Virus record (IMG/VR): IMGVR_UViG_3300006929_000025
Span: 1 to 48,967 of that record
Direction: 5' to 3' (one strand)
From: a virus
Length of the DNA: 48,967 nt
Below, in pieces: positions 1 to 48,967 of this stretch; position 1 is the stretch's first letter; the number at the start of each line of letters is the position of its first letter. The notes beneath the pieces were generated by a model. The model ran no database searches. It was not told the DNA's origin and worked only from the letters and a program-made list of their open reading frames with translations. Both the position numbers and the translations under genes were made by a program.

Positions 1-137
1 GATAAAAGGGTCATAATTATAATACCCATTATCAATCCTTTTAACCATGATAACCATAAAGTTTCATAGTCATTAATTCTTAATAAATTTTGTACCTTAC
101 CTATCGTTAACTTGTGCCATCTAATAAATTTTTCCAT
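1..137 (-). CDS. Small membrane protein, partial (C-terminus outside window)
   Basis: This reading frame is open from an ATG at 137 to the window edge, 45 codons, and continues beyond it. The peptide begins MEKFIRWHKLTIGKVQNLL and then has a hydrophobic stretch (residues about 28-45, LWLSWLKGLIMGIIIMTLL) that looks like the start of a membrane-spanning segment. Its ATG overlaps the TAA of the glutaredoxin-like gene (TAATG), which suggests translational coupling as the next gene of the same minus-strand operon. No family is recognised. The frame is real by context and start overlap, but only a fragment is visible. Confidence 0.55.
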   Translation of the reverse strand, partial: MEKFIRWHKLTIGKVQNLLRINDYETLWLSWLKGLIMGIIIMTLL

Positions 138-481
138 TATTTCTTTTTTGTATAATTATCTATAATTTCTTTTACCCTTTTTACACCGTCCTCTGGTTTT
201 TCAAAAATAGAAACATTTCCCTTTATACCATTTTGGTTACTTACACAAACGTATTGTGTTTCCCCATCATGTTCTATAATTAATTTAGGTAACCATGGTG
301 GTAGATTTAAGTCTTCTACTAAATCTTTGTGTTCCCATAAAAACTTACCTTTTTCAAGAGGACCGTCCTCGCTAGTATCGTTAACATTTTTATCTTCAAA
401 GTAGATTCCGTTTTCTACTAGTTGTTCTTTAAGTGAAAGACATGTTTCACAGTTGTCTTGTGAGTATAGTGTAATTTCCAT
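137..481 (-). CDS. Glutaredoxin/NrdH-like thioredoxin-fold protein
   Basis: The protein has 114 residues. It opens with a beta strand followed by a CxxC pair (MEITLYSQDNCETC, cysteines 11 and 14), the arrangement of glutaredoxins and NrdH redoxins. A WLPKLII segment near residues 63-69 could be the cis-proline strand that follows the active site in this fold. Such proteins pass electrons to ribonucleotide reductase, and a class II reductase lies at 43526-45430, so a role in deoxynucleotide supply is a reasonable inference. The protein is slightly longer than typical 75-90 residue glutaredoxins, with an insertion between the CxxC helix and the proline strand. The stop overlaps the next ATG, and the start touches the stop of the 204-aa gene upstream. 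Confidence 0.72.
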   Translation of the reverse strand: MEITLYSQDNCETCLSLKEQLVENGIYFEDKNVNDTSEDGPLEKGKFLWEHKDLVEDLNLPPWLPKLIIEHDGETQYVCVSNQNGIKGNVSIFEKPEDGVKRVKEIIDNYTKKK

Positions 482-1095
482 TAATTATCTTTTTTGTGGT
501 TATCTAAAAATTCTTTTTCTATTTCATTTAAACTATCAATACCTTGTGAGGATATTTTATCTAGTATACTATCTAAATCTAAGTTAATTTTTTGTGTTTT
601 CAACCATTCTTCATAAGAAGGTTTATCCTTATCTAAATTTATAGGAAATTTTCCATGCATTATTATTGGCATCATCATTTTTGCCATGTCTCTAAGAATG
701 TTTTCTCTATCTTTATCTTCTTTAAATAATTTTTGTAATTCTTTTAGTTCCTTATCATCTAATTTAATTTTATTTTTTTTAGGTGAAATTAATTTATTAA
801 ATAAGTGTTCCTCCAGTATTGGGTTCATTCTATATGATAACTTTCTAGGTTTAGGCATTAAAAAATAAGTGTTTATTTCTGGTGATAAGAATTCTTCTAA
901 TAAACTAGAGATTTCTTCAAAAGTTGACGTGGATGATAAGCAAGCTATCATCATATGTTCTCCGGTAATAAAACTAATTTCTGGAGTATTAATAATAGTA
1001 TGTAACATATCACTAATATGTGTATATAACTCACGTTCTTTTTCTAGAATTTTCCAATTCCCAAACATAAATAAAAGGTACTGTCTTGTTCTCAT
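481..1095 (-). CDS. Unknown 204-aa phage protein
   Basis: I do not recognise this protein. It has 204 residues with no signal peptide and no clear membrane segment. The N-terminal half (to about residue 90) has mixed hydrophobic stretches; the C-terminal half is rich in Lys, Asp and Glu and probably helical (KIKLDDKELKELQKLFKEDK near residues 107-126). It ends on the ATG of the glutaredoxin-like gene and starts 20 bases after the gp46-like stop, so it belongs to the same minus-strand operon. An AATATTTAT box lies 13 bases upstream of the ATG. A recombination or nucleotide-metabolism accessory role would be only a guess from position. Confidence 0.7.
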   Translation of the reverse strand: MRTRQYLLFMFGNWKILEKERELYTHISDMLHTIINTPEISFITGEHMMIACLSSTSTFEEISSLLEEFLSPEINTYFLMPKPRKLSYRMNPILEEHLFNKLISPKKNKIKLDDKELKELQKLFKEDKDRENILRDMAKMMMPIIMHGKFPINLDKDKPSYEEWLKTQKINLDLDSILDKISSQGIDSLNEIEKEFLDNHKKDN

Positions 1096-1108
1096 AGTTT
1101 CTTTTTTA

Positions 1109-1117
1109 ATAAATATT
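1109..1117 (-). promoter_or_regulatory. AT-rich box AATATTTAT upstream of the 204-aa gene
   Basis: On the coding strand the sequence reads AATATTTAT, ending 13 bases before the ATG at 1095. The same nonamer occurs 5-18 bases upstream of four other minus-strand genes and upstream of the plus-strand gene at 5032. It could be a phage promoter element or an AU-rich translation signal. In an AT-rich genome chance matches are common, so confidence is low. Confidence 0.35.
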
Positions 1118-3446
1118 AAATTATAGATATGTTGTCAACTTTTTTAACTGTGATAACATTTTCACCCCACTCTCTAACTAAAGGATTATGTGTTATGAGT
1201 AAAATGTTATCAAAGTATTCTCTTAACTTCATAAAAAACTCCCCAACCATTTCTAAATTATCATTACTTACTTTACCAAATACCTCATCAAAAACAGTAA
1301 CGTTTGGTTTGGGTAGAGAAGATATCTTCCCTAATACCGCTCTTAAAGCTAATGATGAAATAGTTTTTTCGTATCCTGAAGCAGAAGAAAGTGGTCTAGC
1401 TAATTCACTATCTTTGTCTACCATCCAAAATTCTACTTCATGTTTTTCATTAATTCTTATATCAATGTAAAAATGATTTTCTACCGATAATAAATTATTA
1501 ACTTCCAAATTTAAAGCGGGCACAAAACTTCTAAGTATAACTTTAGGTATTCCATTTTTACCAAAAGCCATTAAATAAGTTTTAAATATTTTTTCAATTT
1601 TTTCTTCTTGTTGGATTTTACTTATTTTATCTTCATTTTCGGTTACGACTCTTTTATTGTGTTCCAATATTATCTGATGATTATTTTTAGTATCAATTGT
1701 TTTATCTTTAAGAATTGTAAAGTTATCTATACTACTTTGTAATTTTAAACTCTTTGACTCTACTTCTTGGTTGTATTCAATTTTCTTTTTATTTAATTCA
1801 TAAGAGTCTATAGAATTTTTATTTTTTTCTAACATTACTTTTATAGAATCTGATTCTAGAGTTTTCTTTTCTTTGATTAGTTTATTTCTATCATAAATTT
1901 CTAATTGTAACTTTAATTTATTAAGTTTTTCTAACTCATTTACAATATTAGTTTCCTTAACAATTTTTTTAGATAACCCATCTTTTGTTTCTACCAACTC
2001 TTTCTTTTTATTTTTAATATCCTCCGTATGGTCTACATCATCTAAGCTTTTTCCACATGTTGGACAAAATTGTGAGGTTTCTAATTGTTTAATAGTTTTT
2101 GTAAAATTTTTAACTTCTGTCTCTAGAATAGTGACTTCTTTACTTATCACATTTTTTTCATTTTCTTTTAGTTGGTATTCTGTGGGATTAAAGTATGTTT
2201 CAGGTTCGACGACCTCTATTTCCTCAATCTCCTTAGTTTTTTCTTCTAATTTTTTTGTATAATCTTCTAAATTACTTTTTAATGATTTTATATCTATTTT
2301 ACTAATACCTTCATCTATATCATTATATTTAGACTCTAGTAAATTATCTTTTTCATTTCTAAAATCTTTTATATCTTTTTCATATTCTTTAATTTCTTTA
2401 TCTGAAACTTTGATTGATTCTTCTTTTTCTTTTATCAGTTCCACTGATTCTTCTATTTCAGTTTTTAAGGTGTTTATATCGTATACATTAGAGATAAGTT
2501 TTTTAGACCAGGTAGAGTACATTTCTTTACAAAATTTTTCTTTTTCTCTCAATAATTCTAACCCAATAAATCTATAAAAAATATTACCTCTTTCTGTGGG
2601 TTTTGCGTCAATAAGTGAGTCTAGGTTGGACCCGGTGGTTAAAATCGTCAGTAAAAAGTCATCTACATTTCCTATAGCTTCTTTAATAAATTTTTCTGTT
2701 TCCCTTCTTTGTTCTCCAGTAAAATTTTGTAAACTCCCATCTTTCATTTTTTTAAAGAACTCTAAATGTGTTCTAACAGACCACTCTCCTTTAGCTGTTT
2801 TTTTTCTTACTACTTTTCTTAAAATAATATAATCTTCACCATCAATTTCTACATCACCTTCTACAATTACCTCATTTTTATTACGAAACTTATTAAATAT
2901 TTCTTCAGCTTTATTAGTTTTAGTGGTGTTGTTAAAAAATAAAAATAGGAGTAAGTCTACAGCTAAAACTGTTTTCCCTCCAAAATTTGGTGGGTTTGAG
3001 TCTATTACTGTTATACCGTCTAATCGTTTAAAGTCTAATACGTTATTATCACCAAAAGAAAGAAAATTAGAAAATTTAATTTTATTTACTACTAACTTTC
3101 TATATCTTTTTTGTAGTATACCTGTTTTGTCTAGACTGGCGTTTACCTTATCATCAAGTCGAGATATGTCACCCCATTCTACGTTAATGTTTTCTTGTTT
3201 AAGAAATTCTTTTAAAAGATTTTTTTGATAGTTTTTGTCCATCACATCTTCACCTAAAGATAATTCTAGTTTTTTACCTTTAACTGATTGTGCTTTACTT
3301 ATGACAGTGACGTTTTTTGAATTATATTTTTTACTAAAATAAGATTTAACTCTTCTTATTCTTTCTTTGGTAAAATTTTCTGGTATGTCTTCCCACACTA
3401 CCCTAACAAAAGGGTTTTTTAACTTTTTTACTCTTTTTAGTTCCAT
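1116..3446 (-). CDS. 46: gp46/SbcC/Rad50-like recombination nuclease ATPase subunit
   Basis: This is an SMC-family ATPase that should pair with the gp47-like nuclease at 4206-5012 to process DNA ends in recombination-dependent replication. In order it shows a P-loop region with NFGGKT (Lys about residue 158), a long coiled coil, a zinc-hook CPTCGK near residue 463, a second coiled coil, a signature-like SASGYEKT and a Walker B-type VTVFDEVFG near the C-terminus. At 776 residues it is longer than T4 gp46 (560), partly because about 115 residues precede the ATPase fold. The frame is also open to a TTG at 3482, but the ATG at 3446 avoids a 23-base overlap with the upstream gene and is preferred. 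The first glycine of the P-loop is replaced (NPPNFGGKT), which is unusual. Confidence 0.92.
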   Translation of the reverse strand: MELKRVKKLKNPFVRVVWEDIPENFTKERIRRVKSYFSKKYNSKNVTVISKAQSVKGKKLELSLGEDVMDKNYQKNLLKEFLKQENINVEWGDISRLDDKVNASLDKTGILQKRYRKLVVNKIKFSNFLSFGDNNVLDFKRLDGITVIDSNPPNFGGKTVLAVDLLLFLFFNNTTKTNKAEEIFNKFRNKNEVIVEGDVEIDGEDYIILRKVVRKKTAKGEWSVRTHLEFFKKMKDGSLQNFTGEQRRETEKFIKEAIGNVDDFLLTILTTGSNLDSLIDAKPTERGNIFYRFIGLELLREKEKFCKEMYSTWSKKLISNVYDINTLKTEIEESVELIKEKEESIKVSDKEIKEYEKDIKDFRNEKDNLLESKYNDIDEGISKIDIKSLKSNLEDYTKKLEEKTKEIEEIEVVEPETYFNPTEYQLKENEKNVISKEVTILETEVKNFTKTIKQLETSQFCPTCGKSLDDVDHTEDIKNKKKELVETKDGLSKKIVKETNIVNELEKLNKLKLQLEIYDRNKLIKEKKTLESDSIKVMLEKNKNSIDSYELNKKKIEYNQEVESKSLKLQSSIDNFTILKDKTIDTKNNHQIILEHNKRVVTENEDKISKIQQEEKIEKIFKTYLMAFGKNGIPKVILRSFVPALNLEVNNLLSVENHFYIDIRINEKHEVEFWMVDKDSELARPLSSASGYEKTISSLALRAVLGKISSLPKPNVTVFDEVFGKVSNDNLEMVGEFFMKLREYFDNILLITHNPLVREWGENVITVKKVDNISII

Positions 3447-3459
3447 ACCGTTTTCATTG

Positions 3460-3765
3460 TTATTTAGGTCTATTTTCCTCAAACCATTCTACCATCGCAT
3501 TAAGAGCCCACACTGAACCACTAGCTAACATACCGTCAAAAAATATGTTAGTATAAGGTATAATTACCATAGGTAGTGTTGGGGAATAAAAAGCTAAGGA
3601 GAAAAAGAATCCGACCCAGGTAGACGTACACATCATACATGAGATTAGGTCTCCAAAAAATGTAGAGTGTTTTTTTATCCAATCTCTTGGTGTATCGAAT
3701 ATTCCTCCAAATACAAGTATTTGAGACATTCCGTAAGCTGCTAAAATCCAAATTAATATTTCCAT
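3460..3765 (-). CDS. Small membrane protein with CxxC, DUF1360-like
   Basis: The protein has 101 residues. An N-terminal hydrophobic segment (ILIWILAAYGMSQILVFGG, about residues 3-21) is followed by a hydrophilic DTPRDWIKK stretch, a CMMC pair near residues 43-46, and one or two more hydrophobic segments (about residues 50-75). This layout resembles short DUF1360-type membrane proteins seen in phages and bacteria; the assignment is from pattern memory and is not certain. It lies between the two recombination-nuclease subunit genes with only a one-base gap to the upstream coiled-coil gene, so it is co-transcribed with them. A function at the inner membrane during infection is possible; nothing in the sequence defines it. 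Confidence 0.7.
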   Translation of the reverse strand: MEILIWILAAYGMSQILVFGGIFDTPRDWIKKHSTFFGDLISCMMCTSTWVGFFFSLAFYSPTLPMVIIPYTNIFFDGMLASGSVWALNAMVEWFEENRPK

Positions 3766-3766
3766 G

Positions 3767-4213
3767 TTATTCTATATATGTATCGTTTATGTTTGAGGTC
3801 TTAAGGTATTTTGCTCTCCTATTGACTGTTACTTTTTTGAAGTGTTCAAGCACATCTTCCATTTGTTCCATTCTTTCTTGTTGTTCTTTTATTAAATTAT
3901 CCTTATTTTGTAATTCTTTTTTGAGTTTTTCTAGTTCTTCAATTAACTGAGTATCTTTAACTTCTTTGGTTACAATTTTTTCTACTATAACCTCTTTTTC
4001 TACTGGTATTTCTTTTATAACTTCTTTTACTATTTCTTTTTCTACGGGAACTTCTTGTATCTGGGATTTAGGTAAAAATGGTGCTACACCATATTTGTCC
4101 AAAGTAAGTCCATCCTTAGTACATTTAATTATAAAATCTACCGTATCTTCTATTTCATTGAGTTTACAGTAGTCTTCAATATTTTTATTTAAATTTTTAG
4201 GTAAATTAACCAT
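3767..4213 (-). CDS. Coiled-coil protein encoded between gp46- and gp47-like genes
   Basis: The protein has 148 residues. Residues 1-45 form a compact helical segment starting NLPKNLNKNIEDYCKLN. Next is a low-complexity Val/Glu/Lys stretch with repeated PVEKE units (about residues 55-87), then a coiled coil (about residues 92-128) and a basic tail. No enzyme motif is seen. The last codons of the gp47-like gene overlap its start by 8 bases, and its stop is one base from the next gene. The position suggests an accessory to the recombination complex or a scaffold. The repeated VEKE(I/V)(V/I) pattern probably makes an extended helix or rod. No family is recognised with confidence. Confidence 0.72.
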   Translation of the reverse strand: MVNLPKNLNKNIEDYCKLNEIEDTVDFIIKCTKDGLTLDKYGVAPFLPKSQIQEVPVEKEIVKEVIKEIPVEKEVIVEKIVTKEVKDTQLIEELEKLKKELQNKDNLIKEQQERMEQMEDVLEHFKKVTVNRRAKYLKTSNINDTYIE

Positions 4214-5012
4214 TTGTTAAAATTTCTTTTTGTTCTTCAATATCTAAAATATCGTTTATTTTAAAACTTAAAAAAGGTTGTGGATTTTCTAAGTCTTTAA
4301 AAATATAGGAAAAATCTTCCAGATTAAAAATACCATAACCATGATTTTTTACATTTTCTCCATAATTTTGACATATCGTAGAACCAACCATATACGCTTT
4401 ATTATTATTAGGTATATCAAATATTTGTCTTTTATGTATATCACCTGCTAATACTACATCACACCCTTCAAATCTTTCCGCGTCATACCCTTCTTCGAAT
4501 TGGAAACCTATGTCTGTTTTTAACCCTATAATAGGACCGTGAAATAAACCTATTTTGGTTTTATCTGTATCTGGGATATCTGGTCTTTCATTTTCTTCCA
4601 CTAGTGAATATACACACCAAAGTATATTTTTATCTTCATAAACACCCTTATGTTTATAATAAGTTATGTTAGGATTATTTAAATTTTCCACTATAGGTGT
4701 TATAGCATCTAAGCGGTCTTGGTTGTTTTCTAAAAAATCATGATTACCGATTAAGTAAATAGTGGGACATATTTTTGCAGTTTCTGTCATCCACCAACTT
4801 ACTAATCTAACCAACTCTGGTGTCATCTGATTTTTAGAATGTACCAAATCACCAGTAAACACAATCCTATCTGGTTTAATTTTTTTCCACTCTTCTAAAG
4901 CACTTTCTAATATTGATTTATCTCTTTGGTGGTGCTTGTAAAGTTTAAGATGTAGGTCTGAATAATGTACAATTGTTTTTATCATGTTATAATTATAATA
5001 AAATTGCCTCAT
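4206..5012 (-). CDS. 47: gp47/SbcD/Mre11-like metallophosphoesterase nuclease subunit
   Basis: This is the nuclease partner of the gp46-like ATPase. All calcineurin-type metallophosphoesterase motifs are visible in order: YSDLHLK (Asp and His ligands), VFTGDLVHS, LIGNHDF, LFHGP and LAGDIHKRQ. The protein is shorter than T4 gp47 (339 residues), and little follows the catalytic domain. The ATG at 5012 gives 268 residues beginning MRQFYYNYN; a second ATG at 4985 begins MIKTIVHYSDLHL, directly at the first strand of the fold, and is a serious alternative. The 5012 start has an ATATTT box five bases upstream, as do three nearby genes, which favours it slightly. The gene is divergent from the 597-aa gene across 19 bases. 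Confidence 0.93.
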   Translation of the reverse strand: MRQFYYNYNMIKTIVHYSDLHLKLYKHHQRDKSILESALEEWKKIKPDRIVFTGDLVHSKNQMTPELVRLVSWWMTETAKICPTIYLIGNHDFLENNQDRLDAITPIVENLNNPNITYYKHKGVYEDKNILWCVYSLVEENERPDIPDTDKTKIGLFHGPIIGLKTDIGFQFEEGYDAERFEGCDVVLAGDIHKRQIFDIPNNNKAYMVGSTICQNYGENVKNHGYGIFNLEDFSYIFKDLENPQPFLSFKINDILDIEEQKEILTNG

Positions 5013-5031
5013 CTTTCAAATATTTATTAGT
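5013..5031. promoter_or_regulatory. Divergent 19-bp intergenic region with palindromic AAATATTT
   Basis: The whole space between two divergent genes is 19 bases and contains the palindrome AAATATTT at 5018-5025. Read toward the minus strand, ATATTT is five bases from the ATG at 5012. Read toward the plus strand, it is six bases from the ATG at 5032. If these boxes are minus-7/minus-10 elements, one palindrome could serve both directions and the transcripts would be nearly leaderless. This is inference from sequence only. Confidence 0.4.
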
Positions 5032-6825
5032 ATGAAGATTATTGTTACAAAACATCAGTTAAAAACTTTAAAGGAACAAACTCCGGATAATGAAGAAATG
5101 ATATCAACTGAACCCTTAGTTGTCAATTATAAAAATAGAGCTTCGGGTAATTGGAGGTATTTCTTTAATGATGTTTCTGGAGTAACCCCAGAAGAAATAA
5201 AAAATTATAAAGAAATTATTTTAAGAGCTGATGGTGAAGACGATATTCCTGTTAATACTAGTTTATTATCTTTTAACTTTTGGCCTAATTTAAGTATTTC
5301 TAAAAAAGAAAAAATTAGTGAACCTTCGGATGATAGACCGTCATCTAATGTTATAATAAATAATAAATTATTGTACAATAATAATTTTCTCTATACTCAA
5401 GTAGAGTCGAGGAGCCCTTTTCGTCAAACAGTTAAGCAAGCTATTAAAGATGTGTGGAGTAACACAGACAACTGGGGAATGGGCAATGTACCAGAGGGAA
5501 GTAGTAGAAACCCAGGAGTTATTAATTTTGAACTTGCATGTGGAACTGATGACTGGTCTATATTAAACTATTTTGAGGGTAATACACGTGTTTTAAGAGA
5601 ACTTTTAAAGATTTATAAAGACGAGGTAAGTGAAGAGTGGAATAGAGATGATTTTTTACCATGGATTATCGATAATAAAATAAGGTTATTTGGTCCTGGT
5701 GATATAGTTAAAGTTCTTGCAAATGAGAATAGGGAAACCCAATGTATAGGAGAAAGAAGAGAACGGATGGGTGAAGAATGGTTAAGGTCTTGGTATAAAG
5801 ATAATGGTTTAGGTAATGTTAAAATTGAATCTGGGTGTCCTGGTGATACTCTAGATAGAACTTGTGGTCAAGATATGAGAATTTATAGAGAGGATGGTTC
5901 GATGGATTATTATCAAGTTAAACCTTTAAAAAAAGGAGTATATAAAACAGAAAGATTTCCTTATGAAGTAGAGTCTGCGGCTTTACCTAAAGAAGGATAT
6001 CCTATAGATGTTAATTATTTATTTGTAAGTAGTCCTAATTCAAGTAACCCTAAATTTATTGTTTTTAAAAATGAAGGACAAAAACATATGAGAGGTATCT
6101 ATTATGGTAAAATAGGTTTTAATAATCCACCGATTACTTCTCCCACACAATTAAAATCAAATATGAAAGAATCTACATTAAAAATTAAAATTACAGAACA
6201 ACAAGCGGAAGAATTATCTAAAAATACAGCGGAAGAAAGAAGAATAAGAACAATGTTAAAAGATATGGTAGGAAGAGCTCCTTGGTTAGTAGATGAAGGT
6301 TATGAACTGGAGTTCTTTGAACCTACTCAATCTAGTACTGCGATGTTACTTCATCATGATAAAACAAAATACCAATGGAATAGAGAAGTGATGGAAGAAA
6401 TTATAGAACCAGTATTTAGACTGTATGGGTTTGAGGATGATGAAAAAGACTTCGTATATGCTTTATTTATACAAAATATGGCTAATGACCCAAGCCATAC
6501 TTTTACTGAATTAATTATACCTTCACCTTTCCCATTTAAAACAGGAAATTACAGAAATAGTGGTGGTACTAGTAGACAGGGTGAATTAGATGGTTACCAT
6601 AGAGACGATATAGAAAAAGTATTTGGACCACCCGTCTATGATGAACCTAGTCCAGATGGAAAAGTACAAATGGAATGGGTTATAGAGTTTCCTGATGGTA
6701 CTACAGCTACCATATACGATTATAAACAATATGATGTAGCTACCGAAGATATTGATTATTGGAGTATTGGTGGACACAAACCTTTAGCTGCTTACTATGT
6801 TAAAAAAGCGATGGGAATTATTTAA
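5032..6825 (+). CDS. Two-part phage protein: PD-(D/E)XK nuclease-like domain plus conserved phage domain
   Basis: The protein has 597 residues. It starts MKIIVTKHQLKTLKEQ, an amphipathic tag ending in L-K-E that resembles prohead-protease-cleaved capsid-targeting peptides of T4-like phages. Around residues 235-310 are E/D/QxK-spaced residues (GERRERMGEEW, then CGQDMRIY and YYQVKP) that fit a divergent PD-(D/E)XK nuclease core. A second tag-like segment, TLKIKITEQQAEELSKN, begins near residue 382, after an in-frame ATG at 6163. The C-terminal domain ends with VFGPP, EWVIEFPDG, TIYDYK and WSIGGH, a pattern I associate with small conserved phage proteins of unknown function. The whole looks like a fusion of two tagged proteins. 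It is one of only two plus-strand genes here. Delivery in the capsid is a hypothesis. Confidence 0.8.
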   Translation: MKIIVTKHQLKTLKEQTPDNEEMISTEPLVVNYKNRASGNWRYFFNDVSGVTPEEIKNYKEIILRADGEDDIPVNTSLLSFNFWPNLSISKKEKISEPSDDRPSSNVIINNKLLYNNNFLYTQVESRSPFRQTVKQAIKDVWSNTDNWGMGNVPEGSSRNPGVINFELACGTDDWSILNYFEGNTRVLRELLKIYKDEVSEEWNRDDFLPWIIDNKIRLFGPGDIVKVLANENRETQCIGERRERMGEEWLRSWYKDNGLGNVKIESGCPGDTLDRTCGQDMRIYREDGSMDYYQVKPLKKGVYKTERFPYEVESAALPKEGYPIDVNYLFVSSPNSSNPKFIVFKNEGQKHMRGIYYGKIGFNNPPITSPTQLKSNMKESTLKIKITEQQAEELSKNTAEERRIRTMLKDMVGRAPWLVDEGYELEFFEPTQSSTAMLLHHDKTKYQWNREVMEEIIEPVFRLYGFEDDEKDFVYALFIQNMANDPSHTFTELIIPSPFPFKTGNYRNSGGTSRQGELDGYHRDDIEKVFGPPVYDEPSPDGKVQMEWVIEFPDGTTATIYDYKQYDVATEDIDYWSIGGHKPLAAYYVKKAMGII

Positions 6826-6849
6826 CCTCTTTCCTTCCCTAAATTTTTA

Positions 6850-6858
6850 CCTATATTT
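6850..6858 (+). promoter_or_regulatory. CCTATATTT box upstream of the PD-(D/E)XK nuclease gene
   Basis: CCTATATTT ends exactly five bases before the ATG at 6864. The same nonamer with the same five-base spacing precedes the primase ATG at 8534. It partly matches the Bacteroidota minus-7 element TAnnTTTG, but no minus-33 TTG is apparent here. The matching spacing is the main support. Confidence 0.4.
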
Positions 6859-6863
6859 TTAAA

Positions 6864-7628
6864 ATGGAAATTACACGAGAACTAGCAAAATTTAACCATA
6901 TTAAATTTCACGATAAAGAACATAAGTATTATCTTAATGGTAAAAAAATGTCATCAGTAACACAATTAATAGGTAAATTTAAACAATCTTTTGACACCGA
7001 TTACTGGTCTGAAAAAAAAGCTAAAGAAAGAGGTATACTAAAAGAAGACATCCTTAAAGAATGGAAATATAAAGCAGATTTTGCTACTCAAAAAGGTTCT
7101 GCATTTCACGCTTTTGCTGAAAACTATCTTTTTAATAAAGTATTTCCATTTCCTGAGGAGGAGATGACTTCTGTTTTAGGAAGTGTAGAAAATATGTTAG
7201 AATGTAGGGAAGCTCTTAATCATATTATAAAATTATTTAAAAAATTCTATGAGGACTCTTTTGAAAAATTAGTACCTGTAAGAGCAGAACTAGTTGTTGG
7301 TGATGAGGAGTTAGGTTTGTGTGGGATGGTTGACCAGTTATTCTGGAACGAGAAAAGTGGGATGTTAGAAATATGGGACTGGAAAACAAATAAAGAAATT
7401 AAAGAAAGAAATAAGTGGCAACAGTTTAAGGACCCTATAAGTCACTTGGATGTTTGTGAACTAAACACATATTCATTACAACTTTCTACTTACAAATATA
7501 TTATTGAGAAAAATACTAACCTTAAGTTAGGTGAGTCTTACATTGTCTGGTTAAATGAAAAAAATGATAACTATAAAGTATTTAAATGTCATGACTTTCA
7601 AGAAGAGGTTGTTAATATACTAAAGTAG
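6864..7628 (+). CDS. PD-(D/E)XK exonuclease, RecB/Cas4-like
   Basis: The protein has 254 residues with the full RecB-family nuclease set: a helix with GSAFHAFAE (His 82, Glu 86), Glu 142 in AELVVG, GMVDQLF (Asp 157), EIWDWKTN (Asp 172, Lys 174) and the QxxxY motif QLSTY (Gln 206, Tyr 210). The N-terminal SSVTQLI and DTDYWSEKKA segments also occur in phage single-domain nucleases of this family. It likely degrades or resects DNA in recombination, or helps break down host DNA. It follows the 597-aa gene by 38 bases on the plus strand and overlaps the convergent primase gene by 9 bases. No fusion or truncation is seen. Confidence 0.9.
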   Translation: MEITRELAKFNHIKFHDKEHKYYLNGKKMSSVTQLIGKFKQSFDTDYWSEKKAKERGILKEDILKEWKYKADFATQKGSAFHAFAENYLFNKVFPFPEEEMTSVLGSVENMLECREALNHIIKLFKKFYEDSFEKLVPVRAELVVGDEELGLCGMVDQLFWNEKSGMLEIWDWKTNKEIKERNKWQQFKDPISHLDVCELNTYSLQLSTYKYIIEKNTNLKLGESYIVWLNEKNDNYKVFKCHDFQEEVVNILK

Positions 7629-8534
7629 TGTTAACGTCTCTAAATTTTTAACCCCACCTAATTCTGCCACATCTTTATCCTTAGGCATTTTAATAACTCT
7701 AATTCTATTATTTAATCTACCACCATCTAATTTACGATAAAGTTGTTCTGCGTCCTCCCAAGCATCACCATCTAAACATACTATAATGTTTTTTCCACTC
7801 TTTTCATATAATTTACCCCATAAATTATCAGAAACTGTTTTTCCTAGTATTGGTATGGCGTTATCTAAAAATAACATGTCGAACACACCTTCTACGAGAT
7901 AAATGTCTTCACCCCATTTTATTCTAGATTCATTAAATATAATTTCTTCTTTAGGGAATTCAGGGTTTTTATATTTCATTCGATGATTAGTGTATGAACG
8001 TGCAACAAAATAATTTATTTCCCCATCTTTATCAAACGATGGTATAATAATACGTCCTCTATAAGGTCCTTGGTTAGTATACCCCATAGAATATTTAATC
8101 ATTTTATCTTCAGATATATTCCTGTTAAGTAAATAATTTCTTGCTTCTTTATAAGATATTGTTAATTTATTACCCTTTTCAAAAGAAATAAAATCATCAG
8201 GTAATTCTATCCTTTTATAGACTTTATTCTCAGGTATAAATTTTTCTGGAGCTATTAATTTCCAATTTTGTCTATGTTTCTTATTACCCCACTTCCAAAA
8301 TAATTTATTAATAGAACCGTGAGTTTCGTGAGTTTCTGAACATGCCCAACATTTATACACACCTTTAAAGTAATTAATTTCAAAATTACCTTTTCCATCA
8401 CCTTTATTAAGTCCTTTTATATCATAAGAACAAACAGGACAATCAAAAGAAATTTGACCTTTATTTTCGTAGTGTTGGTTGTGTGGTCCTAATACTTCGG
8501 AAAGTAAATTAATAAGTAGACTATTATCATTCAT
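7620..8534 (-). CDS. DNA primase (zinc ribbon plus TOPRIM)
   Basis: The protein has 304 residues. An N-terminal zinc ribbon is formed by CPVC (Cys 32, 35) and CWAC (Cys 62, 65). The middle contains GRIIIPSFD and NYFVARSY, the polymerase-core segments seen in DnaG-type primases. The TOPRIM motifs are IYLVEGVFDML (Glu 215) and VCLDGDAWEDA (Asp 255, Asp 257). It makes RNA primers for the lagging strand, presumably with the gp41/DnaB-like helicase encoded at 45455-46828. The C-terminus is short, with no obvious helicase-binding domain. The gene is convergent with the nuclease gene (9-base overlap) and preceded by a CCTATATTT box and a hairpin. It resembles DnaG-type phage primases more than a primase-helicase fusion. 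Confidence 0.9.
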   Translation of the reverse strand: MNDNSLLINLLSEVLGPHNQHYENKGQISFDCPVCSYDIKGLNKGDGKGNFEINYFKGVYKCWACSETHETHGSINKLFWKWGNKKHRQNWKLIAPEKFIPENKVYKRIELPDDFISFEKGNKLTISYKEARNYLLNRNISEDKMIKYSMGYTNQGPYRGRIIIPSFDKDGEINYFVARSYTNHRMKYKNPEFPKEEIIFNESRIKWGEDIYLVEGVFDMLFLDNAIPILGKTVSDNLWGKLYEKSGKNIIVCLDGDAWEDAEQLYRKLDGGRLNNRIRVIKMPKDKDVAELGGVKNLETLTLL

Positions 8535-8539
8535 AATTT

Positions 8540-8548
8540 AAATATAGG
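8540..8548 (-). promoter_or_regulatory. CCTATATTT box upstream of the primase gene
   Basis: Reading toward the primase, CCTATATTT ends five bases before the ATG at 8534. A TTG lies 19 bases upstream of the TATATTT core, so the pair resembles the Bacteroidota promoter pattern TTG-N17-19-TAnnTTTG. The box forms one arm of the inverted repeat at 8541-8565. An identical box with identical spacing precedes the gene at 6864. Confidence 0.45.
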
Positions 8549-8565
8549 AAAAATAGACCTATATT
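8541..8565. other. Perfect 8-bp inverted repeat between resolvase and primase genes
   Basis: AATATAGG at 8541-8548 and CCTATATT at 8558-8565 are exact reverse complements around a nine-base loop. The element fills most of the 34-base gap between the resolvase stop and the primase start. It lacks a GC-rich stem and clear U-tract, so it is a weak terminator candidate. It overlaps the putative primase promoter box and could be an operator or RNA processing site. Confidence 0.4.
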
Positions 8566-8568
8566 CAA

Positions 8569-9165
8569 TTACCAGAGAGATTCTTTTTTCATATGACCTA
8601 ACACACATGTATAAGCATCGGACATATCATAATTTTCTTTTTTAAGGGTATTGTTTCGTGTATAAGTCCAATCTAAATGAGGTTCTTTATCGGACACATT
8701 TTTCCAAATAATATGTTTTTTATCACAACCTTTTTCAAATCCACCAAACAAAACTTTTTTTCCATTTTTATTTTGAGTGAATAAATTTGGGAAAGCAAAT
8801 TTTCTTGCGTTATATGTAGATATTACTTCAGGTATTACACCTAGTTTGGTGTGGATTATTTTAATGATAAATGCATTATACCTCATTAGGGTGGATACTG
8901 TATAGACATTGTTGGAGTTAATAAGAGGCTCTTCTATAATGACCTTTCCTATACCCATATTTTTATATTCACTTACTTTATCTGAAAACACTTCTGATTT
9001 TAATAACAATTCTTCTATTTTGTTATCTGGTAAAGCTTTAATTTTTGGTGAAACATGAGTTAGTTCTAGAAGTTCTTGGGACATCAAATCAAATAATGCC
9101 CATCCAATTGTTTTAGTGGATATATCTAGTCCTAAGACTTTCGGTGTGTTTTTTAATTTTGTCAT
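8569..9165 (-). CDS. RuvC-like Holliday-junction resolvase
   Basis: The protein has 198 residues with an RNase H-like fold signature. The first strand is VLGLDISTKTIGWALFD (catalytic Asp 14), the second acidic motif is VIIEEP (Glu 78/79), and the C-terminal helix carries YDMSDAYTCVLGH (Asp 180, Asp 183). These match the D-E-D-D set of RuvC and related poxvirus/phage resolvases. T4 uses endonuclease VII (gp49) for this step, and no gp49 is seen in the window, so this enzyme probably resolves branched DNA before packaging. A role in a repair nuclease complex cannot be excluded. An ATATTT box sits five bases before the ATG; 41 bases separate it from the tail-protein stop upstream. Confidence 0.87.
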   Translation of the reverse strand: MTKLKNTPKVLGLDISTKTIGWALFDLMSQELLELTHVSPKIKALPDNKIEELLLKSEVFSDKVSEYKNMGIGKVIIEEPLINSNNVYTVSTLMRYNAFIIKIIHTKLGVIPEVISTYNARKFAFPNLFTQNKNGKKVLFGGFEKGCDKKHIIWKNVSDKEPHLDWTYTRNNTLKKENYDMSDAYTCVLGHMKKESLW

Positions 9166-9170
9166 TACTA

Positions 9171-9176
9171 AAATAT
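9171..9176 (-). promoter_or_regulatory. ATATTT box upstream of the resolvase gene
   Basis: The coding-strand sequence GATATTT is followed by TAGTA and then the ATG at 9165, the same ATATTT-N5-start arrangement as at 5012, 6864 and 8534. The 41-base gap between the tail operon and the resolvase gene also holds a six-base inverted repeat (9178-9196), which might end tail-gene transcription. Both assignments are tentative. Confidence 0.33.
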
Positions 9177-9206
9177 CACTTTAATTACACTAAAGTAAAC
9201 ACACAT

Positions 9207-10520
9207 TTAAAATTTAAATATCATTCTAAAAGTTACAGAACCGTTTGGTTGTTTTTCTATAGGTCTATCTGGTTTACCTATAGCTACTAAATTGTCTGCA
9301 TCATCATATAACCCTACCTCTGTTACCCATGCTGACATATTTGCCATGTCTAAACTATAGAGGTCAGGATAACCACCTGCACCTACTGAATTTGCTACTG
9401 AAGATGCTCCATAGGTAGGGGCTGCTGTTGGTGAGGCTGTTTGATTTTCTGTAACTACAAATTCACCTACATCTGCATGACAGTCTATATTTACAACCCA
9501 CTCTTTTTCAAAGGTATAGTACTGACAATAAGCCGAACTTGCATTAGGCCCACCTCCAGTACTTCCAGTGAAGAAGACACCTGTTTGTCCACTACCCATC
9601 ACTGTTGGTCCTCCTGAGAACCATTCTGCTGCACTAATGTTACCATACATAGACATAAAGTTACTAGTAATAGCTGTATGTGTTAAAACACAAAATCCTT
9701 TATCTAAATAACATACACCTACTGGAATATCATCAGCTGTTGCATAAGGTTTTTTATTTGCAGAACTGGTAAAACTATATAAATCTTGGTCACCATTAGG
9801 ATAACCAGATGGTGGTAATGCACTTATTGGTGGGAAAGCTGTACCACCGTTAGTTGATGCTCCGATTGTGGTTGGGAACCCTTCTGCCCATGATGACGCA
9901 TAAGCTACTTGTGGTGGTCTTACTGCATCACTGAATAAAAATGCTACATTAGTAGATGGGTATTCAGGATTAGCTGTGTTAACATTATTTACTTGGTGTC
10001 CAAAAAACGCTGCTTGACTACTGTTGTCTGATGACCATTCTTGTGCTGTATAATAACTAGTATACGCTGTAATAGGATGTGGAGCTGTAAGTGCTGGTGT
10101 ACCCGTATTACCTGTAGGTATTACTATTTTAATAGTTCTACCATCTATTAATTCACCATAATTACATCTAGGTATTTCCATCACAATAAATTCTTCTCCA
10201 GTACCTTGGGTACTTGTTATAGCACTCATATATGAACCGTTATAACCTGCGTTTACCCACCCACTAGTGGTATCTGCAGAAGTTAGTGGAAATTTAAAGG
10301 AATGAAATAGATTAGAAAAAGGTCTACCATTATTAGGTACCCTTTGTGCTGAATAAAATTTCATGGTATCCCCACTTATCATGTTATACCCTGAAACAGC
10401 TTGAAAATCAGAGTAGTCAGAATTAAAGTAAGCTGTATTTGAAGTGGTGTTGGCACTAAAAGCTACCATATTATTCACTACTTGTATATCACTCGGGTTT
10501 AATGGTTTTAAATTAGGCAT
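9207..10520 (-). CDS. Tail-tip/fibre-type virion protein
   Basis: The protein has 437 residues, rich in Gly, Ser, Thr, Asn and aromatic residues and very poor in Lys, which is typical of beta-structured tail fibre proteins. It begins with PSDIQVVNNMVAFSAN, without the conserved N-terminal motif of the two larger neighbours. It ends with WVTEVGLYDDADNLVAIGKP, a C-terminal motif found in phage tail-fibre and collar proteins; a close variant (ITEIGLFDNENG) ends the 872-aa protein at 14199-16817. It is the last gene of the 34-kb virion operon. No chaperone or enzymatic domain is visible. The motif supports a fibre or tip role, but the exact position in the virion is unknown. Confidence 0.75.
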   Translation of the reverse strand: MPNLKPLNPSDIQVVNNMVAFSANTTSNTAYFNSDYSDFQAVSGYNMISGDTMKFYSAQRVPNNGRPFSNLFHSFKFPLTSADTTSGWVNAGYNGSYMSAITSTQGTGEEFIVMEIPRCNYGELIDGRTIKIVIPTGNTGTPALTAPHPITAYTSYYTAQEWSSDNSSQAAFFGHQVNNVNTANPEYPSTNVAFLFSDAVRPPQVAYASSWAEGFPTTIGASTNGGTAFPPISALPPSGYPNGDQDLYSFTSSANKKPYATADDIPVGVCYLDKGFCVLTHTAITSNFMSMYGNISAAEWFSGGPTVMGSGQTGVFFTGSTGGGPNASSAYCQYYTFEKEWVVNIDCHADVGEFVVTENQTASPTAAPTYGASSVANSVGAGGYPDLYSLDMANMSAWVTEVGLYDDADNLVAIGKPDRPIEKQPNGSVTFRMIFKF

Positions 10521-10531
10521 AATTTTTTATT

Positions 10532-10918
10532 TTAAATGTATTTGTGATTAGTTATGTCATAGCTTAGACTGGTCCTACCTGGAAAATGAAACCCTACTGA
10601 GTTAGAAGGTATGGATGTAGTATCATCTACGAACTGAAAGAAAAATACTCTACTAGGTTGGTCGTCTCCGGCTGATACCGATGACATATAACTAGCTGGA
10701 ATATATGCATTATAATATTCGTTAAGGTAACGACCAAATTGATAAGTCGATTGAGCTGAAGTATCTTTAAATTTAGGATATTGTTCGTCTGGGTAGGCCC
10801 ATTTTTCTACGTAACTTATTTTTGTAGCACTTGGTGAACTACCAAACTGGTTACCTTGTGTAGTGGTTCGTGACATTTCTGGTCTAAACATATTGTCCCA
10901 ATAATCGTTAGTTGGCAT
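10532..10918 (-). CDS. Small virion-operon protein, unknown
   Basis: The protein has 128 residues with aromatic and Ser/Thr/Pro-rich composition like its neighbours and no cysteine. It starts PTNDYWDNMFRPEMSR and includes a likely beta-rich C-terminal half (SRVFFFQFVDD, then GFHFPGRTSLSYD). No family is recognised. It is sandwiched between the 437-aa fibre-type protein (11-base gap) and the 723-aa virion protein (24-base gap) in the same orientation, which makes a minor tail or fibre component, or a cap or adaptor, the most likely role. It could also be a non-virion assembly factor. Confidence 0.68.
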   Translation of the reverse strand: MPTNDYWDNMFRPEMSRTTTQGNQFGSSPSATKISYVEKWAYPDEQYPKFKDTSAQSTYQFGRYLNEYYNAYIPASYMSSVSAGDDQPSRVFFFQFVDDTTSIPSNSVGFHFPGRTSLSYDITNHKYI

Positions 10919-10942
10919 ATTTTCTTTTTTTAATTTTTATTT

Positions 10943-13114
10943 TTATATAACTTGGTTAGAAGTAGAGTGTATTTTTCTAAATATCTTATTACCTGAACCG
11001 TTATCTTCTTGGAAGGCGTCAGTTGCTGGAGTAATAGAAGATATATTAGAAGAATCACCATCTTCACCATAAAATTTAACTTCTGTTTTATCAAATAAAC
11101 GGTAATACGGTACAAGACTACTCCCGTATGATGCTGTAACACCTGAATAACCTAAACTTTGTAAAGCTGCAACTTTATTATATATAAAATTAACTTTAAC
11201 TAGTGCTGGTAAAACCGTAGGGTCATCAGCAGAATGGATATTATAAGTAACTGGAATACTAATATTAAATTCATCAACATCCCCTGCGTTAAATCCTATA
11301 TTAACCAGATTACTACTACTTTTCGCGGAAAAGACAGATGCGAAAGTAGGGAATGCCATAGAACCGTTTTTTCCAACAGCATCCAACAACCAATCATTCA
11401 TTATCATTTTTCTAGTAAACCAAGTATAATAAACTCCACCACCATAAACACTCGCTGCATCATTACCCCCATAATTAACATGACTAGTACTAGGTACTGT
11501 TACTGTTCCACCTAGAGCTGCTGTGCCTACTCCAGTGTGAGTCGCTGTCTCCAAGTGAAAGTATTCTAATGTGGTACCAAAATAACCTAATGTACTCATA
11601 GGGGAGTGTCCTACAGCTGGTGTGTAAATCATTTGTGGCCCTTGACTCACTGTAGGCATATCATAAGTACTATTTGAATGCAGTTGAGTTGCTATACTTT
11701 CAGGTCTTGGTATATAATAACCGTTTGCTGTATCATCATTTGAATTTGGTATTATATGTTGTCTTAGTGTTGGTACGTAATAATTAACCGCCCGATATAG
11801 AGGGGCATTACTGTCACCCATAATTTCAAATTGTAATGATGTACCATTTGGGGTAACCCAATTTCCAGTTGCATTAGGTTGTGTGATTCCAAACATATTT
11901 TCCATTTGGTAGGGGTTAGAATAACCTATAAAATATATTTCATTGGACCAAAATCCTCCCGCGTCTATAATGTCTTGGTTACTAGTTGGCCAGTATGGGT
12001 AAGGGTATTGAACACCCGAAGAATTATCCCATGTTTGAGCTTGACCGGCTGAACCGGGTACAGTAGGTCCTGGTTGACCGTAGGTTTCGTATGTTGGTAA
12101 TGCCATATACCCAATGTCTGTAATTGGGAATCCTATTCCTGCAGGACCCGCTCCTTTATAAACTGCCCCAGGATCAGGACCAGAAGTAGTAGCATGATTA
12201 AAAGATATTGTCCATGGTGATACACCACCTTTTTGAATGGTTGTATTACCATAAACATTAGGGGTTAATTGACTTATATCCATATATGCTCCATTTGCAA
12301 AATCTAAGTCAGGGGACATATTGTTTTGTGCTCCTGGTGTACTCCATGTAGACGCAGGACCCTGTGAGAATAAGTAACTTCCTCCAGCTAATATTTGGTG
12401 ATTATTGTTATCTATCTGACTACCAAAACTTATTTCTACATTTTCTTTAGTTTGTGCTCCTGAAGTAGGGTCATAAACTAGGGTGTCGTCCCAAAAATCT
12501 AAGAAAACTCCCCTACCATAACCACCTTCATTTACCGATTTACCTAAATATTTTAATGCTCCCCCTATAGTTGTAGAATTAGGACTCGCTCCTAACCCTA
12601 GTTTTTGTGCAGCTTCAGTTTCAAAATCTGATGCTGTTGCACTAGGTAAAGAATTACCTTTCCAGAATAATTCTTGGTCATAAGCGTATAAATTAGAAAC
12701 CAATTTTAATAAAGCAAAATAATCATGTAAATAAACATCTACTTCAGCTATATCATAATAGTTAATAGGTGTAGTAGCATTTTTCTTTATACCCACTAAC
12801 ATTTGTTTAGCTTGTGGTGTTACAGTACTACATCCTTGCCAGCATAAATAAGAAGATTGTAAATACCCATCATTTAATCCATTACAACAATCACATAAAT
12901 CACCTGTAACGTCTGGTATAAAACCTAATTGAGCTGTATGCCCTGTCAAACTTGTTTGTCTGTAATCTATGTCTATATCTGATAAACCGAATTTTTTAAC
13001 AAAGTTAGTTAGACCACCAAGACCTGTTGTTGTACCACTGACTAGTAATCCTCTACCATAGTTAGTTAAAACAGTTTGTATGTATTGCGTTGACGCTGAT
13101 TGTACAAATCCCAT
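10943..13114 (-). CDS. Large virion structural protein with DYG-GLSD N-terminal domain
   Basis: The protein has 723 residues. The N-terminus (STQYIQTVLTNYGRGLL, then VKKFGLSDIDIDYR by about residue 52) matches a domain found at the start of T4-like marine phage structural proteins, where a similar LTDYGR and K(F)-x-GD-DEVDY pattern is common. The same domain begins the next protein upstream in the operon. The rest is Gly/Ser/Asn/Tyr-rich and beta-type, with a Cys cluster near residues 74-94 (CDCC, then CWQGC). It is probably a tail or baseplate appendage component whose conserved head anchors it in the virion and whose variable body faces outward. No enzymatic motif is visible. Confidence 0.75.
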   Translation of the reverse strand: MGFVQSASTQYIQTVLTNYGRGLLVSGTTTGLGGLTNFVKKFGLSDIDIDYRQTSLTGHTAQLGFIPDVTGDLCDCCNGLNDGYLQSSYLCWQGCSTVTPQAKQMLVGIKKNATTPINYYDIAEVDVYLHDYFALLKLVSNLYAYDQELFWKGNSLPSATASDFETEAAQKLGLGASPNSTTIGGALKYLGKSVNEGGYGRGVFLDFWDDTLVYDPTSGAQTKENVEISFGSQIDNNNHQILAGGSYLFSQGPASTWSTPGAQNNMSPDLDFANGAYMDISQLTPNVYGNTTIQKGGVSPWTISFNHATTSGPDPGAVYKGAGPAGIGFPITDIGYMALPTYETYGQPGPTVPGSAGQAQTWDNSSGVQYPYPYWPTSNQDIIDAGGFWSNEIYFIGYSNPYQMENMFGITQPNATGNWVTPNGTSLQFEIMGDSNAPLYRAVNYYVPTLRQHIIPNSNDDTANGYYIPRPESIATQLHSNSTYDMPTVSQGPQMIYTPAVGHSPMSTLGYFGTTLEYFHLETATHTGVGTAALGGTVTVPSTSHVNYGGNDAASVYGGGVYYTWFTRKMIMNDWLLDAVGKNGSMAFPTFASVFSAKSSSNLVNIGFNAGDVDEFNISIPVTYNIHSADDPTVLPALVKVNFIYNKVAALQSLGYSGVTASYGSSLVPYYRLFDKTEVKFYGEDGDSSNISSITPATDAFQEDNGSGNKIFRKIHSTSNQVI

Positions 13115-13185
13115 ATTATTATTCTTTTTATATAATTATTACGAAGTTCTTTTTTATTGTAAACATATTATTAGTCTTCATCTTA
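13115..13185. other. 71-bp AT-rich gap within virion operon
   Basis: This is one of the two largest gaps in the window. It contains no recognisable terminator, gene or AATATTTAT box. A 17-codon minus-strand frame is open within it but has no support. The sequence AAAAAGAA lies about 10 bases before the downstream ATG at 13114 and may assist ribosome binding. Confidence 0.3.
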
Positions 13186-14199
13186 TTAATATCCACCTCC
13201 TCTACCACCAGAAGACATACCTCCAGCACCACTTCCACCAGTTGGTGTATTAACTACAGGTGGTATTGTGGGTCCAGGACCAGGCCCTGATATCGGTACA
13301 TTATGTGGACAGTTATTTGGGAATCCAAGTGATGTACAACTTAGTGAAGGACATCCCTGATTATAATACCCCGCTACGAAATTATTTATATTGTTACTAG
13401 GGTAAGTTCCGTTTTGGAGTGTACCGTTTTTATAACAATGACAACACAACGCATACGCCAGGTCATCACAATTCATTTGTCCATCACCATTAATATCACC
13501 AAAAACACCACCAGTTGCCATAGGCATTCCGTTAATTCCTTGTGACCACATATTGAAGGACATCCAGGAAGTAGTCATATCTATATCGGTATCCCAAGTA
13601 CCATCATTATTATAATCAAAACATTCACAGCCCGCAACAATTCCAAAAGTAGTTGCATTATATCCAGGGTCAAAACATACAGAAGGTGTTGGGGTTGAGT
13701 AATTCCAATGTAACGTAGAAAAATTTTCATCGGGACATGATTTAGAATGTTCAGATATAAGAGTATTTGTGACATCTACACTACATCCCTTCATAACCCC
13801 TAAATTACAAACCGTTTCTTTTATGACTGTATCAGCAGCAATAGCTGTAACGCCTGCATTTAAGTTTGTACCTATAGTATATGTTGCACCTCTTTCTAAT
13901 GGATAATTATGGAAACAACAACCTGAAAGTCTTTCTACACCGTGACCTCCTGGTGCAGTTTGTATTGTTTGTCCAGAACAAGGATAAGCATGGGTCGGAC
14001 CACCACAATCAATAAAACTAGTATCATCTGTTTGAATGAAGGAATGTCCAGTATTAAACCTTCTATAATCTACATCATTATCAGATAACCCAAAAGATTT
14101 TAAAATTTGACTAAAACCTTTAGTAGCTAGTAGGTACTTACCGTAGTCGGTAAATTTTAAATATATTGTTTGCGTTGTCGCAGTACTTATAAATCCCAT
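13186..14199 (-). CDS. Virion protein with dockerin-like calcium loops and Gly-rich tail
   Basis: The protein has 337 residues. It begins with the same domain as its neighbour (TTQTIYLKFTDYGKYLL, SFGLSDNDVDYR, residues 8-46). The middle is Cys-rich. At residues 235-246 lies a near-canonical dockerin/EF-hand loop (DINGDGQMNCDD: Asp 235, Asn 237, Asp 239, Asn 243, Asp 246). A less regular loop occurs at residues 195-207 (DYNNDGTWDTDID). Paired loops of this type bind calcium in dockerins, which dock enzymes or adhesins onto cohesin partners. The C-terminus is Gly-rich and ends SSGGRGGGY. The stop of the 872-aa gene overlaps its ATG as TAATG, so translation is coupled. A calcium-stabilised tail appendage is a reasonable inference; cohesin binding is unproven. 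Confidence 0.77.
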   Translation of the reverse strand: MGFISTATTQTIYLKFTDYGKYLLATKGFSQILKSFGLSDNDVDYRRFNTGHSFIQTDDTSFIDCGGPTHAYPCSGQTIQTAPGGHGVERLSGCCFHNYPLERGATYTIGTNLNAGVTAIAADTVIKETVCNLGVMKGCSVDVTNTLISEHSKSCPDENFSTLHWNYSTPTPSVCFDPGYNATTFGIVAGCECFDYNNDGTWDTDIDMTTSWMSFNMWSQGINGMPMATGGVFGDINGDGQMNCDDLAYALCCHCYKNGTLQNGTYPSNNINNFVAGYYNQGCPSLSCTSLGFPNNCPHNVPISGPGPGPTIPPVVNTPTGGSGAGGMSSGGRGGGY

Positions 14200-16817
14200 T
14201 AGAAATCCAAACTTAATACAAATTGTTGGGCTGAATTTCTGATAACTGGTGACTGGAATTTGGCTATCGCCATTAAATCAGGTATGCCATTTTCATTATC
14301 AAATAACCCAATTTCCGTTATTTTTATATCTTCTGAAGCCCCAGGCCAAGTAGGGTTCACAGATGTTACAAATTGGTTATTACCTATATTAACATTATAT
14401 CTCATTTCGTATATTGTGGCCATAATATCAGTATCTAATGCACCGTACATAAAGTACTCGTCACCAAATTGAAGTTCTGTACTTTCTGTTGTTGCAGATG
14501 GTACTTTAATATAATCGTTTAAAGTATATGTGGTAGCGGTAGCTATATTTGCTGCTGTTAAGTAAAACACTGTATCCGCTTGTGTCATAGCTGACCCATG
14601 AATTTGATTTCCATAAGTGTTGTATGCACTTGGAATTAATTGGGTAACTTCTGTTTTTTTCCATAGATTTGGTGAAGGTTGGTCACTACCTATTACTTCT
14701 TGGAATAGTAACCACACTTTATTAGCTTGCCATCCGGTACCCCCTGAGGATGCTCCCCAATTAATCCCCGCTGCCTGACTATCATTATCTATTTGACCAA
14801 TATCAGCATTTGTAGGTTGAGCTTGCCATGGTCGTAAATAAGGGAATTCTTGACCAAACCTTATTTCTAAGTCTTGTGTTAATCCAGGACCTGGACCTTC
14901 TACTGGAATATAATAATTACAGTGTAACCCTGTTGTAAGTCCACTATTACTCTCCATCAAATACGTTAGGTACATTGTCGAATTTGGATTGGTGAAAGCA
15001 CCTATAGTAGATGCTGAACCCACACAGTTAGTACCAGCATTTATTTTTTTAACTGTTGGGGCTGGAAGTGTCCAACTTCTATTAGATTTATAGGATAAAG
15101 CTGCAACTAATTCTTCATCATGAATAGTTATTATTTTTAAATCAGGCCAAACCTTTCCTACGGGATTTGGTCCTACCGTAGTTTGTCCGGTAGATGACAT
15201 CATAGGTCCTTGATTGTCGTCCCATAAATAATAATACCTTAAACCTGGAAATTCGTTCATATTGTCATTAACACTAGATTGCATTACATTAGGAGCGTCT
15301 GGGAATACACTGTTAATTTGTGGGTCAACATAAAAACATTGCCCAAATGTACCTTCATCACCAGAACCTGTTCCAGTTACTCTCTTTTTATGCCACATTA
15401 ACCATGGGAAAGATATTTTAAAATTAGTAGCTTCTCCTATCCCCGTTGTAGTAGTTCCATTTTTCTTAAGTGCAAATTTTTCACCATAAAAATTAGATAT
15501 GGTTTGATTTGTATAATTAAAAATAGCAATTGTTTTTTGTTGTGAAGGCATAACCGTCCTTACATGTTTATAAGAATCATAATACCATGAAGAACTAATT
15601 TGATTTGAGTTATAAAAGTCAGCTACATCACCACTATCTATTTGTCCTGTATCACTTTTATATCCTAGATATTCTTTTGTACCACAAAAACCTGTAGAAC
15701 CGTAGTAGTTATAAGATTCATACCCTTGGTTGGTGCTGTCTACACCAGCTACCTGTTCCGTCCAAGGTACATTCATATTCCATACTTTTACATCCGCAAC
15801 CGAAACATCACAATTATTTTCAAACTGTAATGACCCAGGGGACCAATAAGGTATGGGGGTATCTGAACTATACCAGGTTAAAAATGGATTTTCAGAATTA
15901 GCACTATAGGTACCACCAGATACTGCGGGGTATACTTGTACACATGCACAGTAACGTGGGAATCCCTCATTATTGGATATCGTATCTGCGGTAATCCCTG
16001 ATACTATATTATTCCAATTTGTTTGTGAGGTGCCAGGTGTCGCTCCATAGGAAACCCCGGCTTGCATCAGATTAGGTACGTTTCTATCTACTGTCGCGGT
16101 TATCCATATTCCGGTTTGTGCAGTATTGGTTACAACGGTATCTGTTATTTGGTAAAATAGTGTAGGTCCAGCTGCAGAACACACAACACTAGCACAGGTA
16201 CCTGTTCCTCCACTGGAGAAATTAAATCTAATACCTAGAATGTCTCCTTGTACTGGTGTATATCCACCCGCTTCTCTAAACGCGCCGGTATCAGTATAGG
16301 TACTTGAGGATAATAAAGTAACTAGTTGTGTACCACTCATCGCAGATGCTGGAAAACACCAGTTCGCGTTTAAGGTATAAGCAGAGGTAGTGTTAGCTGA
16401 CCAATTAGTAATTTCATATGGAAGGGTGGTATCTACATCACAGGTACAAGCTGTAGTTGCTCCAGTAAAAAACCCTCTCTGTGTTGCGGTATTAAAAACC
16501 TCTTCAACATTATGATTTGCTTGTGCTACACCAAAAGTTTGTGAATTACTGTCAGCATTTATAGGTATAGGGTATTTAACATGCCCTTTATTTAATTCTG
16601 GTACAGGGTTTAAATTTTGTGCATTGTGTTCAGCTTGCAAAATGTTAATACCCGCATATAAATTAGGTAAAGTATCGTAACAATTATAACAGTATTCACT
16701 GTCTCCTAGTTGAAATAACTCTATGTTTAGTCTTCCTTCAGATAATTTTTTTCTACCGGCATCCGTTAGTTTAACCGCTATTTGTCCTTGGGAACTGTCT
16801 TTTAAAATATAACTCAT
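14199..16817 (-). CDS. Large tail/fibre virion protein
   Basis: The protein has 872 residues. The N-terminus (SSQGQIAVKLTDAGRKKLSEG, followed by LFQLGDSEY) is a divergent copy of the conserved domain shared with the next two proteins downstream in the operon. The C-terminus (KITEIGLFDNENG, then MAIAKFQSP) is the fibre-type ending also seen in the 437-aa protein. Between them is a long Ser/Thr/Asn/Gly and aromatic-rich beta region with scattered cysteines. The ATG at 16817 has a good ribosome binding site (AGAGG three bases upstream) and an AATATTTAT box 18 bases upstream, so a transcript may start here. Having both the anchoring N-terminal motif and the fibre C-terminal motif, it is likely a tail-attached fibre. 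Confidence 0.78.
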   Translation of the reverse strand: MSYILKDSSQGQIAVKLTDAGRKKLSEGRLNIELFQLGDSEYCYNCYDTLPNLYAGINILQAEHNAQNLNPVPELNKGHVKYPIPINADSNSQTFGVAQANHNVEEVFNTATQRGFFTGATTACTCDVDTTLPYEITNWSANTTSAYTLNANWCFPASAMSGTQLVTLLSSSTYTDTGAFREAGGYTPVQGDILGIRFNFSSGGTGTCASVVCSAAGPTLFYQITDTVVTNTAQTGIWITATVDRNVPNLMQAGVSYGATPGTSQTNWNNIVSGITADTISNNEGFPRYCACVQVYPAVSGGTYSANSENPFLTWYSSDTPIPYWSPGSLQFENNCDVSVADVKVWNMNVPWTEQVAGVDSTNQGYESYNYYGSTGFCGTKEYLGYKSDTGQIDSGDVADFYNSNQISSSWYYDSYKHVRTVMPSQQKTIAIFNYTNQTISNFYGEKFALKKNGTTTTGIGEATNFKISFPWLMWHKKRVTGTGSGDEGTFGQCFYVDPQINSVFPDAPNVMQSSVNDNMNEFPGLRYYYLWDDNQGPMMSSTGQTTVGPNPVGKVWPDLKIITIHDEELVAALSYKSNRSWTLPAPTVKKINAGTNCVGSASTIGAFTNPNSTMYLTYLMESNSGLTTGLHCNYYIPVEGPGPGLTQDLEIRFGQEFPYLRPWQAQPTNADIGQIDNDSQAAGINWGASSGGTGWQANKVWLLFQEVIGSDQPSPNLWKKTEVTQLIPSAYNTYGNQIHGSAMTQADTVFYLTAANIATATTYTLNDYIKVPSATTESTELQFGDEYFMYGALDTDIMATIYEMRYNVNIGNNQFVTSVNPTWPGASEDIKITEIGLFDNENGIPDLMAIAKFQSPVIRNSAQQFVLSLDF

Positions 16818-16835
16818 AATCCTCTATTTTACTAT

Positions 16836-16844
16836 ATAAATATT
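16836..16844 (-). promoter_or_regulatory. AATATTTAT box in the 45-bp gap of the virion operon
   Basis: The coding strand reads AATATTTATATAG, 18 bases before the ATG at 16817, followed by an AGAGG ribosome binding site. This is the best-placed box for an internal late promoter, because the gap is one of the few real intergenic spaces in the operon. The opposite strand reads TATAAATA, identical to the T4 late promoter, but that orientation points against all nearby genes. Confidence 0.42.
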
Positions 16845-16862
16845 ATTTTTGTCGTTTTATTA

Positions 16863-19800
16863 TCAATAATAGGTGACACTACTTCCCGTCGCACTTCTTG
16901 GTAAATTATATGGTGAATAGAATACTGTACTATCCATCACAAATTTAATGTTTCTTGTACTATTATTTTGTGTAAATGTTTTTCCTATTAATAAAGGATA
17001 TTCACGTTTACTTATCACATTATAAGTATAAGTTCCTGGGTGAGGAACTTCTATAGTAAATGTAAAAGCTTTTGTGCCATAATCCTGTAATTTCATTTTT
17101 TTGGTTAAAGTTTGTACGGTATTACCCGACATATCTCTAACATTTAATTCTACTTCTTCTTGATAGTTAAGTGTTTTATCGTATTGGACTACCAATTGTG
17201 GTGTTTTTACTGACGCGTTAGACACTACCATATAAGGTGTTAAATAATATAAATTAATCACATCAGTACTATTTAGATTATTAGTATCCGTATATAAAGG
17301 TTTAATCAACTGTATAAGTTTTTCTCCTACTCTGGTATAATCTATACCTTGAGTTAGTATTGTACCATTAATCGCTATAGCAACTTCACCTACGGCTTCA
17401 TATTCTAAATTAATAAAATAATAGAGACTATTTCGATATAGGGTGGCTCCAGAACTAGTCCCCACAGCTCCAACTGTAAAGTTTTGGTTATGGTAACTTT
17501 TACCTTTAGTTGCTGGATAAACCACAGAAACTATATCATTATTTTGTACACTTTTAGGAGCAAAATAAATTCTATTATTTAGTATAATATAATCCCCACT
17601 TTGTGTATCACCACTTAGTTGTGCGAATAAATTGTTGTCACTCTGTTTTAAAAGAACACCATTTGCTGTTACTAATATTCGTGACGTAGGTTCAAAATTT
17701 AAAGTTATAGCTGAATAAGTGAAAGCAGAATTAGATTCAAAACCTGGAATTCCTCTAACAGTATAACCTTGTTGTACCAGTCTACAAGAATCATTAGTAC
17801 CATAATCTAACCCATCAATCTTTAATTGTGGTTTAGGTGGTGGTGTGGTTAAAACAAAGTAAGAGTCTTCACTAGTAAATTTAACTTCGTCTAAATTTTG
17901 GTCAATTTCTACCCATACAGGGTCTGTAGTTGTTTTATCCTTACTAATAAAATTAGGTTTAACAATATACTCATAACAAGTTCCTGTAGATAAAGCGGAA
18001 AAAGGAATATAAGTACTTGCAGAATAATCTATTGACGTTGCACCATAGGTTATTATACCATAAAAATCATCATAGGTAACACCACTAATAGTATCTAAAT
18101 TATCAATAAGATATTTGTAGTCAGGCACTAAAGCAAATCTTTTTTGTTGTGGTTCATACCTATGTATATTTAATTGTGGATAAAGTCTTTTTAGTGTTAT
18201 ATCAGAAGTTTCACCTGTAAAAACAAAGTTAAACTTAGCGGATGTATCGCCAGATAAATTATAAATTTTTAAATCTTTGAGTGAGTTTAAATCTTTAGAA
18301 CTTCCAGAAACAAATGTATTTGGTTTCCTGAATGTTTGGAAGTATCCTTGCATTCTTGGTTTTATTTGTGGTGTTTTAGGTGTGCATTTAGGGTCAAAAT
18401 TACACGTATCTTTAGTTGTTACAACATGATTTGTACTCGCATTAGTTAGTGTTACCCCTGATTGGGAACCTAGATTTGTACCACTTCCAGGGTCTTCATC
18501 TGAAGGTAAACTTATAGTACTACAACTTCCAGTAAATTCTGGATGAAACCATGTAGACTGATAGGTATCACATGTATAACCTATTTTAACACCCCCTAAA
18601 AATTTTAATAATTCATTTCCAGTTACCCAACTTGGAGCACTGTATTTTGCACCAGTCCAGGTTGAACTGTCGATTAGTGAAAATTCCATGGTTAAATAGT
18701 AGGGGTTAGGGTCACCAGGACCTTTACTAGCGTTAGCTTGTGCTCCACCTTTATTACCCATTGTTCTAGTTACTTCTATTTTAAAATCTTCACCTAACCT
18801 TCCACTTCTAGTAACTTTTATTCTAATATATCCTTGGCTTGACATGGTGTTCCCCACGTTATAAGGTCCATCTACACCTAATACTTTGTCTTCAAATTCT
18901 CTATATGCACTATCAGTGCACGAGTCTGTTGTTGTGTCATTAGTTGTGTAACTAACTTCGTCTATTTTCTTACCCACTACCGTAGGTCTGGGCCTTATTA
19001 AACCAACATACTCTGTATTTAAGTCACTTACAACATCTAAAGATGTGGTTGGTTTTGTAGGGTCTTTTGTTATGTAGTCGTGAGTTAAAGAATCGTCACA
19101 CCCATCATCACTAAGACCGTATAAGGGTCTTTGGAAAGCGTAACCATTTTGTGCTCTATTATAATACACTGTCATACCACTAGTTCTATAAAACTCTAAA
19201 CTTAACTGATGTGTAACCCCTTTTTCGCCATAAAGACCTTCATCATCTGTTTTAGCTGCTAAAATAATTCCACCAGTATTATGTGTTGTACCACTACTTC
19301 CATAAGTTATTTCCCAAGTATAATCTAAATACTCACATGGGGATAACATAGATTGTGATGTTCCAGAAGCAAATTGTTTGTAATCATTTTTAACTAAAAG
19401 TAACGCTGGATTACCTGTATCATGTTGTGAGTTAAGGTCATTTGAAATATCACTCCAACCCGCTACATCATAAGTGTCCCAATTTTTTACACTATAAAAA
19501 TCTTGGCTCCCCACACCAGAATACTGAAACATACCTCTACCTACTCTCGCATCTCTTACGGTAGCGATTGAAGTGACGTTATCGGCTGACACTGGGTTAG
19601 GCAAACTTACCCCTGCTGCGTTTTTAGAACCTACTAAAGGTATTATGTCATAATTTTTATGGGTAGGGTTTACAGTCATCCAACCAAATCCAGTAGCTCC
19701 TGAATTGTAACCCCACATTATAAATTTTTCAACATAAGGGTTATAAAAAAATGTACCTATATAATCTTGTCCTGTAATAGTTCCTCCACTTAAATCTTCA

Positions 19801-20729
19801 CCTCCTTGACCTTGGTCTGTATGACCGGTTGGTCCTTTATCTTCACCTGGTAACATAGTTTGTCCAGTAACACCTAAATACCATAATCGGTCTGTGTTAG
19901 TTCTTGCACTATTCGGGTTGGAATTGGTGTATTCCACTTGGTCAAGTATTCCCGTGGTAGAATTACCTGTAAAAAACCACATGTCTTCTCTAGTGTTGGT
20001 TATACCATCTTTATATAACCCTGTATAATATGTTGTTGGTGGGAATGGGGACCAAGTCCATCCAGGCCAAAATCTACCAGGATAAAAATAAGCGTTAATT
20101 GTATAGGCTGAAGTTATCGCAGAGAAAAAAGTATTTGCTGAATAAGTTGCGTTAACCCCAGAACAACATGCGTCAGCAAAATTTTGACCACTATCATAAT
20201 ACTCTGTGTTAGGAACCGCGTCTACTACCTGTAAATAATATTCACCATTTGTGAGACCACTAAAAGTCTGAGTAGTATCCCCACTATTTACCCTCATACT
20301 TCTAACTACTTTACCATTTTTATATAAATTATAATAATAAGCTGATTTAAGAATAGCTTCATGAGATTCCCAGTTAGTAGCCGCAGAATAAATTGTTATA
20401 TCACAATATTTGTTAGAGTCTGTGGTACATGCAGTATTAGTTACAGCTGCAGAATAAGTGGGTAGTGTGTAAGCTGATAACCCAATTTCAATATCATTTG
20501 TATTTCGCATACCTAACGCGTCTAGTATTCTTAATTCGTAAACACCTTCAGATAAATTATAAAGATTAAAGCTTTTTGATTGGAATGAAGATTCACCTTG
20601 TTTACTGACACTTATTTCATAGGGTGGTGTTCCACCACTAACTGAATCAATTATTATGGCACCTTCTGATTTACCACTGGGTGTAGGTATAACTTGGTAT
20701 TTTTGTAGATATCTTGCTCCGTCTCCCAT
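16863..20729 (-). CDS. Very large virion protein with SprB-like N-terminal repeat
   Basis: The protein has 1288 residues. Residues about 20-85 contain SGGTPPYEISV, LSEGVYELRILDALG, the pattern of SprB repeats found in gliding-motility adhesins of Bacteroidota. A second, looser copy follows (LTNGEYYLQVVDAVP, about residues 158-172). The body is beta-type, Thr/Ser/Tyr-rich, with cysteines in the middle. The C-terminal 300 residues contain several predicted sandwich segments (ILVTANGVLLKQ and VAIAINGTILTQG are similar, suggesting an internal repeat). A role as a baseplate or fibre component contacting the host surface is inferred from context. Only ten bases separate it from the 1250-aa gene upstream. 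Confidence 0.76.
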   Translation of the reverse strand: MGDGARYLQKYQVIPTPSGKSEGAIIIDSVSGGTPPYEISVSKQGESSFQSKSFNLYNLSEGVYELRILDALGMRNTNDIEIGLSAYTLPTYSAAVTNTACTTDSNKYCDITIYSAATNWESHEAILKSAYYYNLYKNGKVVRSMRVNSGDTTQTFSGLTNGEYYLQVVDAVPNTEYYDSGQNFADACCSGVNATYSANTFFSAITSAYTINAYFYPGRFWPGWTWSPFPPTTYYTGLYKDGITNTREDMWFFTGNSTTGILDQVEYTNSNPNSARTNTDRLWYLGVTGQTMLPGEDKGPTGHTDQGQGGEDLSGGTITGQDYIGTFFYNPYVEKFIMWGYNSGATGFGWMTVNPTHKNYDIIPLVGSKNAAGVSLPNPVSADNVTSIATVRDARVGRGMFQYSGVGSQDFYSVKNWDTYDVAGWSDISNDLNSQHDTGNPALLLVKNDYKQFASGTSQSMLSPCEYLDYTWEITYGSSGTTHNTGGIILAAKTDDEGLYGEKGVTHQLSLEFYRTSGMTVYYNRAQNGYAFQRPLYGLSDDGCDDSLTHDYITKDPTKPTTSLDVVSDLNTEYVGLIRPRPTVVGKKIDEVSYTTNDTTTDSCTDSAYREFEDKVLGVDGPYNVGNTMSSQGYIRIKVTRSGRLGEDFKIEVTRTMGNKGGAQANASKGPGDPNPYYLTMEFSLIDSSTWTGAKYSAPSWVTGNELLKFLGGVKIGYTCDTYQSTWFHPEFTGSCSTISLPSDEDPGSGTNLGSQSGVTLTNASTNHVVTTKDTCNFDPKCTPKTPQIKPRMQGYFQTFRKPNTFVSGSSKDLNSLKDLKIYNLSGDTSAKFNFVFTGETSDITLKRLYPQLNIHRYEPQQKRFALVPDYKYLIDNLDTISGVTYDDFYGIITYGATSIDYSASTYIPFSALSTGTCYEYIVKPNFISKDKTTTDPVWVEIDQNLDEVKFTSEDSYFVLTTPPPKPQLKIDGLDYGTNDSCRLVQQGYTVRGIPGFESNSAFTYSAITLNFEPTSRILVTANGVLLKQSDNNLFAQLSGDTQSGDYIILNNRIYFAPKSVQNNDIVSVVYPATKGKSYHNQNFTVGAVGTSSGATLYRNSLYYFINLEYEAVGEVAIAINGTILTQGIDYTRVGEKLIQLIKPLYTDTNNLNSTDVINLYYLTPYMVVSNASVKTPQLVVQYDKTLNYQEEVELNVRDMSGNTVQTLTKKMKLQDYGTKAFTFTIEVPHPGTYTYNVISKREYPLLIGKTFTQNNSTRNIKFVMDSTVFYSPYNLPRSATGSSVTYY

Positions 20730-20739
20730 AACTTATTTT

Positions 20740-23700
20740 TTAGTATCCACCACCAGAAGAAGTACCTCCACCTCCCGATGATGTGTTATATGTTGTGTTA
20801 TTACTTACCATTACCCTACCACTAGTCCTTGTTGTTGTTATAGGATTTATAGGGGTTAAAGTTTCGTGTGATGTTGTTACGTGACGAGGACCCACCATAT
20901 ATTTTCCAGTTTGTGCGTGATAATGATAAAAGCCAATATAATTTTTTCCACCTGGAAGTAAATATTCTCCACCTTTAGTGTATAAATTATCTTTATTGGT
21001 GTTGCATACACCTAATAATATTTTAGGTTTACATCCCGGATAATTGTTTTCACAATAAATAGCCGCTTCTTTTTCACAGTCCTCACAATCACCGATATTA
21101 GTTTTGGTTATAATATTAGTTGTCCCAAAAAATGGGTCTACGTTTGGTGTTCTTGTGTTTTCACATACACAATAGTATTGACATTTTGTATTTAAATCAT
21201 TTAAACTATTAGTATTAGGGTTACTTCTAGAAGGTCTTATAATAATTTCTTGCCCATCTATATTAATCACATTATTAGTGTAGGTTATTAATCTATCATT
21301 TAGATTTGTATTCTGTAATAGGTCAAATTTTTCATCTAAAGGTGGGGTAAAACACGGTATATACATATTAGATGATGGTGTGATAACTATAAAATGGTCA
21401 AAAGAGGTTATACCGTTAGATATTCTATTTTTTAAAACATAACTATGGTTAATACTTGGAAAACTATAGTTACATCTTACTGAATAGTCTTGGTTATACT
21501 TTGGTATGTTGAATGTTATCACCCCATTACTCATAGTCACTAATTTTCTTTGGGTGTTGTTAATATAATAGTCCTCTATTCTTCCATTTTCTAACTGTAC
21601 TGCCCAGTTATTAGAAGGTTTATTGTTTCTGGTAGGTAAACTTAGTGTAGTACTATCAGTTTGATTGTCCACAAAAGTTAAATTAGAATTAAAATTACTA
21701 TCGTTAATAGTAGGTGGTGTTATAGGTGAATAATTTTGATTAACAACGTATAGTTTACCTTGACTTCTTGCTGTTTTAAGGGTTTTATCAGGAGCTATAT
21801 ATTGTTCTTCACTTATTTCATTCTGATTAAAGAATATATTTTTTTCTGTGGTTCCAGTTGCACTACGTATGACCCTGTAAAAAGGAGATTCAATAGATGA
21901 ACCACTCACATTTAACTTATGACCTACATTTAATTCTACGGTAATAGTTCCACCAACAACTTTAGAAGTACCACTTACAATTGCATCATATTTTAAATTT
22001 ACAGTTTCCCCACTCATTAATTCTACTAAACCAGAATCAACTGTTATAGGAATTTGTTTTCTAAATATAGTGTTACCCGTAGACTCACTTTTAGTACAAT
22101 TAGAAAATCCACTCATACTTTCACCCCTATTTAAATCTAAAGTTAAGTACTCGTTTGCTCTTCCAAAAATATCAGACCTACCGACACTAAAACTTGCTAA
22201 CTTTGTTTTTGTACCACCAGTACTAGTTTTTTCTAGATATACAGAAAAATCAAAATCTGTCAGTCCACTTCCTGAAGCGAGACCACCAGATGGAACTGAT
22301 ACACCACCATTGGTACCTGTATTTACAGCACCATCTTCCCCATCACCTAGTTGAATGATTGAGGTGTTGATTAGTCTTTTAACGTCGTATTGAGTTGTAG
22401 GGTAGTCATACGCTGATGTTTTTCCTGACAAGTAGTTATCTACTACATACTCACACCATTTATTATCTTTATATTTAAAATCTAAATACGCGGAGTACAT
22501 AAATCTATAAGTCCCACCACTTAATACATTATATGACATAAAATCTTCTGGACTAGTAGTTCTAATTTGTAAAGGCCCATTGTTTGTGTGTTTTACTTGG
22601 GAAGGTGTGTAGGGTATATAGTTTTTAGACGAGTTAACCCCTACAAAACCAAAATCGTTTTTTCTTTTAGTCTTTTCTAGTAATATTGGGACTGTAATGT
22701 TAGTCGCAGAAAAAGAGTGACTTTGGTTAGTTACAACGCCTGAATAGAATATATCAAAAGTAGTATCACCAGTAGGTGAACCGCTAGTATAAGCCGTATA
22801 GATTGGTTGGTTATTGTATTCTTCTTTTACTGGAGAATAAGTGGTAGTAAAAAAATCTGTGTATATGTCAGAGATTGGGGCATATACATCTGTACTACAA
22901 GTCCAGCAGTTATCCCAACCTTTTCTTTCCTTTTCTTGTTGGCAACAACTCGTACAATCATCACCCGGACAATTTACATCGTAAGTAGTAATTATCGCGT
23001 CACCCACATCAGAAAATTTACATTGACATTTGGCCCCCTTTTTAGGTATCATATTCTCATACTCACCTAGTACGGTTTCTTTTGATGGACAAATTTCTAT
23101 ACTCTCAAGATTAGAGGAACTATCATACCCCACTACTAAGTCGGAAAAAATATCTGAATTACTTCTTTCTAACCATTCGTTAATATTACTATAAAATCTA
23201 GGTTTTTTTTGGATGATACCATTAGTATCATAGTACATATCAGTTTCTAAATTTGCGATTTGATTCTGTTTAAGGATTTGGGTAAAAGCGTTAGATTGTT
23301 CTTTTGATGTAAATTTTAAAACTAAACATTTATTTCCTTCCGTAAAAACTTTGTTGTTTCGTAAATCTAAAGGCCAATTCAGAGGATAACGAATTTGTCC
23401 GTTAACTCTATATGGGTCACTAGGATGTATTTCATTATTCTTTACACTTCTTGATACATTATAAGGTAAGTGTCTAGTGTTATTATCCAAATAACCACCT
23501 ATAGATAAATCATATTTTTGTGTGTTTTCTACAATATAAACTTCTGATTTAAGAAGTTGATACGCATTAAATGAACCCCCAAAAACACTATTATAATCAT
23601 ATTTTACCACACCTCTTTCTATATCATTATTTGTAAGGGATTGGTATACAGTTGATATTTTTGGTAATGAACCGTCTCCTTTTTGTGCTACCATGGTTAT

Positions 23701-24492
23701 AGGAATTTCATTTCCTATATTTTCAATAACATTAGTTAAGTCTGGTTTAATTAAAAATTTATTATGAATTTTTTTACCAGTTTTAAAAATAAAATCAATA
23801 TCAAAACCTAGGGTACTTCTATTAAAATCAATTGGCTTCCACTCTGGAAAAACCATCTGAATTGCGTGTGTTTTTCCCCCAATAGGGGTGTTTAATCTTC
23901 TAAAAGCAGGTTCATTGTTTTTGTAAAGTTGTGGTTGAGTTGGGGCTGTTGTAAATTTACCAAACTTTAAAGGCCTAAATTCAAAGTATCCTTGGGTGTT
24001 TTGTAGTTGTATAACTGCAGAAGTATTGTATAATGTTTCACCCCTTGTCAACATAGGTGGCATAGGTTTGTTACCAACCGCAGTTAGAGACCCTTTAGGG
24101 AAGTATAGAAACCCTTCTTTTATTTCACCATTTACATGATTAATAAATAATTGTATAGGTTGTGTGTCATTATAGACAAAACTAATAAATGGCGCTTTAG
24201 ATGGGTATCTTTTAAGAAAAGTACCTGTCGCATAAACATTAATTTTGAGTGAAGATAAGAAATCTTTAATATTTAACTTACCTATTACACTTTCTAAATT
24301 ATAAGTAGTTGTTTTAACTTCTTCTTTTGAGTTGTTAGAAGTACTAGATGACGTATCACCGTAGGAACGTAATCCAGTAGGGTTTCTATCACCACATCTA
24401 CTAGCATATTTTTCACATTCTTTTTTGCAAGACTGATTAGTTTCTACATAAAAAACTTTCCCACTATTACATTCACAAAAACATTTTTTCAT
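20740..24492 (-). CDS. Very large Cys-rich virion protein with Gly-rich tail
   Basis: The protein has 1250 residues. The N-terminus is a Cys-rich module (MKKCFCECNSG, then CKKECEKYASRC). A second Cys cluster lies near residues 490-530 (CQCKF, CPGDDCTSCC, CWTC). A third is near the C-terminus (GDCEDCEKEA, then CENNYPGC). Shortly before the end is a motif, GGKNYIGFYHYHAQTGKYM followed by VGPRH, that I associate with virion proteins of marine T4-like phages. The protein ends SSGGGGTSSGGGY, like the dockerin-like protein. The repeated Cys spacing suggests disulfide-stabilised or metal-binding knobs joined by beta segments. It is likely a tail or baseplate-periphery component; no catalytic domain is seen. 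Confidence 0.75.
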   Translation of the reverse strand: MKKCFCECNSGKVFYVETNQSCKKECEKYASRCGDRNPTGLRSYGDTSSSTSNNSKEEVKTTTYNLESVIGKLNIKDFLSSLKINVYATGTFLKRYPSKAPFISFVYNDTQPIQLFINHVNGEIKEGFLYFPKGSLTAVGNKPMPPMLTRGETLYNTSAVIQLQNTQGYFEFRPLKFGKFTTAPTQPQLYKNNEPAFRRLNTPIGGKTHAIQMVFPEWKPIDFNRSTLGFDIDFIFKTGKKIHNKFLIKPDLTNVIENIGNEIPITMVAQKGDGSLPKISTVYQSLTNNDIERGVVKYDYNSVFGGSFNAYQLLKSEVYIVENTQKYDLSIGGYLDNNTRHLPYNVSRSVKNNEIHPSDPYRVNGQIRYPLNWPLDLRNNKVFTEGNKCLVLKFTSKEQSNAFTQILKQNQIANLETDMYYDTNGIIQKKPRFYSNINEWLERSNSDIFSDLVVGYDSSSNLESIEICPSKETVLGEYENMIPKKGAKCQCKFSDVGDAIITTYDVNCPGDDCTSCCQQEKERKGWDNCWTCSTDVYAPISDIYTDFFTTTYSPVKEEYNNQPIYTAYTSGSPTGDTTFDIFYSGVVTNQSHSFSATNITVPILLEKTKRKNDFGFVGVNSSKNYIPYTPSQVKHTNNGPLQIRTTSPEDFMSYNVLSGGTYRFMYSAYLDFKYKDNKWCEYVVDNYLSGKTSAYDYPTTQYDVKRLINTSIIQLGDGEDGAVNTGTNGGVSVPSGGLASGSGLTDFDFSVYLEKTSTGGTKTKLASFSVGRSDIFGRANEYLTLDLNRGESMSGFSNCTKSESTGNTIFRKQIPITVDSGLVELMSGETVNLKYDAIVSGTSKVVGGTITVELNVGHKLNVSGSSIESPFYRVIRSATGTTEKNIFFNQNEISEEQYIAPDKTLKTARSQGKLYVVNQNYSPITPPTINDSNFNSNLTFVDNQTDSTTLSLPTRNNKPSNNWAVQLENGRIEDYYINNTQRKLVTMSNGVITFNIPKYNQDYSVRCNYSFPSINHSYVLKNRISNGITSFDHFIVITPSSNMYIPCFTPPLDEKFDLLQNTNLNDRLITYTNNVINIDGQEIIIRPSRSNPNTNSLNDLNTKCQYYCVCENTRTPNVDPFFGTTNIITKTNIGDCEDCEKEAAIYCENNYPGCKPKILLGVCNTNKDNLYTKGGEYLLPGGKNYIGFYHYHAQTGKYMVGPRHVTTSHETLTPINPITTTRTSGRVMVSNNTTYNTSSGGGGTSSGGGY

Positions 24493-24497
24493 AACAT

Positions 24498-27400
24498 TTA
24501 CTTAACAATATAGTTATACCCCCATGGTGGTAGAGGATTTGTATATTCTATAAACTTTTCCCCCACCATAACATTATTATTGGATTGGGGTAGAGTAAAG
24601 TTGTAAGCACTACTAATACTCATACTATTACTTAAAAAGTTTTGAGCTAAAATTCTTATATTATTATTAATACTACTACAATTAGAAGGGGTGGTCACAT
24701 ATGTACTTGTCCATTGTTGGAACCATGTAGATTTACATCCAAATCCCTCAGGAACTGGGTTACCATTTGGGAACGTACCTAGAAGGTTGTTAGAACATAA
24801 TTCACAACAACTAGAATCATCACCACATGTATTAGCTGAAAATCTAACCTGAGTAGGAATTGTATTATCGATGACCGCACCACTAAATGGACAAGGTATA
24901 CAATAATTTGTTTCAGTTTGAGAAGATATTGGTTGGTTTATGGTTGACGCACTTGCGGGGTCATTTTTATAAACAAACTTATCTCTATGGAATACTGAAT
25001 TTTTATATTTTATACCTCCTTGCCATAATGTAGTAGCTGGTAATAATTGTTCTATTAGTTTTATCCAGTAATCTCCTAGAGCTAAGGAATAGTCTATCAT
25101 TTTTTGATAGGTATACTGATTATTACTACCACAATGTTGTGCTAAATAATTTATATAAATTTGTTGTAGATTAGGGTACCCACCTGTTTTACCATCATCG
25201 ATGGTCATTCTATTTTTTACATTAATATATACTTTCCAAAAACCTTCTACAAACTTTTTAAAACTAAAGTCAGCAGCATCTATCTCAGGATGTGTACTAT
25301 CATTACCACCACGTGATGAATATACTGATGGGTCTAAAACACCACCACTAAACGGACAACCACTTAATACAGATTGTTGCCACACATCATAAGCTAATCC
25401 TTGACCAATATTTAAGAATAAATCAACATTTTTAACATTTAATACTAGTCTTTCATCGAAGGTTTGGTAGAAAGCGAATCTTTCATTGTTAAAGTTATAC
25501 TCCCTAATTTCATTATCTTCGTCAATTTTTAACCAAGATTTTTTATCATCAATTTCTTTAGTTAACCCATAACCATAATTCATCAATGGAAATCTTCTAA
25601 ATCTTTCTAAATATGGTGCAGATGGGTCGTTGGACTTACTACCGTCGCCAAAAAATCCACCCCAAGTAAATGGGTTTAACATTGTTACAATGTCAGGTGA
25701 ACATCCAGAAAATATAGAATTTTGTAAATCTACAACAGTTTCTCCATGGTGTTCTGGTGTTTGTTCGTACCAACCTGCACCTCTTTGGAAGAAGTAACTA
25801 CTCGTTTCTTCTGGTTTAGTTGGGTACCCTTCATTGTCGATTGGGTAGTCACTTCGTGAAAATCCGTGAGTTTGGGTTGTTGAGGTCGTGACAACCATAT
25901 TATTTGTTGGTGTCATTCCTGTTTCTATAGTTACCCCTGAATACGTTACTGAACCACCAGATATTGTTGCAAATAAACTATTAAACTGATTTAGATTTAT
26001 TTTGTTATCAGCTAAGACAACATATTCATTAAATTCGACTAAAGCGGGAGGAGCTCCGATAAATCGTAATAAAAACTCTACTGCTTTTCTCGTACCTTTA
26101 GATTTAAATAGATAAGCTGTATTCATTAAAATTCTTCGATACATTTCAATGTCTAACTCTGCTGGTGTCATACCTACCGTTTCCCCAGAAAATTGTGCTT
26201 CACCTGGTTGTAATATGGTATCTAAAAAAGCAACTTTACTAATACTAGATGGTGTTCTCCACCCTAACATTCTTGCAAAGTTTTTTAAGAGATTATTAGG
26301 TATATTGTTTTTACCGTCATATGTAACATTAGTCATGTACGCAATACCATCTATAAATCTTTTAACATTATCAAAACTTCTACCGTAAATTTGGAGTGTT
26401 TTTTCAACTTTTCTATCAATAGTATCAAACTCGGTTAAAGACTCTGAAGTTAGAAATCTAGAAACTAAATTTGTTTTTACTTCGTCAAACTCATCAGCTA
26501 TTTGTACTAAAGAAGCTAAATAACTGTCGTAACTACTAGTATTAATATCTAAATTAACCAAATCAATTTTAGGCCAACTAACTTTTAATTTTGTTTTTAC
26601 TTTTTCACCTGAAGATAATGTAGGTGTAATTTGGATTTCTGCGGTGTATTGTGGAGTAGTGTTTCTGTTTAATAAAAATTTTTGTATAGAGTCAAAGTTT
26701 TCAAAGGCGTTTTCAAACTCTTCAGAATTAGGTTTGATGTAGAATCTTTTTGTGGTAGTGGTAGCTGTAGTACCAAAAGGAGCTCCTTTAATTATTATTC
26801 TTAATTTTGTTTCATCTTCTGTAATAGGACTATAATCTAATAAAGCATATTCTTTTTCATTAGCTTGACCACTAAAGGATAAAGAATATTTAGTATATTC
26901 TTTACTAAAATTCCTAAGAGGTGAAACTTTTCCTAGTTGTGCACTTATCGCTGTATTAGATATCCCATTAAAAACAGGTGAATCTAATTCTATGTCATTA
27001 TTAGAAATAACTTCTTTTAACCCATTAACCGTATATTCTATATTAAATGGGTTAGATATTGTAAATTTAGAAACCTCTATAGTAGTTCTATCTAATATAG
27101 TGTCATAGGAAATACTTTCTACAGAATTACCTGATGTTGATGCTGTAATATCAACCGCACTCATATATAAAGCTCCCGGGAAAAATCCTACTATACCGTT
27201 AGTCGCAACTCTAAATCTTTCTTTCATCGAACCATAGAGTACTTGGTCGGTTATTATACTATCATCATAATTAAAAGTAATTTGTAATGAAGAATTAAGT
27301 AGGTGTTGATTCAGGTGTGGTTGATTCGTAGATAAACTATCTAAGGTTATAGGAGCTGAAAACCCACCCAACTCAAAATTTCTATTTGTCTTTTCACCAC

Positions 27401-27533
27401 CCGAATCACCAAAAGATGAAAAATTAGCAGTAGTCATCTGTGAACTCCCATTGGTAAATTGGAGACCAACTAAGTTATCACTAAAAGTGCCAGCACCATT
27501 TCCAGGAGCGGGTGGGTAATAATACTTTGTCAT
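24498..27533 (-). CDS. Large baseplate/tail protein with tail-protein-I-like region
   Basis: The protein has 1011 residues. Residues about 340-510 contain NLLKNFARMLGW, an alpha-helical stretch, YRRILMNTAYLFKSKGTRKA and VEFLLRFIGAPPALVEFNE. This order (LGW, then a lone tyrosine-arginine helix, then KSKGT and FIG) is typical of P2 gpI-like tail proteins of contractile phages, which join the baseplate to fibres. The flanking parts are beta-rich. The C-terminal 120 residues are Cys-rich (CGDDSSCCELC). Its stop is five bases from the 1250-aa gene start, and its ATG shares one base with the stop of the 305-aa gene upstream. A baseplate location is well supported; the detailed role is not. Confidence 0.8.
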   Translation of the reverse strand: MTKYYYPPAPGNGAGTFSDNLVGLQFTNGSSQMTTANFSSFGDSGGEKTNRNFELGGFSAPITLDSLSTNQPHLNQHLLNSSLQITFNYDDSIITDQVLYGSMKERFRVATNGIVGFFPGALYMSAVDITASTSGNSVESISYDTILDRTTIEVSKFTISNPFNIEYTVNGLKEVISNNDIELDSPVFNGISNTAISAQLGKVSPLRNFSKEYTKYSLSFSGQANEKEYALLDYSPITEDETKLRIIIKGAPFGTTATTTTKRFYIKPNSEEFENAFENFDSIQKFLLNRNTTPQYTAEIQITPTLSSGEKVKTKLKVSWPKIDLVNLDINTSSYDSYLASLVQIADEFDEVKTNLVSRFLTSESLTEFDTIDRKVEKTLQIYGRSFDNVKRFIDGIAYMTNVTYDGKNNIPNNLLKNFARMLGWRTPSSISKVAFLDTILQPGEAQFSGETVGMTPAELDIEMYRRILMNTAYLFKSKGTRKAVEFLLRFIGAPPALVEFNEYVVLADNKINLNQFNSLFATISGGSVTYSGVTIETGMTPTNNMVVTTSTTQTHGFSRSDYPIDNEGYPTKPEETSSYFFQRGAGWYEQTPEHHGETVVDLQNSIFSGCSPDIVTMLNPFTWGGFFGDGSKSNDPSAPYLERFRRFPLMNYGYGLTKEIDDKKSWLKIDEDNEIREYNFNNERFAFYQTFDERLVLNVKNVDLFLNIGQGLAYDVWQQSVLSGCPFSGGVLDPSVYSSRGGNDSTHPEIDAADFSFKKFVEGFWKVYINVKNRMTIDDGKTGGYPNLQQIYINYLAQHCGSNNQYTYQKMIDYSLALGDYWIKLIEQLLPATTLWQGGIKYKNSVFHRDKFVYKNDPASASTINQPISSQTETNYCIPCPFSGAVIDNTIPTQVRFSANTCGDDSSCCELCSNNLLGTFPNGNPVPEGFGCKSTWFQQWTSTYVTTPSNCSSINNNIRILAQNFLSNSMSISSAYNFTLPQSNNNVMVGEKFIEYTNPLPPWGYNYIVK

Positions 27534-28450
27534 TACTGTGCTATTATTGTGTTAAATTGTTTAGTAAAATCTATATTACTTCCTCTATCTTGTCTAACTT
27601 CATATAATTTTTCATCAAACTCATCTCTAATTTCAAATAAATTATATTGTTTATATATGTTGTTAACCCCTGATAAATCATACATTGTATATATCCCGTC
27701 TTCAATAGATTTAGTTTGATTCCCGTATAGAGCAATAGCCAGTGTCTCAAAATTATGGTCTACCATTTCAATATCTAAAGTAATCGGATTAAAATAAGTA
27801 TTTGTAATAATAACGTCTTGGTTTGGCTGTCCAATAAATGGTATAGCATTTGGTTGGGTTGTAGGTGCACTTGTAGGTGTTAACGTACAAAACATTAAAT
27901 TTGTTGGTGAATCACTATACACATACCTAGGGGAGACTTGTTGTGGATTAGATAGATTTGCTGGTACTGGTTCACAATAAAAATTAGAAGTTACGATTCT
28001 GTAAAAATTAGGTATTTTTTGTCCAGATTTTTTTAAGTATTCTATTCTAAAACCCACTAAATTCATAGGTGTAAATTTATTTCTATACTCTGCAGGTACA
28101 GCATTGATATCAAATACCAATCCTTTTACGTTTGGTAATGCTGCTAATATTCCACAATCAACAATACTTGTTCTAATTTCTGCAGGTCTCAAGTATACCG
28201 TATATATTCCTTTAGTAGAAAATATACTAGTAGGTAATTTTAAATTATATAAACCACCTAATATTTCTACACCTGCCATACCACCGGTATCAGCATTATG
28301 TACATAGGGTGATAATACCGCGGATGAATTTAATTTTTGTAATGTAAAATTAGTAGTAAAATCCCTATTAGGGGTACTGTGTACAATTATTTCTACGTCC
28401 TCTGGGGATACGTCTGCTGGTCTTTTTATTCCATATGCTCCTAATGCCAT
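27533..28450 (-). CDS. Virion structural protein, unknown class
   Basis: The protein has 305 residues, beginning MALGAYGIKRPADVSPEDVE. It is predicted mixed beta with segments such as GIYTVYLRPAEIRT, GLVFDINAVP and VGFRIEYLKK, and has few cysteines. The C-terminal third is more polar and helical (YNLFEIRDEFDEKLYEVRQD). No named family is recognised, though its placement between the large gpI-like baseplate protein and the adhesin-like proteins is strong evidence that it is a baseplate or fibre-adaptor protein. The ATG is clear, and the gene is separated from the 748-aa gene by five bases. Composition matches the rest of the operon. Confidence 0.75.
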   Translation of the reverse strand: MALGAYGIKRPADVSPEDVEIIVHSTPNRDFTTNFTLQKLNSSAVLSPYVHNADTGGMAGVEILGGLYNLKLPTSIFSTKGIYTVYLRPAEIRTSIVDCGILAALPNVKGLVFDINAVPAEYRNKFTPMNLVGFRIEYLKKSGQKIPNFYRIVTSNFYCEPVPANLSNPQQVSPRYVYSDSPTNLMFCTLTPTSAPTTQPNAIPFIGQPNQDVIITNTYFNPITLDIEMVDHNFETLAIALYGNQTKSIEDGIYTMYDLSGVNNIYKQYNLFEIRDEFDEKLYEVRQDRGSNIDFTKQFNTIIAQ

Positions 28451-28455
28451 AATTC

Positions 28456-30702
28456 TTAACTTTGGTTTTCAAATTTATAATACCCATATCCGTGAAGTTC
28501 TAATTCACCAATAGTGGGGTTAACTGACAGTCTTTGACATCTTTCAAAAACTGAAACTTTACCTCTTTCAATAAATACATCAGAACGAGTTTCTGGTTTC
28601 TGACACACATTCATCAAAAACTCTTCTTTTGTTAATGCAGGTAAACATTTTTTTTCTTGCATGATTGTTGGTGGTGTGTAGTAAAGACAACAATCTGGTA
28701 ACCCATCACCATTATTATCGGGACAACCTAACAACGCGTTAGGGTTGTAGTTTAATGCTGTTGGGTCTGCACAATCTGGTACTAAATAAGTACAACATAC
28801 AAAATTCCTATTAAGGGGTAATAAACCTTGTTGTTGTAATATTTGACTCTCACTATCTAACTCAAACCCAAAAAGTGGGACGTAAGGGCCTGCCCAATAA
28901 GGAACACCCCCATTAGCAAGTGATGGACCTGGTGTTAAAGGTAATATAACACTAACTTGATATCCTCCTCCTGTTGGTGTAGGGTCATGTAAGGCAGTTA
29001 ACATAGTAGATGTTGTGTTGGTCCCTAAATATATATAACAACTAGGTCCCGGTGATATAGGACATGTCGGATGTGTAGATACAGTATTTGGAGCTCCTCC
29101 CGCAACCCACACTCCTCCGATATATTGTGGTAATTCAAATTGTGTTACAGGGTTAGTTAATCCTTGTGCATTGATTAGGCCCACAAACTCTGGGTTTGGG
29201 TGAGAAGTGAGAAGACCTAAACCATCATTATACCAATCTAAAACAAACGCATCTCCTGCATTATATTGTACTGTAGGGTCATAAAATCCTGTAAAATTAG
29301 TATTAATAGTTACAGAGTTTATTGTATCTATATTATAGGTAATAGTATCAGGACAATCACATGGAGGAAGGTCCGGGTCAGGGGACTGACAAGTAACACA
29401 ATCTGGATAAGTTTCAAGTAAAGTTACTGGTGGGTTAAGAGGTAGGGTATTTGTAGTAGGTTGTACCCCAAAAGTATTACTATAACCCATATATTTTAAA
29501 CACCACCAGGAATTGGCACCAGATGGGTTACCATAAGATATTATTTGTCCAATCTCTGGACTTCCCATTATTTGATAAAAAGTGTTACTGTTTTGAGATG
29601 GGGCTTGGGTAAAGTAGTTAGGTGCTCCTTCCCATTCATAACCTACACTATCCGAGTTTCCACAGGGTTCCCATAAATGATATTGTTCATTTCTATTAAC
29701 ATCTGGATTATAATCGTCATCGAAATTACAATAATTTAAAGGTAAAGGACATATCGCTTCTGGGTTATAATTTAGTGCTCCTGGATGCATACACCCAAAC
29801 CAATAAAAATACGCACTATTGGTTGGACTCCAACCTTGTTCACTATTTAAATTGTTTTGCAAAAATGTACTTTGTGAGGTAGAACAATTTTCACAATTAG
29901 TAACCATAGGTGCAAAACAAGTTCCTGGATATCCAGGTGCACCAAGTTCTGTTTCTAAACCTGTACCAAACTCTCCGGTTTGTGAAAGTATTCCATAGTC
30001 ACCCACAAAACCACCATCCAAATACATTTGAAGATTAGGTTGGGGTTCATCCTCTATATATGCCGGTAGATTTGGTGGGTTTAAATCTAACCCTTCAATT
30101 CCTATAAGTTCATATTCGGCAAATTTACCCACAAATCTTAAACAGGAAGCATATGGATATGCACTTTCAACTCCACCATAAATCGAAGCCCCATACAAGT
30201 CCGCATAGTTTGGATTTACCTCACCAACTCCACCAATTACTGCATTTAGACTTAGATTAGTCGCTAACCAACCTACCACGTCTCCCGGTTCTGGTTCACC
30301 TAAACTTTGCCACAAAGCTTGTGAACACGCTGCCCATCCTACTACACTGGGGTCCCCTCCGTTTCCAACATAATTAGATGCACATAGAGTATATTGTTGT
30401 CCCGGTAACCACATAGACCCTAAATCAACCCCACCTCCTTCAAATGGAACCCAGGAAGTTGTACCAATAGGTGGTCCCCATCCATTAGACCCTGCTGCTT
30501 GCGGGTTCTCTGGAAATAAAATTTGCGCACTTTCTTGGAAAGGATTTTCAAAGTCACACACTGTCCAAACATAATAAGATGGTGGTGGTTGATTCTGTGC
30601 TCTTCTACTAGATACTATGGGTTGTCTTCTAAAACTACCCCTTTCTACACGATTAGGTATCGATACTTGATTTAATTTTTTATTTGTTTTTTTATCTAAC
30701 AT
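28456..30702 (-). CDS. Adhesin-like virion protein with GCxDPxAxNYNP repeats
   Basis: The protein has 748 residues. Two copies of a short Cys repeat, FGCMHPGALNYNPEA (about 302-316) and PDCADPTALNYNPNA (about 642-656), match a repeat common in secreted surface proteins of Bacteroidota. Between them are modules that begin near YHLWEPC and end in Cys pairs (YPDCVTC near 432-438; VTNCENC near 267-273), plus FTGFYDPTVQYNAGD, which resembles the carbohydrate-binding-like modules of the next protein. The second repeat contains NNNGDGLPDCC-type acidic residues. The C-terminus (residues about 690-748, with SDVFIERGKVS and ELELHGYGYYKF) is unlike the rest and may anchor the protein in the virion. A receptor-binding fibre is the most likely role. 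Confidence 0.8.
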   Translation of the reverse strand: MLDKKTNKKLNQVSIPNRVERGSFRRQPIVSSRRAQNQPPPSYYVWTVCDFENPFQESAQILFPENPQAAGSNGWGPPIGTTSWVPFEGGGVDLGSMWLPGQQYTLCASNYVGNGGDPSVVGWAACSQALWQSLGEPEPGDVVGWLATNLSLNAVIGGVGEVNPNYADLYGASIYGGVESAYPYASCLRFVGKFAEYELIGIEGLDLNPPNLPAYIEDEPQPNLQMYLDGGFVGDYGILSQTGEFGTGLETELGAPGYPGTCFAPMVTNCENCSTSQSTFLQNNLNSEQGWSPTNSAYFYWFGCMHPGALNYNPEAICPLPLNYCNFDDDYNPDVNRNEQYHLWEPCGNSDSVGYEWEGAPNYFTQAPSQNSNTFYQIMGSPEIGQIISYGNPSGANSWWCLKYMGYSNTFGVQPTTNTLPLNPPVTLLETYPDCVTCQSPDPDLPPCDCPDTITYNIDTINSVTINTNFTGFYDPTVQYNAGDAFVLDWYNDGLGLLTSHPNPEFVGLINAQGLTNPVTQFELPQYIGGVWVAGGAPNTVSTHPTCPISPGPSCYIYLGTNTTSTMLTALHDPTPTGGGYQVSVILPLTPGPSLANGGVPYWAGPYVPLFGFELDSESQILQQQGLLPLNRNFVCCTYLVPDCADPTALNYNPNALLGCPDNNGDGLPDCCLYYTPPTIMQEKKCLPALTKEEFLMNVCQKPETRSDVFIERGKVSVFERCQRLSVNPTIGELELHGYGYYKFENQS

Positions 30703-30712
30703 TTTTCATCAT

Positions 30713-33700
30713 TTACAATATAAAGGCACATCCTCTCCAATAATCATTGGTTAGGGTTGTAGGGTTACAACCACCACCATAACATCCCACATTTTGTGGT
30801 TCTGGTGAAACACCCGTAAATCCAACAAAACCTACAGACGCTGGATTAGGTGACGGGGTATATAGATTCCAAGTACCTGATGCTGGACCTGTTGTTACTT
30901 GATAATAAATAACATCACTTACATTATAATTCTGTGCTGAATTATAGGTATTATATCCTGTGTTAACCCAAGTATTGTATAAATTTTGACAGAATGGGTC
31001 AGCTTGGTTAACACCACTTAAATCCGTATACATAGGACCCGCAAATCCATCGGAAGTCTCTGAATTAGACCCACCCAAACACCCTGGTGGATTACTAGGA
31101 CAACTAACCCAATTTGAATTGGCTGGACTAGGTGTACCTAGTGAACTACCTAGACCAGGTTTCACACAAACCCAACAACATATTTCATTAGTAACAATAT
31201 TACCTACACTATAATTGTGAGTAAGGTCAAAGTACCCAGTAAAATAAGAATCTGCTAGAAATTGTACTCCAGTTATATCAATTACTACTTGATTAAAACA
31301 ATCTTCACATGGACTTGGTTGTGGTGCTGGTCCAGTTCCTGGTCCAGTTCCTGTCGGAGTACAATCTGGGTTATTTTGGTTAGGACATAAAAACCAAGGT
31401 TTTGCTCTATTACCGATATTAAGGTTTGGTTCTGTACCAGGTCCCCAAAAAGGACCACCAGCACCGTTTGCAAAATAACAACACCCATCATGATAAATAA
31501 AGTCACCACCATCATAAGAAGTGCTAGCATTCCAAACTCCCGCATTATTAACAACATTTACAGTGAATGCCCATGGGGTTCCTATACCTTCAGATTGGAT
31601 ACCTAAACACACATCACAAGTTACTTCTTCAGGACAATCGATTGTATACATATTATATTGTTTTAAACCATCACTACATGATTCAAATATTGTTATACCA
31701 TTATCAAAATCATATAAAGTTACTGGATAACCTATAGCTCCTTGACTACCATCACTAATTGTATAAGCGGTATAAGTTGTATTTGCTGCTATGATTTCAC
31801 CCACTAGATTATCTTGTATTGTTCCGTCAGGCATTTCTACTTGTCCGCCTAAAGGAACTGGTACATTTACAAAATAACCACTAGCTAAATCTGGGTTATT
31901 AGTTCCATTACTATAAGTCTCAAAAGCTCCTAACTGACTTTCTGTCACCCCAGTAAAACAAAATGGTGGTGTATAATTTAATGTCACATAGTCTTGTGGT
32001 TCCACCCCACTATCTAAGGGTCCCCAATCGGAATATAACCAGTTCATTGGTAGAGTTGCCCAACCTCCTGGAGGATTGAATGTGAAGGTAGCATTTGGAT
32101 TAGGGTCAAAGTTGGGGTCACTAGCATCACTTGAAGGTAATGTTAAAGGTTGTGAAACCGATGTTATTCCCCACGGAGCAGACATCTGGATATTAACTGT
32201 ATAGGTGCCAGGGTTACCGTAAGTATAAGTTAGTTGAGTTGTAGGATATTGTACTGTTTGACCGGGTGTTCCGTCTCCCCAATCTATTGTCCATTGGAAA
32301 CCTTGTGTATCTTCATAAAAACCGAATTCTGTACTATTCTGAACGGTTACAGTCCAAGGTGCACTAGTGGAAGCGGACCATGTAAAATTAGAAAAAGTAT
32401 CTTTTTGGAGTATTTCACCATCCCATATACTGTAGTGACCAATATCATTAAAATCTTGCTCTAAAAATATAGTTAGTTGGTTAGAACAGGGTGCGTTATA
32501 CTGACAACAAGTATAATCAGTCCCATTAGGGTCACCTGAACAATCTACATTCGTTGAAGGGTTATAGTTGGAGGCTAAAGGGTCTATACAATTAACTTCA
32601 CATTGGAACCAGTAACTATCTGGACCAGCTCCCGGATTTCCACCAAATATTGGGTTTGGGGTGATAGGATTAAACCAGTATCCCCCACTACCTGCAGGAT
32701 ATTCTACAACAGTCGCCCAACCATTCCACTGTGAACCTGGTGGATTATACATCCCACTCATTTCTGACGTAACATCCCACACTCCCATGTAAATAGTATC
32801 TATAAATCCATATTGTATAGCTAAAGGACATGGGTTGGTGTTAGGGTATGCACAACAACAATTTTGTACACCATTATTTACTACACACGGTAAACCACCG
32901 GTAGAGGAATAATCACCTATAGGGTTTCCATTATAACCATTACAAGGGTCTATAGGTCCACCACCTGGAACTACGTAATAATTAAGTGCACTAGGGTCAG
33001 TGCACCCATATAATGCTGTAGGATACACACAACAATCTGTTGGTGAACTTCCCCCTGGTGTGTAACCTGCATAACAATCAACAGCTAAATCATCATAATT
33101 ACTAGCTATTGGGTCTGCACATCCTGCTCCAGGGTAAGTGTTACATAATGGTCCTCCGCAATCATAATCAGGGTCTATTATTTCTATGGTATTAGTATTA
33201 ATTAAACTTATAAAAGCAGTAGGGACTGTATAGGAAGGTCCTACATTGTAACACGCCCAAAAAATAGATTCATTAATAAAACTATTAGAAGTAGAGTTTA
33301 GATTTATTAAAACTGTGTCTCCATTTTGTGAAGCTGTTAATAAATCTGGATTCACTTCTACAGACACTTGGATTATGTCTTGTACGTTTGCCCAAAGAGC
33401 TGGTGAGCCCCAAACTGCACCAATGTTATTACCACAAAGTGTTAAATCTACGACATGTATCTCCTCAGGTGGTAACTCAGGACAATTAGTGTCACATAAT
33501 TCACCATCACAATTATATGGGTATTGTGAGATATCTACTATGGAATTTGGTGGGGTGTCTACTACTAATATATCTACAATTTTAAAACATAAATTACCAC
33601 AAACGTCATCAGGTAAAGAACTACCACCCCCATAGTTTATTGCGACTATTTCACTGTTATTCATATTGACTAACACAACTTCACCTATCTGAGGTCCTTC

Positions 33701-34474
33701 AGCTCCCCAATTACTATCAAAACCAACATATAATTCTAAGTAACTTGTCCCTTCAATGGGGTTACACGATTTTAGATGAATTCTTGTAAAGAAAATCCCA
33801 GTAAAAGTCCCACAATTATCACAACCAACACCTCCAGGTGTACCAACAGTTACTGGAGGATATTGTACTATATCTATTGCGTAATCGGGTTCATATTGAC
33901 TACATACAGCGGTAATATCACCACACACAAAGAACTCGTATGCTCCAGGACCTTCCCAACCCACCTCTTGTTGGTAATCCAAAAACTCATCAGCTGCCAC
34001 TGGACCAACGTATGAAGGTCCATAAATATTAAAAATGGCATTAATAGATTGTCCTGCAGTATATAAATCAATCCAACTAGGTAAACTAGGTAAAGTTTCT
34101 AAGATTATTGGGTCAACATATTGCAGAGCGAGACCACCACCATTTGGTGCTACAAAATTACCTTCACACCCGGCTCCATAACTAATGTTAATAGTAAGTG
34201 ATTGATAACACTCAACTCCCGGACCACACTCTCCAGCACATGGATTGGGTGCAGGCATTCCACTTGGTGACTGTGGTGGGCCATATAATTTTGTTTTATA
34301 TTGTGAAGAAGGTATTTTTGGTGCGGGAACCGCCATTGGTTGTAGGTTCGCCATCTGAGCTTGTGCCACAGTGGTAGCTGTAGTAGTACTACTCATTACA
34401 AATGCGTCATTACACCCAGGTGTATAAACACCAGGTATGTTACAGGTCCATATTTGATATTTGTAAACGTCCAT
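30713..34474 (-). CDS. Giant multidomain adhesin-like tail protein (Cys repeats, PKD, CBM-like)
   Basis: The protein has 1253 residues. Residues about 215-445 hold two tandem modules, each ending in a C-x4-C pair (YNCDGELC near 320, YDCGGPLC near 437). Three GCxDP-type repeats follow: AGCADPIASNY (450), YGCTDPSALNY (489) and VNCIDPLASNYNPS (628), each ending in a CC-x-Y. Residues about 705-775 form a PKD-like domain (WTIDWGDGTPGQ, YTYGNPGTYTVNI). Three carbohydrate-binding-module 5/12-like units lie in the last 275 residues (VWNASTSYDGGDFIYHDGCCY near 979; FDLTHNYSVGNIV; YNSAQNYNVSDVIYY). This is a host-surface recognition protein by every sign. The stop of this gene is ten bases from the 748-aa gene, and its ATG overlaps the stop of the gene upstream (TAATG). 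Confidence 0.83.
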   Translation of the reverse strand: MDVYKYQIWTCNIPGVYTPGCNDAFVMSSTTTATTVAQAQMANLQPMAVPAPKIPSSQYKTKLYGPPQSPSGMPAPNPCAGECGPGVECYQSLTINISYGAGCEGNFVAPNGGGLALQYVDPIILETLPSLPSWIDLYTAGQSINAIFNIYGPSYVGPVAADEFLDYQQEVGWEGPGAYEFFVCGDITAVCSQYEPDYAIDIVQYPPVTVGTPGGVGCDNCGTFTGIFFTRIHLKSCNPIEGTSYLELYVGFDSNWGAEGPQIGEVVLVNMNNSEIVAINYGGGSSLPDDVCGNLCFKIVDILVVDTPPNSIVDISQYPYNCDGELCDTNCPELPPEEIHVVDLTLCGNNIGAVWGSPALWANVQDIIQVSVEVNPDLLTASQNGDTVLINLNSTSNSFINESIFWACYNVGPSYTVPTAFISLINTNTIEIIDPDYDCGGPLCNTYPGAGCADPIASNYDDLAVDCYAGYTPGGSSPTDCCVYPTALYGCTDPSALNYYVVPGGGPIDPCNGYNGNPIGDYSSTGGLPCVVNNGVQNCCCAYPNTNPCPLAIQYGFIDTIYMGVWDVTSEMSGMYNPPGSQWNGWATVVEYPAGSGGYWFNPITPNPIFGGNPGAGPDSYWFQCEVNCIDPLASNYNPSTNVDCSGDPNGTDYTCCQYNAPCSNQLTIFLEQDFNDIGHYSIWDGEILQKDTFSNFTWSASTSAPWTVTVQNSTEFGFYEDTQGFQWTIDWGDGTPGQTVQYPTTQLTYTYGNPGTYTVNIQMSAPWGITSVSQPLTLPSSDASDPNFDPNPNATFTFNPPGGWATLPMNWLYSDWGPLDSGVEPQDYVTLNYTPPFCFTGVTESQLGAFETYSNGTNNPDLASGYFVNVPVPLGGQVEMPDGTIQDNLVGEIIAANTTYTAYTISDGSQGAIGYPVTLYDFDNGITIFESCSDGLKQYNMYTIDCPEEVTCDVCLGIQSEGIGTPWAFTVNVVNNAGVWNASTSYDGGDFIYHDGCCYFANGAGGPFWGPGTEPNLNIGNRAKPWFLCPNQNNPDCTPTGTGPGTGPAPQPSPCEDCFNQVVIDITGVQFLADSYFTGYFDLTHNYSVGNIVTNEICCWVCVKPGLGSSLGTPSPANSNWVSCPSNPPGCLGGSNSETSDGFAGPMYTDLSGVNQADPFCQNLYNTWVNTGYNTYNSAQNYNVSDVIYYQVTTGPASGTWNLYTPSPNPASVGFVGFTGVSPEPQNVGCYGGGCNPTTLTNDYWRGCAFIL

Positions 34475-35361
34475 TATGGGTTCATATATTCATAAAATTT
34501 TATTGGGTTACCAAATGTCCCACACACTGGTCCTACCCCATCGTTTCCACTATAAGTGTCTTCATCATATTCGTTATATTTGTAAGTCCATATATCCCTA
34601 TTAAAAGTTAATTTATAGTAAAAATGGTCCTGTGCTTTTACTAAATTAGGTATTGTTAAAAGAGTCGCCTCTTTATTTAACATTTTTAATATTTGTCCAT
34701 TAGATGCATTAAAAAATTTACAAGCTACATAATATTCATCTGGAAACACAATATCTCTTTTCTTTAAAAAATTTATATAATAACCTTCATTTATAGAATC
34801 TAAAGCTCCGAATTCAAAATTTGCAAATTCTATATCATAATATTGTAAAGGGTTATTTGTTGGGTCTTCTCCAAAAGCTTGTAAATATGCTAGACCGTCG
34901 TAATTAACTGACCCTATAGTATTATCAATTAATACTGTTTTTTTGTTTGCGTTATTAATAGGAATAATAATGGTAAAAATTAAACGTTGTGTTGTTGGGT
35001 CAGGAGAATCAAAATAGTCCATTTTAAAAAAACTTTTTGAGTACGTCTGTTGCCTTCTATAAATTTCTGGCCATGTTATACCTACATTAGAAAAATCTGT
35101 AGAGTAGGCTCCTCCAGTATCGAAAAAATAAAAATCCATTAGTAACCTTCTTTGGGGGTTAGAACTATCATCTAAATAAGTTTCATGTTGGTAGGATGTG
35201 GTTTCAAAATCTTGGATTAGATTTACTGCGTTTTGGATTTCAACTCTTTCCCAAATTTCTATAAGTTGTTCTCTTCCTACTTCGTCAAAATCCGTAGCTA
35301 TAGGTAAAGTAACACCTTTTTCTATATCGTTTATCTTTATTTTAATTCTATTGACAGTCAT
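34474..35361 (-). CDS. Virion structural protein in baseplate region
   Basis: The protein has 295 residues. It begins MTVNRIKIKINDIEKGVTLP and is mixed beta/helical with many aromatic residues (YRRQQTYSKSFFKMDYFDSP, then YDIEFANFEFG). There is one Cys near the end (VCGTFGNPIKFYEYMNP). No family is recognised. The start overlaps the end of the 598-aa gene by 14 bases, and its stop overlaps the giant adhesin ATG. That tight coupling suggests a fixed ratio with its neighbours and a role as fibre connector or baseplate component. Codon use and composition match the operon. Confidence 0.75.
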   Translation of the reverse strand: MTVNRIKIKINDIEKGVTLPIATDFDEVGREQLIEIWERVEIQNAVNLIQDFETTSYQHETYLDDSSNPQRRLLMDFYFFDTGGAYSTDFSNVGITWPEIYRRQQTYSKSFFKMDYFDSPDPTTQRLIFTIIIPINNANKKTVLIDNTIGSVNYDGLAYLQAFGEDPTNNPLQYYDIEFANFEFGALDSINEGYYINFLKKRDIVFPDEYYVACKFFNASNGQILKMLNKEATLLTIPNLVKAQDHFYYKLTFNRDIWTYKYNEYDEDTYSGNDGVGPVCGTFGNPIKFYEYMNP

Positions 35362-37144
35362 CTATTTCTGGTGGTAAAATTATACTTTCGGTAACAAAGT
35401 TTTTATCCTCATCTACAAATACGGGTTTTATATAAAATGGTACCATTTTAAATGGGTAATGTGCGTCATTAGTATATGGATAACCCACACCATTAGTAGG
35501 TGAATCAAAAAACCCTATATCCAATATACTTCTCCATCTCCATAATTGTTCGTTTTGTGAATAATACGAATATTGGGGAACGTATTTATAATTAGCTTCT
35601 GTTTCTATAGCTACAGAATATTTTCTTATAGGTATTCGGTGGTGAGACTGATAAGTATAACCTCCAGGTATTTCACCTCCTGTTGGGGTACTAAAAGTAC
35701 CCGGATTGAATTTAAGTTTATGTGAAATTTCAGAAATAACTCTTTCTTCTAACTCAAATTTACTATACTCTACAAAAGCGCCTCTAAAGGTATCTCCCGA
35801 TACTGGAAACTGTATCCCTATCCCCGTACTTATGATATTAGTGGGGTTAAATGATGGAAAGTCGTCCTCTACACCAACTGGAATAAAATTCCAATCCCAT
35901 CCGTACCCTAATGAACTCTGAGTATTTTGGGGTCCGTCTGGTAGGTGGTTAATTCCATCCGCCGCATTAGGTTTCCAAATACCACTCATGTTAGTTGAGA
36001 AAATAGTAAGATATAAATCGGTTATAGGTCTATTTAAATTATCAGATAAAACCCCAACATCTAAATCGTTATTAAAATTCCATTCATAACCTTTATACTC
36101 GTTTCTCCAAACCGGGTGACATATTTTACTTACAGGGGAATCCTTATCTAAAAAATATTTTTCTCTTTTAGTAAAGATTCCTTTTTGAAATCCGGTTGTC
36201 CCCATAAAATAATCTTCTGGATTGGTGAGAAGTTTGTGAATATGTACATAATAATCACATAGAGTTTCTGCACTATTTTGTATGTTGGTTATTTTTCTAA
36301 AATTACCTACTTGCCCATCTGGTGGTAAGTTAGATGCTGATGGTTCTCTTAAAATAATATTAAAAATATATTCTTCCGTGTTGTAGTCTACACTCCCTAA
36401 AGAAAATACTTTATCAAACACTTCTCCATTTATATCGGTTAAAAGAGTAGAACCATTTATAGCGTTACTAGTCCCACCATTACCAATTCCTTGGTCAAAA
36501 ATTACATGGTCTTCAGCATTTAAACCATGTTTAACAGGACAAATAAATTGTAAGGCTGCTTTACCTTGTATTTCTACATTTTGAGTATAAAAAGGAATTC
36601 CAGATTGTGATTCAAACTCAACACCCGTTTGTGTTGTATAGTCAGTTAAGTACCTCATAGGTTGTTCACTATCATGTCTATAAACATATGATTCATATAA
36701 AGCCCAAGTATCTGTTTTTGCAGAAAATTCATTCCATTGGTGCTCTGAAGTTAACCCAAACCAAGGTTGTATAACCCCTTGTGGGATAAAGTCAAAAAAC
36801 TGAAAAGATGGGTAACCACAAGCTTCTGTGTCTGCAGAGGTAGGCATTAAACCCGTAACAGGGTTTGGTACATAATAAAGTTCATAACCAACAAAAGTAG
36901 GGTCACTTGTACAACCGGTTAAAGGATTACTTGTAATTGGCATTATACCACCATAAAGTCTATAAGTACTACTAAATTCTCTTTCTAAATAGTATTGGTT
37001 TGGTAGGTTTACCGTAGCATTTCTATCCCCTTCAATCATATTCAATCGTGAAGCTTCTAACGGCATAGGTATCGACTCGTCTCTATCTAAAGAACCGACA
37101 TACCTTTGTGAACCTCTTACTATTCTTATTGAGTCATTATACAT
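35348..37144 (-). CDS. Virion structural protein in baseplate region
   Basis: The protein has 598 residues without a recognised family. It starts MYNDSIRIVRGSQRYVGSL and has many Tyr, Trp, Phe and Pro residues, mixed beta composition and few Cys. Segments such as ALQFICPVKHGLNAEDHVIFD (about 203-223) resemble beta-sandwich virion domains. Near the end are HHRIPIRKYSVAIETEAN and a Tyr-rich YKYVPQYSYYSQNEQLWRW. It overlaps the next gene downstream by 14 bases and the membrane-containing virion protein upstream by 8 bases. It lies about four genes from gp6 and gp25, so a baseplate location is expected. No enzymatic motif is seen. Confidence 0.75.
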   Translation of the reverse strand: MYNDSIRIVRGSQRYVGSLDRDESIPMPLEASRLNMIEGDRNATVNLPNQYYLEREFSSTYRLYGGIMPITSNPLTGCTSDPTFVGYELYYVPNPVTGLMPTSADTEACGYPSFQFFDFIPQGVIQPWFGLTSEHQWNEFSAKTDTWALYESYVYRHDSEQPMRYLTDYTTQTGVEFESQSGIPFYTQNVEIQGKAALQFICPVKHGLNAEDHVIFDQGIGNGGTSNAINGSTLLTDINGEVFDKVFSLGSVDYNTEEYIFNIILREPSASNLPPDGQVGNFRKITNIQNSAETLCDYYVHIHKLLTNPEDYFMGTTGFQKGIFTKREKYFLDKDSPVSKICHPVWRNEYKGYEWNFNNDLDVGVLSDNLNRPITDLYLTIFSTNMSGIWKPNAADGINHLPDGPQNTQSSLGYGWDWNFIPVGVEDDFPSFNPTNIISTGIGIQFPVSGDTFRGAFVEYSKFELEERVISEISHKLKFNPGTFSTPTGGEIPGGYTYQSHHRIPIRKYSVAIETEANYKYVPQYSYYSQNEQLWRWRSILDIGFFDSPTNGVGYPYTNDAHYPFKMVPFYIKPVFVDEDKNFVTESIILPPEIDDCQ

Positions 37145-40100
37145 AATCTTCTTCTGTATCTATATATCTTTTACTAAATTCATTATAAGCTGTACTACCA
37201 TTTCTTAAACCAAAATAAAAATGGAAGTGTGTAGCTAGTCTCATATCAAAACTTGTAACCCACGGTGGTGTTCCAAAAGGACCGTAAGTAGGTGATGATG
37301 GTGCAGCATTATTACTTATAGGTGATAATGATGTAACATCAAAATACGGACTTGGTTGGTGGTTTATAGTAATAATTGTGTTAGTGTCCCAATAATTCTG
37401 TTGGTCACCAAATGGGGTGGGACCGTTATCCCAAGGATAGTAAGGTACAATTTGCGTCCAATTTATACCCGTACATATTCCAGTATCACCCCCTAATAAA
37501 CAATCTCTTAATGTTTGTTCTTCTACTTTAAAATCAATCACACATATACCAGCTGAGGTAGTACCCTGACATTGTGGTGCACCTACCAACAAACAATTCC
37601 AATAAAAAGGATTGTTTTCTGCTGCTATTTGTGCAGTTGTACCCGCAGGGTTATTTAGTGACTGTTCAAATTCTTGTGGTGTAACAAATTCTGCAATCCC
37701 AAATTGGTTGTTTTGGGAAAAAGCTTGAGCTATATCACCGTCTAAAACTAAATCCGTGTTGTTATTAAAGAAGCAATTTCCTGGTACTGTACCCCAAAAA
37801 GGAAAAATGTTATTCATTCTCCAGAATAATCTTGCAATACCTATATAACTCACTAAATCACTAGTATTTTGACGAGAGGTAGAACCTAATTCTGGCATCA
37901 TACTACATTTTTCTGCTCCTGCTGCGGATGAACAAACTTCTTTTAATTGTTTACTAGGCACACCCAGTTCAGTTAAAGTGGTGGAATAAAGTATGTTTGA
38001 GAAGGTTCCCTCTGGATAAGGTAAACTAGGTGACCAAGGTGATGCTCTATAATAAAATTTACCTTGTACTGGTGAATAGTATAACGTTCTTTCACAATAA
38101 CTTGCCACATCATTTACTACTTTCATTTTAAACTGAAAATGGTATAAAAATCCATTTAACCAATCATTATTATAAGTTTCACTAATTCCTCCTTCACATA
38201 AAAAGTCAAAAACCGTTCTTCTTGTTCTCCACTCCATAAGACCTCTCCACACAGAAGAGTTTACTAATAGTAACGCGGATACACAACCACCAATAAAGGC
38301 TGCAACAGTAGCGTATAAGGCTACTTGTACCCCAAGTACTACACCAGCATAAGCATTTATACCCGCTGTACAAAGTGCTTGTAGGAAACCCCCTAAACTT
38401 GGGATAATAGCCGCTAAACAGGCAACAGTAACAATTGCCATTGCAGCAGTTACAACACCCATAAGAACATTCATTGTTCCGTTAATCGCATTTAATACTG
38501 TACCACCTAACCCAACAGTAAAGCATCCCCATCCAGCACCTCCTCCAGCTGCATTCCAACCTTGTGTTCCCGCATTTGCTTGAGAGTCTATTGGTGTTGC
38601 GTTAGCGGAGGGGAAACCACCAAAAGGTGGAAGAGTTTGACAACTAGCATCTGCATCTGCTCCTGCTGTGGAAGCATTACCACTAACATTTACTAAACTA
38701 CCAAAATTTAAAGTTAAAACAAAAGTAAAAAGGTCTGCATTACACTGACAATCTTCACAATCGTCATAATTTTTTAAAGGTAAGGTTATACGAGGACCAG
38801 TAACAATAGCGTGTACAGCGTTAAAAATAACAGTAACTAATAAAAATACAAAAACTGTCCAAGCATTAGGGTAGCCAGGAATCAATCCAATTGCATCGAG
38901 TAGGAATCCTAAAGCCATGTAGATAAGATAAGCGTATAATAACACTATCACCATAGTAATAAGTGTTGAAAAAATATTAGATAAAATATATGAAAACGTA
39001 TTTTCTTTTATTGCATTATTAGAGGGTACGTCGGTTACCAGTCCTGCACAATCTTTTTCTGCTGCAGGTTTTATTCTTTTAATACCTATATGTCTCCATT
39101 TACCACTAAGGAAAAAACCAGCTAAACCACCAACAGGTTTTACCCATTTTTTTAAAAATAAAGAAGTGGTGTAAACCTGTGAATATCTCATACTATAGAA
39201 ATAATCATTTGTCGCTATAACATCAGTTAAAGACGGATAATCATTTATGTCTACAGAGAATGAATAAGACGCTTCTTCTGGTGATATTGTACCAGCAACA
39301 ACATTTGCTCCAGCGTCAGCAGCTATCGATGTGTATTCTTTAATGTTGGGTACCAGATATTCACCCCTTTTTCTAAGTCTTGCTCCTGAACCATCAGTTA
39401 AAAATTTAAATCTAAATCTATATTTTCCAGTAGTAGGAATTCCCACAGTTGGGTCGTTAGATATTTCTTCTTCGCCAAATTCGTTAGTTATGGTATAATT
39501 CATGTTCATAGGAACATTTATTACATATTTACCATCATCATCTATAATAGCTGGAAAATCAAATCTTTCTAAAACCGGTACGGTTTGTCCATTAGTTACC
39601 CTTGTGAAAATAGTTTGTCTAATAGCTTCTACACTACCAGGCCCACTAACTAAAGAACATTTATCACCTTGTAATCTTCTAGGTACACAATTTCTATTAA
39701 GAGAGTTTTTACCATCATCTGTACCTATAGACCCCATAAAAACAGATGTAGGTTGTATATCTACACCAGAATCTCTTAAATCAAAATCTAAACGATTTAT
39801 AGCTGCTTTACAAATAGATTCTTCCCCCCAAAAAGGAAATACGTCTATTGTTTTTGTTTGGGTTATGATTTGGGGTAATTCATCTATACTCGCAGATTCT
39901 TTAAATTTTGCACCATCAAATTCTCCTTCATTTGCTTTTCCCGTAATAATAATATCTTGTGGACTTAATGAAAAACAACCAATAGAACTCATATCTGTTT
40001 CCATTAGTATCTGGTGATTCCCTACTGGCACACCATAAATTAAAAAGTCTCCAGAGTCGTTAGTTTTTACCGTAAATTGATAGTATTTGTTGTAGACATA

Positions 40101-40502
40101 ACTTACTTCTTGATTTAGTAGAAGTTCGTTTTCTTTAGGAAAGCTACCTGTATTTACATGCCCATCGTAGTCGGGTTCAGCAGGTAATAAATTATACCTA
40201 TACCCTAGTTCATTCCTATTTTGTATTTTTTTATAAGGGTATAGAGCCTTTATAACTTCATTTTTTTCATCCTCATCATCTAAGGGTATAAAAACACCAA
40301 TTTTTGCATTAGGTACCCCAAAACCCCCATTCGCTATTACTCTACCCGCTATAACACCAAAATCAGAACAATCTCTATTATAAACATCTGCTTGATTTAT
40401 ACTTAAACTCAATATCTCCAGCCTATCAAAATCTTGGTCTAAATTGATTTTAACTTCTTTGTCAACACCTACTTGAGCTTTTATTCTTATGTTCTTTGGC
40501 AT
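37137..40502 (-). CDS. Large virion-operon protein with multiple transmembrane segments
   Basis: The protein has 1121 residues. Residues about 48-170 form an Ig-like/CarboxypepD-regulatory-like domain (VIAGRVIANGGFGVPNAKIGVF, then SGDFLIYGVPVGNHQI). At about 504-535 and 547-568 are two strongly hydrophobic stretches (STLITMVIVLLYAYLIYMAL; WTVFVFLLVTVIFNAV). Two more lie at about 668-702 and 716-748, separated by a Cys/Gly-rich region with DCEDCQC. Such long hydrophobic segments are unusual in a baseplate operon and suggest a protein that enters or spans the host membrane during genome delivery. It could be a pilot-type protein or a baseplate hub part. The gene has an AATATTTAT box 15 bases upstream and starts 72 bases from the gp6-like gene. 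Confidence 0.78.
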   Translation of the reverse strand: MPKNIRIKAQVGVDKEVKINLDQDFDRLEILSLSINQADVYNRDCSDFGVIAGRVIANGGFGVPNAKIGVFIPLDDEDEKNEVIKALYPYKKIQNRNELGYRYNLLPAEPDYDGHVNTGSFPKENELLLNQEVSYVYNKYYQFTVKTNDSGDFLIYGVPVGNHQILMETDMSSIGCFSLSPQDIIITGKANEGEFDGAKFKESASIDELPQIITQTKTIDVFPFWGEESICKAAINRLDFDLRDSGVDIQPTSVFMGSIGTDDGKNSLNRNCVPRRLQGDKCSLVSGPGSVEAIRQTIFTRVTNGQTVPVLERFDFPAIIDDDGKYVINVPMNMNYTITNEFGEEEISNDPTVGIPTTGKYRFRFKFLTDGSGARLRKRGEYLVPNIKEYTSIAADAGANVVAGTISPEEASYSFSVDINDYPSLTDVIATNDYFYSMRYSQVYTTSLFLKKWVKPVGGLAGFFLSGKWRHIGIKRIKPAAEKDCAGLVTDVPSNNAIKENTFSYILSNIFSTLITMVIVLLYAYLIYMALGFLLDAIGLIPGYPNAWTVFVFLLVTVIFNAVHAIVTGPRITLPLKNYDDCEDCQCNADLFTFVLTLNFGSLVNVSGNASTAGADADASCQTLPPFGGFPSANATPIDSQANAGTQGWNAAGGGAGWGCFTVGLGGTVLNAINGTMNVLMGVVTAAMAIVTVACLAAIIPSLGGFLQALCTAGINAYAGVVLGVQVALYATVAAFIGGCVSALLLVNSSVWRGLMEWRTRRTVFDFLCEGGISETYNNDWLNGFLYHFQFKMKVVNDVASYCERTLYYSPVQGKFYYRASPWSPSLPYPEGTFSNILYSTTLTELGVPSKQLKEVCSSAAGAEKCSMMPELGSTSRQNTSDLVSYIGIARLFWRMNNIFPFWGTVPGNCFFNNNTDLVLDGDIAQAFSQNNQFGIAEFVTPQEFEQSLNNPAGTTAQIAAENNPFYWNCLLVGAPQCQGTTSAGICVIDFKVEEQTLRDCLLGGDTGICTGINWTQIVPYYPWDNGPTPFGDQQNYWDTNTIITINHQPSPYFDVTSLSPISNNAAPSSPTYGPFGTPPWVTSFDMRLATHFHFYFGLRNGSTAYNEFSKRYIDTEEDYV

Positions 40503-40516
40503 ACCTTTTCTTTCTT

Positions 40517-40531
40517 GATAAATATTTTATC
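40517..40531 (-). promoter_or_regulatory. Palindromic AT-rich box in the 72-bp gap after the gp6-like gene
   Basis: GATAAA and TTTATC flank ATA to form a 15-base palindrome containing AATATTTAT, ending 14 bases before the ATG at 40502. The 72-base gap (40503-40574) is the largest in the window. This box is the best candidate for a late promoter feeding the tail-protein genes downstream. No hairpin terminator with a GC-rich stem is visible for the gp6-like gene. Confidence 0.4.
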
Positions 40532-40574
40532 TCTTAAAATTAAAGATATTAAGTTAAAAGACTTTGTAAATGTT

Positions 40575-42416
40575 CTAAGAGAAGTTAGGTGTGAATGGTT
40601 GTTTAACTCTAACAACAATGTCTTTATTAGGAAATCTAACTTGTGGAACCTCGTCTGGTTGAAAAAATATCGTATCATTTGTTAACATAATTTGTTGTGT
40701 CGTAGGGTCTGAATACGGTTGTGAAATTTGGGAGTTAGAGTACTCTGAACCAGTTTTATTAAATATTCTCATATCAGTGACATTTGTAACCCCTGGTTGA
40801 GTTGTAATATCACTACTTAATTGAGATATATTAAGTTGTCTTCCCATCTCCATTTTATTTGTACTAAAATAGTCTGATATTTTTTCAATAACGTTACTAA
40901 CAATCTGACTTTGATTACCTGAAGAATCTATTATTAAGTCTACTTCTACCTTTAAATCTATAACTTTAGCTGAAGATATTTCTATATAATCATTTAACAT
41001 TCTATAATTAGATAGATATTCTGTAATATTTTGTTTTAAGGAATTAGAAACTCGGGAAGTTAGTTTACCTTGTGGTGTATAAGATAATATTTGTATTTTT
41101 ACTTTATTTTCTACTTCTGTAACACCTACTTTCGCTGCTGAACCAAACATCGCAGGCATCATTTGAATTCTAGAAATATAATCTTTTATAGTTACTGCTC
41201 TATTTTGTGCTGCAAAATTAAAAGTAATATAGTTTCTAATTTCTTCAGTGGTCATTAAATCAGCACCTCCTATTGCTGCTGTAACATTTTTAACTGTTAA
41301 ACTATTACTAACAGAACCATTAACAGATGGTACTGGTCCAGAAACTATGAAATCTACAGTCCCTATTGAGTTTATAGCCCCTGCACCTACATTCGATACT
41401 TTTCCACCACCAATCCTATATTGTATGAATAATGTACTATTTCCTCTCACTGCATTTCCTAAAGAAATATTATTCATAAATTTATTAAGACTAAGTGTAA
41501 CACCATATTTACTAAATTCATTTAATAAACTTTGGGAACTATTATTACCACTACCAAAAGTTAAAAAATAAAATCCTTCCGGTGTATATTCAGTAACAAA
41601 TCGTTGGTCAGTGGGTAGGTATTTACCTATTTTTAATCCTGGTTCATCTGCTGGTAAAGATGGGTCTGCTATAAAAATTTCATTTTCTGCTAACGCGTCT
41701 ACTTCGTACCATCTACTATTAGAATGATTTATAAATTCTAGGTCTGTGGGTAAAGTTGTAAAACCAACCCCCTCTTTTTCTATGACAGAAGTAACCCCTA
41801 ACACATTTCTTTCTGGTAAAAATAATTTGTAAAAAGGAGTGGCTATCCCATCAGTTATTTCCTTTTTAAAAATTTTAGTAACCCCATTAATAAAAACTTC
41901 TCTTTTTGTTATAGTATAATTTTGTATAATACCATTAGCATTAAAATTAGGAACTTTAGTTCTATTAGGTGTCCCATCTATAGAGTAAGGTGATGAGAAA
42001 TCACAATCGTTTGCTAATTCATATGTTTGACCGGCTCCTTGTACTTGTGAACCTTTTCTTAAAAATCCTAAATATCTAAAATCTTCTTTGTCACCATTAA
42101 CTGGTACTATTATACTTAAATCACATAGAGCTAGTGATGGTCTATTACCTGGTATTTTTAAACCATATGTCCTTGCTATATTATAAAGTGAACTTCTTTG
42201 TTGTGCATATTGTAAAACAGTTTCTTGTAGTGTTCTATCAATATTATAGTGTAGGTTATCCGCTATCGCAGCATTTAAATCCAAAAATAAAGAATATATG
42301 GATGCATCACTTGTATCTTGGATTAGGTCTGGATAATAGGTTTTAGTTAGACGAATTAATTCGTTTTTTAACCCTATAAAATCTCTTTCTGTATAATTTA
42401 ATTTTTTAGTCGCCAT
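40575..42416 (-). CDS. 6: Baseplate wedge protein, T4 gp6/baseplate J-like
   Basis: The protein has 613 residues. The N-terminus (KKLNYTERDFIGLKNELIRL, TYYPDLIQDTSDASIYSLFL, then DNLHYNIDRTLQETVL) is the hallmark of T4 gp6-type wedge proteins. The middle includes the baseplate J-like region with ADLMTTEEIRNYITFNFAAQNRAVT (about 380-410), where TTEEIR and a later RAVTIKDY are typical. The C-terminal part (EVDLIIDSSGNQSQ, then ISQLSSDITTQPGVTNV) fits the outer domain. In T4, gp6 joins with gp7, gp53 and gp25 to form the wedge that starts sheath contraction. The gene is directly adjacent to gp25 (one-base gap), as expected for this module. The length is close to T4 gp6 (660). Confidence 0.93.
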   Translation of the reverse strand: MATKKLNYTERDFIGLKNELIRLTKTYYPDLIQDTSDASIYSLFLDLNAAIADNLHYNIDRTLQETVLQYAQQRSSLYNIARTYGLKIPGNRPSLALCDLSIIVPVNGDKEDFRYLGFLRKGSQVQGAGQTYELANDCDFSSPYSIDGTPNRTKVPNFNANGIIQNYTITKREVFINGVTKIFKKEITDGIATPFYKLFLPERNVLGVTSVIEKEGVGFTTLPTDLEFINHSNSRWYEVDALAENEIFIADPSLPADEPGLKIGKYLPTDQRFVTEYTPEGFYFLTFGSGNNSSQSLLNEFSKYGVTLSLNKFMNNISLGNAVRGNSTLFIQYRIGGGKVSNVGAGAINSIGTVDFIVSGPVPSVNGSVSNSLTVKNVTAAIGGADLMTTEEIRNYITFNFAAQNRAVTIKDYISRIQMMPAMFGSAAKVGVTEVENKVKIQILSYTPQGKLTSRVSNSLKQNITEYLSNYRMLNDYIEISSAKVIDLKVEVDLIIDSSGNQSQIVSNVIEKISDYFSTNKMEMGRQLNISQLSSDITTQPGVTNVTDMRIFNKTGSEYSNSQISQPYSDPTTQQIMLTNDTIFFQPDEVPQVRFPNKDIVVRVKQPFTPNFS

Positions 42417-42417
42417 A

Positions 42418-42894
42418 TTATAAGTTTAAGACTATTACGTCACTACTTTCAAATACATTATCTTTAATAGTGTATTCTACTGTTATTTTTGCTGTATATT
42501 CTTCCGTCCCATCTCCTGCCACAGAAGCTATTCTATCGTCTATCTGAGAAGTTATAACGTTTGTTTCATCATTAACCTCTTCTAACCTAGCGTCACTCAT
42601 ACTTTGTATTTTAAAGTCGTTAATGATAACATTAGGAATATACTTTGCTACCACATCACTTAATTCAGATTGTATGGATTCAAAAGTTAAACTATCTAAA
42701 GGTTCAAATACAAATTCATATAATCTAGTGCCAAAATCAGGTAAAAAGAATCTACTTCCTTTTTTTGTTAGTAAAAGATGAATTAAATTAGCTCTTATTT
42801 CCTCTCTAGGTGTAGCAGTAGTTTGTAGGAAAAAACCACTAGGGCTGTCACCAAATGGAAACGCTATACCATATCTTTCTTTTGTTAGCTTCAT
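42418..42894 (-). CDS. 25: Baseplate wedge protein, gp25/GPW-like
   Basis: The protein has 158 residues of the gp25 family, beginning with GIAFPFGDSPSGFFLQTTA. The core motifs REEIRANLIHLLLTKKG, FLPDFGTRLYEFVFEP and the helix LTFESIQSELSDVVAKYIP are those of sheath-platform proteins in contractile phages and related injection machines. A C-terminal extension of about 40 residues ends in paired beta strands (AKITVEYTIKDNVFESSDV), a little longer than the 132 residues of T4 gp25. The protein anchors the baseplate wedge to the first sheath ring. It is followed by gp6 after one base. An AATATTTAT box lies seven bases upstream of the ATG and overlaps the stop of the 66-aa gene. Confidence 0.95.
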   Translation of the reverse strand: MKLTKERYGIAFPFGDSPSGFFLQTTATPREEIRANLIHLLLTKKGSRFFLPDFGTRLYEFVFEPLDSLTFESIQSELSDVVAKYIPNVIINDFKIQSMSDARLEEVNDETNVITSQIDDRIASVAGDGTEEYTAKITVEYTIKDNVFESSDVIVLNL

Positions 42895-42901
42895 ATCATT
42901 A

Positions 42902-42910
42902 ATAAATATT
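42902..42910 (-). promoter_or_regulatory. AATATTTAT box upstream of gp25-like gene
   Basis: The nonamer lies seven bases before the gp25-like ATG at 42894 and overlaps the stop codon of the 66-aa gene. It is the first such box of the 34-kb virion operon in transcription order. The short spacing would imply a very short leader if it were a minus-10 element, so a translation role is also possible. Confidence 0.38.
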
Positions 42911-43109
42911 ACCGCTCTACTTTTGCAAACATCTGTTCCATAATACTTTCTATAGCACCTATAACAGCATACTGGTCATCACCCCATTGAGACTTGTGTT
43001 TAACTATAATTTTTTCTATGCACTCCTTTAAATCGTCAGCCAATAAATCCCATTTATCTGGTTGATAATCCCATTGCTCTCTTAATATTTTTTTAATTAG
43101 TGGTTTCAT
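42909..43109 (-). CDS. Small 66-aa protein with tag-like N-terminus
   Basis: The protein has 66 residues. It starts MKPLIKKILREQW, with a basic amphipathic helix ending in L-R-E, similar in shape to the tag at the start of the 597-aa protein. The rest (WDLLADDLKECIEKII, then YAVIGAIESIMEQMFAKVER) is helical with one Cys. No family is recognised. An AATATTTAT box lies five bases before the ATG. The gene lies just upstream of gp25. A small virion or internal head protein, or a chaperone of baseplate assembly, is possible. The composition and context make it credible as a real gene despite its size. Confidence 0.7.
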   Translation of the reverse strand: MKPLIKKILREQWDYQPDKWDLLADDLKECIEKIIVKHKSQWGDDQYAVIGAIESIMEQMFAKVER

Positions 43110-43114
43110 TTATT

Positions 43115-43123
43115 ATAAATATT
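43115..43123 (-). promoter_or_regulatory. AATATTTAT box upstream of the 66-aa gene
   Basis: The coding strand reads AATATTTATAATAAA and then the ATG at 43109. It lies in a 27-base gap, one of the few in this segment. The opposite strand reads TATAAATA at 43114-43121, an exact T4 late-promoter match, but it points toward antisense transcription of the upstream genes. Confidence 0.38.
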
Positions 43124-43136
43124 ACTTAGGGGTGAA

Positions 43137-43364
43137 TTAAATGTTTTTAACTTTTAAGTCTTCTCTTAATTCTTTGGATGTTTTTTGGTGTGGTGGCCAA
43201 TATGGACAATGTCTACACCCACTCCCACAACAACTACCTCTACGAATATGGTAATCTTCAGTCATTACCATTAGCCCTTCCTTAGTAACATAAAAATCTT
43301 TTGGTTTAAATTTTGTTTGTTCTTGGCGATACAACTCTGTTATCCAATCATCTTTTCTTATCAT
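43137..43364 (-). CDS. DUF5522-like Cys-rich protein
   Basis: The protein has 75 residues from the ATG at 43364 (the frame also opens at a GTG at 43391, which would add nine residues and overlap the upstream gene more deeply). The segment FYVTKEGLMVMTEDYHIRR followed by GSCCGSGCRHCPY matches DUF5522, a small Cys-rich family that is common in Bacteroidota and other bacteria. The four-cysteine cluster CC-x2-C-x2-C could bind a metal. It overlaps the end of the zinc-ribbon gene by 17 bases. It may be a host-derived metabolic accessory gene. The function of the family is unknown to me. Confidence 0.77.
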   Translation of the reverse strand: MIRKDDWITELYRQEQTKFKPKDFYVTKEGLMVMTEDYHIRRGSCCGSGCRHCPYWPPHQKTSKELREDLKVKNI

Positions 43365-43539
43365 TTTCCACTGCTTTTTCTTGGTGTCCACAGTGTGGAC
43401 ATGTTATTTTTTTATTATATTTTAAATTTTCAGTATTGTTTAAAGACAACAAATGGTAGTCAGCTATTGACCACCATTTATTACAAATACCACAATTAAA
43501 ATGGTACAAAATTTCTTTAGATACTCTATGCTTCATCAA
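43348..43539 (-). CDS. Small zinc-ribbon protein
   Basis: The protein has 63 residues. It contains CGIC (about residues 16-19) and CPHCG (about residues 47-51), the two knuckles of a zinc ribbon, separated by a hydrophobic/aromatic stretch (WWSIADYHLLSL). The tail is charged (HQEKAVENDKKR). It overlaps the reductase stop by 14 bases and the DUF5522-like gene start by 17. Such ribbons bind nucleic acid or act as small regulators, but the target is not visible. It lies in the operon of the ribonucleotide reductase and may be translationally coupled to it. No family beyond zinc ribbon is recognised. Confidence 0.7.
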   Translation of the reverse strand: MMKHRVSKEILYHFNCGICNKWWSIADYHLLSLNNTENLKYNKKITCPHCGHQEKAVENDKKR

Positions 43540-45430
43540 GCTCTTTTTCTTTTTCTATAGTTTTTAAATCTATATCAATTTCACAACTTCCCCCTGCACA
43601 TGCTAATTCTCCTGATAAATCTGTATTATCATCTAACTCAACAACATTAGATAAATTCACATCTTTTAATGACTTCATCATTTCATTATATTTTTCTTCA
43701 GTAATGTCTTCAAAAGGAGCTTGAGTGTATGTACCTCCATTATATGGTAATACTGAAAGTCCATTATAATATTTTCTATTTTCCCACATCCATTGACCTG
43801 CTGATAACCACTCCTCTTCTTTTAATGAAATAGTAGCAGAAACATTATGAGAATTAGAACCTTTTCTATGCCCAGAATTAACCCATTCTGTTGCAACTTT
43901 TTTAACTCTCTCTAATAAATCAAATGGTGACTCTGTTCTCATTATTGAACCTTTAGGTGCTTTTTGTGGTATACTAATTACAGCGGTATCATGTGGTCTA
44001 AAGTACTCGTCTTCAACTAACTCTGGGTGTGTATTTTTAAGATATTGGTAAATCGCTTCGTTTTTACCTACACGTAATCTTCTAATATAAAAATCATTAT
44101 GCCATGCATGAATACCTGATGATGTTCCTAATGTTAAAGAAGTTGTTCCAGCTGGCTTAACTGTTGTTGTTCTTGCCGCTTGATTAATTCCTAATAATTT
44201 AGAAACTCTTGTATTTTCTCGTTTTACTAAACTTGCCGCTTTTTTCATATCATAGTTAAGTACTTTACCAGAACCAATACCTGTCATACTAACACCGATT
44301 AGTGCGTCTTTTTCAGTTGTTTCTCTCCATACATCTCTTAAATAATGAAAAGCGGTATACCCTGCTTGTAATGTCCCAATAAATGCAGCAGCTTTAACTC
44401 TAATGTTTAAATCTTCTTGTGATTCAATATTTGAAACATTTACTTCACATAAATTACAGAACTGGTACGGGCGTAGTGCAATTTCACAACAAGGATTAGT
44501 TCCCCAGTCTTTATCGTTGTTAAAATAAATTCCTGGTTCTCCTGCTCCTGATAGTTCTACACGTTTCCATATTTCATCAAAAAATTCTTTAGTGATTTTA
44601 TGTCTCATTAGTACAGCTGAATTATTAGCTCTTCCTCTTTGTGGGTTGAGTTCCCACCAATTACCGGCTTTACACCCAATCATAGCATCGTCATCAGCAC
44701 TAAACAAACTAATAAGAGCTGCTCTACGTATACCTCCGGCAAGTACAGCATCCGCGATGTGACAGACGATATCATGTACTTCAATAGTTGTAAGTTGTTC
44801 TCCATTTTCTTTTTGATTTAATAAACCTTCTATTTTTACTAAACATTCTTTTAGTGGTTGAGGTCCTGGTGCCTTACCTCCAGAAGTTATTAATCTAGCA
44901 CCTTTTGGTCTAATATCTGAATAGTCAAATTCTACTCTACTTCCTCCACCATTCATATAAGATTTCATAAGAACTTTAACTGAGTCTGCCCAACCTTCGA
45001 TTGAGTCTCCAATTAAAAATCTCCTTTTTCTTTTTGGGTATGGTTTTTGAATCACTGGAAGTTGATTTACATGGTGTCTTTGTACAGAATAACCAACACC
45101 AGTACCACCTAATAATAAAAACATACATTCAGCAAAAGAATCTATGTGGTCAATTGGCATATACGCACAATTATAAATTCTATTAGGGCTTATTTCAATT
45201 GGTTTGCCCCCAAATTGCATGGACCTCATTGATGGTAAAACTTTTTTATCATATACAAGTTTGTATTTTTCATTTATATCATCTTTTAAATGAGGATATT
45301 TTTTAATGTGCATATTTTTATTTCGTGTGACTAATTCTTCCCAAGTCTCTCTTCTGTTTAATTCCGGGATATACTTCGCATATTTCATATACACAGTAAT
45401 ATCAGAAAGTATTTTGTTTGAAATCTCCAT
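43526..45430 (-). CDS. nrdJ: Adenosylcobalamin-dependent (class II) ribonucleotide reductase, RTPR-type
   Basis: The protein has 634 residues and reduces ribonucleotides to deoxynucleotides with coenzyme B12, giving the phage its DNA precursors. Key residues are all visible: Cys 88 in YNCAYMP, the NPCCEIALRP motif (Asn 312, thiyl Cys 314, Glu 316), Cys 325 in QFCNLCEV and the C-terminal redox pair CAGGSC (Cys 611, 616). Other conserved segments are LLLGGTGVGYSVQ and TVKPAGTTSLTLGTSSG. The spacing from Cys 314 to Cys 325 (11) and between the C-terminal cysteines (5) equals that of the Lactobacillus leichmannii enzyme. The enzyme is about 105 residues shorter than that one, with about 63 missing between the first redox Cys and the thiyl Cys, so part of the allosteric insert may be absent. 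Confidence 0.95.
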   Translation of the reverse strand: MEISNKILSDITVYMKYAKYIPELNRRETWEELVTRNKNMHIKKYPHLKDDINEKYKLVYDKKVLPSMRSMQFGGKPIEISPNRIYNCAYMPIDHIDSFAECMFLLLGGTGVGYSVQRHHVNQLPVIQKPYPKRKRRFLIGDSIEGWADSVKVLMKSYMNGGGSRVEFDYSDIRPKGARLITSGGKAPGPQPLKECLVKIEGLLNQKENGEQLTTIEVHDIVCHIADAVLAGGIRRAALISLFSADDDAMIGCKAGNWWELNPQRGRANNSAVLMRHKITKEFFDEIWKRVELSGAGEPGIYFNNDKDWGTNPCCEIALRPYQFCNLCEVNVSNIESQEDLNIRVKAAAFIGTLQAGYTAFHYLRDVWRETTEKDALIGVSMTGIGSGKVLNYDMKKAASLVKRENTRVSKLLGINQAARTTTVKPAGTTSLTLGTSSGIHAWHNDFYIRRLRVGKNEAIYQYLKNTHPELVEDEYFRPHDTAVISIPQKAPKGSIMRTESPFDLLERVKKVATEWVNSGHRKGSNSHNVSATISLKEEEWLSAGQWMWENRKYYNGLSVLPYNGGTYTQAPFEDITEEKYNEMMKSLKDVNLSNVVELDDNTDLSGELACAGGSCEIDIDLKTIEKEKELDEA

Positions 45431-45454
45431 ATTTTTACTTTTATAATGTTTAAT

Positions 45455-46828
45455 TTATTGTTTTAATATTTTTTGTCTCCTTTCAAGAGCACTTAGAACT
45501 CTTTGGCGATTCCTCTCCGTTTTATCCTCCTCAAACCCTAAGAACGTTTGGGATTGTTGTGTGTCTATTTCTAAGGTGGAATTATCAAATTTACAATTTT
45601 CAAATATGACCCCATCCTTCCCTAGTCGGGATTTTGTTATAGCTATTGTCGCTAGACCTAATTCTTTTTGTTGTAATGTTTTTGCTACTGAAATTATGAC
45701 ATGTCCTACCTGGGCTTTCTTTATAGAACCCCCCATTTGGTCTGTAGTTACAACTTCAGACGAAATAGAGGACCTATTACCTTGTGTAGCAGTCCACCCT
45801 ACTAAATCCAATTCGTGACACATAGCTTCAAATTTTCTCATTACAGAACCTTCACCTTTCCATTCGTCATTAAAACTCCTGTCAGGTATAACACAGTCTA
45901 TATAATCTAATACAACAACATCAATATTATTACCTTCTGATGTGATTTTTCTAATTTGGTTTTTAATTTGAGTCATCGTATTTTCATCTGATGGTAATTT
46001 TTTTAGAATCATTTTACCACCATTTTTCTTCATTTCATCAGCTTTACTTAATACTTCTTCTTTATTACTAGAAAGTTCGTCAGGGGATATTCCCGTCCAA
46101 CATGTAAAATGCTTTCTTTGTATAATTTTAGGATTGTCTTCAAAAAATATCTGTAAAACATTATAACCCATATTAAAAGCTGTATTTGCAAACCTAGTTA
46201 ACATTGTGGTCTTACCTACACCTGTAGGTGCGAGTATTACCCCAATCTCTCCTTTTGCAAGACCACCATTTAATAAATTGTCGATTCCATCAAGTCCTGT
46301 GGGAACTGGATGTCTAAAATCATCCTTTAATACTTCTTCTAAATTGTGAAAAACTTCAAAATTACCAGTATCACCGTCCCCTATTTGAATAGCCTCTCTA
46401 ATGTATTCTTCACATTTATCATAACTTTCAAATTCCCCTTTTTCCATAATGTTCTCAACTTTACGAATAGCTTTTTTTAGTTCTTGTTGTTTACAAAATT
46501 TAATAGATTTTTCTTTTATAAAAAGGTGGTCTTTAAAAGATGCATCCTTAACTTCTTTTAAAATATCAAAAATATATTTTCGTGCCATTTCTGAACTTAT
46601 CTCTAAAGTTGTAAGTTGTTCTAGACCTTCAAAAGTTGGTGTGCTCTGATATTTCTCATAATACTCTTTTATTAATTGCATAATTAACTTGAAGTATTGA
46701 TTATCAAAATATTTTGCTTGTATGACATCGATTATTGATTGAGAAAAAGATTTATCAGTTATGATTAAATTCATTAATTTTAACTGAAAATTATATCCTA
46801 AGTACCCAAAATTTGTAGTTTCATTCAT
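45455..46828 (-). CDS. 41: Replicative DNA helicase, gp41/DnaB-like
   Basis: The protein has 457 residues. An N-terminal helical domain (1-110) is followed by a linker and a RecA-like ATPase with Walker A LAPTGVGKTTM (about 199-209), Walker B VVVLDYIDC (about 304-312) and the sensor segment GWTATQGNR (about 344-351). PTGLDGIDNLLNGGLAKGE precedes the P-loop as in DnaB/gp41. It would unwind the fork with the primase encoded at 7620-8534. SD-like AAAAAAGG immediately precedes the ATG, and a TATTTAT variant of the box is 12 bases upstream. The overall size matches T4 gp41 (475). The 143-aa gene lies just upstream. A short inverted repeat (46845-46861) fills the gap. Confidence 0.94.
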   Translation of the reverse strand: MNETTNFGYLGYNFQLKLMNLIITDKSFSQSIIDVIQAKYFDNQYFKLIMQLIKEYYEKYQSTPTFEGLEQLTTLEISSEMARKYIFDILKEVKDASFKDHLFIKEKSIKFCKQQELKKAIRKVENIMEKGEFESYDKCEEYIREAIQIGDGDTGNFEVFHNLEEVLKDDFRHPVPTGLDGIDNLLNGGLAKGEIGVILAPTGVGKTTMLTRFANTAFNMGYNVLQIFFEDNPKIIQRKHFTCWTGISPDELSSNKEEVLSKADEMKKNGGKMILKKLPSDENTMTQIKNQIRKITSEGNNIDVVVLDYIDCVIPDRSFNDEWKGEGSVMRKFEAMCHELDLVGWTATQGNRSSISSEVVTTDQMGGSIKKAQVGHVIISVAKTLQQKELGLATIAITKSRLGKDGVIFENCKFDNSTLEIDTQQSQTFLGFEEDKTERNRQRVLSALERRQKILKQ

Positions 46829-46865
46829 CCTTTTTTCTTTATAAATAAATACATGATTTATGTTG

Positions 46866-47297
46866 TTAAAGTACTTTATCTAGGTACTTACCTGTTATTT
46901 TTTTCTGTGACAAAACGTCAGATAGACCATTTAAAAAATAAGAAATTTGTGGTCTTACATCTACCGAATATCTAACTCTTGGGGGATAGAGATTGGCAGG
47001 GAAGATTCTTGTCATTAATTTAGTATCTCCTTTATTAATGGTTATCGTAAAATTTTCTTTTTCTTCAGGAAATTTTGACACATCATCAGTAAAAAATTCT
47101 GTAATAATATCAGTAGTTTTTTCTTTTAATCTATCTTCTATGGTATGATAAATCTCTTTTACAAACCAGTAAAAATCCATAGATTTTACGGCTTTTGGAT
47201 TAAAATTTTTAACATTGAAATATCTTTGACAAATAATGTTATTATCAATCTTAAGTAGAAATTCAAATTTTTGTTGGTCTTTATTTTCTTTTTTCAT
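46866..47297 (-). CDS. Unknown 143-aa protein between exonuclease and helicase
   Basis: The protein has 143 residues. It looks soluble and beta-rich, with FEFLLKIDNNIICQRYFNV near the N-terminus, an acidic middle (FFTDDVSKFPEEKENFTI) and a C-terminal LYPPRVRYSVDVRPQISYFL. The start overlaps the stop of the FEN-type exonuclease by four bases, so the pair is coupled. In T4, rnh is followed by dsbA and gene 33, which act in late transcription; this protein does not show a convincing match to either. I would treat it as a conserved unknown of the replication module. Confidence 0.7.
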   Translation of the reverse strand: MKKENKDQQKFEFLLKIDNNIICQRYFNVKNFNPKAVKSMDFYWFVKEIYHTIEDRLKEKTTDIITEFFTDDVSKFPEEKENFTITINKGDTKLMTRIFPANLYPPRVRYSVDVRPQISYFLNGLSDVLSQKKITGKYLDKVL

Positions 47298-48301
47298 GAG
47301 TTTTTAAATTTATTTTTTTCTATACGTGTTAATACTATGAATGGTGTAACGAATTTTAAAAATGCATCATCAGATTTTCCTAACAATTTAAATAATCCAT
47401 CTTCCATCATCATTCTTAATAAATTTTTGTAAGACCTATCTTCAGGGTCTATAGTTTCTTTTATTATGTCTAAAATTTCATTTTGTGAATTTTCATCTAA
47501 TAAAGTTTTACTTAAATCTATTAAATTTTTATTTCTTTCAAAGAAAGAGTCACCTAACTCTCCTTCTATGGTAATCCCTTTTACCAAATTTTTTACCCTA
47601 AAATTAGGTGTGGTTTTGTTATAATTTTCTTTTAGTGTTTTTAAAAAGTTTTCTAGTGTAATAACTTCCTTCTGAACTTCTGGAAAATTATTTATTACTG
47701 TTTTAACCCCAACACCTTTGATTCCTTTAATACCGTCAGACGAATCACCACATATAATCTTTAAAAGTTTAATGTTTTCTATTGGTATTAAAAAGCCTTC
47801 ATATTTAATTTTTTCACCTTTAACTATTAATTTGTCTCTGTTAAATAATTTTACACTTACCTTATCAGATACTAATTGTAGTAAATCTCTGTCATTAGTT
47901 AAAATTGTTACATTTTCTTTTTTTACATTATGACAATAAAATGCGATAGCATCGTCTGCTTCATAGTTATTAAATGAAGTTTGTCTTATAAAAATTTCTT
48001 CTAAGTATTGTTGGAGTCTTTGTTTTTGACTATAGAACGAGTTTTGGTGTTCTTTATCTCTAAAATTAGATTTTCTTCTAATTTTATAATTTTCATATAT
48101 TTTTCTACGTGACGTGTAGTTTTTTTCTCCATCCCAAAATACAACCACTTTTTCATAGTGATTGTGGTCTATTTCTATTCTTATTTTATTTAAAAAATGA
48201 AATACACCACCTATATGATTATCTCCGTAGGATAAATTTTTAAGTCCGTGAAATCCTAGTTTAAGTAAGGCGTTACCATCAACTATTAATGTATTGGTCA
48301 C
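47294..48301 (-). CDS. rnh: FEN-type 5'-3' exonuclease / RNase H (T4 rnh-like)
   Basis: The protein has 335 residues starting at GTG (48301); no ATG is available before TNTLIVDGNALLK. The acidic residues of the flap/PIN fold are in order: VDGNAL (Asp 8), VVFWDGEKNYTSRRKIY, the NNYEADDAIA helix, ILTNDRDLLQLV and the helix-hairpin-helix-like CGDSSDGIKGIKGVGVKTV. The enzyme would remove RNA primers and degrade 5' flaps from Okazaki fragments. Length compares well with T4 RNase H (305). The next gene overlaps its stop by four bases. The same fold also occurs in the 5' nuclease domain of DNA polymerase I; a free-standing form is usual in phages. Confidence 0.92.
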   Translation of the reverse strand: MTNTLIVDGNALLKLGFHGLKNLSYGDNHIGGVFHFLNKIRIEIDHNHYEKVVVFWDGEKNYTSRRKIYENYKIRRKSNFRDKEHQNSFYSQKQRLQQYLEEIFIRQTSFNNYEADDAIAFYCHNVKKENVTILTNDRDLLQLVSDKVSVKLFNRDKLIVKGEKIKYEGFLIPIENIKLLKIICGDSSDGIKGIKGVGVKTVINNFPEVQKEVITLENFLKTLKENYNKTTPNFRVKNLVKGITIEGELGDSFFERNKNLIDLSKTLLDENSQNEILDIIKETIDPEDRSYKNLLRMMMEDGLFKLLGKSDDAFLKFVTPFIVLTRIEKNKFKNS

Positions 48302-48325
48302 TGTTATTTGTTTTATGGTTCAACA

Positions 48326-48760
48326 CTATTCTACTATCTCTAACAACTCTACTTCGAATTTTAAATCTTTCCCCGCTAAAGGATGATTCATATCTAAAGT
48401 AATTTCTTTTTCATCTACACCTACAATTTTTGCTAAAGCAGGTTTACCACTTTTAGTTTTTCCTTGTATAACTTCATCAATAATCAATTTAAAGTCTGGT
48501 GGGAACTGGTCTCTACCAACTTTAATTCTAGCCTCTTTGTTTACTGGTCCATAAGCTAATTGTGATGTGATTTCTATTGTTTTTGTTTCACCAATTTCCA
48601 TACCCGTAACCCCCTGTTCAAATCCTGGTATCATTGAACCTTCTCCGATTACAAATTCTAAAGCTTTTTCTCTTTTTCTTGAATTGTCAAATTCACTACC
48701 ATCAGTTAATGTACCTATATAATGAACTTTTACTTTGTTTCCTGTTTTTACTTTACTCAT
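48326..48760 (-). CDS. FKBP-type peptidyl-prolyl isomerase, SlyD-like
   Basis: The protein has 144 residues. The FKBP core opens with KVHYIGTLTDGSEFDNSRKR, followed by FVIGEGSMIPGFEQGVTGM and ITSQLAYGPVNKEARIKV. The insert-in-flap domain lies at about 75-120, and the final strand is MNHPLAGKDLKFEVELLEI, matching SlyD. The enzyme catalyses proline isomerisation and, through the insert domain, acts as a chaperone. The His/Cys-rich metal-binding tail of E. coli SlyD is missing. Presence in a phage genome is unusual and suggests folding help for its large proline-rich tail proteins or a host-derived gene. It overlaps the 65-aa gene upstream by eight bases. Confidence 0.92.
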   Translation of the reverse strand: MSKVKTGNKVKVHYIGTLTDGSEFDNSRKREKALEFVIGEGSMIPGFEQGVTGMEIGETKTIEITSQLAYGPVNKEARIKVGRDQFPPDFKLIIDEVIQGKTKSGKPALAKIVGVDEKEITLDMNHPLAGKDLKFEVELLEIVE

Positions 48761-48950
48761 TGTCTTTTTCTATTTTTAAGTCGAATTCACCACCTACGCC
48801 TAATTGTTCAGACCAAAAAGCGGCATATTCTTGTTTATATTTTTCTATTGATTTTTTTTCTTCAGTTGTTTCTCGTCCAGCTAAAAATCCATGAGGTGCT
48901 ATCAATATCTTACCATCCTCATAACCTAAACCATTAACATGGTTTTTCAT
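48753..48950 (-). CDS. Small 65-aa protein of unknown function
   Basis: The protein has 65 residues, beginning MKNHVNGLGYEDGKILIAPH. It has a beta-type first half (GKILIAPHGFLAGRE) and a charged helical second half (TTEEKKSIEKYKQEYAAFW), ending in a short polar strand. No family is recognised. The ATG at 48950 lies 17 bases from the window edge, and its stop overlaps the SlyD-like start by eight bases. That overlap makes it likely to be a true, co-translated gene. A function cannot be assigned. Confidence 0.6.
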   Translation of the reverse strand: MKNHVNGLGYEDGKILIAPHGFLAGRETTEEKKSIEKYKQEYAAFWSEQLGVGGEFDLKIEKDNE

Positions 48951-48967
48951 GATTGTAATTTTAGTAC

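Follow-up and report, generated by a model that had tools for sequence, protein, structure and literature searches.

Why should a single gene of a T4-like phage encode two short segments that resemble the leaders of capsid-packaged proteins, one at the N-terminus of its product and the other in the interior? The gene in question (5032-6825, plus strand) is an open frame of 597 amino acids, here designated P0001, in the window, by which we mean the whole stretch of 48,967 nucleotides that was analysed. P0001 begins with MKIIVTKHQLKTLKEQTPD, and an in-frame ATG at 6163 encodes Met378, followed by KESTLKIKITEQQAEELSKN. The frame, both leader-like segments (tag 1 and tag 2) and this ATG are as described in the first-pass annotation, which had read the gene as a fusion of two formerly separate, capsid-packaged proteins, one of them with a nuclease-like core.

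Genome setting of the two-module gene

The window is a 49-kb fragment of a T4-like phage with genes for a baseplate wedge, a DnaB-type helicase, a primase and SbcC/SbcD-like gp46/gp47. A 73.9-kb record extends it, with 4 mismatches over the 19,543 positions compared (99.98% identity). The neighbours of the two-module gene are replication and repair genes. A flanking phage exonuclease gene (6864-7628, plus strand; phrog_298, E 5.6e-28) was used as a synteny marker, and 80 related loci were kept around it. At this spot the two-module gene is present in the window's clade only and is missing from the broader relatives examined. Between 4206 and 8534 of the window, the exonuclease gene and the two-tag gene are inverted relative to the primase and gp47 genes; in relatives all genes of this locus run in one direction and other genes occupy the spot. 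A homologue in locus L003 is 80% identical to P0001 and keeps both tag segments, and the overall dN/dS of 0.20 between the two indicates that the gene is under purifying selection. The ATG at 6163 was also considered as the internal start of a separate product. Such a product is not supported, since the methionine is not kept in the homologue of locus L068 and a Shine-Dalgarno-like sequence is absent upstream.

The N-module belongs to a PD-(D/E)XK-like family

Narrow scans of viral contigs that started from the closest sequences gave three near relatives only. A four-sequence profile opened the family of the N-module (residues 1-377), for which it found 68 loci. The homologues are mostly proteins of 250-405 aa, and those that are free-standing have their C-termini at about residues 365-377 of P0001, just before tag 2. 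Homologues of the N-half are present in the related contigs G006 and G009; in G006 the protein is free-standing and has a different tag, MKTLIKKILVE/Q (a slash marks the predicted cleavage throughout).

In 36 divergent sequences, down to 20-30% identity, residues E244, D281, Q295 and K297 are invariant and form a PD-(D/E)XK pattern; G162, WSILN at 175-179, F181, G240, G271, D275 and F345 are likewise invariant. An AlphaFold model of the N-module (pLDDT 81.3, pTM 0.67) places E244 on a long helix, 224-257, and both Q295 and K297 on strands. Two domains are distinguished. An N-terminal beta-rich domain at about residues 28-90 (5113-5301, plus strand) shows beta strands in the model and aligns with the corresponding region of the free-standing homologues that carry a type-1 tag. 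The nuclease-like domain spans about residues 117-365 (5380-6126, plus strand) and contains the invariant E244, D275, D281, Q295 and K297. Foldseek matches in the PDB are mostly PD-(D/E)XK enzymes (HinP1I, Hjc, SPARDA, AvaII), each of them weak, with a best E of 0.07. The earlier placement of a PD-(D/E)XK-like core at about residues 200-330 is correct. The N-module shares with HinP1I, Hjc and the SPARDA nuclease the invariant E, D and Q-x-K, a predicted alpha/beta core and consistent Foldseek neighbours. It differs from them in having no significant single match and no Pfam or PHROG family, and in possessing a beta domain of its own at the N-terminus as well as a WSILN[YF]F motif.

Novelty was judged against Pfam, PHROGs, PADLOC, the PDB, annotated phage records and a limited literature search. 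Searches of Pfam, PHROG, PADLOC and the PDB with the N-module sequence returned no accepted family. Annotated phages gave no match to the free-standing N-module homologues or to the N-module of L068, and genome contigs scanned for homologues gave none either. When annotated phages were searched with the whole of P0001, the C-terminal domain was matched and nothing else. A whole-protein model from a shallow alignment had a pLDDT of 56 and was poor outside the C-domain, and a fold search with it was uninformative.

The nuclease module is also found at the C-terminus of 820-889-aa proteins that bear no obvious tag (L192 6997-9498, L206 2150-4819, L224 2057-4687 and L237 2174-4636). Two BFVD entries match the fold with E values of about 1e-9, A0A6J5L953 (501 aa, annotated as a superoxide dismutase) and A0A8D9CCA0 (a 1113-aa marine phage protein); both are probably further fusions of the module.

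Tag 1 and the leaders of unrelated genes

Tag 1 comprises residues 1-15 (5032-5076, plus strand) and reads MKIIVTKHQLKTLKE/QTPD, with a predicted cleavage site L13-K-E15/Q16. In the AlphaFold model it forms a helix at residues 7-15, followed by a low-confidence stretch at 16-21. The earlier identification of a T4-type (I/L)-x-E leader is supported. The (I/L)-x-E/Q pattern is kept in both homologues with the gene, as KLFE/QTPD in L003 and LLEE/QNKP in L068, and (I/L/V)-x-E occurs at residues 8-36 in 32 of the 34 non-redundant free-standing N-module members, against a background of 40% (P 5e-11). Some tagged homologues, such as L229 and L247, are without it at residues 8-36.

The ending of tag 1 is found on unrelated genes of the lineage as well, and many unrelated genes have the same tag. 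In six related contigs the start motifs MKIIITExQ...L..E/Q, MKxLIKKILxE/Q and KxxLTESxL...ISE/Q recur on unrelated bodies, and (I/L)-x-E/Q was observed within residues 7-32 in 34 cases where about 10 were expected. Around the nuclease homologues, 63 of 425 ORFs carry a tag and fall into 37 unrelated body clusters, compared with 5 of 59,069 internal positions. Other tagged genes are present in the window's own phage, among them one for a small protein (42909-43109, minus strand) with the type-2 tag MKPLIKKILRE/QWDYQ, ending in LRE/Q. The tagged set includes cupin and DHH proteins, and one tagged enzyme matches the 'phage tail lysozyme' family. Because some of the tagged genes encode cell-wall enzymes, the tag may not be head-only.

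Several further observations were made on tagged genes. The same N-terminal tag is carried by a lysozyme (L011 4196-4780) and by an M23/tail-lysozyme protein (L180 14488-15807). An unannotated domain with the motif SxxYGxGTxWCTA occurs at L010 17110-18366 (window -17825 to -16566) and L012 about 2227-3993; its carriers are a tagged LRR protein and other proteins, all of the same phage. The proteins at L218 6664-8577, L239 6754-8301, L258 7066-8577 and L260 6921-7826 share a start of ~130 aa, after which come an internal tag and modules that vary; L218 has a second internal tag at the cut-off end of its ORF.

Tag 2 lies at the module junction

Tag 2 covers residues 378-398 (6163-6225, plus strand), and its motif, KIKITEQQAEELS, starts at residue 384. 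Tags were scored with a 13-column matrix built from 21 N-terminal tags of other genes only. Tag 2 scores 19.5 bits. Once four positions at residues 29-30, probably miscalled starts, are set aside, it ranks first among the 238,719 internal positions in the six related contigs. In the same ranking its counterparts in L003 and L068 score 14.9 bits (rank 7) and 13.2 bits (rank 9). In a wider set of 2,621 distinct ORFs, at least 13 bits was reached at 18 of 500,214 internal positions, including tag 2 of P0001, L003 and L068. Tag 1 scores 10.1 bits, a value that 19 internal positions also reach; since this is lower than the score of tag 2, the assignment of tag 1 rests on its position, its E/Q ending and its homologues. 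The (I/L)-x-E that follows tag 2 is not conserved in position, being I387-T-E389/Q in P0001, L-A-E/H in L003 and L-K-E/K in L068.

The C-module, partner swap and recent exchange

The C-module has a helical middle domain (residues 402-500; 6235-6531, plus strand) that is conserved in L003, L068 and partly in L073, with weak similarity to a free-standing L114 ORF. Its C-terminal domain (residues 501-597; 6532-6822, plus strand) was found at 43 loci, mostly as free-standing phage ORFs of ~100 aa; it gave a confident beta-alpha model, with which a fold search found no known fold. This widespread phage domain of ~95 aa (window 6532-6822; L023-L063) has the motifs GTSLxGY, DKxxxEW, YDWK and WHIGG, and the copies scanned matched no Pfam or PHROG family.

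In L068 the C-half, 68% identical over residues 377-597, lies behind an unrelated Mrr-like domain, and the change of partner occurs at tag 2. The order in L068 is tag 1 (LLEE/Q), Mrr-like domain, tag 2 and C-half. The alternative N-module scores 18.0 bits against Mrr_cat (PF04471), below the Pfam cut-off of 21 (E 0.0033), and hhalign gives no more than a hint (E 0.17) that the nuclease cores of L068 and P0001 share an ancestor. Between the window and L003, dS is 1.3-2.0 in gp46, gp47, the primase gene, the RuvC-like gene and the exonuclease gene; it falls to about 1.0 in the N-half and to 0.2-0.5 over residues 402-597. Because the last value is so far below that of the flanking genes, we conclude that the C-half was recently exchanged as a unit.

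The claim that two formerly separate packaged proteins were fused stands in part. The junction is at tag 2 and the N-half is free-standing and tagged in most relatives, so it is not the case that the halves are never separate and lack tags. However, the C-half is not established as a once free-standing packaged protein. Only its last ~95 aa are found alone, in short phage ORFs that are mostly without the tag motif, and a free-standing tagged C-half was looked for and not found.

A second tagged family is found both separate and fused

A tag-marked fusion of separate genes is seen directly in another family, not in that of the C-half. In more distant relatives a module starting with DLEYW or DLKYW adjoins the exonuclease. 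It is a separate gene in L114 (4392-5872), with the type-1 tag KLQE/DLEYWSVSD, and in L125 (4871-5497), with the type-2 tag ILKE/DLEYWRVSN. An in-frame fusion of the module to the gene that precedes it, with KIEE/DLKYW as the internal tag, is seen in L118 (4663-5997), L122 (4669-5949) and L124. An extra module lies between the two in L119-L121, and in L119 (4051-5949) this has its own type-2-like tag, NESIKNILRE/E. Whichever tag precedes, body homology starts directly after the predicted cleavage Glu; in L115-L117 the first part of the body is missing and the join lies further in. Because the module is both a separate tagged gene and part of a fusion, these copies show directly how genes were fused and a relic internal tag was left behind. 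The family has an EGWHRTMSIL motif, gave no Pfam match in the copies scanned and is perhaps ParB-like.

These chains raise the tentative idea, which we think rather doubtful at present, of tagged cargo polyproteins, in which modules with their own tags are joined in frame, enter the head as one chain and are perhaps cut at the internal tags by the prohead protease. Candidates are the nuclease-tag-C-module chain of P0001 and the two- and three-module chains of L122 and L119.

DISCUSSION

The internal proteins of T4 are a classic but small set. Directed into the head by a leader and cut by gp21 after L/I-x-E, they are injected together with the DNA (PMC9026906, PMC12373910). The system described here resembles T4 Ip1-Ip3 and Alt in that a short N-terminal leader with an (L/I)-x-E motif is common to otherwise unrelated proteins, in the S77 protease (here in relatives) and in the accessory, variable nature of the cargo. 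It differs in its several interchangeable leader types, its PD-(D/E)XK cargo, its fusions with internal tags and its far larger number of tagged families, and it is known from sequence alone. Related records encode the S77 prohead protease (PF03420) in 6 of 14 and in 15 of 16 cases, counts that are not independent tests because many of the records are fragments; the protease was looked for in the genome fragments of this phage and not found. In the relative G007 the protease itself starts with ...ILVE/Q, and the major head protein has SLINE/QTTAS at residue 60.

We consider it likely that P0001 is a PD-(D/E)XK nuclease that, like a T4 internal protein, is packaged in the head, processed and delivered with the genome. 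Tag 1 would be a capsid-targeting leader: it would carry the protein into the prohead core and then be cut off after E15 by the S77 protease. The mature protein would then leave the head with the DNA, and its nuclease domain would act on DNA early in infection, most likely that of the host or a competitor, with the phage's own DNA presumably protected. By fusion at Met378, a once separate nuclease gene would have gained a second module, which retained its own tag. When staphylococcal nuclease was packaged in T4 via a leader, the packaged DNA was digested only upon addition of calcium (PMC3012670); a nuclease could therefore reside in the head if metal is limiting.

The tags might target the capsid while the core, instead of attacking the host as an active nuclease, serves to bind DNA or to counter host defence. 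In T4, the injected proteins Ip1-Ip3 inhibit Type IV restriction enzymes (PMC12373910), and the partner swap in L068 would fit an arms race. Nevertheless we regard this as unlikely, since the E, D and Q-x-K residues are invariant in 36 sequences that diverge down to 20-30% identity, as expected of a working active site, and the swapped partner in L068 also looks nuclease-like, at its below-cut-off Mrr_cat score. That the tag addresses another phage assembly (tail, replication compartment or scaffold), with an incidental (I/L)-x-E, is quite unlikely. Classic head cargo does not include the tagged lysozyme, the M23 peptidase with a tail-lysozyme domain or the cupin and DHH proteins, and L229 and L247 are tagged without the site at residues 8-36; but the site statistics (34 versus about 10, and 32/34 versus the 40% background), body homology that begins just past the predicted cleavage Glu behind three different tags, and the same site type on the protease and major head protein of G007 all argue against this reading. 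A cytoplasmic replication or recombination enzyme with a tag-like N-terminus by chance would suit the neighbouring gp46/gp47, primase and exonuclease genes and the Hjc resolvases among the fold matches, but is very improbable given the tag statistics, the lack of the gene at this locus in the broader relatives examined and the occurrence of free-standing homologues in other neighbourhoods rich in tagged genes.

The packaged nuclease proposed here also recalls the polyvalent proteins, which are multi-domain, are predicted to be injected with phage DNA and include DNases (Iyer et al. 2017, PMC5512222). It differs from them in that its modules are marked by capsid tags and (I/L)-x-E sites and also occur singly as tagged genes; a zincin peptidase was not seen by Pfam.

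In uncultured T4-like phages, sequence alone reveals a tag code that marks dozens of unrelated proteins, and because it can be read in this way, head cargo could be listed from genomes. The predicted N-termini are Q16 in P0001 and that at E/DLEYW in the second family. Candidate injected cargo now includes a nuclease family that Pfam and PHROG do not list, and the tag-marked fusions show how such cargo gets swapped. If the polyprotein reading were true, these phages would have a polyprotein strategy for head cargo.
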